Assembly (NCBI GenBank): GCA_002749535.1
Contig: MZZL01000390.1
Span: forward strand, 153,439 to 217,438
DNA from: Apophysomyces variabilis
Taxonomy: Eukaryota; Mucoromycota; Mucoromycetes; Mucorales; Mucoraceae
Length of the DNA: 64,000 nucleotides
Direction: 5' to 3'
This document shows, in pieces, positions 1-64,000 of the stretch (its first letter is position 1; each line of letters starts with the position of its first letter). Made by a program: the position numbers and the translations under genes. The notes below the pieces were generated by a model. The model did not search any database and was not told the DNA's origin. It saw only the letters and a list, made by a program, of their open reading frames with translations.

Positions 1-610
1 AGTTGGTGCTGTGCACATCACGGCCGAACAATCTTGATACCATAACTTCCGTGCCTTCAAGAGAACGTTTCACTCCAGCGGTGTCGTAAGCATTCTTGAC
101 AGATAAAAGAAGGCTGTATCTGCCGTGAAGGCCTTGAAGAGGTTCGTTCCGTCGTCATTATACCCACAGAGCTGGCCGTCAGAGTGCAAAATATCTGATT
201 GTGGTATATATTGAGCTTCGCTAGCTGCCTGGCGCGTGGCAAGACTTGGTTCACTTCTTCCCATCGTCTGATAGTTTGTTGCGCAATAAAAGATGTGTCG
301 CCATAGGTCCTGAGCCGTGCGCTTACCGTTCCGGAAGAGGAGTTCATAAAAGCTCAGCATTGCATCGTTGTCCAAGTTGTATGCTTCGCGTATGGCAATG
401 TTGGCAACATGATAACCAACGTAACGGACATAAGACATATCATCGATGATCTTGTCCATAACCTTTTGAATGAGTGAAGCTTCGTCTATGCCTTCCCGAT
501 CTGGCCTATTTCTTCTTCGTGCTCGATGAACAGCAGCTGCGAGTACAGACGAATAAAGACCAGCATCCGCAGTAGCAACATATCTGGAACTTTGATAAAG
601 CGTAATNTGA
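1..610 (-). repeat. Tandem repeat copy A (partner at 2201-2810)
   Basis: This segment matches 2201-2810 at an exact offset of 2200 bp, with scattered single-base differences. The similarity stops abruptly after the block that ends near an ambiguous base (n) at 607. The constant offset suggests a 2.2-kb tandem duplication whose first unit starts left of the window and whose junction lies at 610/611. On the minus strand both copies encode the same helical protein block. Seen: the offset and the mismatches. Inferred: the duplication. The ambiguous base at the junction also leaves an assembly join possible. Confidence 0.85.
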
Positions 611-2199
611 GCTTCTAGCCAGTCGCGGTTTGGAATAGTTCTGCCATACAGATAGCCTGGCTTGATAGTGAGCTGGGAACCGTATAGTCCTGGCTCCCTC
701 GGTCGGAACACACTAGCAGCAGCACATACTTCCCCAAAGTCCAGACTAACTACACCATCGTAATGCTGGAGATAATCGTATTGCTCCCCAGATGAGCCGG
801 CTTGCCATGTGTCCTTCAACGTCTCTCTTGTTGTTCGTCTGATCTCCGTCAAATACTTGCATGTAGTATTTCCACGACGTGATCTGAGGCAATCATTATA
901 TATGCAATATAGGCGAACACCGTCAGTGCGAAAGACACGACGTCGAGAGAAACGAAGCTTGTTTTCATTGCCCGGTATTTGCTGGTTCAACCATCGCATG
1001 TAACCCCGGTCTCGGACATCAACGCCTCCGTCTCTTGTAATGGTAGCTTGCCGACGGATGTCGAAGAGTGCGCTGAACGGATCTCTGCTGTTGATGCCCT
1101 GGAGTCTTACACATGCATTTTGTAGATTGTCTCTCTCTGTAATTGAAATATAAGTGAATTTGCTCAACTACATACAATTAATAACTTCTATTTACCTCTT
1201 GTCAATTCAGCAATGCGTCGATCATTGGGACCAGCTGTTAATTCTTGCTCCAATTGCTGAATGATAGGACGAGAGAAATGCTCAATGTGAGCGAGCAAAG
1301 TTGTCGTAAAGGAAAGATTGAAAGGGAGAGCGATACGATGATGTGCTTGGAGAGGACATAAAACGAAAGATTGGGAATTACCTTCTCGCCTTTCCAGGAA
1401 ATAGATCATAAACGGGATCAATCTTGCAGCCTTTGCCCTGGAAACTTTGCCTCCATAAGTTCGGTGGAGCACATCATCCTCATCATCTTCATAACCGTTC
1501 TCTTCATCATTGTTACCACCGTTTGTTCCTTGTCTCCCATTCTCACCAAGACATTCGGACAGATTGACCTCGGACACTCGAATGCCTGTTACTTGGAGAT
1601 TGCGCTCAGCGGTGATGAAATCTTCTATCTGGGTATGAACGTCGTTTGCTAAACCAGCAAGGATGTCGCCAGTTGCTTGACGTTCTTCCTCTTGATCTTG
1701 CTCATATTCTTCAAAATCTTCTTGATCAGCACCAGCTTCGCTAATATCGACTGACATGCCCCAGATTCGTTGAAATAAAGCACTGATAATCTTGTCCCTG
1801 TTTCTTGGCTATCCTGGGGACACCGTTGCATGATTCTCAACTTCAAGTCGGCACCTGTCTTCATCAAATGCTTCAATGGAGTTCTTGTATCGATTCACCA
1901 TGTTGGTCACAAACTTGTTGACTTGTTCACGGATATTAGCTTCAGCGACGTATTGGAACCTCGGCTGTCGTTCCTGTGCAGCTACATGTTAAATTCCGTC
2001 ATGAACAGAATGAATAATGAATGAATTTGTCAAATCTTCCTTGATCTGGAGCAGGCCAACCAACTGGTACTCGAGCCACTTGTTTCAGTCGCGATCGAAG
2101 ATAATCGCAGTAACGATCCTTGAAGTTGTAAACGATGTTCTTGCGAAAATCAACACTGGCGCCATTGGCGATCTCAGTCACCATCTCTCCCATGTACAT
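611..2199 (-). pseudogene. Fanzor/TnpB-like protein fragment with RuvC-I-like motif
   Basis: Minus-strand reading blocks run from 2199 (a KNIVYNFKDRYCDYLRSRL block, like the helical N-terminal part of TnpB/Fanzor proteins) through an acidic block at 1188-1757. An intron at about 1137-1183 (donor GTAAAT, acceptor TTACAG) leads into a block ending around 610. That last block holds VVSLDFGEVCAAASVF, which resembles the first RuvC motif (D-x-G) of TnpB/Fanzor RNA-guided nucleases. RuvC-II, the zinc ribbon and RuvC-III are not seen because the reading frame meets the repeat junction at 610/611. Frame changes occur near 1999 and 1760. Seen: blocks, intron signals and motif. Inferred: family membership, by pattern only. 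It may be a truncated copy of a larger element. Confidence 0.45.
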
Positions 2200-4345
2200 C
2201 AGTTGGTGCTATGCACATCACGGCCGAACAATCTTGATACCATAACTTCCGTGCCTTCAAGAGAACGTTTCGCTCCAGCGGTGTCTTAAGCATTCTTGAC
2301 AGATAAAAGAAGGCTGTATCTGCCGTGAAGGCCTTGAAGAGGTTCGTTAGGTCGTCATTATGCCCACGGAGCTGGCCGTCAGAGTGCAAAATATCTGACT
2401 GTGGTATATATTGAGCTTCGCTAGCTGCCTGGTGAGTGGAAAGACTTGGTTCACTTCTTCCCATCGTCTGATAGTTTGTTGCGCGATAAAAGATGTGTCG
2501 CCATAGGTCCTGAGCCGTGCGCTTACCGATCCGGAAGAAGAGTTCATAAAAGCTCAGCATTGCATCGTTGTCCAAGTTGTATGCTTCGCGTATGGCAATG
2601 TTGGCAATATGATAACCAACGTAACGGACATAAGACATATCATCGATGATCTTGTCCATAACCTTTTCGATGAGTGAAGCTTCGTCTATGCCTTCCCGAT
2701 CTGGCCTATTTCTTCTTCGTGCTCGATGAACAGCAGCTGCGAGTACAGACGAATAAAGACCAGCATCCGCAGTAGCAACATATCTGGAACTTTGATAAAG
2801 CGTAATATGATGGCCGGTGTCCTCCTCGGTGTAAGTGATTTTTTCCGGGAAGGAGTCCCTGATTTCACCACTTGCGGCGTCCCTGATAAATTGTGCCTGC
2901 CGTCTCGACGGTCCCGCGCGACCCTTCTTGGCGGGTCTGGTCTGCTTCTTACTAGTTTTTGGAGCATGCGGTCCGGTGTCTTCCTCTTCGATCACACCTT
3001 CGTTAAGTTCGGGTGTCGGCTCGAGCAACCTGTATCGGCTTCCATAATTGGGACGCTGGTTGTGTCGCACCGGAGTTGTCCCTGCCATAGCCGAACGAGC
3101 GAGACTTTCAATAATGTTGGTATCGGCGTTTCGTAAACGGATATCGCCGTAATGAATAGGTTGCTCATCAGAATGAACTCCAGAAACTCGTGGCCTGCAA
3201 AACTGGTGGAGTGCAACCCTGAACCAGTGCATTTCAGAATCTGATACAAAGACACTGATGTTGTTCATCAAGGTCTGCAGCAAAGTGTCTGCTTCATCGG
3301 CTTGTGGGACTTGTTCTAGTGCTGCCTTGACCCTTTTGAATGATTTGCCTCGTAGATTTTTCGCATAATCATTTCCACATGTGGCTGCCAAGGCGACAAA
3401 AACGGATTTGAGCCTACTGTGCGATATATTAATAACTGTGATCTTAAGTAGCAGCATATGAATACTTACATTGATAGCTTGTCCGTCTGTGATCGCAGTT
3501 TGCAGCCCCATGAAAGCTGTTAAAAGACTCCGCTTGGTTGATACTGTCCCATTGTATCGTTGGGGCCCGTGTCGCCAGTTCATCTTGGTTATGCGCTAGA
3601 AAGCATAGATAACATGGATTAGCGTATGCGTATTGGAGAAAGAGGGTAGACTTATTCATTTACTGGAACGTCCAGAGCACCTTGATAAGCGAATAGGTCG
3701 CCATCTCGAGACATAATGGCTTCTCCGAGCGAGTCGCATAAATAGACGACTTCCGGATCAGCATCGAATGGAGCCTCGTGAATGAATATTCTCACTGGCT
3801 CGTTAGCGAAATTGTGATCATAAGGCCGGGTGTCTTGTCTTGTGTTCAACTCGTGAATGATTGCGCCTTTGATCGCTGGAGTAAAGCTGACCCACTGCTT
3901 GGCGTATTTTCTACGGAGACGCTCCCTCGCCGCAAAGTATAGTCCGCGGGGGTCTCCGGTCTGTCTTCGAGCCTTCCTCCAAGCCAGGTTCTTCTTGGCT
4001 TGTCTTGCGGCGTGGGTGACTCTCTTGGCGGATAGTCGGTCGCCATCGAAGACCAGACAGATTTTTGGGACATCACTGTTGTCGGCGAACGCATTAAGTT
4101 CGTTCATCGTACAGTCTACGAAACGCCTGGCGACCTCAGCATATTGATTGCTGCTGTTCTCGTTGTTGTCGATCACCAGTGGCGGTCAGAAAGTCCACTG
4201 CGAAGTCTTGAAGGAGCCAAAAAAAGTCGCAGCAGAAATCGACATAAACGATCCCGACGTGTTGTTGCCGCAGATGGCCGGGTATGTTTGTCGTGGTTGT
4301 CGCTCCTGCCTGGCGCAGATACGCCTGGAATCCCTTTAGACCCAT
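2174..4345 (-). pseudogene. XPG/FEN1-like nuclease joined in frame to a Fanzor-like N-terminal block
   Basis: The minus strand starts at 4345 with an XPG-type N-terminus (MGLKGFQAYL). Downstream motifs follow FEN1/XPG order: a first Asp in VYVDF, the Mg-binding VFDGD with the following Lys/Arg helix, an acidic pair as DAD where FEN1 has EAE, then SRDGDLFAY with two Asp, and a helix-2-turn-helix GNDY...RGKSF...RVKAAL. A frame change near 4136-4176 is either a very short intron or a frameshift. A normal intron of about 53 nt fits near 3593-3646. After the nuclease come about 80 residues of low-complexity, basic linker (KKQTRPAKKGRAG), and the same frame enters the repeated helical block at 2810, ending at 2174. 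XPG/FEN1 enzymes cut branched DNA flaps. Whether the join is a real fusion gene or a chimera made by rearrangement cannot be decided here. Confidence 0.6.
2201..2810 (-). repeat. Tandem repeat copy B (partner at 1-610)
   Basis: Second copy of the block at 1-610. Differences are base substitutions such as those near 2211, 2271, 2287, 2349 and 2530, so the copies have diverged or come from different alleles. Upstream on the minus strand (above 2810) copy B continues in frame into an XPG/FEN1-like reading frame. Copy A instead continues into a RuvC-like reading frame above 610. The block itself is coding-like on the minus strand in both copies. Confidence 0.85.
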
Positions 4346-6007
4346 GGTGCTACAAAGAATTGAATCGTAATATTTATAATATAAAAATTAGTTGTGGGAT
4401 ACTCACAACTTTGCTTTGTTCTGAATGAGATGTTTCCGCACTTTCTCTAGCCAGACTATCAGTATCCATACGAAACATACAAGTGTTTGACTATGGTACT
4501 TACCGGTGTAAAAGATAAAGAAAAAGAAAAAGAAAAATGATAAATCTTGTTAATGCTTGTACTATGAACAAAACAACTGTTAGTGACGAGTTAATCCATG
4601 CGATCAGGATAAACTTACAGTGAAAAAATGTAGAGTGAAATAGATAAGTAAATTTTGTATAGAGTGAATACTTCGATAAAAGTAAACATGAAGTGAAAAA
4701 GAAGTATATACGTTTGTTTGACACGGCTGCTCCCTTTTATTCTTTGTCGTTAGCATTAATCAGAAAAAAAGGAGACGCTAAGTCACAGGTTGTCAGTCAT
4801 ATGCTGCTTTCTTTGTCTCCAATTCGGAAGGTGTGTAAAAAAGCTTTTATTATATTAATGTCATATCCAACATTCTACAACAAAACTTGGGTCGCAGAGG
4901 TTGTTAGGTTTTCCTCCTTTTCCAGGTCATCTATATAAAATATATCTTGTAGGCTTTTGGAGTAGAAAGAAGAGGTGGTTAGATTCAATTAAACATGAGT
5001 AGAACAGGATTCGAACAAGGTAATTACCTCGGGCATTACTCCCCAACATATTTCAGCGCCGTTATGATAAAATAAAACATCTTTGACGTGTTATTCGGTG
5101 AGAATACTAGGAGAGAAGTGCAAGAATAAAACGCAAGTAGCGTCACAGCAACTGATCGCAGAGGGAGTGCCCCTGAAGGTACCTTCGTTATCATTTCTAC
5201 CTGTACTTTCCATGTGTACCATTGTCATTTCTTTGATGCAATGTTATTAATTCAATAAGACTTTTTGTTTGTTATTCCATCATGATCCTTAGCATTTGCA
5301 TTTTGTATAACCAAATGAGCTCTCGGGCGCTCCATCAGTTGCTGAGATGCTACCTATAGTTTGTTCCTCCGCTCTTTTCTTGTTATTGTTACTGGCCAAT
5401 ATGACAAACGGCGTCTAGTTTATGATAACGGCGCTCAAATAATTTGGGGGAGGAGTGTCAGAGGGGAGCACCCGAGGTAAATCCCTTCCAACAAAGACAC
5501 TAAAATAAGGTTTAAGGTGTCAATCTATCGGATTTATGAAGATCCTGTCTAACCCGAGTGGAAAAAGGCTGGAGCCTAAATAAAACCAAAGTTCTAAAAG
5601 GAGTCTCTTCTTTGTTTGCTATATATATAATGATCATTATCAACAACATCTACCGCGACTGATTATTCTTTGTTAAAAGGAAAAGTTGACTGTAATAACT
5701 GACGGATGTCTAGTCATGGAGATACCCGGTCAAAACCTATAGATTTCTAGTCATACAATTTCCCGTTATGATATGTTTGCAACAATATTGTAAAAGAAAA
5801 GAGAACACAAAGAAGGTAAGATAGAGAATATAATTTCTGCCTACAACTGATTCAGACAATCTATTATTAGTATAATTTATATGCAGTGAGAAAAAACAAG
5901 AGTTCAGGGTCATAACTGAGAATGGAAAGAGACAAGCAATATATGCGAGACACTATAGAAAATATGGGTTTCTTCTGGTCTCCATCAGTGCCTATTTTGC
6001 TATTTCT
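4346..6007. other. No recognisable gene; AT-rich
   Basis: AT-rich sequence with short frames only. A GGATTCGAAC string near 5009-5019 resembles the T-arm of a minus-strand tRNA, but no cloverleaf can be drawn around it. No other structure was found. Confidence 0.5.
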
Positions 6008-6143
6008 GGTTCCTGATATACTACTTTCTATAAAGTAAAAAATAGTCCATTGAGAGCCAATGTTTACTTTCTGCAGCAGACCCGTAAACCTTGGTTCCTA
6101 ATGTACTATTTTTTACTTAATGGAAAATAGTACATCAGGAACC
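6008..6143. repeat. Pair of 51-bp palindromic repeats
   Basis: Two units of exactly 51 bp, 6008-6058 and 6093-6143, each begin with GGTTCCT. Unit 2 ends with its complement (AGGAACC) and unit 1 with a degenerate form (GAGAGCC). Each is an imperfect inverted repeat with arms of about 24 nt built on the motif GGTTCCTRATRTACTA followed by a T-run, so the motif occurs four times in alternating orientation. The layout resembles MITE or foldback-element ends, or a small tandem of hairpins. No protein is encoded here and no target-site duplication was identified. Confidence 0.7.
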
Positions 6144-6545
6144 ACTTCTCATAGTGAAACTCAATGTAGGATAATGTTTATTTGAATAAAAGCATTAGTC
6201 TTTTATACCAAAATGTCCGTTGGTCTAGATTGACAGGAGTGTAATCGAGGACTGTGCTCTGTAGTAAGTGATTTGGAATTGCTTTCTATAATGGAGAATT
6301 TTTTCCGCAGCAAATCATAGAAGGTTGGCATTATTCGTTGTATCGAGGGAGTCAGTTAGCATTGCTTGATCCTGTGTTATGCAAGTCCATAATTATAAGT
6401 CCATATTCCTCTATTTAGACATAAGGAGGGTAGAAAGTATCCATAGTAGCTGTGGATACGGCAAAGAACACACTCATCTACTACAATGAAAGTAGTGAGG
6501 AGTTAAGATCGATTATTCTGAATAAAGATATAAAAACAGGATAAG
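6144..6545. other. No recognisable gene
   Basis: AT-rich spacer between the palindromes and the possible small gene at 6546. Nothing identified. Confidence 0.5.
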
Positions 6546-6865
6546 ATGACCATAAAAATCTCCAAAAATATCAATATCATGTGTCGCGCAATCCATATCA
6601 ATTCCGTTGCAAATTTCTATTGTACTGAAGCTAACGGTGGCCGTGCTTTTACTTCCCAAAATGGTCGTGCTGGTCGTGCCGTAAGTTATTATACTTGGCA
6701 TGTATGTTAACAAAGAAACAGATACTAAACCTGATTTTTACATAGGGACGCCGTCCCCCTCAATGGGTGCGGCGCCATAAGCGCCAACATCAACAGCAAC
6801 AGCAACAGCAACAACAAGGGCAGCCAATATCTGTAGACGAGGCTGCTCTAGAAGAGCTACGCTGA
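6546..6865 (+). CDS. Possible small two-exon gene, unknown function
   Basis: Not recognised. An ATG at 6546 opens 45 codons that end at a strong donor (GTAAGT at 6681). An intron of 65 nt has an ACTAAAC branch-like site and a CATAG acceptor (6681-6745), and the second exon runs 6746-6865 to TGA. The frame stays open across the join, giving 84 residues. The first exon is rich in Asn, Gly and Arg towards its end (GGRAFTSQNGRAGRA). The second starts with a basic stretch, then nine Gln in a row and an acidic end. Start and expression are unproven. It may be the 3' end of a longer or decayed gene. Confidence 0.35.
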
Positions 6866-8139
6866 ATAGCTGGGCTAAATAATTTTTTTTACTTTTTTTT
6901 TATTGTTTCATGTTCTCTTAATTTTTATAGAATACATATTGTCTGCTAAAGTCTTCTATAGTCTTCTTCTTTCATATGATTTGAAAGTTCCTCTGCATCA
7001 TTCCCGGTAAAAGACTATCTTGGTATGTTTTAGAATAGAATACGTAAAAGTCGCATCATCTTTGGGTGCATCCGAACAAAGTTTACATAGTTTATGTCAT
7101 TTCCTTTTCATTGTACAACGGATTTGCATGGAATGTTACATAAATATTACACGTGTAGATACAGTTTGTAACTCGGTCTACTGTTCCCATCAATAATACC
7201 TCAATGTCTATCTTGATTCAAAATTATGTCATGCTTACAGAAAATGACGGGAAAAGAACGAAAATGACATGTGAAGGAAAATAAACAAGTGGGTGACATG
7301 ATTTCCATTAGCGGTTTTCTATTTCCTCTAATACAAACCGTCCATTCAATCCACATGCCTAATACATATCGATATCTCCGCAAAACGTATCCATCGCATC
7401 AGGGCCCCTGTCCGGCCTGCTGTCGCCCGCTTCTTCCTTGCAAAAAGGCTTTTTTGATACTCACGCCCTTCCCCGATATTTTTCCATAGGGAAATTAGAG
7501 TCTATCATCTCAAGAAGTGAAGCGTTGTGTTGTTTGAGCCTACTAATTTCAGCCTTGGCAGCAGCGAGTTCTGCTTTTGACTGTTTAACAGTGGGCATGG
7601 GGAGAGCTCAAGGATGTGGATGCACTTTTAAAACGAGGTAAAGCGAAAGCTAAGCAGAAAAAGGACGGCATTGAAATTTTTTTTTTTTTTTCATTTGTTG
7701 CCACATTTAATTCCACTGGACTGCGACTTTCGATTTTCGTAGTTTGCGAAATTATTTTTGGGAGATACTGTGAAGGTATTCAGCTATAATCGCCATCGAT
7801 ATATATACATACGTTTTAATATATTTGTTCTCGTATGTTTCAGATTATTTATTCCCTGCTACTTCTTTAACAAACAGCCATAATTCGGCTGCATCATTCT
7901 TACTGAATTCGATCCCGAAAAATTGGTTGATGCAGTTCCCAGACAAGCACTGACAGTGACTTGTCCTTTTCCAAATTTGGTACAGTCAACCTCTTCAGTT
8001 CGAAACACGAACGGACCTGTTGCTTTCAGTTTTCAAACGCAGCAAGCCAGGCTGTACACATACGCCTCCTCTCTCCTTCCTTTACCTTCTCGTTATCCCC
8101 CACGTCGACCCGGAACGCACAAGTTTCAAATCATACATA
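6866..8139. other. No firm gene; poly-T tract and 5' region of AP-3 beta
   Basis: Apart from the micro-ORF at 7461-7598, this stretch holds a T-run of about 15 at 7677-7691 and pyrimidine-rich sequence just before the AP-3 beta start at 8140. That sequence is a likely promoter and 5' leader. Confidence 0.45.
7461..7598 (-). CDS. Possible micro-ORF, coiled-coil like
   Basis: A 45-codon minus-strand frame from ATG at 7598 encodes an Ala/Lys/Glu-rich helical peptide (MPTVKQSKAELAAAKAEISR then LKQHNASLLE) with heptad-like spacing. A GTGAGT donor lies just before its stop, so it may be the first exon of a gene ending near 7362. No homologue is recognised. Confidence 0.25.
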   Translation of the reverse strand: MPTVKQSKAELAAAKAEISRLKQHNASLLEMIDSNFPMEKYRGRA

Positions 8140-11092
8140 ATGGAAGTGTCTGATTATATCAGCAAGGCCATGACCTTTGCTGAAAATGCCGCCAAATTAT
8201 CACAGAAAATGTCACAAGGCCTTGTTGATAATGCGCGTGAGCTAGGGTTTCCTGGAGGTGACTCCGGAGCACAGTACTTTGATACCTCAGAAGAAAAGAT
8301 GCGGAATATCAGGCGGCAGCTGGATGCGAAGAATGACAGAGAAAAGCTTGATGGACTTAAACGCTTGATAGCAGTAATGTCAACGAATCTTTCTGCTTAC
8401 AGCTCATGTGCTCTACTAGATGATTTCTAAAGGAAGAGATGTTTCTGAATTTTTTCCAGACGTGGTGAAAAATGTTGTATCACAAAATATTGAGATTCGG
8501 AAGCTGGTGTATATATATTTGTTGCGCTATGCTGAGCAGGAACCCGATCTAGCTTTGCTGTCGATCAACTCATTCCAAAAGGATCTAAGCGATAAGAACC
8601 AAATTATTCGGGCCATGGCACTGCGGGTAATGAGTGGTATCCGGGTCCCTGTGATCAGTCCTATCGTCTTGTTAGGCATCAAGAAGTGCACGACAGATTC
8701 AAGCCCATACGTTCGTAAGACAGCTGCGCATGCGATACCAAAGTGTTATAGGTTGGGAATGGCATGAAGAGGTATAAATGCGACTAACGCCAAATGAATA
8801 GCTTGGATGAATCGCAAAAAGATGCTTTGATCGAGATAGTTGCCACTTTACTGAAGGATCGATCTAACATTACTATTGGCAGTACGATCATGGCCTTTAA
8901 TGAACTATGCCCATCACGTTTTGATCTGATTCACCCATGTTTTCGAAAGTTGTGTGGTGTGTTGGCGGACTGCGACGAATGGGGTCAAATGGCCATTCTT
9001 GACCTTTTACTGCGCTATGGAAGGTGAGCGATATAATAAGAGGATTACCGATATTGTAAGGAGTTCGTTAAAGCGGGAATATTATAGGACTCAATTTCTG
9101 AATCCGAATCCAAAGGTAACTGTTTTGATTTAATCTTATGATCAACTAATTACGGAAATCTATCTCAGGGCGAGGATCAATATCGAACAGCACCTAAAGC
9201 TTCAACTACTGTGAGAAACAGAGCGTTTTATTCTGACTCATCTGACGAAGATGACGGAGATGGCAAAAGCGTAGAGGATATTGTAGAGATAGATGAAGAT
9301 CATGAGCTATTGCTGAAAAGTTGTATACCCCTTTTGCAAAGCCGAAACAGTGGCGTAAGCTCCTGACCCTCTTTGTGGAAAAACCGATCTAAACTCATAT
9401 CACATAGGTTGTTTTGGAGGTGGCGAAGTTATTTTATTATCTGGCGCCGGCGTACGAAGCTCAAAAGATTGCAAAACCTTTAGTTCGTCTATTACGGAAT
9501 CACCGAGAGTTACAATACGTTGTCTTGGCCAATATTTCTGTCATGTCAAAAAAGCGACCCGTAAGTTTCTGTCATTACAAGGATGTCTTAATGATTCAGT
9601 CATTAGTATCTTTTCGAACCGTTCTTACAACAATTTTATGTTCAATCCTCGGAGCCTGCTTTTATTCGCGATACCAAATTAGACATCCTAACAAATATCG
9701 TAACTGAATCTAATATCCATATGTTATTAAATGAACTTCAGGTAAACAGATATGATGATACGGATGTATTCTGATAAATTTATGGTAGCAATATGTCAAA
9801 AGTTCAAACAAAGACTTTGTGGCAGCAGCGATCCAAGCGATTGCACGTTGTGCAGCAAATATTTCTACGGGATCTGAACGATGTCTACGTCTTTTGATGA
9901 AACTACTTCGTAGCAGCAACGGTAGGAAATTTAGCTTCTTGAAAGTGGAAAGACTGACTCTATAATAGAGTTGGTAGTGGCCGAATCAGTGCTTGTTCTG
10001 ACTCGCCTATTGCAAGTTCCTTCGGAAGAAAAGGCACGATCCGTGATTTCTCTTGCCAAGCTATTGGAAACGATCAAAGTCCCCATGGCAAGGGCTAATA
10101 TCATCTGGTTAATTGGACAACATGCCGAGAGTTTACCTAAAGTTGGTCCAGATGCACTGCGTCAGGCGGTGAAGAATTTTACGAATGAAGTATGTACAAG
10201 TTTAAAGAACGAATGAGCTAAATGACTACTTAGAACCGGGCAACGAAGCTACAAATTTTAACTTTGTCAGCGAAACTTGTATGTCTGAACCCATCGCATC
10301 CTACACTGGACCAGCTCAATCAATACGTGTTGAACCTTGCTCGATACGATCTAAACTACGACGTGCGAGATCGAGCGAGATTCCTTCGTGTCTTAACGTT
10401 GCCGAATAACGATCAGCAGAAGCCAGGTGTGGAGACGTTGAAACAGCAACTGAAACAGATTTTGATTAGCGATAAAGAACCTCCTGCTACGGAAACTGTT
10501 ACTCAATGTAATTGCGGTTGTATGCACTTTAAACGTTATTAACAGTATAGTAGATGATACTGAATGCACCATTGGCTCATTGTCTATGCTGGCGAATCAG
10601 CCTCTGCCTGGTTACGAGCAGCTACCAGATTTCCCAGAAGAACAACCGGATCCTTCCGTACGTGATGTAGAAGAACTGGAAGGATGGAGTGGTAGCCAAA
10701 CTGTAGTATTGGAACATGGTTTTGGTAGCGATAGCTTTGATAGCCGCTATCGAGGGGAACGTGGTTTCTCTGGTGCATCTACGGCACTTTCTGGTGTTGA
10801 AGCTTCTGGAATCAGTAGCATACATTCAGCTGTCGCAAAGAAGAAAGACGGAAACTACGATTTGGACGCATTTTATGAAGAATCAACAGAAGAAGAGGAC
10901 GAGTATTCTTCATCAGAAGGTGATACTAGTGAGGAAGAGGAAGAATTTTCCGATGATGATGATAACGGCGAAGACGAAGAGGAAGACGAAGACGAAGACG
11001 AGGAGGATGAAGATGATGAGGAATACAGCAGTGAGTCTGAGGAAGAGATAGGGAACCAAAAGGCAAAATCGACGTTGAGTTCAAGGAAATAG
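8140..11092 (+). CDS. APL6: AP-3 adaptor complex subunit beta
   Basis: Large beta subunit of the AP-3 clathrin-adaptor-like complex, which sorts cargo from Golgi/endosomes to the vacuole. Eleven exons were traced: 8140-8373, 8420-8751, 8802-9023, 9088-9115, 9169-9354, 9408-9560, 9607-9741, 9789-9921, 9969-10189, 10234-10507 and 10551-11092. They sum to 2460 nt, 819 residues. The trunk carries family signatures such as [18 protein letters not shown] (spliced), [19 protein letters not shown] and [14 protein letters not shown]. After the trunk comes PDPSVRDVE, then a hinge with Ser-rich stretches and a long Asp/Glu run ending the protein. There is no folded C-terminal ear, as in several fungal AP-3 beta proteins. 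Exon 4 is only 28 nt. The intron at 8752 uses a weak GTTGGG donor but has a good CTAAC branch site. Confidence 0.95.
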
Positions 11093-12019
11093 AAGTGTTG
11101 ACTTCATATACAAAATACCACAAGGCTTATGGTTACCGTATTACGGAATAGCCGTATGCCAACTGCGTGTTTAAGATGACGAAAGTTTAGAAGGATACTC
11201 ATTTTGTAACAGTTGATGGTGGATCACAGCTATTGCCATAGATCCATGGAGAAATGACAAGTAAAGATATATACTGCTAAACATTCATTTGCTGCGTTTA
11301 TACCACCTTTACGCAATGGTGCCATATCCACCAGTGCTTTTGGCAAGAAAGAAATTCCCGCCTATTGATTGCTAGACATATGGCTCTTCGTAGATTAGAG
11401 GGAATTAAGCACTGTCAATTACATAAGCTTTGCGTGTGAATGACCGGATGATTCATTTTATCATTGCCTTGTCTAAGAATATAACAACCTTCACTACCTT
11501 CACTATGACAGGTAAGTTTGACTTGCTATTGAGAATCCAATGTAGTACAATGTTTATCCGCAGCACTCTTTTTCTTAGACGAGCAATCTATGAGAAACGT
11601 TTGCAATGACCATGTTACAATAGAGCTTATCTCACACTTCGGAGGCATAACGCGAGATAACGGTTTGACCACACTTTGGCAGGCGAACCTCCTTGCCTTG
11701 ACTTGTACGCTTGGGAGCTTTTGAAACGTTTACGCGCTCAACCAAATCCGAACGATGTTTAATGATATATTGTAGCTATAGCACATATTTATGAATAATG
11801 CTATGCAGCGAGAAGATGAACATTCACCTTCGTTAATGGATTCGAACGAGCAGAAAGAAAGAAGTTACAAAGCGCCCTGTCGTTAATGTTTGCAGTGGCG
11901 GTGAAAGCGTGATCCAATCGTATTATTGATCACGCTATGTCGGAAGTGGGACTTCCGGGGAACACTCAAGCTTGTTGTCCTTGTGGTCCCCATTTCTTCG
12001 TCCAACTGTGGTGCCAATC
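11093..12019. other. Intergenic, no gene recognised
   Basis: Spacer between AP-3 beta and the Bap31 gene. Only short frames occur; the 3' end of AP-3 beta and the Bap31 promoter must lie here. Confidence 0.5.
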
Positions 12020-13037
12020 ATGATTTACTACAGATTGACCTTTTTCCTGTTGGTTACCGAGGTAAATACAGGCAAGGACTCGTATGCAGGGAACTGACGG
12101 AGCGCGCTCGCATAGATGCTGGTGTTTGGCATTCTCGTTGTGAGTTTTAACGACAAGCGGAACGTAGCCGACACTCAACCGTTACATTTAGTTGCCACTT
12201 CCCTCACACTGGCGTCGAGCCATGCTGAAGTTCATCTCCAATTCCCCAGTGGTAAGTCTTCCGAGGATCCAACCAAGACTGGTGATTGAAGTTTGCAATC
12301 TCTTGTTAGGTCGCGAGAGCGTTGCATATTTTGAAAATCATTTTCGCGTAAGAAAACAGAATAGCTTTTCACAATGAGCTGTATTGACTTTTCTTTTTCT
12401 AAAGCTTTATCTTTGTTTTATTCATTGGTACGTGTTTGCATAAGCTCGTGTTCGTATACTAACTGTAAGACGTTAGATACGATCAATCGGTTGCAGCGCA
12501 TCGAAATCGAAGCACAAGAAGAACAGGCACATCATCATGACTACAGCTATGAAACAAGCCTTAAAGTTAAAAAATTTTATGCCCAGAGAAACCTGTACCT
12601 GACTGGATTTACCTTGTTCTTGTCACTGTAAGCTAATCATAAGATTGAGGACATTCGAACTAATTATAGTCGTGTTTAGCATCCTGGAGAGGACGAGCAC
12701 GCTAATCATTCAGGTCCTTAAGCATGAAGAAGCACTTGAACACGTGAAAAAAGAGGTATTATTTTGTTTGTCGAAAATGTGTACTTATGTTTTACTATAG
12801 AACACTTCGGCGGCAAAGGATCAGCAACGTCTAGCCGAAATGGAATCATCCTATAAAAAAGAAATTGAGGAGCTAACCAAAGCAGTGAGCGAGTTGAAGA
12901 GACAGGAACAGGACTATGAAGTCTTAAAGAAGCAAGCGGCCCAGCAACAAGTAGAATACAACCGATTAGCGGATGAGCGTAATGCACTGGAGCAACTAGC
13001 AAACGGCCAACCTATAGAAGGCAAAAAGGGTGTTTAA
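12020..13037 (+). CDS. Bap31-like endoplasmic reticulum protein (Yet family)
   Basis: B-cell receptor-associated protein 31 family, a three-pass ER membrane protein involved in export and quality control of membrane proteins. Eight exons were traced: 12020-12061, 12116-12139, 12192-12251, 12310-12347, 12405-12427, 12477-12627, 12680-12755 and 12801-13037. They total 651 nt, 216 residues. The protein starts MIYYRLTFFLL, continues EMLVFGILVLPLP (membrane segment 1), has the family hallmark WRRAMLKFISNSPV, then a second hydrophobic segment before NRLQR. The signature KFYAQRNLYLTGFTLFLSL leads into the third segment, followed by a coiled coil. The C-terminus is KKGV, a di-lysine ER-retrieval signal of the KKxx type. 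Two exons are only 24 and 23 nt. The start was chosen because it gives the conserved N-terminus. Confidence 0.95.
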
Positions 13038-13506
13038 ACTCGTCTAAACATTACGATATCCTTGAGTGTATACGTAAAATAAAAGTTCATACCTTTGATT
13101 TCCGAGAGTTTGGCCTACAATCTAAGTAGTATGTCACAAAAATTAAACATCATAATTACTGAAGAAAAGGGACAGTTTTCGTTGCATCCGACATACAATT
13201 TTAGACTTGCTTACATAACTTTATCCATACGCTATTAAAAAAAAATAGGTTTTCAATTAAAGTGATTTTGCAATTCTCCTAATGTTTTCCAATATATATT
13301 ATCATATTGTTATTATCGTGTTGTAGGTTCGAGTCCCTCCTGCTTTTAACATTGACAGGTCAGCGAGCGTTACACGCTACTTGCTATTTATTTTATTAAA
13401 ACCGTATCTGGTGTAGCTTATTCGGACAAAGCGGAAAGTAAGGCCGTGAAACCACAAATAAGGAAAACGGTAAAGCAATGAAAATGTATTATGCGTACGT
13501 AACTTT
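13038..13506. other. Intergenic, no gene recognised
   Basis: AT-rich. GGTTCGAGTCC at 13327 is identical to a tRNA T-loop consensus, but flanking stems do not pair and no tRNA body precedes it. No inverted repeat flanking the Tc1-like remnant was identified here. Confidence 0.45.
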
Positions 13507-14690
13507 ATGGACGTTGATCCATCTGAAGCAATACACACAACCCGAGAAGCTCTTCTTTTCGCAGAATCAATGTCACTGAGAAAAAAGCACAAATATCCAA
13601 AAGCTAAGATGAGAGATTCTTACCGAAAGTACACTCCAGAGCAAATTGAGAAGGTTTTTGATTTAGTCATTGAGGAGAATTATACAGCCAAGGACGCAGC
13701 TTTACTGACTGGGATAAATGTTCGTACAGCTCAAAAGTATATCAAAATATACAACAATGATATACAGAGACGACTTCCAGGCACATATAATAAGCCTTGT
13801 GGGAGACCTCGTAGTAAGCTAATTGACGAGCATTCGAAGTTTCTTCTAGACCGTATCGAAAAGAATCCTACCGTTACATTAGAGGAACCAAAAGTTAAGG
13901 TTTGTGAGCAGTTTGAAGCTTTGAAAATCTGAATTTCGGCTATACATAGGCATTGGGTGAATAATTGTCATTTTAGCTTGAAAAGCTCGAAAATATTACA
14001 GTAGCAAGAAGTTCTGACGGGAGAATTGCTTTGTGTAAAGCTATTATTGAGCAATTCCAGAGTATGGAAGAGTTGGATTTTGCAAAAAATTGTGTTTCGT
14101 TGATGAAGCCGGTTTTAACCTGCATACTCAGAGAAACTTCAGACGTTCATTAAAAGGTAAATCTGCAAAAGGTGTAATATCTAAAGGTAAAGATGTCACG
14201 TTTACAGTTTTAGGTGCAATATATCAAGCTGGCATCATAGACATATTAGCTAAAAAACCAGAAGCAATCTCAGCGAAGAAAAGAAATGTTGTTGTGTAAG
14301 AAAGTAAAGGTAAATGGTAAAGTTGGAACCAGAATTGACCATTGTATATCTTACTTATTCAGCGTCATGGATAAAACGGCCTTTCATACCGTTATATTGT
14401 TATGAATAATGCACCTATTCATAAGCCGAAAGTGATTAGAAGAGTGATTGAAGAAAGAGACAACAAATACCTATATTTACCACCCTATTCACCTTTTTAA
14501 ACCCAATCAAGGAATTTTTGGCCAAGAGTGAATGCGGATGTTAGAAAAATGCCATTAAGAGGTGATGATCGACTGACGGATTGTATTTGTCAAACAGTTG
14601 GAAAAGTAAAACGAAAAGACTGCGAGGGTTGGATTAGACATTCACCATTATTCTTTCAATGGTGTCTAAACGAAGAAAGAGATCATTAAA
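13507..14690 (+). mobile_element. Dead Tc1/mariner-like DNA transposon
   Basis: Remains of a DDE transposase in broken frames. 13507-13932 encodes a helix-turn-helix DNA-binding part (KYTPEQIEKVFDLV, then NYTAKDAALLTGINVRTAQKY), and 14090-14299 the catalytic start with FVDEAGFNLH (first Asp). Around 14402-14421 the block normally reading DNAxIH is NNAPIH, so the second Asp is lost. Near 14505-14525 the LPPYSPF-LNPI block needs a one-base shift and the residue after NPI is Lys where the family has the catalytic Glu. Stops follow. The copy is therefore catalytically dead. Terminal inverted repeats were not found. Confidence 0.85.
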
Positions 14691-15975
14691 CTGATAATAA
14701 TTTATCAACAATAAGGAAGTAAAATCAATAGGCTTATTGTGAGCCAAAAAGAATCTATTCATTTGGAAGATTCCTTCTTGACAACTGGTAAAAAAACCCA
14801 GGTAGTTGCAGTTATAACTTGTTATTGGTGCGAAATATTGTTTCATCATAATGTGAGGGGGAGAGCATGTTACTCATCAGTAGGAGCGGTCATTGGGCAT
14901 CTTGATAAGCAAGGTACTGTCCTGCATTGTACCTGTCCTTCTTGTTGGACTAACTGATTTGATTTCGAATGGATGAAGAACCATATATCAACTTACGAAA
15001 CACTACAACACAATATTCCTAGCATCTCCATTAAAGCCAAGAAAGATACTTATCTCTTTCGCCATGCGTCTTCATCCTTGCATTCACCAAGCGGCCCAAG
15101 ATCGCTGGCAAGAATATTTTTACGTTGTCCCCTGTTGCAACCATCATCAATCCTTACAATGTGCATTTATACAGCAAATCATAGATCAAGCGAACATGGT
15201 GTCATTGAAACAATACCCAATAGCATATAGCATGCTAAAGCAAGCCTTGGAATGCGGAATTGCCGAACTTGCCTTATTTTCTCTGGACGTTTGTACAGCC
15301 TGATGACATTATGGTCCGCGACGCAACCCCGGTCAAATGCATTGAATTCATTTTAACCGACTTTTGCAGGAAATTTCATAGCAACGCGTTTCATCAGCTG
15401 AAGTATGAACATACCAATTGGATTGATCGAGTCGTGCCAATTCTCCAATAGTTCGGCGGCCACTGCCTCCGTATGCATGGCCGACTAGACATCACCCGTC
15501 AAGAAACTGACGATGCAATGTCCTTCTGTCTCAATCTTCTCCCACACTCGACCCCAGATACACCCGCCATCACCAACAGATCCGCACAATATGGCCGATA
15601 GTATGTGCAATTATTGCCGAACTCGATGCTCACCAACATCCGCGATTGGATTTAAGATAATATCATGACCCAGGTCCGGGAAACGACCTACTGCAATGGC
15701 TCGACGCTCTCCCTCCTGAACCAGGCTAGGCACGTCAAGGCCGACACCCTTTCTTCCTTCTTCTTCCTTTTCCATTTTCTTTCCATTTCACTACATTCTT
15801 TTCTCTTTGTCCCTTTCTATTTTTACCCTATTCTTCCGACCTTTTCCCTGTCTCATCTACAGGGTTTTTATTCTATGCTTTTTCGTTTTTGAGCTGTCTC
15901 GAACAAAATAGGTATGATACAGACGATGTGTTCAAATAAGGACGGTAAACAAAAAATAACAAAATTTTAAACGAA
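14691..15975. other. No firm gene; possible decayed coding pieces
   Basis: 15064-15303 and about 15470-15600 on the plus strand contain codon-like stretches (for example GRLDITRQETDDAMSF) interrupted by stops. They may be remnants of an unrecognised gene or element. A long C/T-rich tract lies at 15745-15860. Product unknown. Confidence 0.35.
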
Positions 15976-17858
15976 TTATTTATTGGAAGTTGTTTGGCCG
16001 TTAAATAATAACTTGTTTGGCGTCTTATTCTGTATCTTCTTTGCGACATTCTTTGTCGCGAACTGATCAAGAGCCTTGTACACGTTCTTCGGTGATGGAT
16101 CCTTCAGATCAGGTATCAATAGGGCAGCCACACCGCTCACATGGGGAGCAGCCTGGGAAGAACCGCTCAAGACATGGGTGGCATTCGGAGACCCAACATA
16201 GATACTTTTCACGTCTACACCTAATAAAAAGTTTAGCCATCTGTTGGTTATGCTATTATAATGTTACCTGGGGCCAAAATTTGAATACACTTGCCGTAGT
16301 TACTGTCAACGTCAACAACATCTGCTTTGTCCGTGGCAGAGACGGTCCAGACATTAGGGTTGCGGGCTGGCACAACAGTGCAAGCATCACTAGGAATCAA
16401 GTTAGTTTCTCAAGTACCATTGGAGTAGGTAAATAACCCAGATACGTACACTTTGTCGTTACCGGAGGCAACAATGACCGGAATACCAGCCTTCACAGCA
16501 GCTGTAACGGCTAAGAAAAGAAAAGGAAAGATGTGTTACGTGAATCCCTGCATAATGGTAGCGGTGCTAGCTACCTTTGTCCAGTGTTTCTGAAGCTCTA
16601 TTTGTATCGGAGACACCAAGTGACATATTGATAAGCGCACGCTTCTTGTACTTGGCTGCATCCTTCGTAGCCCATTGAATGCCTCCGAGAAGCATAGAGA
16701 CAGTGCCCATGCCACTTTCGTCCAAAACTTGAACGGACACCACATTCGCTTTTTTGGCTACACCATACGTCTTTCCAGCGATGATGCCAGCAACATGAGT
16801 GCCGTGGCCTCCGCCATTCTTGTCAGCGTCGTCACCTAGAGCCGAGAATCCCCATTGCGCACGACCTTGCAGATCTTCGTGCTTAATGTCGATTCCGTCG
16901 TCCACAACATAAACACGAACGCCAGAACTAGATCTAAATTAGTGGACAATTTTGACTGGAAAATTTGTGGTTGAATTACCCTGCACGAGAGTTGTAGATG
17001 TAAGGCTTCGAATAATCGGGTTTGCGCTCGGATATGCGGACAAGATTCCATTGAGCGTTCTTCTGCTTGATGTAACTGACGCCTTTGGAAGAAGTTGTGT
17101 TCGTGGCCTTAGCAGCCTTGGTTTTCGTACTTGTGGATTTTCCTTTTTTGGAAGCGATCTTCTTTTTTGTCTCGGATTTCTTTTTCGATTCGAAAGAAGT
17201 TACTACAGGCTTCTTGTAATTAGGACAGTTTTTGTCGTGCTCCAACTGATGTAGACTGGTAATCTTCTTCTTTCGTTCGATATTGCCATTTTCAGGCTCT
17301 GTGTTACTCGAGTTGTGGAGACGGACATGGCGCTAATTAAAAGTAAGCACGTGGTATTCATTCCAAATCCATATTAGCTTACAATATAGTAGCGTTTCTC
17401 CATATCAGCAGGGTGACCCAAATTGAATTGGATCTTGTCGTCTGGAACAATCGACACCACCTCATCAAAAAGTCCCACCAAATGTTTGACGAGCGAATGA
17501 TTCTCGATATTAACACTAAGAGCTTTAAATGTGTCGCCAATGTTGTACGTATCCATCACATCAACATGGTTATGTTTTTTTAGATTGCAACGTTTAACGT
17601 GTCTTGAAGGGCGCTCTTCCAAGATTTGTACGGCATCGCCCAAAAGACTTTCAATGAAGTCGGCGGCGCCATCAACAAGCTTAGGAATAACTAGCAGTAC
17701 GAATTATTCAGGCAATTCTACGATGAATTAAAAAGCTTACAGTCTTTGATACAGGCAGTTTGTTTCAATTGGACGATGTAGTTGTTATCGACATTGTAAG
17801 TCGCAGAAACGGTAGCCAAAAAGAAAAGGCAAAGTAAAAGGAAGGGTTTAAGGGTCAT
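15976..17858 (-). CDS. Secreted subtilisin-like serine protease (peptidase S8, proteinase K type)
   Basis: Seven exons on the minus strand: 17741-17858, 17383-17690, 16980-17332, 16575-16933, 16450-16510, 16268-16389 and 15976-16220 (1566 nt, 521 residues). It begins with a hydrophobic signal peptide (MTLKPFLLLCLLFLATVSA) and an inhibitor I9-like propeptide. Next comes an unusual stretch of about 45 residues rich in Lys, Ser and Thr (KKKSETKKKIASKKGKS) before the catalytic domain. Triad: Asp in VYVVDDGID, His in GGHGTHVAGI, Ser in SGSSQAAPHVSG; the oxyanion Asn is in VASGND. The family hydrolyses peptide bonds outside the cell or in the vacuole. The Ser motif reads GSSQAAP rather than the usual GTSMASP. 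The gene stands alone between gene-poor stretches. It is intact as far as can be seen. Confidence 0.95.
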
Positions 17859-20800
17859 TATCTGTTTGCTATCAAATCAAATAAAGCAAACAGAGAATTG
17901 ATGGTGGAAAAGGAAAGGATGGAATGGGAAGCAGAAAGAAGAGAGTGATGAAGGGCAAGCAATAAGTAATTTGACACCAATTCTTAACAGCAGCATGTTT
18001 TTACCGTTGTACGAAAAGTAGTAATGGAAACCAAAGAAGAAACATTATTACTCGTATTGGAATACGAAATCCATCTATGTAGTGCAAAAAGAATAAAACT
18101 CAACAAACACCAGCGGGAGACGCATGGAACAATTTTTTATGGATACAATTGTTCTATCTAGTTTGTTTTCGCGGAATTGGTATAAAAGCGTTATTGATCG
18201 ATGTGCCACAACCATGATTTAAACTCAACTCATGCTACGAAACAAACCACAATATGACACCGACTGTTGTGCAACTGCAGCAAACAAGGTTCGCAGATCA
18301 AAGAAAAAACACGCGCAAAGTTATTCAAGGGTTGAAGCCATTATAGTATCATTATTGACCACATTATATTCTTATATATATATCAATACCCAAATGTGCA
18401 TCTTACCGTATCGGTTAAAGTGGAGTGATATAGTCGAACCCGGTGGTCACATCTGGATTCAAAATTAACCGGCTTATCAGACGATTTCCGCTCCTGAGGG
18501 ATAATGAAGGAAAAAAAAACAGGGAACTACTATGCGCACTAATGGGTTTGGGTCATTTTACTAAAGGACCAATTTCATATTGCGTCGACCAGTCATGGCT
18601 GTGCCTTCCTGTGACATAATGCCGTTGTTACTGCGTAAAGTGCAGTGTAAATAGGCATATAGAGTAATAAGCAACGTTTAAAAGAAGAATAAATACTTTG
18701 GTTTATATACATAACTGGAGTAACCTTGTTCCTTTCGCAGAGAACAAAATATTAATACTTGATGAAGTCTTCCTCGTTAATACATATAACCAAGCGGGTT
18801 TGATATCATTTTTACCGAGATTTCGGAGGGTTAATGTCTGGTACAACTTGCGTCCCGAACAACATGCGCTCGCTATTGATGCCATACAGTATTTCCACAG
18901 CACTAAGTAAAGAAGATGAGCAAGGAGAACCCACTTAATTATAGTTGAAATTGGCGGATCACCTTTGCGTAACAGGTGTGATAGTACAGTGCAAAAGGCT
19001 AATATGGCTAATAAAAATTAAAAAGCAACAATTATGACATTTACGGTATTTCATTCTATGAGTTTTCAGTCTGACTATGTCGAGGAAAGTTGAAACAAAA
19101 ATTCAAGAAACCGTATGGAGCTTGCCTTTTCAGACCGGTAACCAAACCATCTAACCATCAAATCGTGTGAAAGTGACTGAGGGTACTCCGTTAGCTCGCT
19201 GCTGCATGTATACACAAAAAGCCATTTTGCTTAAGGATCGTGTAATCTCTCTTTAAATGGCAAAACCCCTGAGAAAAATTGAAGCGATGTCTGTGTAGTA
19301 TTGAGTACAGCTAATAGCCATCATTTGTACCCTAAGTTGTTTGTCTTGATTTGTGCCTTGGTGTGTCATTATAGATGGATTTGTAAACCGCTTGACTTCT
19401 CCGTTAATCTTTTTGTTTCCATCTATCATTTGTGTTACACGCCCAAACACATCTTTCAGCACCCACCTTACGTTTGCACTATGCACACCAATTTCTTACT
19501 GTGGCTCGCAGCTTTTCCCTCCCTTGTGTAGGTACCTGTTTGTTCTCTCTCCTCTTCCTAGTTCGCTGCTTGCTCTTGTTCCTCTCTCCTTTTTGCTTTC
19601 TTTACGTATGTTCGCTTTTTAGGCGTTTCTTGTTGTCTGTACGTTTTCCCTTTGCTGGAAAGGTCTTTTTGACATCCGCAGAAGGCTTGAAGGTTTGCAG
19701 CACCTGACAGGAACTATAACGTTAACAGAGATGAATAACACCACATATATAGAGGGACAAAGTCTCCCAGTTACCGAGTGTTAGGTAGGGAGCTATTCAC
19801 CAACCAAAACCTTAGCCATTGATAGAAAAGCGATGGATACTTTGTCGTACATCAACACACAGGTGAAGGCAACAAGCAAATAAGGTTAGCATGAAGAAAT
19901 GGCTATATAGTAAGATACATTCACAGATACAATAGACGGTGTATAAATGGATGGCACCTTTTAAGTGAATCAGGAAGAAGCACCCTTTAGACTAGCACGC
20001 ATTGCTATGCAATGCAATGCTTTCATCCTTGAAATGACACGAAACACCTATTCAATCCAATTTAACTCGACCTTCCTGTCAGCACAAGTGTTGCCAAATA
20101 AGTACACGTCTTGGCTGCGGTATGTTAAACCTTCTGTTTCTGAAACGCTTTAACAGTCAGTTCATCTTTGAGCATTAAGACCTTAACAAGGGTATGCTAT
20201 GTCCTGCTAGAAACTGACCTCGCATTGTAGGAAGTGTTGCTCTGTTAACGCTGTATGAAATCCGGGATTTAGGCACCTTAAGTCGGAGCAGAGTGCAGCA
20301 ATAGAACGCATTATGTTTCTCCCAGTGTCATTTGTATGCCGCGCTATTTGTAGAAAGCCCAGATGCAGATATTTTATCGGCAGACAACTCCGGTTTAAGC
20401 ATGGTGAAGAAGCGCCGACTAAGCGGAGCAGAGCCGGATCGGCACGGCTACGGGAAGCTGAATCCAGTTTTGGACAGTCATCTACGATGATGCATACCAA
20501 AATCGTGGGCATTTTTTTGGCATGACGATTTACATTGAAGCAATCATTTCGCGCTGCCGAATTGGAAACGTTTACGTGGACCGACAATGCATAAGTGCAT
20601 CCGTTTATAAGACCTACTAGTCAAAAGGATAACCTTCTAAAGTTTGACATATTATAGCCATCTATTGATGTAATACAAATAGTGCCGCTTTTACTTATTG
20701 TATATGCATATATCTTGACCTACCAAGAGGTCCATTTAAGAAAACAGGTATACATCATTAAGACTATGGTTGTTTGGACTTCACTGTTAACGAGGACCTT

Positions 20801-22247
20801 TACGGCCGGGGAAATTAGTTTGTTCTTTGAGTATGTTCTCCCTGAAAGAAGTCAGGACAAAGCCCGATCCAACACAGTATACATACCCTAGCATATCCTT
20901 TGTCTCTATGCTTTAACTTACATAGTCTGTCTCATGCGCAATCACGGTTGTGCTGCGAAATGCTACCTCATATCTGCAATTAGTGGCCCAAATCGTTTAT
21001 GCATCGCTTCACAGTGTCTGAAATGCACAAATATTTGGCCGATAACCGGCGGGAGTTTTCTGGCCAAATACAAAGAATGATGGTCTGTACAGAAACATCA
21101 GAAATGGAACCAAACCAAAGGAACTTGGATTTGATACGACCATCATTGCAAGAGCAGTGATTTGACTTGTCAAAATTGGTCAATTCACAGCACGAAATAT
21201 TGCCGAGGACCCATGGAACGAAAAGATAAGCAGGCAGAGGCAAATTAATCCATCTATCAAGTCGTAACTTAAGATATCCTGATACAATACGGAACGATCA
21301 AAGACGGTCCAATGGCGTTGACAGCGCGACTATGGACTGCCGCAAAACAGCGTCGTTTTTTGAAGAACTGTAACTGTAAGGACGGAGCGCCATCAACCAA
21401 GGAAAGCGAAAGCATGAATATCAGTTCCTATTCATGATATCCAGAAATGTGTTTTTGCAGAAAAAACAGTATATACGTTGTATATGTGCTATAAGCTGTC
21501 AGGCGAGTTTTCATTTTTTCAGTTTTAATTTATAATTTAAGCTTTTCAGATAGACTGAGAAGTTGCAGATGTTTCGAGTATTATTACGGGATGGGTCTAC
21601 AGTGATAGAAGACATAATAATGTATTGAAGCAGATTTGATGTGTAGACGAAAAAAAAGTTTTCGAAAAGGCAAAGTGTTTTCTCTGATCATGTGGATGGG
21701 ACTTTTACAATACGTCGGTAATTTTACCCAAGTAACGCGACGTTACCATCCACTTCCACTGCTTCCAGTCAGAGAGGATATCGTTCCGACAACAAACCTA
21801 CCATTAAATGACGTTTTGTATCATTCCAAGTTGAGCGGGTAAAGACGTGATATCCATCAAGCTGTGTAAAAATCGGCTTTGTTGAAAAGGGAATATCTAT
21901 TTTTGGGAAAGTTCAGGAATTCATGCAGAATCAGAAAGGCTGAAAATTCTGTGAGGTCAACAAGGTGACGGTTACCCCCCGCTACAAATTACTCTCAGCC
22001 TTCTATTCCTCATATGGGTAGCGTTTAAAGGGAAAAAGCCTCATTCTGCTTCTCATGGTCTTCTCTAATGGAACAAAAAGAAATCCCGCTAATTCTGCGA
22101 CCTATGAATGGGAAACATTGAGAACTCGTTTGGAAGAGATGTCGTCATGGACAAGATGTACGTGACACAAGATTCTACCTCCGCAGAAAAGGTCCTCTTT
22201 CTCTCCCTTGGACAAAGCGCCCCGTCTTCAACTTCCTAAACATTCAG
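17859..22247. other. Gene-poor stretch, nothing recognised
   Basis: Over 4 kb with only short frames. Minus-strand frames at 20207-20587 and 20980-21243, and pyrimidine-rich plus-strand frames at 19301-19707, are open by length but show no family signature and no consistent splice signals. Old transposon debris is possible, but I could not identify a type. Confidence 0.45.
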
Positions 22248-23222
22248 ATGGATTCTCCCAATAACGACAAGACACAATCACAAAATGAGAACAAAAAATC
22301 TCAGGACAACGGTCGTAGGAAGTTCTCATCATTACCTCCTCCACATCCTGTGACACCACCACCGCAGAAGGAAGACATCTCCAAGTTGCTGTCGCCATGG
22401 TGGGCGGAAGAACCTCCGTCCGCCCGACCTCTAAAGAAAAAAGGCATCTACAGCATTTTCAATTTTTCCCGAACAAGTGCAACACAGGAGGTAGCAAATG
22501 CCCAAGTCTCTGGTCAAAAGAAACAAGCATGGAAAGAAAACTGCTTACTACTTACAAAACGGGAAGGCAAGCCGAAGAGCAACGCACTAAAGCATCAGTT
22601 CGGTGAAGAGTGTAGTATGATCTGCTTCCTTCGACAAGAAAAGCAAATGCGCAAGAACAAAGTCGATAACTCGGCTACTGCTGTTAATTGGAGCCCCTTT
22701 TACGGCAGCTGGATTGTTTTTGCCTCCTCAAGGACAAGATGTTTAGAACACATTGAGGGTAAAAAGCTATTGTACATTGCAAAGAAATCTTACATAAAGG
22801 AAATGATAACTTTAGCAAAAGAGATCGTCAAGAAAGACATGTAATTGATGAGCTAATATGCTTGAGCATTGACTTTTAGTTTGATTAGGCCAGATTATCG
22901 TGTCATTCATCTCGGAGAATACTTTGAACAATCAGGAGAAGATGGTAGGCATCGTACCCCGATTTTCTTTACTCATCTTTTCTATTCCTTCTTCACAGCT
23001 AAACAGCTAATCGTAAAGACATTCACACCCCTTCAAGAGCTCACTGCGCAATACATGGAATCCTGGAAAAATGGATCACAGACTACATTCTTTGCCCGAT
23101 TTTGGGAAGGTGCAAAACGAGGAGACGCATTTCTTCTTGTCAGAGACGGCACGAGGCGCATGATTGAAAATGCTTTTCGGTTCACAAAAACCGACGGAGA
23201 CCATAGCGATAGAAAAAAATGA
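22248..23222 (+). CDS. Hypothetical protein, three exons
   Basis: Not recognised. Exons 22248-22840, 22880-22944 and 22999-23222 join with the frame preserved (882 nt, 293 residues). The introns are 39 nt (GTAATT...TTTTAG) and 54 nt (GTAGGC...CACAG). The first part (residues 1-70) is disordered, with Asn/Gln/Lys and a proline-rich segment (SSLPPPHPVTPPPQKED). After residue 70 it becomes a mixed, Lys-rich sequence with hydrophobic blocks (NWSPFYGSWIVFASS; LIRPDYRVIHLGEYFEQSG). No signal peptide or membrane segment is evident. The open frame across two joins argues that it is a real gene, possibly lineage-specific or fast-evolving. Confidence 0.65.
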
Positions 23223-24187
23223 GCATACATTATGGTCTTCCAAAGAAAGGCCATTAGTCACCTATTTCCGTTACATCTTACTTACCCTTCCACTTGCCCA
23301 AATATTTGAATAACCTTTGAGAAACGTCCCATTACCTTGTGTCACTCTCTGTTGGCTTGCGAAACTAACCATCTGTTTGAAGCTCGGTCCCCCAGCGAAT
23401 AAAGTGCGCAACGGCAAGAGCGTACTAACATTCGTACAATCCTTCCTAATACTGAAAACAAACGAAGTAAAGAAACATCTTATAGTCCTCGCAGAAGATT
23501 GGACCATATGTAAAAGAAATACCATATGCCTGAGGAACCCAGCGAACCTTTCTTTATCATTACCAGATTTGCGATAAGGAGAGACGTCACGTACAATGAC
23601 AATAACCTAGCATTAAGCGGCAGCGTATCGGCGATTGCAGCTAATTGAAAAGGTGAGTAGATGTTATGATTAGGTTGCTAATGGTAGGGTAGATTATTTC
23701 GAAGATAAATCGGAGCAAGGTAAAATCCAATAGGACTAGTTGACAATGCAAGCTTTTGTTAAATCAAAGGCGCAAAGACGTATATTACGCTTCTCTTCAA
23801 AAACGATTGCTTCTTAATGAGTGAAAAATTTATGATTGGACACTCATGCTGATCTTTTTTTTTTCTTCGACCAAGTAGCAGCCAGACCGGACAGACATTG
23901 AGCTGGTGCAACTCGTATCTATGATCAAGCAGTCGCGCATCCTTCTATTTGTGGTTTTTTAGATGTATGGTCTAAACAGGATACAATTGCATATCATGTC
24001 ATGCAAGGCTTAAAAAAGACGTTGAGATTGTAAACGGAGCGTTTTTCTTTCTTTCTTTTTTTGGCCTTTTTTACGTCTCCATAACATCAGGATTCGTCTA
24101 TATGATGCATTTGAAGTAGGAAAATTTACAGGAGAAAGATATATATATATGTACAGAGCAACAAACAGAGTATTTAGCTAAACTAAT
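23223..24187. other. Intergenic, no gene recognised
   Basis: Spacer between the convergent orphan gene and DnaJ gene. It contains T-rich runs near 23857-23865 and a short AT microsatellite near 24141-24151. Nothing else seen. Confidence 0.5.
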
Positions 24188-25302
24188 TTAACCCAAGATG
24201 TTCTTTATGGCTTCTTTTTGTGTTTGTGTCAGCTGTGACGGGAACTTGATTTCGTACTTTAAAATCAAATCGCCTTTCTTGCCAGTTTTGGAGTTGGGCA
24301 TGCCCTCACCGTTGACACGCGATATCTGACCGGGTTGAATGATGGAATGGCTGTTACTGACATTCAAGGATCGATCATCCAGAGTCTTGATAGGTTTAGA
24401 AAAACCAGTGAGCGCCTCTGCCAAAGTAAGCTGAATGGTCATTTTCAAGTCGTCGCCATCCCGTTCAAACACTGGATGTGGCTTTTCTTCGACAACGAAC
24501 TCTATGTCTTGAGCTTCGCCTGTTTCCAATTCATCACCTTCACCCGGGAATCGAATCTTCGTACCAGCTTTCCATCCTGCCTTGACATTGATGGTCAAGA
24601 TCTTATCAGTGGTGATTAATTTCCCCGTCGCGCCATCTCGAAGTTTTCGCGTCACTTTTAGGCGTTTGGTCGTGCCTTTGTAGAGATCCTCCAGTGATAT
24701 CGGAAGAGCTCGCTTGATCGCCGGCGGTTTCTGCGGTTGGCGTTGAGTTCTAAACCCCGACCTAGGCATACCACTACTGCTGAAGAAACCACCCGGTATA
24801 CCACCCATGCCACCGAGGTCATCTTCATCCATGGATCCTCCTCCAAATGAAGAGAAGAAATGCTTGAAAATATCATCCGCATCGGATGGTCTAAATGGTT
24901 TGAATCCCGCACCACCAGGTCCAGAGGTAAACGTAAACGTAGTACCACCTGGTGCACCGCCAAAGTTGAATCCACCCGGGAATCCGCCGGCTCCTCCACT
25001 TGATGGCGGCGGACCACCTTTAAGTCCTTCTTCACCATATTGATCATACACGGCCCGTTTGTTTTTATCGCTTAATACTTCGAACGCTTCACCGATCTCT
25101 TGAAACTTTATCTTGGCTTGTTCAGCATTATCCTTATTGCGATCCGGGTGCCATTTCAAAGCTACAGGTCAAATCGGTTAAGACTGTTCATGTATGATTT
25201 TCACCCAGATAAGTTCTTACCTTGCTTTCGGTATGCTTTCTTGATGGCTTCGTCGTCGGCGTCTTTCGGAACTCCGAGAATAGCATAATAATCTTTACCC
25301 AT
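24188..25302 (-). CDS. SIS1: Type II DnaJ (Hsp40) co-chaperone, Sis1/DNAJB family
   Basis: Exons 25221-25302 and 24188-25161, intron 25162-25220; 1056 nt, 351 residues. It stimulates Hsp70 ATPase and delivers substrates. The N-terminal J domain starts [20 protein letters not shown] and carries the HPD catalytic loop (WHPDRNKD) right after the intron. A Gly/Phe-rich linker follows ([15 protein letters not shown]). Two beta-sandwich substrate-binding domains begin at [19 protein letters not shown] and continue through [16 protein letters not shown] to a C-terminal dimerisation segment. There is no cysteine-rich zinc-finger domain, which places it in type II rather than type I (Ydj1). No ER signal peptide, so cytosolic/nuclear. 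The 5' leader above 25302 is purine/pyrimidine repetitive. Confidence 0.95.
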
Positions 25303-26756
25303 TTGCACGACTGAAAGAAAGACAGGGAATGGAAAAAAGACAGAGATATATATGTAGAGAGAGAGAGATATTAAAAAAAGAGAGAAAAGGAAAAAAAGAA
25401 GTGTGAGAAGATAAAGAAATAGAGAAATGTATATATTTTTCACAGTTCAATCTAAGATTCACGCCATTTTTAAGCGTTTGCCCCGCAACAGAAACTTCCA
25501 GCAGTTTCGGGACTTTGAACAGGGGACAGGCTTTCTCTCATCGGTGTTTCAATACACATCGGACTGTTGGTTCAACATCTCCTTTGAGCGGCATGATCAG
25601 CTTTGCCTCTTCGACCTTTTGCCTTTCACATCGAAACAACAAGGTCAATACGACCGTAAACGGACAAACAGTAAATTAATATGTTTATTACTGATTGCAT
25701 ACTTTCATAAAACTAGACATTTCAAACCGTTGTCACTGAAGTTCGGTAGCCTAATTTACCTTGCTGCATGTTTGACCCGGAAATCTCGATTTTTCTTTAA
25801 TTGGAAAGAGACTATCAGAATATTCTTATTGGCTGTTATTGCAGATAATGTTGTCATGCAGCTTGACAGGAACTTCTAACCACCTTTAAATATATGAAAA
25901 ATGTCCAGCTTAATTCGTATTTCTTTCCCAGTCGACGTATTCACTGTGTGCCAGCCAACGGTTTATTAAGTTTAATATCAGCGAGCTGTAACTTTATGAG
26001 AACAAAGAAATAGGAATAATAAAAAGAAAATCATCGAATAATCGTCAACATGATCAACTTTCTTTAATGGATACAAAGTGATATGGCCGTTATGTACATA
26101 GAAAAAGATGTTCTTCGCTATTCAGGACCTGCCGTTCGCATTGTACGCCACCGCAAAATATTCTACAGCACTTGCAATAGGACAGAATGCCAACGAGTCC
26201 ATACACGCATTTTACACATATTACGGCTTGCAAGGGAACCACGATGACAGACCAGTCCAATTAGTCAAAAACGCTAGAAGTCCAAAAGAGTGGATGTTTT
26301 GGAATAGAATGTCTTCCAATGCTTTCATTCCAGGGTATGTATCGTTATACTATTGCTTTCATTCGGGATCTTCAGTTCGTAAATATTTACTTCTTACTTT
26401 GGAACCGTTCGAAATTATAAAAAATACTTAAAACTAGACCAGAACGACCTAAAGGCCGGCCTAACTTGAGTTAGCTCACGGGTATTAGGTCACAACCAAG
26501 GCCCAAATAAGAGGGTCCAACGGTGTCTAGGTGAGACAAAAGGTTCAACCCACATTGACCCGGCCCATTTCAAGCCCTATTTAAAACTATCAACAGAGAA
26601 GGCCAACGAAACTAGCTATAGTTTTCCACATGTATTATTTAAAAGATTAATGCAACATCGTGTAGAGGAACCTATCTCTAGTATGTAAGTTTATTTTCTG
26701 CAGTGGCCTGAATCGCCTCCAGATTATGAATATAGGAATTAATGTGGACACTCCAA
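25303..26756. other. Intergenic, no firm gene
   Basis: The plus-strand frames at 25427-25879 and 26108-26431 have no recognisable domain and no supporting splice structure. They are probably fortuitous. A short inverted-repeat element may lie at 26454-26565. Confidence 0.4.
26454..26565. repeat. Possible short inverted-repeat (MITE-like) element
   Basis: GGCCGGCCTAACTTGAGTT at 26454-26472 matches the reverse complement of 26547-26565 at 13 of 19 positions, enclosing about 75 bp of comparatively GC-rich sequence. No clear target-site duplication. The match is weak enough to be chance. Confidence 0.25.
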
Positions 26757-26802
26757 CGGGGACACTCAATCCCCTAAATTCTGAGCGCTTTCTATAAACA
26801 GG
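26757..26802 (+). repeat. Left terminal inverted repeat of the MULE
   Basis: Pairs with 30698-30743 in inverted orientation; the shared core includes AATTCTG followed by GCGCTTTC. A partial duplicate of its first ten bases sits just outside at 26745-26754, so the exact outer border is uncertain. Confidence 0.65.
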
Positions 26803-27023
26803 TGGAGTGTGCCGTAGTGGAATTCTAGTAGTGGAGTTTCTTACGAGTACGTGTTCCTCCGCTGTCTGTATACATATTGCAACCAATTTGGGAGGGTAGA
26901 AAATATCATAAAGTAATGGCAAACCAATAAAACCATATATTAGAAGTGACTCAAATATTAAAAACATCTGTTTATATTCTTTAATCTCCAAACTTTTATG
27001 TTATTTTTTTTAACAAACCAACA

Positions 27024-28500
27024 ATGCTTGACCTATTTAAGTACAACTTACGACTCAAAGAAAGAAGCCTTGAAAATCAAATCACTCAAGCCAAAGCTGA
27101 AGAGCTTAGATATGCTATAGGTGCTAAACGTAGTAATGACAGAAACGTGTATATCCAATGTGTTCATGCTGGCAATTACAGAAACACGCATGAATTGTCT
27201 AGCGAGGATTGTCAGCGCGCGAGCACAACAAAGAAAACAGACTGTCGGTGGTTTCTATGCGCCTCTGTGAAAGCAGAAGCAAATAAGTGGACAATCGGTT
27301 CACGTTTCTGCTTTAAGCAAGTACAATCATCAACCTGATGCTGATCTTATGCTCTATCGTCAGCAAATGTAAGCCAGCAATGAAGAGAATTGAGCGCATG
27401 ATATCCATGACGAGCAATAGAACAAGCCGGCAAAATACATGTAAAATTGAGGGATGATGCTGGACAACTTATTATGACAAGAAAAGGTTTGTAAAGTCTT
27501 ATGCAATTGCCGCACGATCGGCAAAAAAGCGATTTCGACGATCTCCTGGAATTTTTGCAAGCCAGAAAGTATGAGGTTGTCACAAATATAAATGATAACA
27601 AGCAGCTGGACATACTTTTCTTCAGCCATGAGGCAGCAATCCAGAAAGCCCGTGCATTTCCTGAAGTTGTTGTGATTGACGCAACATACAGTACGCAGAT
27701 TATTAAACTGCCAATGACCAATATTGTTGATGTTAGCAATGTAGCAAATACTCAGTGGCGTGATTTTTTGATCGTATCTGCATCCCTTGTTAACGAAAAG
27801 CGCGAAACGTATGAATAGCTTCAGTCGACCATGCGATCCCTTATCTGGTCCCAAGATCAGGTTGGATTATTTAATACTGACAACGACAAAGCTTTAGTTG
27901 GAACTGGCCAAAATGTATTCCCGCAGTCTGTACATATTCTTTGTGGGTGGCATATTTTGCAACACTTAAAAATCAAAGGCGGGAGGCTGCTTTGAGCAAA
28001 ATAGCGAGGATAACATCAAGGTGGAAAAAATAGTCCAAACACTTGTATATAACCGCAACAACGCAGCATTTGATGAGGCTGAGGCTAAATGCCGTGAATT
28101 AGCGGCAAAACCAGCAAATGCCTATGCGAGCAAATAAAAAAAAGCGAAGACTACTGTGAATGAAGCGCAGCAGAGAAAAGACCAAAACAAGACGAAGAAA
28201 GCAGAAGAAAATGCAACTACTAATAGGATGAAGACAGGAATTCTTGACTATATTGACAAGTAAGTATTACATAAAATACAGTTGCAAACGTATTATTATT
28301 AACTCTATTTATAACTACTTTAAAAGCACCTTAAAGTCCAAAGAAAAATGAGCAGGACCCTATGCAGGCAGTCACCATACTCTTGGTATACAGTACCACC
28401 TAACGAGTTGAGGGTACTCATTGGCATACTAAGGACAAATGCAAAACAACTGGAAGCTTGATGCGAACTGTCAACTCCATTGATGAGGTAATTAGAAGAA
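27024..28500 (+). pseudogene. FAR1/MULE transposase remnant
   Basis: 27024-27338 encodes the DNA-binding N-terminus: KRSNDRNVYIQCVHAGNYRN, then a Cys and a CRWFLCASV block typical of FAR1-type WRKY/GCM zinc fingers. A frameshifted HNHxP-like linker at 27330-27480 follows. The transposase core at 27501-27960 reads LPHDRQKSDFDDLLEFL, VVVIDATYSTQ, QWRDFLIVSASLVNE and HILCGWH. Stops at 27337, 27817 and 28137 and frame changes break the protein, so this copy is not functional. Confidence 0.8.
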
Positions 28501-29793
28501 CAGTAAGTCCGTTTCTCTCAGAAATATTAGATAGAAACGTACTGGTTACTAATACTAATCAATACGTAATACTTCTTTATTGAGCTATGTAAACGACCAA
28601 TTTTTGATGATAATGAGCATACTGCCATTACAGAACTTTTTGGCACAGTATCCTTTTTCACCATTAGCATGGTTCGAAAGCAATTAAAAAAGAGCTTGGA
28701 AAAAATGCAGGAAACGCCGTAGCAGAAAAGAAGAGTAGCTGTAACTGCAAGTCAAAGGTTAATCATAAGCTCCACTGCCAGCACATTTACGTTTGTCAGA
28801 AATGGTACAACTGATATCCACTTGATTTCCCAGCATTGGTACCTTAGCTATGCGGGAGGTAACTTTTGAAGTTGGTAACGAGCTTTATTATCGTTGTTTT
28901 GCGCATCACGATATAACGTAGATTATTTCTCTGCCAAATATATCACCCATTGCTGGGGAAATCCAAACAAACACGTTAACTCTGTTGCAACGTATACATG
29001 ACGCAGTTGGGAACGCGAACAAACAATTTCAACAAGAGAGAAATAATAGAAACAATCAGTAATGCGCTCGACTCCTTAAAAGGAATACCCTTAGAAGAGG
29101 TGAAACTTCCTCATATGACAAAAAAGAAAGGACGCTCAAAAACAACCAGTGGGAGACGGATCGAGTCTAGCTTGGAAACTGAGGAGAAACAAATCCGCAA
29201 AATTTCTCAAAAGGATAATGCCAGCTTGGACAGCATGTGTGTTATATGTAGATAGAATAGGGATGGATAGATTCCTTGGAGACTGTTGGATATCTTTGTT
29301 TCGTTCAACTTGTCTGCCTATTTATAATTATTTGATCTTATGCGGGATTTGTAATTAGTGAACGTTCTTCTCGGCGATAGGTGTATGATTTAGCTAAGTG
29401 TAATAACTGCGGTAGAGCAGTGTCACCTTGTCTTCATCCTCGGTGATAGATCTCTGATTTAGAGAAGAGGTGCAGTCGGTGTTCCAAACTAGAGAAGTTC
29501 ACTGTAAATGGAAACACGTTAATTCCGATCATCCTGTTCATGGAACACAAGTACTAGGAAGTCACACTACGACAGCGACGTGTACCACTGCATGTAAGAG
29601 AATTACTCCATTGACAGCAATGTCTATATTCTGCCTGGCAAGCGAGATCATGGAGACAAGTTCCTAGAGAGCATCGAAAACAAAAACTATAGAATGTAAA
29701 ATAGGTGCCACCGAGGCTAATTTAATTTTAGGGCCAAACGTGCTCTCAATGAGACCACCGACTTCCATATCAACACTGATATACCACGAAGCA

Positions 29794-30428
29794 GCTTTAT
29801 AAATGTAATTGACGTCAAAGCTGACGGATGGTGTGGCTTCCGTGTGCTTGCACACCTTTTTAAAAACGACGAGAATAAGTTCCTGCAGGTTAAACGAGAT
29901 AGGTTTAGCTGCTTAGCCGAAAATCCAGATATTTATCGCCATTGTTTTCCTTCAATAGGTCCGGTTGATAAGCTACAGGAGGTTATTAGCCATGGAACTG
30001 ATGTTTCTCTGTCAGTAAGTAGTGAACATTTGTCCTGCACGAATACGGAGTATTGGTTTACTGCTCCTGGATGTTTTCAATTAGCAGCAGACACATACCG
30101 TGTTCCTATCGCTGTTTACTCTGACGACATGACGACTGATGCAAATGGGGATTTGATATACCCACCGTTACTCTATCTCCCTGTGCGTGGGCCACTACCA
30201 CGCCAGAAACTACTCCGAGTTGTCTTGCACCATATCGGCGGGAATCACTGGATAACGTTGAACATGAAACGCGGTATCACATTGAAGTGGACGCATATAG
30301 AAAGATATATCAAACAAGCGTGCTCTAAGTTAGGCTATAGGTATAATGACCAGAAAACTTTATGGAGATATGTTGATATTGAAAAGGATGTCGAACAAAG
30401 CACTGATTCTGTTATTGATATTAGCTAG
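29794..30428 (+). pseudogene. OTU-like cysteine protease domain inside the MULE
   Basis: An open frame of about 210 codons ends at 30428. It contains DGWCGFRVLAHLF, matching the OTU catalytic Cys box (usual form DGxCxFRxxA), and GGNHWITL, matching the C-terminal catalytic His box. The spacing of about 145 residues is plausible for OTU enzymes. OTU proteases cleave ubiquitin, and OTU-like modules occur in some MULE-type elements. The frame opens upstream without a clear ATG, so it was probably the 3' part of the transposase gene or a spliced exon. It is the best preserved part of the element. Confidence 0.65.
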
Positions 30429-30697
30429 CTATATACAACTTTATTTGCTATATTACAGAATTCTTTTGTCAGCCCCAATACTTGATTACATGTCTAACAG
30501 TTTCTTATGAGCAGTTCCTCTTTTTCCTTAGCCATTGCCCGAACGGTTTCTCGTTCATTCATTTTAATAGCTTATCATAGCTAATATTTGCTATGTAGGC
30601 AGATTTTGTTTACGAGATCCTGTACTTGGGGACACTCCAATCTACAGCACTCCGCTATTTCGGTACTACACTCAACTTTTTATAGTAATTATCGTCA

Positions 30698-30743
30698 CCT
30701 TTATTTTTGGAAAGCGCGCAGAATTGGGGAATTGGAGTATCCG
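30698..30743 (-). repeat. Right terminal inverted repeat of the MULE
   Basis: Reverse complement reads GCGGATACTCCAATTCCCC and onward, aligning to the left end at 26757-26802 with a few substitutions and three small gaps. Confidence 0.65.
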
Positions 30744-30909
30744 CAATAATTCGCTAAGAACATAGTTGCCAATGAACAACGTTTAGGTCGGAATGGGACT
30801 TGCGTCATCATGTGGAACATCCAGCTTCGGTTGAGCTTGGAGCTTTATTTAACCGGACTGTTTCTCAGAAAACTAATCCGCTGTTTCTCTTTCTTAAAGT
30901 TTTTATCTG

Positions 30910-32035
30910 ATGCCCGATTATATCCTGGAACCTATGTTTAAACAATTTCTTGCGGGATTGGACCCAAACCTGGATCCCACCGCTTTGCCCTTAGAAGAAC
31001 TCAGAAGCTTGTTCGATGATGTACCTCCAGGCACAGTCCTTCGCGATGCATCGGTCAAAGAAAGAACTATTGATACAGATTACGGTGAGATCATCCTCAC
31101 GGTTACGCGGCCGTTAGGAACAGAGAATGAAACTTTACCAGTCATTGCCTATTTGTAAGACTTGATCCTCGAGCAAAAAGGCAATATGGCTAAATTTATT
31201 ATCCGTAGTCATGGTGGCGGATGGGTACAGGGATCCAAACACAGTCATGCTTTGATTCAGCGTGAGGTATAGATAAAGCTGATACCCATTTCTTTGTGTA
31301 TACAGTAGTAAATGAGTCCTGTAGCTTGCTATTGAGGCACGCGTCGCTGTTGTGTTTGTCAACTATGATAGAAGTCCGGAAGTTAAATTTCCTGTAGCCA
31401 TTGAACAATGCTATGCCACTGTGGCCTGGCTGGCAAACAGGGAAAACGCGGCATCGCTTTCGGTTGATGCGAACAAGATTGCCGTTGCTGGGGATTCTGC
31501 TGGTGGTAACCTTGTTGCTGCCGTTACCTGTAAGTCCTCTCTCTTTTTGTCTTGTTTCTGTTGGATGTCTGAGAATTCTCCTCGTTAATATGACTCAGTA
31601 TTGGCCAAAAAGCGAGAGCTATCTGCCATCAAGTTCCAAATTTTGTATTACCCTGTAACCAACGATGACTTTGAAACGCCATCTTATTGTGATTTGGCGA
31701 AAGGCTACTTTCTCACGAAGGACTTGATGAAATATTTTTGGAATCTGTATATACCGGTTGAGGAACGTAGTTCTATTTTAGCTTGTCCTCTCAAGGCGCC
31801 GTTAGAAGATCTCAAAGGCCTTCCTCCAGCTTACGTGGTAACAGTTGAGGCCGATGTATTACGTGATGAAGGAGAAGCTTATGCTGCGCGGTTGATCGAA
31901 GCAGGTGTGGATGTAGTCGCGGTACGAATCTTTGGTGCATTGCACGGTTTTTTTAACATGCCAAAGTTGACAAGCATTGGAGAGGCAATTGTGCAACAAT
32001 CGGTTCATCTGCTCCACAAAGCCTGGAAAAAATAA
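30910..32035 (+). CDS. Alpha/beta hydrolase, HSL-type (GDXG) esterase/lipase
   Basis: Four exons (30910-31154, 31209-31266, 31325-31529, 31599-32035) give 945 nt and 314 residues. It probably hydrolyses carboxylic esters of small or aromatic substrates. The oxyanion-hole motif FHGGGWVQGS is formed across the first intron. The nucleophile elbow is VAGDSAGGN, the catalytic Asp is in VEADVLRDEGEAY and His in ALHGFFN near the end. No signal peptide is apparent, so likely cytosolic. It lies about 300 bp from a convergent FAD monooxygenase gene, which might suggest a shared catabolic role, but that is only inference from position. Substrate unknown. Confidence 0.92.
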
Positions 32036-32333
32036 ATTAAAAGAATGCTTCTGCTGTGTAACCATAATCTCACCCAAAGCGATCTTAAGTGTCCGCTAAC
32101 AGTTGTATGACAGCTTTTTGATTTTTGCACTTCGGCTGCAAGAACAGACATTCTCAGAAGCCAGTGTCTACTTGATATCTTGACTAAAACCGTATTACGG
32201 TTTGTCTGATAATCTTAGAAAGTATGTTTAATAAAGTATAGGCAGCTTGTGCAGTAAGCAGCAGCAAGAGGATATTGGTTCATAAAAGTCGTTTGGAACC
32301 ATAATAGGGGAATATATGGGATTTGTATGCTTT
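32036..32333. other. Short convergent 3' spacer
   Basis: Separates the 3' ends of the esterase and FAD monooxygenase genes; nothing else seen. Confidence 0.5.
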
Positions 32334-33620
32334 TTATTGGTTTTTACAAGCTGGATGCACATAGAGAGCCTTCATAGCTTCAAGCATACCATTTGGGGAC
32401 GTATGCATCAGTTTGACCGCATTGTCCGATTCTATAACCGCACTACGACCTCTAGGAACCATCTCCTCTTGATACGTTCTGACTGCTTGGGCTAGGGAGT
32501 TCTTACCCTTATGGACATCAGATAAAGCATTTGCAAGGAGTATAGCGTCAAGGATAGCATGGTTTCCACCTGTAGCCAGAGTCAATAGACCTCCTCGTCT
32601 AGCAAACCTTTTACCTTCTCCACGAAAATTGGTCATAGGATGGGCAGCATCGCCAATCAAGGTAACCCGACCACCCAGGATATCTGAATTCATGATAGCA
32701 TGTGGTTCACGTTCACGGATTTTTAGCCGGCTCACAAATGTTCCAGGAGGTGTATCGCATACGAGAGATCTAATTAATCCCTCAAACGCTTCAGATGCCC
32801 ATGCTTTGGCCTGGTCGAGTCTTTCACTATCCGATTCTGGCTTCGGGATCAAGTCGCGTTCGTCATAACGAGAGATACACCACATCATCTGATAATCATC
32901 TTGACGACTTGGATCGACGTCATTAAGGGAGACAAACATCCCTACCATCTCACCGCTATTCATCCGACCGTACGCATAAAATTGAGTTGGTGATAATTTG
33001 GCAAATTGCTTTCTGGTGTCTTCGTCGACCCATCGCATCCCAATTAGGGTATATAACGGGTTTAGTTTGGTAATAGATGTAAATTTGTCGGATCCCATTA
33101 GTTGTTGACAGACCGCCGAATTTACACCGTCGGCGCCAACGAGGATACTGCCGTCCACAATAGTTCCATCAGTAAACTTCACCTGGACACCATTATCGAT
33201 CACTTTGAAACTACTGAATCGTTTGGCCCATTCTATATTGATACCCTCTAGTAACCATTTCCGAAATCGTACTCTATTAATGCGATATGCTTCCAAGTCC
33301 ATAGCCTTCATCGCGTCATGATCTACTCGAATTATAGTGCGTTGTGTCTTTCCATCGATCAGAGCGAACCCGTAATCTCTCGGACGGTACGTGTTCACCG
33401 ATGACTTTCCTGGCATTGATTCGTAGTAATCAGCCCCAATGGCTTGCTTCAGTGCTTGCAAGCAAAAATGAAGGCTCATCGATCTGCCCTGAGAACGGTA
33501 ATCTGACCCTGGGTCGCGTTCAAATACCTTGAAAGGTACTCCTTTGTGCTGTAATACCTGTGCAAGTGAAAGCCCTGCTACACCAGCTCCAATAATAATT
33601 ACCGGTTTGTCAAAAACCAT
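32334..33620 (-). CDS. FAD-dependent monooxygenase, paralogue 1
   Basis: Flavoprotein hydroxylase of the PHBH/salicylate hydroxylase type; uses NAD(P)H and oxygen to hydroxylate a small, probably aromatic or polyketide substrate (unknown). Exons 32615-33620 and 32334-32569; 1242 nt, 413 residues. The FAD ADP-binding motif is GAGVAGLSLAQVL at the N-terminus, the DG motif region is LVGADGVNS, and the ribityl-binding motif is LIGDAAHPM. The 45-nt intron (32570-32614; GTAAAAGG to CTACAG) is a multiple of three with no stop, so a retained intron would add 15 residues in the loop after RGEG. Splicing restores GEGGNHAILDA, which the paralogue also has. The second paralogue at 40174-41472 has the same intron position and phase. 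Confidence 0.93.
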   Translation of the reverse strand: MVFDKPVIIIGAGVAGLSLAQVLQHKGVPFKVFERDPGSDYRSQGRSMSLHFCLQALKQAIGADYYESMPGKSSVNTYRPRDYGFALIDGKTQRTIIRVDHDAMKAMDLEAYRINRVRFRKWLLEGINIEWAKRFSSFKVIDNGVQVKFTDGTIVDGSILVGADGVNSAVCQQLMGSDKFTSITKLNPLYTLIGMRWVDEDTRKQFAKLSPTQFYAYGRMNSGEMVGMFVSLNDVDPSRQDDYQMMWCISRYDERDLIPKPESDSERLDQAKAWASEAFEGLIRSLVCDTPPGTFVSRLKIREREPHAIMNSDILGGRVTLIGDAAHPMTNFRGEGKRFARRGGLLTLATGGNHAILDAILLANALSDVHKGKNSLAQAVRTYQEEMVPRGRSAVIESDNAVKLMHTSPNGMLEAMKALYVHPACKNQ

Positions 33621-34857
33621 GTTAAGGAAATCAAGGAGACGGCGTACGACAGACGCTTTGGAATGATTTATATGGAGACTGATCCGGAAAGGTGATCGGG
33701 AAGACGGACAGCAGACGAAAGCTTACCGAACGTACAGCCGAGAAAGAAACGGTCTTGCCGCTTGTATGCAATCGCACTATCCTATCGTGAAGTAGGGACA
33801 TAAACGGATCCCATATCCAAATCGCTTTGATGTCATTGAACTTGCGAGTGTAGTTCGCTATCTGTATTGTGTTAGACATATCCAAGAGTTCACTGATAAA
33901 AGCACAAATTGGTGCTTCATGTTTTGCCTACCTGCAAGTGTTCATACCATGCTATAACGACATTCCAAATCAAAGACAAAAACCATTCAGATCGTACATT
34001 CTGTTAACTCCTTTTAAATCTTTCACGCAGCGAGGAAAACAAACTCCAAAGACTTGGCCAAAAAAATTTTCTATATGTCCTGTGGCAACATCATCCTCTA
34101 TTTGTTGGCGATGTCGGCAAAATAACCCATATCAAAGGAAGAATTGACGGTATGCCCCACCAGTTGTCGATAAGTCCCTATGATTTCATGCGAAGCAGCT
34201 TGCAGTCGCACAGCTTTAATGCAGTTGTAGTCAAGTAGACGAGTAACTTTGAGTTCCGATAGTCTATTTTAAAGTTCCTTGGAACGTCTTTATTACTACA
34301 TGTTAACGGTAAAAAAAGAAGTACACATGTACTAAAGTTGGTATATTTAGTGTCATAGAATGATGGTCTAACATAAAAAAACAATGATCTTAGTTAAACA
34401 CGCATCTAGTTCTAGGTTTCAATATAACAGATTGCGGATACCAATCTCTGCCGGCCCTGAACCTACCTCGCTATATGACTTATAGCTTTGTCGCCGTGCG
34501 ATCGGCAACTATGGGATAAATATCAGGGGTATATTTTGTCGAAATAATAAAAAAAACAGCGCGTCATCTGTAAGGCTTGCGAGGTCGAATGCTGGCCCTG
34601 CTTAATCAGTGATTTTCAGGTTATAGTATAGTTAGGAAGTGTCAGTTAGACAGAGGCATATCCTGTCCCGTTCGGATATGCTGATACCGATGGTTCAACG
34701 CTTCCCTTATCCCTACAGCAAACTATTCCTTGATTGGCGTACCATGGTAAGGCAACCGCCTATTGACCAATGGGTTTCATAAATTCGAGCCATATCTTTT
34801 TCATCGTGACGTGCAGTTCGCCGTAAAGAAGCCAGCAGCTGCTTTTTGGCATACATT
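33621..34857. other. Divergent spacer, no gene recognised
   Basis: Lies between the divergent FAD monooxygenase 1 and SKI3 genes and must carry both promoters. No convincing coding frame. Confidence 0.5.
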
Positions 34858-37800
34858 ATGAATACCAAGGCTGACTTAAAGGCTGCTAGAGAGGCGATTG
34901 GTGGCAAAAAGTTCGCCGATGCTGTCAAAGCATGCAAACGTGTTCTCATGTGGGAGTCCGGGAATTACAACGCGTAAGCGTATAACAGTCCAAAAACAAC
35001 TACCTCGAATTGACGATTTTTACCAGGTGGGTGTTTCTCGGTGTCGCTCATACTGGACTCGAAGAAGATGAAGAAGCGGAAGAAGCATATAAACGCGCAA
35101 TCGAAATCAACTCCACTTCTATGCTAGCATGGCAGGGTTTAATTAGTTTCTACGAGAAACGATCACGATACAACCAACTTCTAGGCACGATCGAACAAAT
35201 CTTACCGCAAATTGTTGAAAGGTAGAGGCACCCAGCTGAAAGTTGATCTGTATATTGACCATGGAGAAGTGGAGACGGCAATAAGCTCGCAGATTATTTG
35301 TGTAAGCTCGTTGATATCTATGAAAACAAGCAGAAAGACGAGACAAAGGTAACAATCCTGTCTGCATTACTTACATGTTATCTGAAATGTTGGAATAGTA
35401 CATTGAAACTTTACGTCTGTTACTACCTGGAAGCCGATATTACGACCTGATCAAAAATTCCAGCAATATCCCTCAGCCTGCTGAAATCTATTCAAAGATT
35501 GTGGAGATCACCGAATCGGAAGAAGCCCAAATGATCGAAAGCCGGATTCAGTCGCGTAGGTTTAGAGTCAATGCAGGTCCTCTTAATCAAGTTAGAGCCG
35601 AAGTCGAGGCTGAGGTTTACGGTCGATCCAACTTGGGTGAGATGTACGAAACGATCCTGGAACTGGGCTCGAACCAACCACTACAAACCAAACTACTCCG
35701 TTTCTACTGGAAGCGTTTACCTGGTGTGTCAGATAAAGGAGAGGTAACTGAAAGGAGCGTTAGGCTAAGGATGCTAAATTTCATCAAGCTTTACGATAAA
35801 ATGGTGAAACTAGCAAATACACTAAGAGAGCAAAACGCCGCTGACCCGCTACCGTATGAAATATTGATTGAAATAGCTAATGTCGAGCGTGTTGGTAAGT
35901 ACACCACCAAAGTTATAGTCTATTAACCGTGAAATAAAGAGCAATACGACTCTCAGTTTCTCGACGAGATATCGAAAAAGTTTCCGGAGACTGGACTAGG
36001 CAAGCTTGTGCGTGGTTTTTGTCTATATCAGCAAGGCGATGTTGATGAGGCATTCGATCTTTTTGCGGTACGAACTAATTGGTACATAGCTTCGGCAAAC
36101 TAATTCGTAAAGACAGGAAGGAATAGATCTTTATCCAGAAAGCGTCTTTAGCTATCTATGTTTAAGTTGGATATACTACGAATCTAAAGAGTTCGAGACT
36201 GGATTAGAATATGCCACAAAAGGCTGCGATCTTGTACGAAAATTACAAAAAGATACCGGAAAGTTATCCGACAGGTACGACAGATATTCGTAACAGCGTT
36301 TACCGACATCCATCGACATAGAGTACTGTCTTCACTAAATCTATGCATGGCACATTGTTACCGAGAATTGGACCCTAAATACTATCCAGATTCAGTAGCT
36401 CTTTACAGAACAGTCCTCGATCGTTCCCCTGAGGAGATTGGAGCTTTAGAGGTATATGTTTCCTTATGTATCACCAAAATCTAACTATTTCGTAGGGCAT
36501 CGGATTGATTTTATCAGCAGACAAGAAGTACGACCAAGCGCTTGTATATTTTGAAAAGGTTTATGCTTTGGATACCTCAAGACACATTGCGTTAGCCGAG
36601 ATTGGATGGATCTATTGCGAAAAGCAAAATTATGAAAAGGCGATCGAATTAATTTCTGACGCTATCGAAAAAGCTGGTGAAGACGTAGCAGAATATCACT
36701 ATCGACTGGGTCGAGTATACTGGGCTATGGGAGGTATGAACGTCTTTCATAAGTGCTTTTCGTTAAACACAGTTATCGTTAGGCGAATACCAGAATAACC
36801 CAGCTTACGCTTTCAGGTGCTTTATGCAAGCCATAAAGACCGATCCGCAATTTGCTGGAGGTTTCACGTTTTTAGGGCACTATTACAGGACTATACAGTA
36901 TGACCACGTTCGAGCCAAAAAATGTTATCAGAAAGCATTCCTCTTAAATCCGATGGATGCTGAGGCAGCACTACCATTAAGCGATTGCTATGTTACCGAC
37001 AACGAACCAGAAGAAGCCATTGCTGTATTCCGCCAAGTAACTGAGCTGTGCCCTAAGGTTGGTTGGGCTTGGAGACGGCTCGGGTACGCAAATATGGTAA
37101 AATAAGGAAGATCAAACTGCATTTAAAGAAGCTACAACTTTTTTTTAGGACGGTAATCTGTATGATGAAGCCATCACTTGTTTCCAAAAGGCTCTTCGCT
37201 GTGATACAAGTGATGTGCGTTGCTGGGAGGGCTTGGCTGAAGCTTACGCTCACGAAGGGCGTTATGTTGCTGCACTTAAAGCGTTCGGACGTGCAATTGA
37301 CCTAGACCCGACTTCGGTTCACGCCAATCGCGAGAAAGCACTGGTGAATAAAAAGATTGGCATGTTAGAGGACGCTATCGCAGGATTTCAGAAGACATTA
37401 TTGCTGGCGGAAGAGCAAGGAGTTAAAAATGATTTGCCTACCATAGCGGGACTCGCTGATACTTATCTCGAAAGAGCGAAGGAAGATTTTCAGCTAGGAT
37501 TTTTTGGCCGTGCTGCAACCGGTTACGGAAAGGCCATTCATACTGCTTTATCGGGATTGGGAAACGATAAGACTCTGTTGGGTCTTTGGAAACTCGTAGG
37601 CGACGCCTGTATCATGTATCAACTGGTTCCAAGTTATGTGCATCTGTGCGATTATGCCTCGTTACAGAAGTTATTATCGTTATTTGACGAGTGTCCCCAT
37701 ACAAAGCTAGGGTTTGAAGAAGATACTTGTTCGCAACTGGTGAAAGAGTTTTTGGAACTAGATGTATCAGAGGAGAGCTTTTATCTGCCTCCTAAGGTGG

Positions 37801-39627
37801 CTCTCAATGTCCTGTACTCGTGCGGAAGTTACATGTATAAACAAGCGTTGGTTCTCTGCAGAAGTAACAGCGTCATCGCACCCGCATACTGGCATGACCT
37901 TGCTCTCGTGTACCATCGTTTGGCTGAAAATAATCCTGCACAGGAAATCTACAACGTAGCAATAAGATGTATCCGTATTGCACTGAAACTGCAGCCAACC
38001 GAATATCTGTATTGGAATGCTCTAGGCGTCATTGCGATGCGGGAAAACCCTAAAGTTAGTCAGTATGCATTGGTCAAGGCCATGGAATACAACAACCGCG
38101 TAATATACCAACAGTCATCAAACGATAATTGTGGATTTAATGCTTTTGAATAGAGCGCTGTCCCTTGGACTAACTACGGTTTTCTCTGCTTATCGCGTAA
38201 AGACTATGAGTTAGCAAATCAAGCGTTTGAAACTGCTCACGCGTTGGATCCTGAATGGATCTCAGCTTGGGTGGGTCAGGCGTATGTTGCATCACTTTGG
38301 GGAACCAATGCGTTGGCACTCTTCCAGCATGCGTTCGAAGCAAGCAACGGCACAGCGGTAAGTTTAGAATGTGATATACACTATGCATTTACCGAGGTTC
38401 TTTTATGGATATAGCTTGAAGCAAGTTACGGTTTTGCGGAGTCGGTGTTCTCTAGGACAAAAGATGGAGCTAGCGTTATATCTCCGGCTTTTGCCCTGCA
38501 AAAACTGACTGAGCAGAAGCTACACAATGCGTTGGCGCTGAATTTATTAGGTCTGACCTTAGAGCGAATCGGCCATTATGAGCGCGCTTCGGAAGCATTT
38601 GCAGGGGCAGTCCTTGCTCTCGAAGCTCAGAATGAGCAAGGGCAGATAACTCTAGAAGAATTTGAAGACAGGCTAACCAAAGTGTATGCAAATCTGGGTC
38701 GTGCTTTGTGCGCAAGCGGTGACTTCCAAGCTGCCATCACCAACTATCATGATGCATTGGCAAAGATAGAAGGATCTGGGCGCATATACTGTCAATTGGG
38801 AGCGGGAATTGCCTATTACTTCGAGGATCAGTTAGAAGAATCTCTCACTATGTTTGAAATGGCATTGAACGAGACACCTTCTGGATCTGATCTGCGTCAA
38901 GATGTGGTTGTTCTACTGAGCAAAGTTTTATGGGCTCTTGGCGGCGAAGAGCAACGCTTGGTTGCCAAAGAAAAATTGAACGAAAGGTAGAGCTAATGAT
39001 ACTAAGGAAATTGCATTACTCATATAGACATAGCATTTCAGAGAATTCAAACTATTTACCAGCCATATTTTCATTATGCGTAATGGGCCTAATAGAGGAT
39101 GACGCAAGTTTAGCAAACGAAGCTCTTCAGCAATTAGCTAAAATCCCTGCAGATGTAGCATGTAATTTTAAAAGGATGTATAATGGCTATATATACTTAT
39201 GAACCTATTATAGATGATTCCGATCAAGATCAGCGCATTGCATGGCTATTCTGGCAAGCATATAAGTTACAGGTACGTGGTATCTCGGACTGTACGACTT
39301 TAACAATGATGGATACAGAACATGCCGGTGAAAGCCATTCGCTCGCTTGCGTCGAGCGTACATCAACATCCTTGGTTAGCATCGCTCTGGGCACGTTTAG
39401 GAAAGGAGTTATGTAAGGATCCTGTAACAGGCGTATCTGTTTCCTCCGCTGCAGTAGCGATAATGGCAGGTGCCAAAGATCCTAGCGATTTAGCTCAAGC
39501 ATATCAACATGCAGCGCAGGCTAACTCGCAAAACCCAGATATAGCTGAGCGCTACGCTCAGAAGTCCATCATGCTAGCGCCCTGGCGAGTGACCGCATGG
39601 CAGAGTTTAGTTATGTTAAAAGAATAA
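34858..39627 (+). CDS. SKI3: Superkiller protein 3 (Ski3/TTC37), TPR scaffold
   Basis: Scaffold of the cytosolic Ski complex that feeds mRNA to the exosome for 3'-5' decay, working with the Ski2 helicase and Ski8. It is a long multi-exon gene. The start at 34858 (MNTKADLKAAREAIGGKKF) gives the typical TPR-like N-terminus, and intron 34974-35026 follows NYNA. Tandem tetratricopeptide repeats run through the protein (for example AWVFLGVAHTGLEEDEEAEE; DAEAALPLSDCYVTDNEPEE). The conserved Ski3 block SAVPWTNYGFLCLS is formed by splicing over the intron ending at 38153. The end reads LAPWRVTAWQSLVMLKE, matching Ski3 C-termini. Several exons are separated by introns of 45-60 nt; not all borders were fixed. 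No disabling change was found. Confidence 0.93.
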
Positions 39628-40173
39628 ATACTTTAGTGCTCAACACTAAATTATAAGTCTTCTCCCAAAACCGACAAAAACGTTTCCATCTACCGTCATG
39701 CCGACCTTATTGGGCGGACCTATACAGTATATCCCAAAAACAATTTCGCAAACTAGGAAAATCAAAGTCGCATTCCAGTGGAATCTTCTATTACTCACCA
39801 ACTGAAATTTATATATGCATTAGGCATTCACTTGGCGGGAAGACGGGTATGGCGTTGTCAGTTTTACGATAGATATGTGAAAATTGGTCAATTCCGACTC
39901 TTATAACACGACAATTAATGTAATTTGTTAGCGTCAAGCCCAGTTTCCAAAATGCGCCAAGCGAATTTGCTACATGCGACTTTAATTTTTGGAAATAAAG
40001 TACACTACTTACAGAAGTAATATAGTAACTTAAATACCGGTCAATAAGTAGTAGTAGCCATAGAATATAAATTGACTATACGTGTCACGTTCTAAAGATC
40101 AATATTCCGCATATCAAGAAGAGCTTGATGGAATGCAAGTCAAATAGTAAAAAAAGACATGAGATGGGGAAAT
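39628..40173. other. Convergent spacer, no gene recognised
   Basis: 3' ends of SKI3 and FAD monooxygenase 2 face each other here. AT-rich, nothing else seen. Confidence 0.5.
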
Positions 40174-41472
40174 TTATTTATCGTCCAATTTAACGCCTGC
40201 TCTTTCGACTAATGCCTTCATTAAATTGACCATCATCTCCGGTGATCGATGAGTATTTTCACACGCTTGATGGGACTCAAATACAGCCTTTGAGCCTCGT
40301 GGAATCATCTCGTCAAGATAAGCGTTCAAAGCATCAGATAGCGACTTTTTGCCTTGATGTACTTCAAGGATTTGTTTGAATAGAAGCATTGAATCCAGGA
40401 TAGCATGGTTTCCTCCTATAAGAGGATATCGAGTTTGAAAGATGTACAAAGGTATTCAGCCACATTTACACAAACCTTCTCCACGGAACATTGTCATTGT
40501 ATGGGCAGCATCACCAACCAACGTTACTCGACCATTGACTGAATTGGACCTTATTTCTTCACTTGGTGAACGCTCGCGTACCTTGAGATCTGTTACGATA
40601 GTGTCGGGCGGGCTATCCATGACGAGCTGGCGTAAGACACCTTCAAAACCTTTGCTCCATTCCTTTGCTTGTTTCAGCAAGTCTTCGTTCGTGTCTTCGA
40701 GCGAAAGCAATCCTTGAGGATCATACCGCGAAAGAGAATACAACATCTGGTAGCGTTCACCATCTTCCGAGATATCGTTTACAGTTACGAACATGGCCAC
40801 TGTTTCATTATTTTCCAAGCGGCCAAAGGCCATAAACTGCGTGGATGAGAAACGTTTGTAGACCTCATAGGTTTCCTTGTCAACCCATCGTAGCATAGCC
40901 AGAACGCGAACTGGGTTCACTGTTGTTGTGCTGGAAAACTTCTCGGGACCGATCAGTTGCTTGGCTACGACCGAGTTCACACCGTCTGCGCCAATCAGAA
41001 TGCTTCCTTCGATCTGTGTTCCATCTTCCATCGTGATCGTTACACCATTTTCATCCGCAGCATAGCATTTGAGCCGTTGGTTCCACTCCACGTCAATCTC
41101 GTTTAGTAGCCATTGCCGAAAGCGTGCGCGGTTGATGCGATAGGTGGTATAATTTGCAAGGCGTAACATGTTTGAATCAACAAGGAGTATGAGTTCCGAG
41201 GTTTGACCATTCACCAGACCAAACTCTGTCTCGTGGTTTCTCGGGTTGACAGAGGCTTTTATCGGTAATGTTTCATAGAGACTTGGATCAATTGATTGCT
41301 TGAGCGGCTCCAGACAGAAATGAAGTGACATAGACCAGCCTTGGCTACGATGATCTGGCCGTTCATCACGTTCAAAGATACGATAGGGAATACCGTGTTG
41401 CTTTAAAGCCTGAGCCAAAGACAGGCCAGACATGCCAGCACCAATAATAAGAACAGGTTTATTGAACGTCAT
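40174..41472 (-). CDS. FAD-dependent monooxygenase, paralogue 2
   Basis: Same family and layout as the gene at 32334-33620. Exons 40476-41472 and 40174-40415 (1239 nt, 412 residues), with a 60-nt intron at 40416-40475 at exactly the homologous place after RGEG. Motifs: GAGMSGLSLAQAL (FAD dinucleotide-binding), LIGADGVNS, LVGDAAHTM. The two proteins share long blocks such as RSQG-SMSLHFCL and TYRINRxRFRxWLL, so they came from a duplication. They diverge at many positions, so it is not recent. The substrate is unknown; related enzymes act on aromatic or secondary-metabolite substrates. A microsatellite of AT/TA lies in its upstream region at 41558-41576. Confidence 0.93.
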
Positions 41473-42075
41473 ATTCAGTATAAGTTTGAGAGAAAGAGCG
41501 ATAAGCAGAAGAGATAGAGAAAGAGATAATGAGGCAGATCAGAGTAAGTGCGAGCAGATATATATATATATATGTATACAAAGGTGTTTTCAGCGGTTGT
41601 CAAGCTGTTCTTCCGAATGAGTCAAAAGTCTTTCCGGAAAATTTTCTAAGTGATCGGGACAAGCATTTTTAATTGTGTCCTTTATTATGAAAGAGGTGGG
41701 TAGCTGTAGCTGTGCCAAGAGGCTGGGCAAGTTAAACTCAATTGTCCGGATTTGAAACAATTCGATTCCGACATGTTGGAATTTTGCAGTGATATGACTC
41801 ATCTCAATGACTTGCCAGTGATCCCCGTGTTTTTGAGCTTGTGTAAGCGCGTTTTAATTATGCATGCAAGCTAAGCTTCCAGTGTTGATTCTCAAATAAA
41901 CAAATCCTTTGATCTCTTTATGCCAGCTGTCGTCATTGAACTACATTTTGGCAATTCATAGAGATGGACCGACAAGCCACACAATCACCATGCAAGTGCA
42001 TTTCACTAGAAATTTCATGATCCGACCTTTTTTTCTCGGTTTACCTCTACTCTTTTTCTCGCACTTCACGAAACC
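41473..42075. promoter_or_regulatory. Divergent promoter region, FAD monooxygenase 2 / adenylosuccinate lyase
   Basis: 603 bp between two divergent start codons. It contains purine-rich runs (GAGAGAAAG-like) at 41489-41526 and an AT dinucleotide run at 41558-41576. No specific sites recognised. Confidence 0.45.
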
Positions 42076-43642
42076 ATGGCCCACGACAAGTATGCCAGCC
42101 CTTTGACCTCGCGATATGCTTCCAAGGAAATGGCCTATAACTTTTCCGAGGATAAGCGATACTCTACCTGGCGTAAACTCTGGTTGAACTTGGCCATAGC
42201 AGAGCAACGACTCGGTCTGACTGACATTACAGACGAGGCCATTGAACAAATGCGCGCCCACATTTATGACATTGACTATGAAGTTGCTGCTGCCGAGGAA
42301 AAGAAGCGTCGCCACGATGTCATGGCTCATGTTCATACGTTTGGTAAAGTTGCTCCCAGTGCAGCTGGTATCATCCATTTGGGTGCTACGTCTTGCTATG
42401 TCACCGGTAAGAGAGAAAAAAAAACATACCACCTTTTCCATTTATTCATGATTTGCCAATGCTTTACTGTATTAGACAATGGTGATCTTATGATTTTGCG
42501 TGATGCCTACGATATCGTGATCAAGAAGTTGGTTCATGTCATCGATATCTTGACCCAGTTTGCTAAGACCTACCGTGCCATGCCCACTTTGGGTTTCACT
42601 CATTTTCAACCTGCTCAGCTGGTGACGGTTGGTAAGCGTGCTACATTGTGGATCCAGGAACTCTTGTGGGATTTGCGTAACTTTGAGCGTGCGCGTAACG
42701 ATCTGAAATTCCGCGGTGTCAAGGGTACCACGGGCACCCAGGCCTCCTTCATGGCCCTGTTCGACGGTGACCATGAAAAGATTGAAAAGCTTGATCAATT
42801 GGTGACTGAACTCTCCGGCTTCACTGATGCCTACCCCGTCTGCGGTCAGACTTATTCTCGCAAGATCGATATTGATGTGCTGCACCCTCTGTCTGGTTTT
42901 GGTGCTACTGCTCACAAGATTGCCACCGATATCCGTCTTTTAGCCAACTTGAAGGAAATCGAGGAGCCCTTCGAGAAAGATCAGATTGGAAGCTCTGCCA
43001 TGGCCTACAAGCGCAATCCCATGCGCTGTGAACGCGTTTGTTCTCTTTCGCGTCATCTTATGGTTCTTGTCAACGATGCTTTGCAGACCAGTGCTGTCCA
43101 ATGGTTCGAACGTACTTTGGATGACAGTGCTATCCGCCGTATTTCTCTTCCAGAAGCCTTCCTTACTGCCGATATCTTGCTAAGCACCATGCAAAACATC
43201 TTTGAAGGAATGGTTGTCTACCCCAAGGTCATCGCGCGCCGTATCAGTCAAGAACTTCCCTTCATGGCTACTGAAAATATCATTATGGCAATGGTGAAGA
43301 AGGGTGGTGATCGCCAGGAATGTCACGAAGAAATTCGTGTCCTATCTCACCAGGCTGGTCACGTCGTCAAGATGGAGGGTGGTGAAAACGATTTGATCGA
43401 ACGTATAAAGAAGACAGAATATTTCAGGCCTATCTGGGACGAGGTAAGAAAACAGATTGCACATTTTATTCTTGTCACGTATCTCACATTTTTTGCAGCT
43501 TCCTACCTTGTTGGACCCCTCCACTTTCATTGGTCGTGCACCGGAACAAGTCGACTCATTTATCACTAAGCATGTTGAACCAGCATTGGCACCTTATGCT
43601 GATGTGTTGAAGGAGAGAACCAAGGTTGAACTCTCTGTTTAG
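42076..43642 (+). CDS. ADE13: Adenylosuccinate lyase
   Basis: Catalyses two fumarate-releasing steps of purine synthesis: SAICAR to AICAR and adenylosuccinate to AMP. Exons 42076-42406, 42476-43443 and 43499-43642; 1443 nt, 480 residues, the usual fungal length. It has the fumarase/aspartase-superfamily signature around [14 protein letters not shown] (mobile loop with the catalytic Ser). A catalytic His lies in [10 protein letters not shown], and [16 protein letters not shown] and [15 protein letters not shown] are also family blocks. The first intron (69 nt) is a multiple of three without a stop, so retention would insert 23 residues just before the block LMILRDAYD. Cytosolic homotetramer in other fungi. 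The gene lies tail-to-tail with Sec16, about 48 bp apart. Confidence 0.97.
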
Positions 43643-43690
43643 ATAGTAGATTCAATTTATTAAGATTTTGCATAAAAAAACATCCCTGAT

Positions 43691-46600
43691 CTAGCTAGGG
43701 TTTTGGTTAAATACATCTACATAGCGCGATCGCATGGGCTTTCGGCCACTGGCACCAGCTCTCTTAACACCACTGGGAGGCGGTGGCGGTGTGTTGAACG
43801 CGGGTGGAGGAGCGCTGGGTGGTGAAGTGATCGGATTAGGTGCAGAGTTGACACGTTCAGGGGCGGAGGATGGTGGGCCTGTTGTTGGCGGGGCTGACGC
43901 TAAACCAGCCGGCTTCGGTGCAGCTGCTGCTTTTGGTGGAGGTGGAAGGGGTGCAGGAGCTGGCGTGGAGGCAGCCTAAGTCACGGACAAAGATTTAACA
44001 CATGTATCCTTATGTTGACACAGGAGCACAAATCTTACATTTTTGTTTACCCAGCGTTTTTCCTTTTCGTCATAGTAAAACGCATTTTCCTCACCAAGGT
44101 TGGCTTTGATTGCTTTCTTTTCATCCTTATTCACAGGTGTACTTGTCCGTGTGAACAACGAAAAGATACCCCAACCTTTGGCTGGTACAATGTTCATATT
44201 AGTAGCCCTAATAACGCATTCCTGAAAATACCTTGAGTCTCTGTCTTTGTTTCTTCTTTGACTGCTGGTTCATCTGTTTGTGCCATTCGCGTACTGTCTT
44301 CTGGTGTGTCAGTCGACGGTGGCTTCGATTTATTTAAAGCTGAGTTGCCAAATCCTAGGTCATCATCATCATTCCAAGACGCTGCTGCCGGATTTCTAGT
44401 ATTATCGGGTTTATAATTTTGAGGTTGTTGCGGTACAGATGCCGTTTGGGATGGCATAGGTGTCGGTACTGGAGTTGACTGATTATCTTTTTCTACTCCT
44501 CCCCACCAGTTAGCATTGCCATTACCGTACGCGGGCTGTACAGTAGTTGATCCATGTTGAAACGGCGAATGTGTACCCCTAGGCATAGCCTGACCATAAC
44601 CATAACCGTAGCCATATGCATGTCCATATCCAACTTGCTGTGCATCCATGCCTACACCATCGGCAGCATGCTCGTAGCTCGAGGTAGTCATGTGAGAAGC
44701 AGCGTAGGGTGAAGCAGATCTCACGCCGTAGGTATCGTTCGTTAATGGTGTACCTGCCCGCCGTCTATTCTCCTCAACACTTTCTACTGCTGATGACACG
44801 CTTCGTGCCATGATTTCCATAGATTGTCTCGATTGCGGCTCTTCGGCTATAGTATCATCACCACTGACAAACTTGTTGAACTTTCCTTCTAACGAACCCC
44901 ACAATGAATCCAACGATCCTTTAGAAAATTTCGTCTTGATCCAAGATCCAGCATCGGTTCTAGGTCGTAAGCTTGATAAATATGGATTTCCCGTGGTCGC
45001 TTTATAGTTACCCATGGCCGCTTGCATTTCCACATAATTCGGCGAATTCCTTAAGTCTTTCGAGAAGATGACGATGCAAGTAAGGACTCGGTTTTGTATA
45101 CGCCTTGATTGCATCGGCAATAGACTCGCAATATCGCTGCGCTTCTGGTAAAAGACCAAGATCAGCGAGCCACCAAGCATGTACTAGCTTATAGCCTTGC
45201 AAAAACGGCAGTGGCGTAGCGCTCGAATGCTTAATGGAGGAAGCAAACTCAAATAACTCAGTGAGATACAGGGTATCCAAATCCAAGAAGTTGTCACTCC
45301 CAACGAACGTCAGGCGGGCATGAGGGGTATCAGCCCCGGAATGTAGAGATGACTGTGGAGAGAGAATATAACTTCAATGTACATTAGTTTCGTCCATCGG
45401 CATATAGCATTACCATATATGGGCAGCTTCGATCCACCCATTGCTTTTGAGAATATCACCTAGCGCAGTGATAGCCTCCGTATCTCTAGAAGTTCGGTTT
45501 GCCAATATCAGGGTTAGCGTTTCTCGCCATTTAGACAGTTGGGTTTCATCCGCCTGCGGAGAAGAAAGTACGTTTCCGTAAGGTACACCAGGGCGCGGTT
45601 TGGACGTTTTCAGGAATTCATTCACTATTCAATGTCAGCTTCAAGATTGTTATGCCGATCCTTTTTCCTTACTTGCAGCAGCGCCAGAACCGGAGAATAA
45701 AGAATAAAGTACTCTTAAAGATTGATCATCTCCTGTTGCACTATGATATACGCGATTTCGCTTATCTTCGTCCGTGGCACAAAGCTCACGTTCAATGAAC
45801 CCATTGATCACTTTTTTCCAGAGATCTTTGTTCACACAGCTGCTTATGATCAAAGCATGTGCCCACATATCTTCTTGCATGGCATACTGAACCGCCGCTT
45901 CCCGTTCCCCAGCCAAGAGATGCTTTTGTACTTTAGCGAGGACAATCTTCGATCTATCCGTCTCGAAGCTATCATCAGTCGATTCTTGACTATAAGCAGG
46001 AACGCTGAATTTGCCCTCCTCTTCTGCTACTGCTGGTGGCTGTAATAATGCACGAATAGCGTTGTCCATTTTATCCCTAGGCAATAATTAAGTCCTGAAG
46101 AAGCAGTTTCATCATATTTACCCATCACCAATGGTGCCTTCTTTTTGTATAAGAGTGTAAACAACTTCCCATAGCAAGATTTTGGCCTGCGTACGGTCGT
46201 AATATGATGAACCTTCATGTAAAGATGACTTGAACTCCGTAATTCTCTTTTCCATGTATGCTAATACATCTTTCTTTTTGCTTTTTACACCAGCCTTGCT
46301 ATCCATTAACACTGGGCCCACAAATTGTGACAGATTCGAAACGTTACTGCTCTGCTCACCAAGTACACTTCGCAGAGACTTGATTTGAATAACACTGGGC
46401 ATGGTTTTCGTGATTGGCGCACCACTGCTGGCAGTGAAACGCTGAACTGTTTGCGGGTACATAAGACAAATCTTGCCACCAAATCCAAATGTTACCAATG
46501 GACATCCTTTGGATCGATTCAGTGGGTCTGGTGGAAGTTCTTGCTGTACTTGAGCAATTTCTTCGGTATAGCTTCCTGTGGTTTCCAAAGGTTCTATTGT

Positions 46601-49084
46601 CCCATAGGCGTTGGTCTGTCCATATTCAGCTGTGGGAGCATATGCATCAGGCGGAGTGGGGGCATATATGATCGATTTCATAGGAGGTAAATGATATGGT
46701 ATAGTAGTTGAAGACACTGAATCCGAATATCTAGCAGCAGGTGTTGTTGATCGTGAAATACCTGCCAACGGCCGGCCACATTCACAGCAGAACTTTGCCT
46801 TGGGTTTATTCTCTCCTTCACAGTTTGGATCAGGGCAAGGAACCAAAGCATCCGGTTGCGGTGAGGCCAATCGAGCAATCGCTGGCGGTGGAACTGTTGA
46901 GGAGCGCTCCAACATAGTATGTGTAAGGTACTGCTGATTGTCCGGTGTTGACAATCTTCTGTCGTATCCATGACCAGAAAACTGCTGATTTGGAGCATAC
47001 TGAGTGTCTGACACGGTGTATGGTGATTCTTCTTCTTTATGTCCACTAACAGATGTGATCTCGGTGCTTTGATCCTTCGCGTAATATGCATCATATGAAC
47101 TAACTCCTGAAGATGTTGCGACCTGATTGGTTCGGTCGTACACATTTTCTTCCCAACCATATTGAGTTATTGATATATCCTGTGCTTGTTGTAGATCAGC
47201 TTCTTCAGTGGGTATAGTAGCTGTATGTTGACTAAATGGATCATAGGAATGCGTTGACGGATGATATCCAGCCACTGAAACGTCATTTTCCTCTTGCGTA
47301 TTAACATCAACGACTGGGATCATTGCAGGCTGTTCAAAACCAGGATCGTACGTATCCAATTGCGAGCCATATTCGGCTTTATGGTTCGCCTCTTCCTGAT
47401 CGATCACTGATATTGTAGCCGGTTGTTGAGTTGTTACAGCATACCCAGGTTGCTGGGAAACGGCATGATTGCTTATTGTATACTCAGTGTTAGCATGGTG
47501 TTGTTGTACACCAAATTCGGCAACAGGCTCGAATTGACGGTCATCTGTATGATCGTCTATCTTCTCATTCTGAGGTTTAAGAGGTAATTCCCCGCTATCG
47601 CTTATTTCTGCATTGGACTGCCTTGTAAGGATAGATTCGTTTGGCTCCATACCCTGTGTATCAGGCACATATGGGTGTTGTTGCCCCGATGCGACGTGAG
47701 ATTGGTCAGAGTGGTGATCTGCGGTTGTGGAGGCTTCTATAACCCAAGATCCATACTGAGCTCGCTCTTGAGATTCTCCAATCGATTCCTTTCCTTGCTC
47801 TGCCACTGTTCCTCTCTCTGTTGTTGTCGAGGTCTCAATGAGCATATATTGCGAGCTGAGGTCGTTTTGTGGTGGTGATGGTTGCTTGTAGGATGAATTT
47901 GCCTGTTGATCAATTAATCCATTAACTTCCAGCGTGGAAATGGATTCATGCATTAACGACTGTTGTTCAGACTGATGTAGGGCGTGTTCGTAAAATGGTC
48001 TTTGTTGCGTATCATATGATTGTGTCGCATCATATACTGCATGTTCTTGGCCATACGTATAATGTTCGGCTTGTTGAGACTGTGCGTAGTAGTGTGGATC
48101 GTATTCAGTTTCGACAATGTCCTCCACTTGTTGCGGTTCAATATGAGCTGACTGCTGCTGTTCCTGATGTGCGATAGCAGTGACTGTAGCGTCGGCATAT
48201 GTAGCAATCGAGGATTTACGTTCTACAGGATGACTTTCGTCTTTGCTATGTTCACTGTACAACACACCAATGTTGCTATTTGCGGGTGTTGTTAGACCAA
48301 TTGTCTGATCAGCTTGCTGTGTAGTATATTGTGAGTTAGGGTCATACTGCTGCTGTGGTTCTTGCGCATGATACGCTTGACTGGTATCGTAAGTTTGCTG
48401 ATCAGTCCCATACGCGTAGTATTGAGTTTCCTGAGTCTGGACCCCATATCCTTGGGTGTCATAACCTTGCTGTGTATAATATTGTGCGTATTGCTCATAG
48501 CTGTAATCGTACTCCTGGTTCGTATTGGGGTCATAGTAATGAAGTTGTCCTTGCTCATCGTAATAGTAGTGGATATTGGGGTCAAAGGCCTGATATTGTG
48601 CATAATAATTCTCGGCCCCAGGATCGTATTGTATCGCGGCCGGATCTGTTGCGCTATTGGGAGCAGCGGCGTTCACACTTTGAACTGTTTCGGTATGCTC
48701 CTTTTCTAAACCTTGAGTGGTTGGTACCACTTGGTCAAAAAAAGAAGCTGTTTGGGAACCTTTCTGCTGATCATAGCTCGAGACATGCTGGTCAAAGAAG
48801 GACGCGGCGCTGTTAGCCACATTACCGAACAAAGAATCAGTGTTCTGGTTGTTCCCAGTGGCGCCAAATAGCGCGCTTGCATCGCCTGCGATTTTCTCAG
48901 TAGTTGTACTTTGTGTTGAATCTTTCGGCTCTGGGACTGGCGCGTTTGTCTTTGTGATGTTATCAAATGGATCATCCTTCTCACTTTTCGAGGAGTTGTC
49001 AAACGGGATAGGGCCGTCAGATGCCCCGGTAGAAGCCATAGTTATAGGAGGTGCTGAATCTATACTGTCCATGAACTTCGGCAC
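43691..49084 (-). CDS. SEC16: COPII coat assembly protein Sec16
   Basis: Large peripheral scaffold at ER exit sites that organises COPII coat assembly. The N-terminal 1000 residues or so (from 49084) are disordered and rich in Tyr, Gln and Asp, with a short zinc-binding-like CPDPNCEGENKPKAKFCCEC motif near 46770-46840. The central conserved ACE1-like domain spans about 46440-45010 (KILLWEVVYTLIQ; ALLQPP; LAGEREAAVQYAMQEDMWAHALI; the AHICYIL block formed by a 42-nt intron near 45373-45414; WWLADLGLLPEAQRYCE). A 52-nt intron at 44960-45011 resolves an apparent frame break. The C-terminus, beyond introns at 44182-44231 and 43976-44038, has the KGWGIFSLF and KRWVN block, then Pro/Ala-rich sequence and the terminal SRYVDVFN motif. 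The exact start (49084 or an in-frame Met shortly after) is uncertain. Confidence 0.92.
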
Positions 49085-50240
49085 TACTGATCAGCAGACT
49101 TACATTGACTTTCAAGAAGCAACAGCGCAAAGCTAGGTTGTTCTGAACGAGACAAAGTGGGTGCAAAAAGCCTCTGTGTTCTTGCTGTATAGCGGAGATT
49201 AAACAATATACTTGTGGACCACTGGGATTGGCTGCATGTGTCATAAAGAGTGTGATGCCATAAGCGATATCTGTTACCGCACAACGTACGGTATTGATTC
49301 CAACGGTAAGGACACATAGCAAATGTAGTACAAGAATGTATACATGATAGATTGAACATTGATAACTAACGTATGAATCGTAAACACTTGGATTGATATC
49401 CAAAATGGAGTGTATCTAACCGAATGTCTAGTGCTGCATGCCCTTGATATTGTGGCTCAAACACTAATTTTTTTCTAGCAATTTTCAATCCTATAGTAGC
49501 TACGTAAATCGTCAAATTTGTGTTCCTGATCTTATAAGCAGCACCATCATCATCCGACCCCTGAAAGGCAGACGAAGCACACGCAGTTAAGTTCTCCGGT
49601 AAAAGAGTGCGATACCTTTGCTCAGAATAATTCTCGTTAGATCTCTTGGGGCACTCCACGAATTGAGCGGTAGAAATCGTAATGCACTGTTTGTCCAATG
49701 GATTTCTACGTTATTCTAAACCACCTGAACGCAGTGACATTAATCACACAACCAGCATGGTTCGGAAGTAATCGCATGCAGGCTAAAATATTGTCTTGAA
49801 GTGGATAATCCCGTATGTTAACGTTAGACTGAACGCATGTAGAGGTGTGTTTTTGAAGAATGGCCCCAGACAGTGAGAGTAGCTAGTTTTCCCATCTCTA
49901 AAAGCATAGGTCTTGATGTACTATTGATATTATTGTCGAATGGCAGTGAATCTTTTGTTTAAGCGAATGACTTCTGTCAGAGGCATATATAGATGGCAGC
50001 GGAATAACATAATCTCTTAAGATCCTATTGCAAATTGATATTGAAACCAACGTCATCCATAACAGTGATAATTGCTATCCCACGTATATCCTATATCTCA
50101 TTGACGTGAAATGCATATCTAGCCAATGTAAATTTATCCAATGTATCGGCGCAAGACAATTTGAAGCAAACGCAAATGGGACGTTCAAAAACATTATATA
50201 CAAAATAAATCTATGGGTTGTATGGACATCGGAAGAACTA
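49085..50240. other. Upstream of SEC16; unidentified coding-like frames
   Basis: On the minus strand, 49366-49698 and about 49110-49260 contain protein-like stretches (for example YVATIGLKIARKKLVFEPQ and TDIAYGITLFMTHAANPSG) that could be two exons of one gene of unknown function. The join was not resolved and no ATG/intron model is consistent, so I do not call a gene. The remainder shows nothing. Confidence 0.4.
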
Positions 50241-50726
50241 CTATTGCGGAGCGCCTAGCGTCGTACCCGGACCGGCAGCCGATGCTTCCAAAAGCTCAGG
50301 GGCAATCTCTACAATTACTCGTTGCTTCTCCAGTGATGCGGTCTCAACATCTACGCCGAATCTTTAAATACCATACATGATTTTAAGCATTGATGAACTG
50401 GTTACCTTTCATTTCTTCTTCCATCTCGATAATACCTCTGCTGGCTAAGTTCCGTTTCTCCTATCATATTCTTTAAGTATATAAAACTAGCAACGAGAAA
50501 ATTTTTACATGTCGAATAGCCTTCTCTAATTGCTTTTGTTTCTTTTTGGACATGACTTTGACGGTAAGCACTTGAGCGGCAGGCTGTCCTGCTCGTTTTT
50601 TGCTCTTGATGATACGACCCAGTTTCTCTTTTGTAGGTCCTTTGACTAAGAAGAGGTAACTTCAATATCTCATCGCGTTAATGCTCATGTTCCCTTACTC
50701 TTATTGATGTTGCCCAATCCACCCAT
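50241..50726 (-). CDS. Small basic protein, probable Alb1/C11orf98-like ribosome biogenesis factor
   Basis: Four exons (50699-50726, 50509-50645, 50406-50440, 50241-50361) sum to 321 nt, 106 residues. It begins MGGLGNINKIKGPTKEK, then has a highly basic segment IKSKKRAGQPAAQVLTVKVM followed by SKKKQKQLEKAIRH. An acidic, alanine-containing tail ends GPGTTLGAPQ. The pattern of a basic N-terminus, then LT-x-(K)-SKKKxKxLxKAI, resembles Alb1/C11orf98-type pre-60S ribosome biogenesis proteins. Such short basic proteins can resemble each other by chance, so the family call is tentative. The frame closes over all three joins, which supports a real gene. It is divergent from ZPR1 with a 146-bp shared promoter. 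Confidence 0.6.
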
Positions 50727-50872
50727 CGTTTTACTTCGATTGCAAAGAGAAAAAAAAACTCCTCAATTTTTTTCTTTTTTGCTTTAATCAAGGTAAGCCA
50801 GTCACACGGGAATGTGGAAGAATTGAAAAGAAAAAAAAATCCCAACTGTCCCAACCTCGAAACTTTACCACG
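50727..50872. promoter_or_regulatory. Shared bidirectional promoter, Alb1-like / ZPR1
   Basis: 146 bp separate the two divergent start codons. The stretch has A-runs and T-runs at 50747-50778 and an A-run at 50830-50839. No defined binding site was recognised. Confidence 0.5.
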
Positions 50873-52468
50873 ATGGCCGATTCAGAACCCATTTTCGTTG
50901 ATCTCCACGACAATAGCAAACCCTCGGAAATAGAGAGTTTGTGTATGAAATGTGGTGAGAATGTAAGTAGACTTTAACTTGCATGGACGGTCTCCGCGAA
51001 CACCGTTGCCTAGGGCACCACCCGATTGCTGTTCACCAAGATTCCTCACTTTAAGTAAGAAATAGAAGAGTATGCCCTTTTGATGACTAACACTGGTATT
51101 ATAGAGAAATTATTCTTATGGCGTTTGAATGCCCTCACTGTGGCTTCCGTAACAACGAGCTACAAAGTGCTGGCGTCTTTAACGAGAAAGGACATACCGT
51201 CACTTGCCAAGTATTGGGAAAGCAGGTAATCTAGTCACTTCCTTCTTTTGCCTTTGAATTCACTCTCTGTTGTTAATACCTTGTTTGACATTATTCCAGG
51301 ACCTGGATCGACAGCTTGTTAAGTCCGATTTTGCTTCTGTAAAATTTGAGGAATTAGATATGGAAATTCCAGCTAATAACCGCCGTGGCTTACTCACCAC
51401 TGTGGAAGGATTGCTTGGTAATGCAGTGGATGATCTATCTCAGGGTCAGCCAGTGCGAAGATATGCTGATGAGGAACTTTACAACAAAATCGAAGCCATT
51501 GTGGCGAAGCTGGAAGCATACAAGGAAGGAAAGGAACCATTTACGATGACTATCGATGATCCTTCGGGCAATTCCTATATTGAAAACCGGTGCTTGCCTG
51601 CCCAAGACCCACAGCTTAAGCTGCGATGGTATGTGCGAACACCGGAGCAGAATGCTGCATTGGGCTTGCAGTCCGACCAAACTCCTGCTGAGGCTGCTGC
51701 TGCTGCTGTTCAGGAAGAGGATGGCGAAGCACCAGAGGTTATGTCTTTCCCTGCCAACTGCTCTCACTGTCACCGACCAAGTGAGACGAATATGCACGTC
51801 TTGGAAATTCCTCATTTTAAGGAAGTGGTTATCATGGCTACTAACTGTGAACATTGCGGTTACAAGAGCAACGAAGTAAAAGCTGGTGGTGCCATTTCGC
51901 CTAAAGGCAAAAAGATCACTTTGAACATGACGGATGCTGAAGACTTGTCAAGAGATATTCTCAAGGTAAGGTGAAATGATTGATGACAAACTATCTTAAC
52001 ATGTCATACAAGTCCGAAACCTGTGGTCTGTCTATTCCAGAAATCAACCTGGAATTGACGCCAGGTACACTTGGTGGTCGTTTCACCACTGTGGAAGGCC
52101 TTATTCGACAGGTCCATCAAGAGTTAGAGGAACGTGCTTTCTCGCATGGTGACTCTGCGACAGAAGAGAGCAGACAGCGATGGATCAAATTCTTGAATGA
52201 TTTGAACGAAGTTGCCGAAGGAAAACGCCTTCCTGTTACCTTGATTGTGGACGATCCTCTCTCCAACTCTTATCTTCAGGCAAGGATACCAAGAGGAAAA
52301 ATTGTTTCATTAGCTAAAACCTTCCTATAGAATTTATATGCACCTGACGACGACCCAGAAATGACTATCGAAGAGTATGAACGTGACTGGGAGACGAACG
52401 AGTCATTGGGTCTGAATGATATGAAAGTCGAAGATTATGAGGACCCAAAGGCAACTGAGTCCAAGTAG
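50873..52468 (+). CDS. ZPR1: Zinc-finger protein ZPR1
   Basis: Duplicated zinc-finger/alpha-beta protein known as a dedicated chaperone for translation elongation factor eEF1A. Six exons (50873-50962, 51014-51054, 51105-51225, 51300-51965, 52013-52279, 52331-52468) total 1323 nt, 440 residues. First repeat: CMKCGEN...[11 protein letters not shown], then domain [20 protein letters not shown]. Second repeat: [14 protein letters not shown] and [10 protein letters not shown], then [14 protein letters not shown]. The last intron (52280-52330) starts with GC instead of GT (CAG^GCAAGG...CTATAG). Splicing there yields [15 protein letters not shown], matching the family. All zinc Cys pairs are present. 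Confidence 0.96.
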
Positions 52469-53039
52469 ACTGCCTCTGATACAATTATACTCCTATTTTT
52501 TTTTTTTGCATTGTAGCTTGATCAGTATCAAAATTTGTACAGACTTAATGGCATAGAATGCATGTCAATGTGAAGAAGTTAAAAACATAAGTTTAGAGTT
52601 ATTGAAGATGTATCTCTACCACAGAATCCAGATTAATACTATATACTTAACAAGCTGCAGAATGCGGCTGTTAAGGTACGTTAAATGATTGGATAATATA
52701 ATATACATTTAAGATGTGTGATTTGGGCGTCGCAGCTCCGCAGATCGCTCATTGCTGTGGCTGATATGTGTATGAAAGAATGTCTGATATTCTTGGCCAC
52801 GAGCACATCTCGTTTAAACCGCACATCGCAACTACTACATTTAAGGACGGCGTACAGCGCTGAATTGATTGTTGTTTAGTCCTTTTTATTCGATGTCCTT
52901 TTCCAATTCACTTTTCTTGTAAGCGGGCAGATCTGGGAAATTGAAATTCATGCCATTATAACAACTCCTGTCATTGGCTATAGTCCCCGTTATTACATGA
53001 ATAGATTCTTTTGATCAATATTTTTACCTTTCTTTGTCT
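52469..53039. other. Intergenic, no gene recognised
   Basis: T-run at 52497-52506 after ZPR1. Nothing else identified. Confidence 0.5.
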
Positions 53040-53611
53040 GGCCACTTGATATAGTCTGTTCCTTATTGTGCCGGCTGAGTACGGCAGCGTGTCCCTCATC
53101 GATGAGTGCTAGACTCCGTTTCCAAAAGCAACAAAAACTGGTCGTTGGGAGTCGGTTTTCTGGTCATAGTTGTCGAGGCTTTCCATACTTTTTTACTTTG
53201 GGTTATTTAGTTGATAAAAGAATTTCATGCTTTTGCGTCAGAACTTCGGTACTTGTTGCTCCATGGAGTAATCGCTACTCTTGAACAGAATTACCGAAAA
53301 TCCTTGGCGTAGAACCTAATAATGCTGGTACGACGTTGGAAACAGTACCGGAAGGCATCAAGTGACATATTCACATTGGAGGTTTTTACATTTGGGATAT
53401 TATCAATCATCTTTTTCGTCTCGGTATCCTGATGCATATATTTCTTTCTGGTTTTTGTGGCATTATTATAGCCGCAGATACCATAATATTCAACTATGCT
53501 AGTTCGTATCATTCTGTGCGCATCTTCTCCATACCAATCCGTCGCAACAAAGGTGCTTTTGACTCCAAGATCAATTCCCCAAATCAGTGCATCTTTCGCC
53601 ATATCTTTCAA
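53040..53611 (-). pseudogene. Decayed Fanzor/TnpB-like protein fragment
   Basis: On the minus strand, 53291-53611 (106 codons) starts MKDMAKDALIWGIDLGVKST, where the D-x-G element looks like RuvC-I of TnpB/Fanzor-type nucleases. It continues with TSIVEYYGICGYNNATKTRK and NIPNVKTSNV, a pattern I associate with TnpB-like proteins of Mucoromycota. Below 53291, in other frames and with stops, follow FFYQLNNPK and PVFVAFGNG, comparable to the region holding the second RuvC motif. The copy is broken by frameshifts and stops. The wider element borders are not visible. Related in type, not in obvious sequence, to the block at 611-2199. Confidence 0.55.
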
Positions 53612-54298
53612 GTCCGCTGGAGTGAGTAATTTTACAAAGAATTTCCTTTAGGACGTATGAATATGAATTACACATTCACGCCATCTGTTCTTATCTCGTC
53701 CCTAATATAAGCGGCCCATATCCTAAACCTCTGTCAAATGCTTCCCGTGGTCCTCAAAAATTCCATGCCCGGCTTCAGCTTGTTTTATACACACTTGGAC
53801 ATTTGCCACGTTCTGTACTTGGGCTTCAGACCCTTTAGTCATCAGGCCTTTGATTGGTCCCAATTGTGCTTCAACTTTATCTGTATCGTCAGCTATCGCT
53901 TGTCGCACACGTGTGCGAGCTAGACAAACTTTTAACCTGCTTAGGATCATTTCGCAAATAGTAGGACAATACGTATACAAGAATAGCGACAAATACTATT
54001 ACGGCAAAGATGGAGGCATATATTGATGATGAAATCCATAGTCAGAATAAGTTATTCTTTTATCCTCTTTACTCATAGCCATTGCCTTAGCATCGACTAC
54101 ATTGCCTGGAGTCCGGTAACCGGGCCTTGCCATTCATAGCGCCGTTGTGAATGATGACGTAATCGGCGCGAATAGACGGTCCCCGAATTGCCGGCCCCGA
54201 ACCATTTTTCAACCCATACCTGAATCTAGAAAAACACGGTATTTTTATTTTCTTTTAGGATCCTCTTCTTTTCTCCCCGCTCTCTTTAATCGTTAGCA
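53612..54298. other. Intergenic, no firm gene
   Basis: A minus-strand frame at 53723-53992 (Ala/Val/Gln-rich) could be an upstream piece of the Fanzor-like remnant, but no motif supports it. C/T-rich sequence at 54255-54285 precedes the cytochrome c oxidase gene. Confidence 0.4.
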
Positions 54299-54892
54299 AT
54301 GCTCCGTACTGCCGCTTCCCGTGTTCAACTTGGCGCTGCCCGTGTCATTGGACGCCGTAATGCCTCCACTAACGTCGCCGTTCAGAACTTGGAATCACGC
54401 TGGAAGACTCTCTCCACTGCCGAACAAAACACCATTGCCAAGCAGCTTGAGGAAGCCCAAAAGGCTGACTGGAAGGTCCTTTCTGCAGACGAAAAGAAGG
54501 CTGCTTGTAAGTTGCTTTATTTTTAATCAATCTACGCATTTGGAACGGATACTGATTCACACTGAAGACTACATTGCTTTTGGACCCCACGGACCCCGTG
54601 AGCCTTTGACAGGTCCTAACCATGGAATGAAGGTCCTTGGCGGTGTTGTTGGTGTTCTCGCCGCTTCTGGTGCTCTCTTCTATGCAATCCGTCTTGGTGG
54701 TAAGTTTGTTATGATTGCTGGGAATGAGCAGGACGGGGATTAACTGAATTTACTTTTTCCACAGGTGGAGAAAAGCCTGCTACCTTGTCCAAGGAATGGC
54801 GCGAAGCCACCAACGAGTACCTCAAGAGCCAGAACTCCAACCCTGTCAACGGTATCTCTTCCGAAGACTACAAGGGCACTGGCTACGTTTAA
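54299..54892 (+). CDS. COX5: Cytochrome c oxidase subunit IV/V (COX4/COX5 family)
   Basis: Nuclear-encoded subunit of mitochondrial respiratory complex IV. Exons 54299-54506, 54568-54699 and 54765-54892; 468 nt, 155 residues. An N-terminal mitochondrial targeting sequence rich in Arg, Ala and Ser (MLRTAASRVQLGAARVIGRR) leads into a matrix helix (LESRWKTLSTAEQ; WKVLSADEKKAA). Next is the conserved AYYIAFGPHGPREP, a single membrane helix (VLGGVVGVLAASGALFYAIR) and a C-terminal tail TLSKEWREATNEYL. This is the family layout. Codons are enriched in C-ending forms compared with neighbours, as expected for a highly expressed gene. Confidence 0.96.
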
Positions 54893-56679
54893 ATCTTTCT
54901 ACTTATTTCGATAATAAAAAAAAACGGCAGTTTTGTTTACTAGATTACAAGCAATGGTGATTTTCGATGTTTGACTTTTTCATTAGTTCAACGCTGCAGC
55001 CTAAGTCATCAATTATAAACAAACCAACGAAAAAGATATGAATGAGTTAGAGTAGTTGTTTCAAGACCGCCAGCACGACAACTTATAGAATCAAAATCCT
55101 TTCTATGACAAGCTACCTTGATTCCACGTGTGGTATAGTCATAGAGCAATTTGAACATCCTTTTTCCTGTTTGGTTAACTATAGATCGATTGCTTGCCCC
55201 GCTAAGTGTCCTTAAGCAGCCATGATGAGCTCGGGTGTTAGTAACAGTAGCAGAGCCATTGTAAAAATCAAAGTTTCTCAAGGTTTTCAATGCATAAAAA
55301 CCATACTAAACAAGCGGAGGTCAAATGTATCAATGTATCCACGTGGCACTTAGTGGTTTTTGCGCCACTTATAAAATGGGTTTACGCTGATGGGAAATAA
55401 ATTTGGAGCTGACCTAGTGCCGTAGCAGAGTGCTCAAAGGTCAAAAAAACGAGCCTCACATTTAGTGGACATAGTCCAAACCTTGCAAAGATCCAAGATA
55501 AAGATAACAATGAGGTAGCATGCTTTTGCTATTTTATGATAATGTCCATTCAAAACATGAAAAATGGAATAGAACGAGAACAACCGATCAATTCATCCAT
55601 GTTACTGTATTCTTGCAATTTACACTGACTGTAGGAAGTTCAGTTAAGGACGATACTTAAGCTGGTGGATGATGACTTACTATGGTAATATGAATAGATA
55701 ACAAGTGAAAAAGACATAAGCTTTCGATTTACCAAAAATACTATTCAGTCCATGCGTGTAACACTTCTCAAATTCAAAAATATAACCATTCTATCGATAG
55801 GTGGTGTTATCCTTGGACACGGCCGTGGTTTTTATACTCTGCTTTCAGCCACTCTTAGATTCTTTGCGGCAGCTTGTTTCATGACATCCATCGATAAGAA
55901 TTTCCCTATCTGCGCGCCTACCAGGACATTAACGTGACATACCATGACGCGTCCCTCCATTAATAGGACGACGTGTTATCCTCATTCATCCTTTCTTTTG
56001 GGTTTATCCCGGACTGCACTTTCAATTATATAGCATAATGGTACATTCATCACTCTAACGTATGACAAAAGCACCTTGCCAGTCAAAACGCACAAACATT
56101 AGAAGGTTTATCTAACCGCATGATTCCAGAGTAGTAAATCAATCTTTAGAGTATGAAATCGGATAACTATGGAATGACGTGCTGGATTCTAAGTAACGTG
56201 ATTTTCCTATTACTACAATAATTCTTGTTTGTTAGCATTATCTCTCCCAAGAAATGCACACAACCTTGAATAAAAAGTATACACAAGGCAACTTTAGAGA
56301 AAGGCATTGGATGAAACTAAGGTACGACAAGATTGAATGTAATTATTATTTTGCAGCCATTTAACCTCATTTAAGACAATAGATCTTGAACATCATACTA
56401 GAGATATCTCTCATTGCATACTCTATTCTGGTCAACTGCACCAAGAGTAGAGGTACCCGATTTCACCAGTGATTCGGATATATCAATAACTCCTTGGTTT
56501 TCCCCAACTAATATAGGTCACTGACAATCGACGCAGCGTATCTTATTGTAAATGTATTCCGCCGTAGAGTTACGATCTTTCACTATGAACGACTTTCAGA
56601 AGGCTTCATCGTTCTTAAGAGACATGCAAACCAACGGGTACTGTGCTGTCTTTTTTCTAATTTTGCACACATATGAATG
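54893..56679. other. Intergenic, nothing recognised
   Basis: Only short frames. The minus frame at 55009-55290 has no supporting signals. Nothing identified. Confidence 0.45.
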
Positions 56680-58609
56680 TCAATTAACTCTTCGTATGCT
56701 TTGACCGCGCTTGAAATTTACTGTCATAAATCCTTTCGAGATAACCTGCTTTATTGAAACTTTCCAAGGTCTGCTGGAAAGTGGCAAACGCATTTTCTGG
56801 CTTTCATCGGCATTATGACCTTCGTCTGCAACTAATGCGAAAAGTTTGTAGCATACATGGTGGATTGTCGGTGCAATTTCTTTTAATTCGGAAATTATCT
56901 TTTGAAATAAAAGTTGGCAAAGAGAGATCCAACATATATTACGTCGCACATATGTTTTATACATTCTTTGACATGATCAACGAAGCTTGTGCTCCAGCAG
57001 CTTTTTTTTTCCAGCGAGCCTTGATTACTAGCGTTTGTTTAAACTTTATCGGAAGCTTCCTTTTTGCGCCGGATCTTTGCACAATTCGCTTGTACTTCTC
57101 TGATAATCAGTCTCTCCGCAAGTGGGGCCTGCCGGTTAACAACTTTTCCTGCACGATTGCTTGCTGTAACTCTACTTTTGCTTCATATTTTGCGCTTCTC
57201 TTTTCATATGCTTTTTAGCATTGTCAGGACCTTCGACTATTCTATGAATTATAGACCTTGGACAACTTCTAAGCGACATGCAGGAAGCGTGAAAGAAGGT
57301 TAGTACTTGCTTCAGGGATGCTTCAGTGTTTTTGAGAGCTCTATGTCTCATCAGCATACCTCTGTGTAACGTCGAGTGAATCGATCATCTTTTCTTTTTC
57401 TTGTGTTCTCTTTGTTAGAGAGTCCAACTTTAGTCAGACCACCATTAGCTATGAATACGCCAAGCTCATGAAAGCATTACTGCGTACCTGAATGTGGTTT
57501 GCTTTGAACGACGGTAGGCGGCTCAAAGTCATCATTTTCCTCTGCAGTAGGTCTTTGCGCCTTTTATGCTTGTCCATCTTGCATTGAAGATACCAAGAAA
57601 TGATGGAAAATCTGTCCACACTCTTCAGAGATGGACCGCCATTTTTTACCTAGTCACTCGCTGAAGGGTGTAACACTGGTATCGATTTGCTTGACCCGTG
57701 ACGATTTCCCTCTTCTTTGTTTCTATACCTCTCCGCCAACGGAACGCTCCCCCCGGAAACCCACTGTACATGTTACCAGGTAGAGTTGAAATTTATGCAT
57801 ATGTTCTACCTGAACTTTTAAGGAGTCCCTTTGATTAACTGTTTTGTGAAGGTGTATTTATCCGAGAAACGGCATAATGTAAACAAAAGACGGTCAGTAC
57901 CTGAAGATGAAAGATCAACGCGCAGAACATAGAGGACCTGACAGGTCAGTTCGTCAATGGCTATTTCTGTGTCGAATACGGGACATAAGTTTTTCACGAA
58001 TGAGCCATGTACCATAGCAGAGACTAACTTGAAAAGCTAGGTTACAAATAAAGCATAATGCATTGACCAAGTTTGAGTCACCGCTTATCAGGCCGTAGCT
58101 GGTTAACATGAGCCCTGTGCTGTTTTGCCATGACTAAAATCAGGAAGCAGTTCAGATATATCAACTGCCTGCCTTAATTCACCCCGAGGGAACGTTATCG
58201 TATGATTAAGTGATCCATAATAAAGCAGGAATCTCACTAATCGTATACAACTCTTAATGCTTTAGAATATATTACGTCCTGTGAATCCTTGCATGTATGG
58301 TTTTTTCATCAAGACCTTTGGTTTAATAGCTCAGCAAAACGGACGTTTCGGTTGTCCTTCCTTCCAATAATCATAGGTAGGTACCAATTATTGGGCTCAG
58401 CTCTTATGGCATTGCGATAAGAGTGATACTTGCTGCACACCGGGGCGCGGCCTTTTGAGCAACGTGTTCCAGTAATGGAAAATATTCCTCAAAGTCATAG
58501 AAACCGTTTCTGTGTATTTGCCTTTTTTTAACCCAATAGCTTTTCCATCTTCACTTTTAGTCAGCAAATAGTATAGATGAGGCTCCTGCCGAACTCGGAA
58601 GGCAGTCAA
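56680..58609 (-). pseudogene. Decayed minus-strand coding block, unidentified
   Basis: Successive minus-strand pieces have protein-like composition but no family match: 58397-58609 (FRVRQEPHLYYLLTKSEDGK), 57818-58015, about 56960-57357 (VELQQAIVQEKLLTGRPHLR; KYKRIVQRSGAKRK) and 56680-56964 (IAPTIHHVCYKLFALVADEG). Stops and frame changes separate them. The Lys/Arg-rich character is common in transposon proteins, but I cannot name the element. Confidence 0.35.
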
Positions 58610-59093
58610 TGTGACATCTTAGGAAGATAAAAAGCGTATTTTGGTCGAGAACCTGGACCCGTGTCTCTCATTTCAAGCTAAGCAATCAGCAGTAAAGGCG
58701 CATACTGACAACGTGCTGATTAATCTTTGATAAACTTGAGTACTGATATATATATACTGTGGCATATCAGTCTGGATACTGCCTGGCATTTGGTGGACAG
58801 AAGCCAACTGACAAAGAGTGGAAGCCAACAGAGCCAAAGCAAGCCTACAGTTCATTTTCTGGTGTACAGGATCGATATCAAATATTTAGCTCCACAATAA
58901 TTGTATGTAATTTTGAGTGTTGTAGGATGTTTCATGTTTTCGATATTCGCATAATTTCGACTCGTAATATTATGCACGAGGTTTCTGCTGAAGCCATCAG
59001 GTAGGCAGTCACCTGTTAATTTTAGAGATATTGTAACGCGGTTCCCTTAACATCAGGGCACAGTTTCCTTTTCCTACAAGAGACTTACTCGCT
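58610..59093. other. Intergenic, upstream of prefoldin 5
   Basis: No gene recognised; contains the prefoldin promoter. Confidence 0.45.
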
Positions 59094-59824
59094 ATGGGCC
59101 AACCTCAACAGATCAACATCTCCGATCTCGACCTTGGTTCATTGCAACACGTTAAAACACAGCTAGAAGAGGTACTCATGAAAATCGTGTCACCCTCACT
59201 AATCGAGCGGTAGGAAATATCTCATTTGACACAATCTTACGCCAAGTTAAAGAATGCACAAGCGCGATTTGCCGATTGCGCTGAAAGCGTGGATACCTTG
59301 AAAAGCGAAAAAGCAGAAGGTAAGTTAGACGGAGAGACAAACTCGATGAAAAGTGGTAGACACGAAATCTGATGAGCGCTTTTCCATAGACAAGACGATC
59401 CTCGTACCATTGACATCATCAATATCCTTTTCTTTTTTTTTTTCTTGGAATCTTGATTCTTAGGAACTATTGACCTTGACTTAATGAAATACCTTTATGT
59501 TCCAGGCAAATTAAGCAATGTTGAAAAAGTGATTGTAGATGTTGGCACCGGCTATTATGTGGAAAAGGTAACTGCTCACGTTGTCGATCTTTATCTCACG
59601 CGTTATTTCAGTCGACGGCGGATGCATCCAAATTTTATAGAGACAAAGTAGACTATGTGAAGAAAAACCTTGAAACATTGCAAGAAACTGTAACAAGCAA
59701 ACAGAGCAGCCTGAGGGGTAATTTCCGTTTTCGGAATATCCTTATATCCTAATTTCGTTTTGTAGCCATCATTAACGTCATGCAAGAGAAAATACAGCAA
59801 CAACAGCAGGAGCAAAAAGCATGA
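59094..59824 (+). CDS. GIM5: Prefoldin subunit 5 (alpha-class)
   Basis: Subunit of the hexameric prefoldin chaperone that hands nascent actin and tubulin to the CCT chaperonin. Six exons were traced: 59094-59171, 59214-59319, 59390-59421, 59493-59567, 59612-59717 and 59766-59824; 456 nt, 151 residues (family about 150). It starts MGQPQQINISDLDLGSLQHV, the first coiled-coil helix. The beta-hairpin block ILVPLTSS-LYVPGKLSNVEK joins over the fourth exon, then VDVGTGYYVEK and the second coiled coil. The intron 59422-59492 lacks GT-AG borders: it begins ATATCCTTTT and ends AC, as U12-type introns do. The C-terminus is Gln-rich. Confidence 0.95.
59422..59492 (+). other. Candidate U12-type AT-AC intron in prefoldin 5
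   Basis: 71 nt. The 5' end ATATCCTTTT fits the U12 donor consensus (A/G)TATCCTT. CCTTGACTT at 59474-59482 resembles the U12 branch-site consensus (TTCCTTRAY), with the branch A near 59479, 13 nt before the terminal AC at 59491-59492. Removing it joins VPLTSS to LYVPGKL without gap, as in other prefoldin 5 proteins, and keeps the total CDS a multiple of three. Confidence 0.75.
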
Positions 59825-60792
59825 ATGAGGAAAAGTAAATAAAAGGGACACAGCTTTCTAAACCTATGATACAGATATGTTGTTGAAGGGACGATAGAAG
59901 TTATTAGAAAAAGCGTTTTACAACAATAGCCTGGACAATCTTGCCCCTGGGTTTAGTATATCTTCCGTTAAGATACATAACACCTCGACATGGCTCTCAC
60001 TTAACGAATTGGCGTGTGTGGACCCAGTCAATACTGCAGCAGTTGATTTCGTAATGCCAGGTGGGGTTATTTGATGGAAAGCTTTATGTTCGATAGACTA
60101 GACTCCTGTAGCCTTTAAGTTTCCGTAACTGACATGTCATGAAATGTCTCAGTGAGACAGACTATAAAATTATCGTCCTAATTACAATTAAAAATGGAAT
60201 GGGGGAAGTTGTATCCGGTAGTTTTTTACGCACAGACATGTTAAAGGCATATCCTAGCATGCCCTGAAAGGAAGTTTCGCCTATGTAAGTTTGCAGGAGG
60301 TATGAAATACGCTATAAATGCCTGTACAGCCATATTCCAAGACATTGACTGAGGCATTTGGATGTTATCCATCTCGATAGACATGGAAACGTGGTAACTT
60401 TATCTTGTAACAAGGAGACATGCTACGTAAAACTTGATTTGATAAGTTTACGTTATCCATTCTCTAAGCCTAGTAGTGTATCTATCAATTGAAGGCAACG
60501 ATGCATAGCTCTACATGGATGATGGGCAGAGGAAGACAGGTTCAACGTGGCAGTTATTTGATCATCACCAATTGAGGAGGGGATTCAAATCCTTAAGTTT
60601 TTTGGAGCACAGCTTTAAATGGATTGCGGAGACAGTGAACCCCTCTCGGCTTCTTTTTTGTTAACACACCAATCCTTTTCTTTCCCTCTTTGCTTTAACT
60701 CTTACGTTCCTTTTTCTTGCTTTATCTTTCCCTTAAAAAGCGTTGCTTTTGACCTTCTAATACTTTCTTTTGTCTTCGCCTGTCATACGGAC
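59825..60792. other. Intergenic and formin 5' leader
   Basis: No gene recognised. 60640-60785 is C/T-rich and is probably the formin promoter/5' leader; an open frame from 60619 runs through it into the formin frame. Confidence 0.5.
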
Positions 60793-63700
60793 ATGTTTGG
60801 TCTAGGCAAGACAAAAGGAAAACGACGACCCGATCCACCTGCACCATTAGCAGCAGGATCACTGCGATCTTATACCAATGGACCAACTTCACCCTCAGGG
60901 CATTCACCGAATAGCCCATCTCATCACCCTCTTCCCAGTACTTATACATCCATGACATCCAGTACGTCTGCAGAAGATTACTTCTCTGGTAACGTATATT
61001 CTTTGCATTCAACCAACTTTAATGCTTATATTCCTCGAGGTCATGGTGAAGGCTCATCGATAAGAAGCTCTCGCTCGTCTAATACATATTCCATACCTAG
61101 CACTGACGGCGATGCTTGTGGAAATCCAGATAATCTACCGGATTCCGAGATTGAGGATCTGTTTGAAAAAATGCTTGTAAGCGCTTTGGCTTCTCTTGTT
61201 GATATGCGAATGATCAATTGACGTAAATCCAGTCCCGCCGAGGTATTCACGACGCTAGTTCACGCGCTGTCATGCTCGCGTTCCCTATGGAGAAGAAACG
61301 GCTCATGGTTGCTCAAGACATCCAAGCGGAGACAGGTCAAGGATCAACTCCGTCCAGACGAGCTGTCGATCGTAAAGACCATGAAACCAATAGCCCTGAA
61401 TATTATGTCAGGAAATTGTCTGATACAAGCGCGAAAGGCATCAATGGTAAAGTGATAGCGCATCTTGCTGTGGGTCTTCGTACCATGCCGTTGAGGTAAT
61501 CCATACCTACAATGGCGCAACGAAACTGACTGTTTGATTGGACCAGCTGGGTACGTCAGTTCATTGACATGAATGGCTTACTTATTATCACGGACGTGCT
61601 TGGAACATTGCACAAAATGAAAATAAAGTAAGTTGCTGAATGAGTGAATGTCTCGTCTTACGTATGTCTACAGACGGGAATCCGATATCCAAACGGAAGG
61701 AGAGGTTTTGAAATGTTTCAAAGCGTTGCTGAATAATAGAGTGAGTGAATATGTTAATTACACTGGAGATATTTAAAATGATGTAGGTAGGCGCTAAGGA
61801 AGCTATAAAGAATCCCCAGTGTATTCAGCAGATTGTATACTGCATTGTATCTCCAGCTATGAATACTCGGAGACTGGTTTGTGAAGTACTCGGCTTCTTG
61901 TGTTATTTCGCCGTACCCACAGGCCAAGAACTTGTCCTCAAGGCTATGGATCAACTTCGTGCTACACGCAAAGGTTACGGTAGATTTGATGCATGGCTTC
62001 GGGAATGGCAAGGTGCACTTGGTGGACGAGGCCGAATGGGAAGCATGGTTGGCGCAAGTAACGATTTTAAGCGCCTTGCGGTACATGGTGCACCAGATAA
62101 CCAATTGAGTGAATACGCGGTAAGATAAACTATCTGAATGGTTCGACTTATCAAGAATTTCAGCTTTGCAACATGATTCTAGTCAATGCCATTATCAACG
62201 TCGTCGATGATCCTGATGTCAGAATTCACCTGCGAAACCAACTGAACGCCTCAGGACTGGAACAAATAATGGAACGTATGATGGAACTTAATTGTGAACA
62301 TGTAGATCGGCAAATCATGGAGTTTAGAACACTTGCAGAAAATGATCATGACGAAATTATGGAAATGTATCATGAACGTGTACTGCAGGACCTGAACGAT
62401 CCACGCGATGTTTTTGAATGTGTTTTAGCCAGCGTTGAAGGCACTCGAGGTTATGACTTTTTCTTAAGTTGCCTACAACATTTATTGTTGATTCATGAAG
62501 AAGGAAATATGAAAGCAAGATATTTTCAGGTCATCGACAACCTCATCACGCAAGTAGTGCTGGATCACAAAGGCCTGGTTGAGGATTTTTCTAGTTCGTA
62601 TGGAACATCGGTCCGCCATCTTGTAGATAAATTTGCCGATCAAGATCAGTTACAAGCGACTCTTGAAGACATCCGGAATTTGCAAGAAATGTACGATGAC
62701 TTACTGCAAGAACGAGATGAGCTTCGACAGCAACTTACTGAGCGAGGAGGTAAATATTTATATGGTTTCCAAGATCGTCTCTGATATCGTTTAGATGGAC
62801 TTGCTCTTATGCAGCTGAGAGAAAAGACAACTTCGTTAGAAGATTTGCTCCGTATGTCACGACACACCATATCTACTCTTCAGGCCAAACTGCGCGATTT
62901 ACAACATGACTATGAGAAGAATCTGGAGTCACTAGAGAGACAGTTGGAGACGTTTTATAAAGCTGTCAACGACACAAGTGATGAAAATGAGACGGATAAT
63001 GGCGATATAGTGATTAAGAAGCAAGATTTCGCGAAAGCAATGGGTAGGATAAAAGCCCAGGAAAGCCTGGAAGGTCGTGGCAAAGATGCAGACTCGAAAA
63101 ACGGAGAGGTAGGTAGCACTTCCATTAAACTGCAAGAACATTAATGGTTACATATTGTATAGTCTGAAGAGACTATAGAATCAGAAACCGAGAAATACAA
63201 GTCTCTCGCGATGAGTCTATCGGAGGAGTTTAAGAATCAATTGGCCATGCAATTTGGTTCAAGTAGCGGACTGGGTGATTTCGTTGTTCCCGGCGCCATG
63301 TCATTGATGGGGTCCGCAAGTCGTCGATCAGGAACACGGCGTCGACAACTACAGGCTCGCCGAGAGAGTAACCGTAAAGATGATGGGCCATCTGTGAATG
63401 CCTTAGTAGACGAAAATTTCCTTGCGGATATTAATAATGTAGTTGGAGCTCAAAGGTAAAACGCTGATGGGTCGCATTAGAATCTTAGTAACCTCGCTGT
63501 CAAGACCTAGTATATCCCGAAGAGAGAATAGCGATCTAGATGCTTCATTATCGAACATTGATGGATCTTCTGCTTCGCATCCTCAGCCGCTTTCCAGCTT
63601 GCACAAGAATGTTGATCAAGAGCAACCATCCCATTCGGAATCAGTATTCATGAACGATACAGGCGCTGATAATACCCATGGTTCCCCATTGATACCAGAC

Positions 63701-64000
63701 GATTTGTCATCATCAGCATTATCACACTCATCAGCCCCGCCTGCACCTCCTCCACCACCACCACCACCTCCGCCACCGCCACCGCCACCGCCGGGAAGTA
63801 TATCTGCACCCGTTAAAACTAACTCTTCGGATCCAGATGCACTAATACCGTCACCAGCCCCACCGGCACCGCCACCACCACCAGCAACTTCCGCTTCAGC
63901 AGAGGGTTCGGCCGCGCCTCCTCCACCACCCCCACCTCCAATTCCTGGGTTACCGAAACCGCCACCGCCACCGTTGAATTCTTTACCACGCAAAGCAATG
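60793..64000 (+). CDS. Formin (Bni1/SepA type), N-terminal part, cut by window end
   Basis: Actin nucleator of polarised growth, septation and cytokinesis. The start at 60793 (MFGLGKTKGKRR) is chosen because upstream sequence is leader-like. Residues 1-110 are Ser/Pro-rich. Then come the Rho-GTPase-binding region (LPDSEIEDLFEKML; SPEYYVRKLSDTSAKG) and the FH3/diaphanous-inhibitory armadillo region (SWVRQFIDMNGLL; NTRRLVCEVLGFLCYFAV; SLQHLL-like helices through 62690). A coiled coil follows (DDLLQERDELRQQL; LEDLLRMSRHTIS), then a Ser-rich spacer and the FH1 polyproline region at 63735-63990, where runs of up to 11 prolines alternate with Ala/Ser. The FH2 actin-binding domain lies beyond the window. 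Introns are 45-60 nt, for example after ML near 61172. Confidence 0.93.

Follow-up and report, generated by a model that had tools for sequence, protein, structure and literature searches.

A transposon gene of Apophysomyces variabilis that very probably joins an XPG/Exo1-type nuclease to a Fanzor1-type nuclease

Results

Organization of the locus

The window analyzed is a 64,000-nt stretch of A. variabilis DNA (contig MZZL01000390.1, positions 153,439 to 217,438). A degraded copy of a transposon of ~9 kb, whose ends are Tc1/mariner-like, runs from 7770 down to 608 and extends beyond the window edge (Table 1). Apart from this copy (C75), both ends were read in six copies, and TA flanks both in all six (C64, L022 and L024 to L027). 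The end neighbors of C75 are CA on the left and TA on the right, and in C59 and L023 the right end alone is readable and is flanked by TA.

The longest stop-to-stop frame of the leader is 92 aa, and no transposase was found when 10 leader frames were compared with Pfam (best E 0.033). Outside the fusion gene no frame of the element exceeds ~100 aa, and no DDE transposase of its own was recognized; the transposon is therefore classed as non-autonomous and was probably moved in trans. The genome holds 171 DDE_3 transposase matches, and the 12 DDE_3 loci inspected for ends matching those of the element gave weak resemblances only.

Table 1. Features of the transposon copy in the window
Feature	Position	Strand	Remark
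Copy A, stray repeat of 2201-2806 (96-97% identical)	1..606	-	Between the N at 607 and the N gap
Single N, assembly join	607	.	Sole N in the window
Exon 4, first part: end of helical part and RuvC-I (SLDFGEVCAAA)	608..1136	-	
Predicted intron 3	1137..1195	-	Identical junction in P0001 (LTRERDNL)
Exon 3: GNDY and XPG end (to ~3190), basic linker (~3190-2810), Fanzor N-terminal helical part (from ~2810)	1196..3413	-	
Predicted intron 2 (gtaagt..cagtag)	3414..3469	-	Identical junction in P0001
Exon 2: XPG stretch linking the I region to GNDY	3470..3595	-	P0001 alignment
Predicted intron 1 (gtaaat..ttctag), 68 bp	3596..3663	-	Identical junction in P0001
Exon 1: XPG N and I regions (MGLKGF, VDFCCD, VFDGD, FDAD, SRDGDLFAY)	3664..4345	-	Frame change near 4150
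Leader, 3.4 kb, without long ORF or recognized transposase	4346..7746	.	Common to C64 and C68
5' terminal inverted repeat CAGTATCTCCCAAAAATAATTTCG	7747..7770	-	Terminus recurs with small differences in C64, L022, L024, L025, L026 and L027

From N to C terminus, the gene product comprises a nuclease of the XPG/Exo1 type (~348 aa), a basic linker and a Fanzor in which RuvC-I, RuvC-II, the zinc finger and RuvC-III follow one another. In the window copy the zinc-finger and RuvC-III part lies outside the window, past the N gap. The initial annotation was correct in placing the XPG motifs (VFDGD, SRDGDLFAY and GNDY), the helical block and the basic linker at these coordinates of the minus strand. 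It had also read one unbroken frame from the XPG to the Fanzor part. The frame is indeed open at ~2810; VFDGD and SRDGDLFAY, however, are in one frame (4185-3652) and GNDY in another (3595-2174), because the predicted first intron (3663-3596) parts them. The latter frame (473 aa) also reads through predicted intron 2 (3469-3414), because of a base, immediately past that intron, that is absent from C64. Exon 3 of the window copy has a surplus base near 3405, and its frame changes near 2199 and again near 2018; in C64, C68 and C59 the exon is contiguous.

The 2.2-kb duplication proposed for this locus is unsupported: copy A hangs on the single N at 607 and is followed by 5,494 N (C75:147945-153438), past which the remainder of the same element resumes. 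On account of this N and the gap we rejected the reading of copy A as another Fanzor and regard it as an assembly artifact; there is a small chance that it is instead a genuine duplication within the element, accompanied by a gap in the sequencing. Elsewhere in the assembly, the same sequence likewise begins anew at a single N (L028:7285).

None of the four long copies in the genome is intact, all having stops or frame changes. The spliced C64 model has 1574 codons with 6 internal stops, C68 ends in an N gap, an N gap also interrupts C75, and the first ~2.4 kb of the element have no match in C59. Seven further copies are deletion derivatives without the XPG part, six of them with one junction in common, and five are flanked by TA at both ends. 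The short copies were rejected as an ancestral XPG-less form because part of the Fanzor N-terminus is missing too (in L023 the first ~40 residues only); they therefore hold little information on the XPG part alone.

The XPG-Fanzor join recurs in other copies and in a second genus

Position 2810 is no boundary: exon 3 (3413-1196) runs across it, and the three other long copies have the same join (96, 95 and 89% identity), so that all four long copies that carry XPG share it. A protein of Apophysomyces ossiformis (P0001, 1036 aa, 80% identical) covers the stretch from inside the XPG part into RuvC-I, and its three splice junctions coincide with those of the window copy. In a stop-free gene model of Lichtheimia hyalospora (P0004, 1416 aa) both nuclease domains are complete, at 26-48% identity by region; the evidence from this second genus consists of that one model, on an 8.5-kb contig. 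Neither P0001 nor P0004 has a stop between the two parts. Identity between our model and P0004 is 36.7% in the XPG part, 35.6-47.7% in the Fanzor segments and 26.0% in the linker, the least conserved stretch, and the acidic catalytic positions agree in both genera at the XPG site (7/7) and the RuvC site (3/3). Since a predicted gene of another genus joins the same two parts without a break, we consider the join natural and not an assembly error.

Four other protein models (P0002, P0003, P0005 and P0006) are without XPG. P0006 corresponds to the Fanzor part, and the other three look like truncated copies. A protein search with P0004 returned P0004 alone, and three scans of viral contigs with two peptide patterns each, a search with reach to fairly close relatives, detected no viral relative.

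The XPG part

The seven acidic residues of P0004 (D37, D103, E191, D193, D213, D215 and D282) have identical letters in our model, and we take them to be the catalytic residues by reference to human EXO1/FEN1. When an XPG profile was searched against PDB, Exo1 structures accounted for five of the six rows (E 4e-6 to 6e-5). A search with one XPG sequence instead ranked an inosine-guanosine kinase first (E 0.0062) and Exo1 lower (E 0.38). The Pfam matches of exon 1 of the window copy, XPG_I (E 0.0053) and XPG_N (E 0.13), are both under the cut-off, and the AlphaFold model of P0001 is of very low confidence (mean pLDDT 36.3). Between C59 and C64 the XPG part differs at 43, 50 and 81 sites by codon position (p 0.0009; dN/dS 0.38).

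The Fanzor part

Fanzors are eukaryotic RNA-guided nucleases and relatives of the CRISPR nucleases. The Fanzor1 pattern, D-X(125,275)-[TS][TS]-X-X-C4 zinc finger-X(5,50)-RD, was scored in the three sequences that hold the whole region, and is present with X = 197 in our model, 198 in P0004 and 271 in P0006. Deviations are GD for RD in C64 and the absence of the fourth Cys in P0004; the majority line of nine copies, CACCGGGAT, has HRD at the RD position. In P0003 and P0005 the RD end is retained and TSxxCxxC is missing, and P0001 and P0002 are too short to reach it.

Scores for the TNB domain (PF07282; cut-off 26.3 bits) were 22.7 for P0004 and 25.7 for P0006, both under the cut-off; among the family copies C88:152289 (30.4 bits) is above and C64 (23.1 bits) below it. 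In NCBIfam, P0006 alone matched IS607 TnpB (E 0.031, far under the cut-off), and a piece of our model weakly matched one TnpB (E 0.53). Neither the Fanzor-part profiles nor P0004 alone matched the solved Fanzors. The AlphaFold model of P0006 is of very low confidence (mean pLDDT 34.5), and codon-position bias in the Fanzor part of C59, C68 and C75 was not significant. An Rfam scan of the window found no RNA; the 3' end of the element falls outside the window.

Discussion

These data indicate that (i) a single transposon gene very probably encodes a two-nuclease protein, in which a basic linker connects an N-terminal XPG/Exo1-type part to a RuvC nuclease of the Fanzor1 type, as judged from sequence comparison; and (ii) the fusion on a mobile element that the initial annotation had proposed is borne out at the level of gene structure by four genomic copies, the A. 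ossiformis protein and the L. hyalospora model, in the last of which the two domains are complete within one gene. The alternative raised with it, a chimera created by assembly or recombination where a duplication ends, is now extremely improbable. The window does have an apparent false duplication (copy A, with the N at 607 and the N gap), and the single N at L028:7285 stands in a similar place, but the artifact is copy A itself, 2.2 kb from the join, and the join is found at four loci and in proteins of two named species, one of them from another genus. The chimera thus fits copy A and not the join at 2810.

For the function, we tentatively put forward, at somewhat less than an even chance, a natural RNA-guided two-nuclease enzyme in which a Fanzor cut is coupled to tethered Exo1-like resection or trimming, so that a eukaryotic transposon would control the repair of its own cuts. 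An RNA from the right end of the element would guide the Fanzor, which would cut DNA, for example the empty site after excision. The tethered 5' nuclease could then trim 5' ends or flaps at the Fanzor break, and trimming would favor homology-directed repair, with restoration or copying of the element as the outcome.

Three other readings were weighed against this proposal. It is rather unlikely that the Fanzor acts alone, with the XPG part as a passenger or as a scaffold without activity (e.g., a nucleic-acid-binding or dimerizing domain): the XPG_I matches under the Pfam cut-off, the numerous XPG-less copies (six of the seven derivatives sharing a junction) and P0006 would fit, whereas the agreement of all seven catalytic acidic residues at 36.7% identity and the third-position excess between C59 and C64 speak against it, and the derivatives, which also lack part of the Fanzor N-terminus, are a weak witness on XPG alone. 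Nor do we find it likely that the XPG part serves transposition, acting on excision or integration intermediates or in place of the missing transposase, rather than Fanzor-made breaks. The element is without a recognized transposase, and the XPG part is tied to the element's own gene; however, five XPG-less derivatives are TA-flanked on both sides, even if XPG in trans could still serve them, and DDE_3 transposase matches are plentiful. Still less probable are two separate proteins, arising from a split fusion precursor or from alternative starts. The low conservation of the linker and the four XPG-less models are in line with such a division, but a single exon spans the join, P0001 and P0004 have no stop between the parts, and P0002, P0003 and P0005 are probably truncated.

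A lineage in which a repair-type 5' nuclease has stayed fused to the Fanzor in two fungal genera provides a testable idea on why transposons keep Fanzors, namely that the Fanzor cut is meant for processing toward a repair by which the element is restored or copied.

Comparison with known systems

No XPG-Fanzor fusion was found in the literature searched, at the level of main texts; one main Fanzor survey beyond that set (2023, Science Advances) may describe one. Neither XPG nor FEN1 is mentioned in the main text of PMC10432273, PMC10711439 or PMC11423790, and XPG is likewise absent from PMC3627910. In the portion of PMC11071296 consulted, "Fanzor flap endonuclease homologs" names viral Fanzors and no fusion is described.

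Like Fanzor1 (SpuFz1, GtFz1 and PpFz1, transposon-borne eukaryotic TnpB relatives), the fusion has the RuvC D, the E before [TS][TS], the zinc finger and the RD/GD-GNAA motif. It is carried by a TA-flanked transposon, as Fanzor1 is described in Mariner elements in excerpts of PMC3627910; in contrast to Fanzor1, it has an N-terminal XPG/Exo1-type nuclease. PpFz1 of Parasitella, according to sections of PMC11423790, carries an FRI insertion inside RuvC that binds cyclophilin. Both are Mucorales Fanzors with an extra domain, which in the fusion is an N-terminal nuclease and not an FRI within RuvC. With the Exonuclease 1/FEN1/XPG family the fusion shares the seven acidic residues, including the Exo1-type EAD, and the Exo1 profile match in PDB (best E 4e-6), but its XPG part is very divergent, under the Pfam cut-offs and within a transposon protein. 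Engineered Cas-exonuclease fusions, as reported in parts of PMC11471210, give larger deletions and better knockout. They likewise tether an RNA-guided nuclease to an exonuclease but are man-made, and the XPG-Fanzor fusion would be their natural counterpart.

The fusion gene lies in a transposon present in several copies

The window occupies C75:153439-217438 of a 38.7-Mb assembly, and the gene studied here, with an XPG/Exo1-type part, a basic linker and a Fanzor part, belongs to a ~9-kb transposon. The same element was found at three further genomic places (96, 95 and 89% identity to the 2172-bp query, full or near-full length), and in each of these copies the next 1.57 kb directly adjoins the 2172-bp stretch. 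The element begins with CAGTATCTCCCAAAAAT... at one end and finishes with ...AATTTTTGGAAATAAAG at the other. TA stands at both sides of the C64 copy and of the copies at loci L022, L024, L025, L026 and L027, and the left neighbour of the C75 copy is CA. The base after the 3′ TA is C in eight of nine copies (C64, C59, C75 and L022–L027) and T in L026, which could reflect a target or guide-adjacent preference.

Long copies of the element in the A. variabilis genome
Copy	Extent	Strand	State
C75 (window)	7770 (inverted end) down to 608, then past the window edge	-	divided by a gap
C64	8.9 kb		covered end to end
C68			interrupted by an N gap
C59	similarity starts ~2.4 kb inside the element and reaches the 3′ end

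A transposase gene was not recognised: frames in the 3.4-kb leader reach at most 92 aa, and the 10 scanned in Pfam gave a best E of 0.033, none being a transposase. The leader contains an inverted repeat at window 6007-6144, with 61-nt arms that are 85% complementary. The genome is rich in Tc1/mariner and Fanzor-like sequences: DDE_3 has 171 matches, and for the zinc-finger model PF07282 a listing down to E 1 contains 150, of which many are weak and 57 pass the cut-off. Elsewhere, window 24188-51974 carries host-type genes: 10 long ORFs were scanned, with matches to DnaJ, two FAD_binding_3 proteins, a TPR protein, an adenylosuccinate-lyase-like lyase, Sec16 (two ORFs) and ZPR1; two of the 10 matched nothing.

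In the copy A of the initial annotation (bases 1-606 of the window), a helical block borders a RuvC-I-like domain. Position 607 is the sole N within the window. The C64 counterpart of window 608 continues for 1.4 kb up to the element end, and the same continuation lies in C75 beyond a 5,494-base N gap, with the 3′ terminus near C75:146,628 and ~165 bases of the element unaccounted for. The simplest reading of window 1-606 is thus a stray fragment lodged between the N and the gap; it is taken as an assembly artefact, and a second Fanzor copy was rejected. The contact seen there is an assembly effect, but the block is indeed part of the Fanzor gene, since C64, C59, C68 and the other copy in this window (copy B) all have it upstream of RuvC-I within a single gene. 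At L028:7285 the sequence after a single N likewise jumps back to a preceding position in the element; both single Ns are probably unmerged contig overlaps that resemble tandem duplications.

The join lies within an exon of a decayed gene

Four predicted exons of the C64 copy give a 1574-codon reading with seven stops, including the final one. XPG/Exo1-type motifs (MGLKGF at the start, then VDFCCD, VFDGD, FEAD, SRDGDLFAY and GNDY) are followed by the basic linker, a long helical region and the Fanzor motifs, namely RuvC-I (GLDFGEVC), the RuvC-II Glu with the zinc finger (VDEYLTSKVCCRC) and RuvC-III (HGDGNAADN). The window copy is broken by frame changes near 4150, 2199 and 2018, and its 473-aa frame arises because the second intron appears open owing to a single additional base near 3405. 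The join at 2810 falls within exon 3. The other three long copies likewise have stops or frame changes. The long copies look decayed, as differences are spread evenly over codon positions (p > 0.05) in five of seven comparisons; L026 gave p 0.008.

The C59 copy (L020/L032) is a mosaic, with ~17% divergence from C64 in the XPG part and ~3–6% in the rest of the gene. Differences in this XPG part fall 43/50/81 by codon position (p 0.0009, the smallest of the seven), and dN/dS, computed over 285 codons after removal of 4 codons with stops and of the gapped ones, is 0.38. Together these values point to past selection on the putative XPG protein.

Identity of the two domains

Pfam XPG_I scores were below the cut-off (E 0.0053 for the window piece, 2e-4 for the A. 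ossiformis protein P0001 and 0.018 for the Lichtheimia hyalospora protein P0004). In a single-sequence PDB search the top match was a kinase (E 0.0062), followed by Exo1 at E 0.38. With a three-row profile, Exo1 structures filled five of six rows (best E 4e-6; FEN1 E 0.92), and the EAD spacing in the alignment is Exo1-type.

A Fanzor/TnpB sequence pattern has been published (PMC3627910) and, as given in the accessible part of that source, occurs in all three sequences with the whole stretch. The Glu before the zinc finger fits the Fanzor catalytic layout described in the accessible text of PMC11423790. TNB scores fall either side of the cut-off. Sequence and profile searches found no solved Fanzor; the sequence search returned one weak TnpB (E 0.53), and the NCBIfam TnpB model gave E 0.031 with protein model P0006, far under its cut-off. 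The Fanzor part therefore represents a divergent clade, its label based mainly on motifs and gene context.

The fusion recurs in a second genus

The closest named proteins found are from Apophysomyces (Mucorales). The XPG part of the spliced C64 reading had one match among 7990 scored candidates, P0001 (1036 aa), which starts within XPG, passes through the linker and the helical region and reaches RuvC-I, with the same three splice junctions. The Fanzor part had six among 7011 (P0001–P0006). P0004 (1416 aa) is stop-free with both domains complete, and a search with it found only itself among 4519 candidates. Thus two of six protein models, from two genera, carry the fusion, and this shared architecture supports the earlier proposal that it is natural. 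P0002, P0003 and P0005 (Apophysomyces) and P0006 are without XPG; three of these four look truncated, and P0006, on a 5.5-kb contig, could be either a genuine XPG-less Fanzor or an incomplete model. Between the C64 reading and P0004, identity is 36.7% in XPG (123/335 aligned), 26.0% in the linker (27/104) and 42.6, 35.6, 47.4 and 47.7% in the Fanzor segments, and all 10 catalytic acidic positions agree.

Within the home genome, the P0004 XPG query gave 14 matches at nine places. A Fanzor part lies beside XPG at five: each of the four long copies, plus an old copy (81–83%) at C92:420-421 kb whose XPG is joined to the C-terminal part of the Fanzor through an internal deletion. The remaining four are relics (C48, C43, C78:640 kb and C95:770 kb). 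The Fanzor of the fusion element was not matched in the flanks of three of them, C48 and C43 being near contig ends, and the fourth had no nearby match among the matches listed. The reverse linkage does not hold, given the 150 listed TNB (PF07282) matches. When match listings were compared by eye, one TNB match outside the fusion-element family, among the matches listed, lay less than 5 kb away from XPG (C43:280-471, on the other strand and ~2 kb from the relic on C43); the pair that comes next, with a Pfam XPG gene, is ~10 kb apart (C43:224 kb and 233 kb). In seven family copies (L022–L028) XPG is missing along with part of the Fanzor N-terminus, which in L023 amounts to only the first ~40 Fanzor residues. 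One junction is common to six of them (L022, L024, L025, L026, L027 and L028), and we read the seven as deletion derivatives.

Possible function and comparison with known systems

XPG and FEN1 do not occur in the accessible main texts of PMC10432273, PMC10711439 and PMC11423790, nor XPG in that of PMC3627910, and the literature searched, with partial coverage, contained no description of an XPG-Fanzor combination. The protein models show one gene with two predicted nuclease domains, whose active-site residues are complete in L. hyalospora. By analogy with known Fanzors, the Fanzor part would cut under RNA guidance, the guide coming from the right end of the element, and at the resulting break the XPG part might trim 5′ ends or flaps. 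The transposon could benefit if the break were repaired by copying from a filled site, as in the 'retention' idea for TnpB. According to the accessible part of a review (PMC11471210), knockout is generally better and deletions are larger when an exonuclease is fused to a Cas nuclease.
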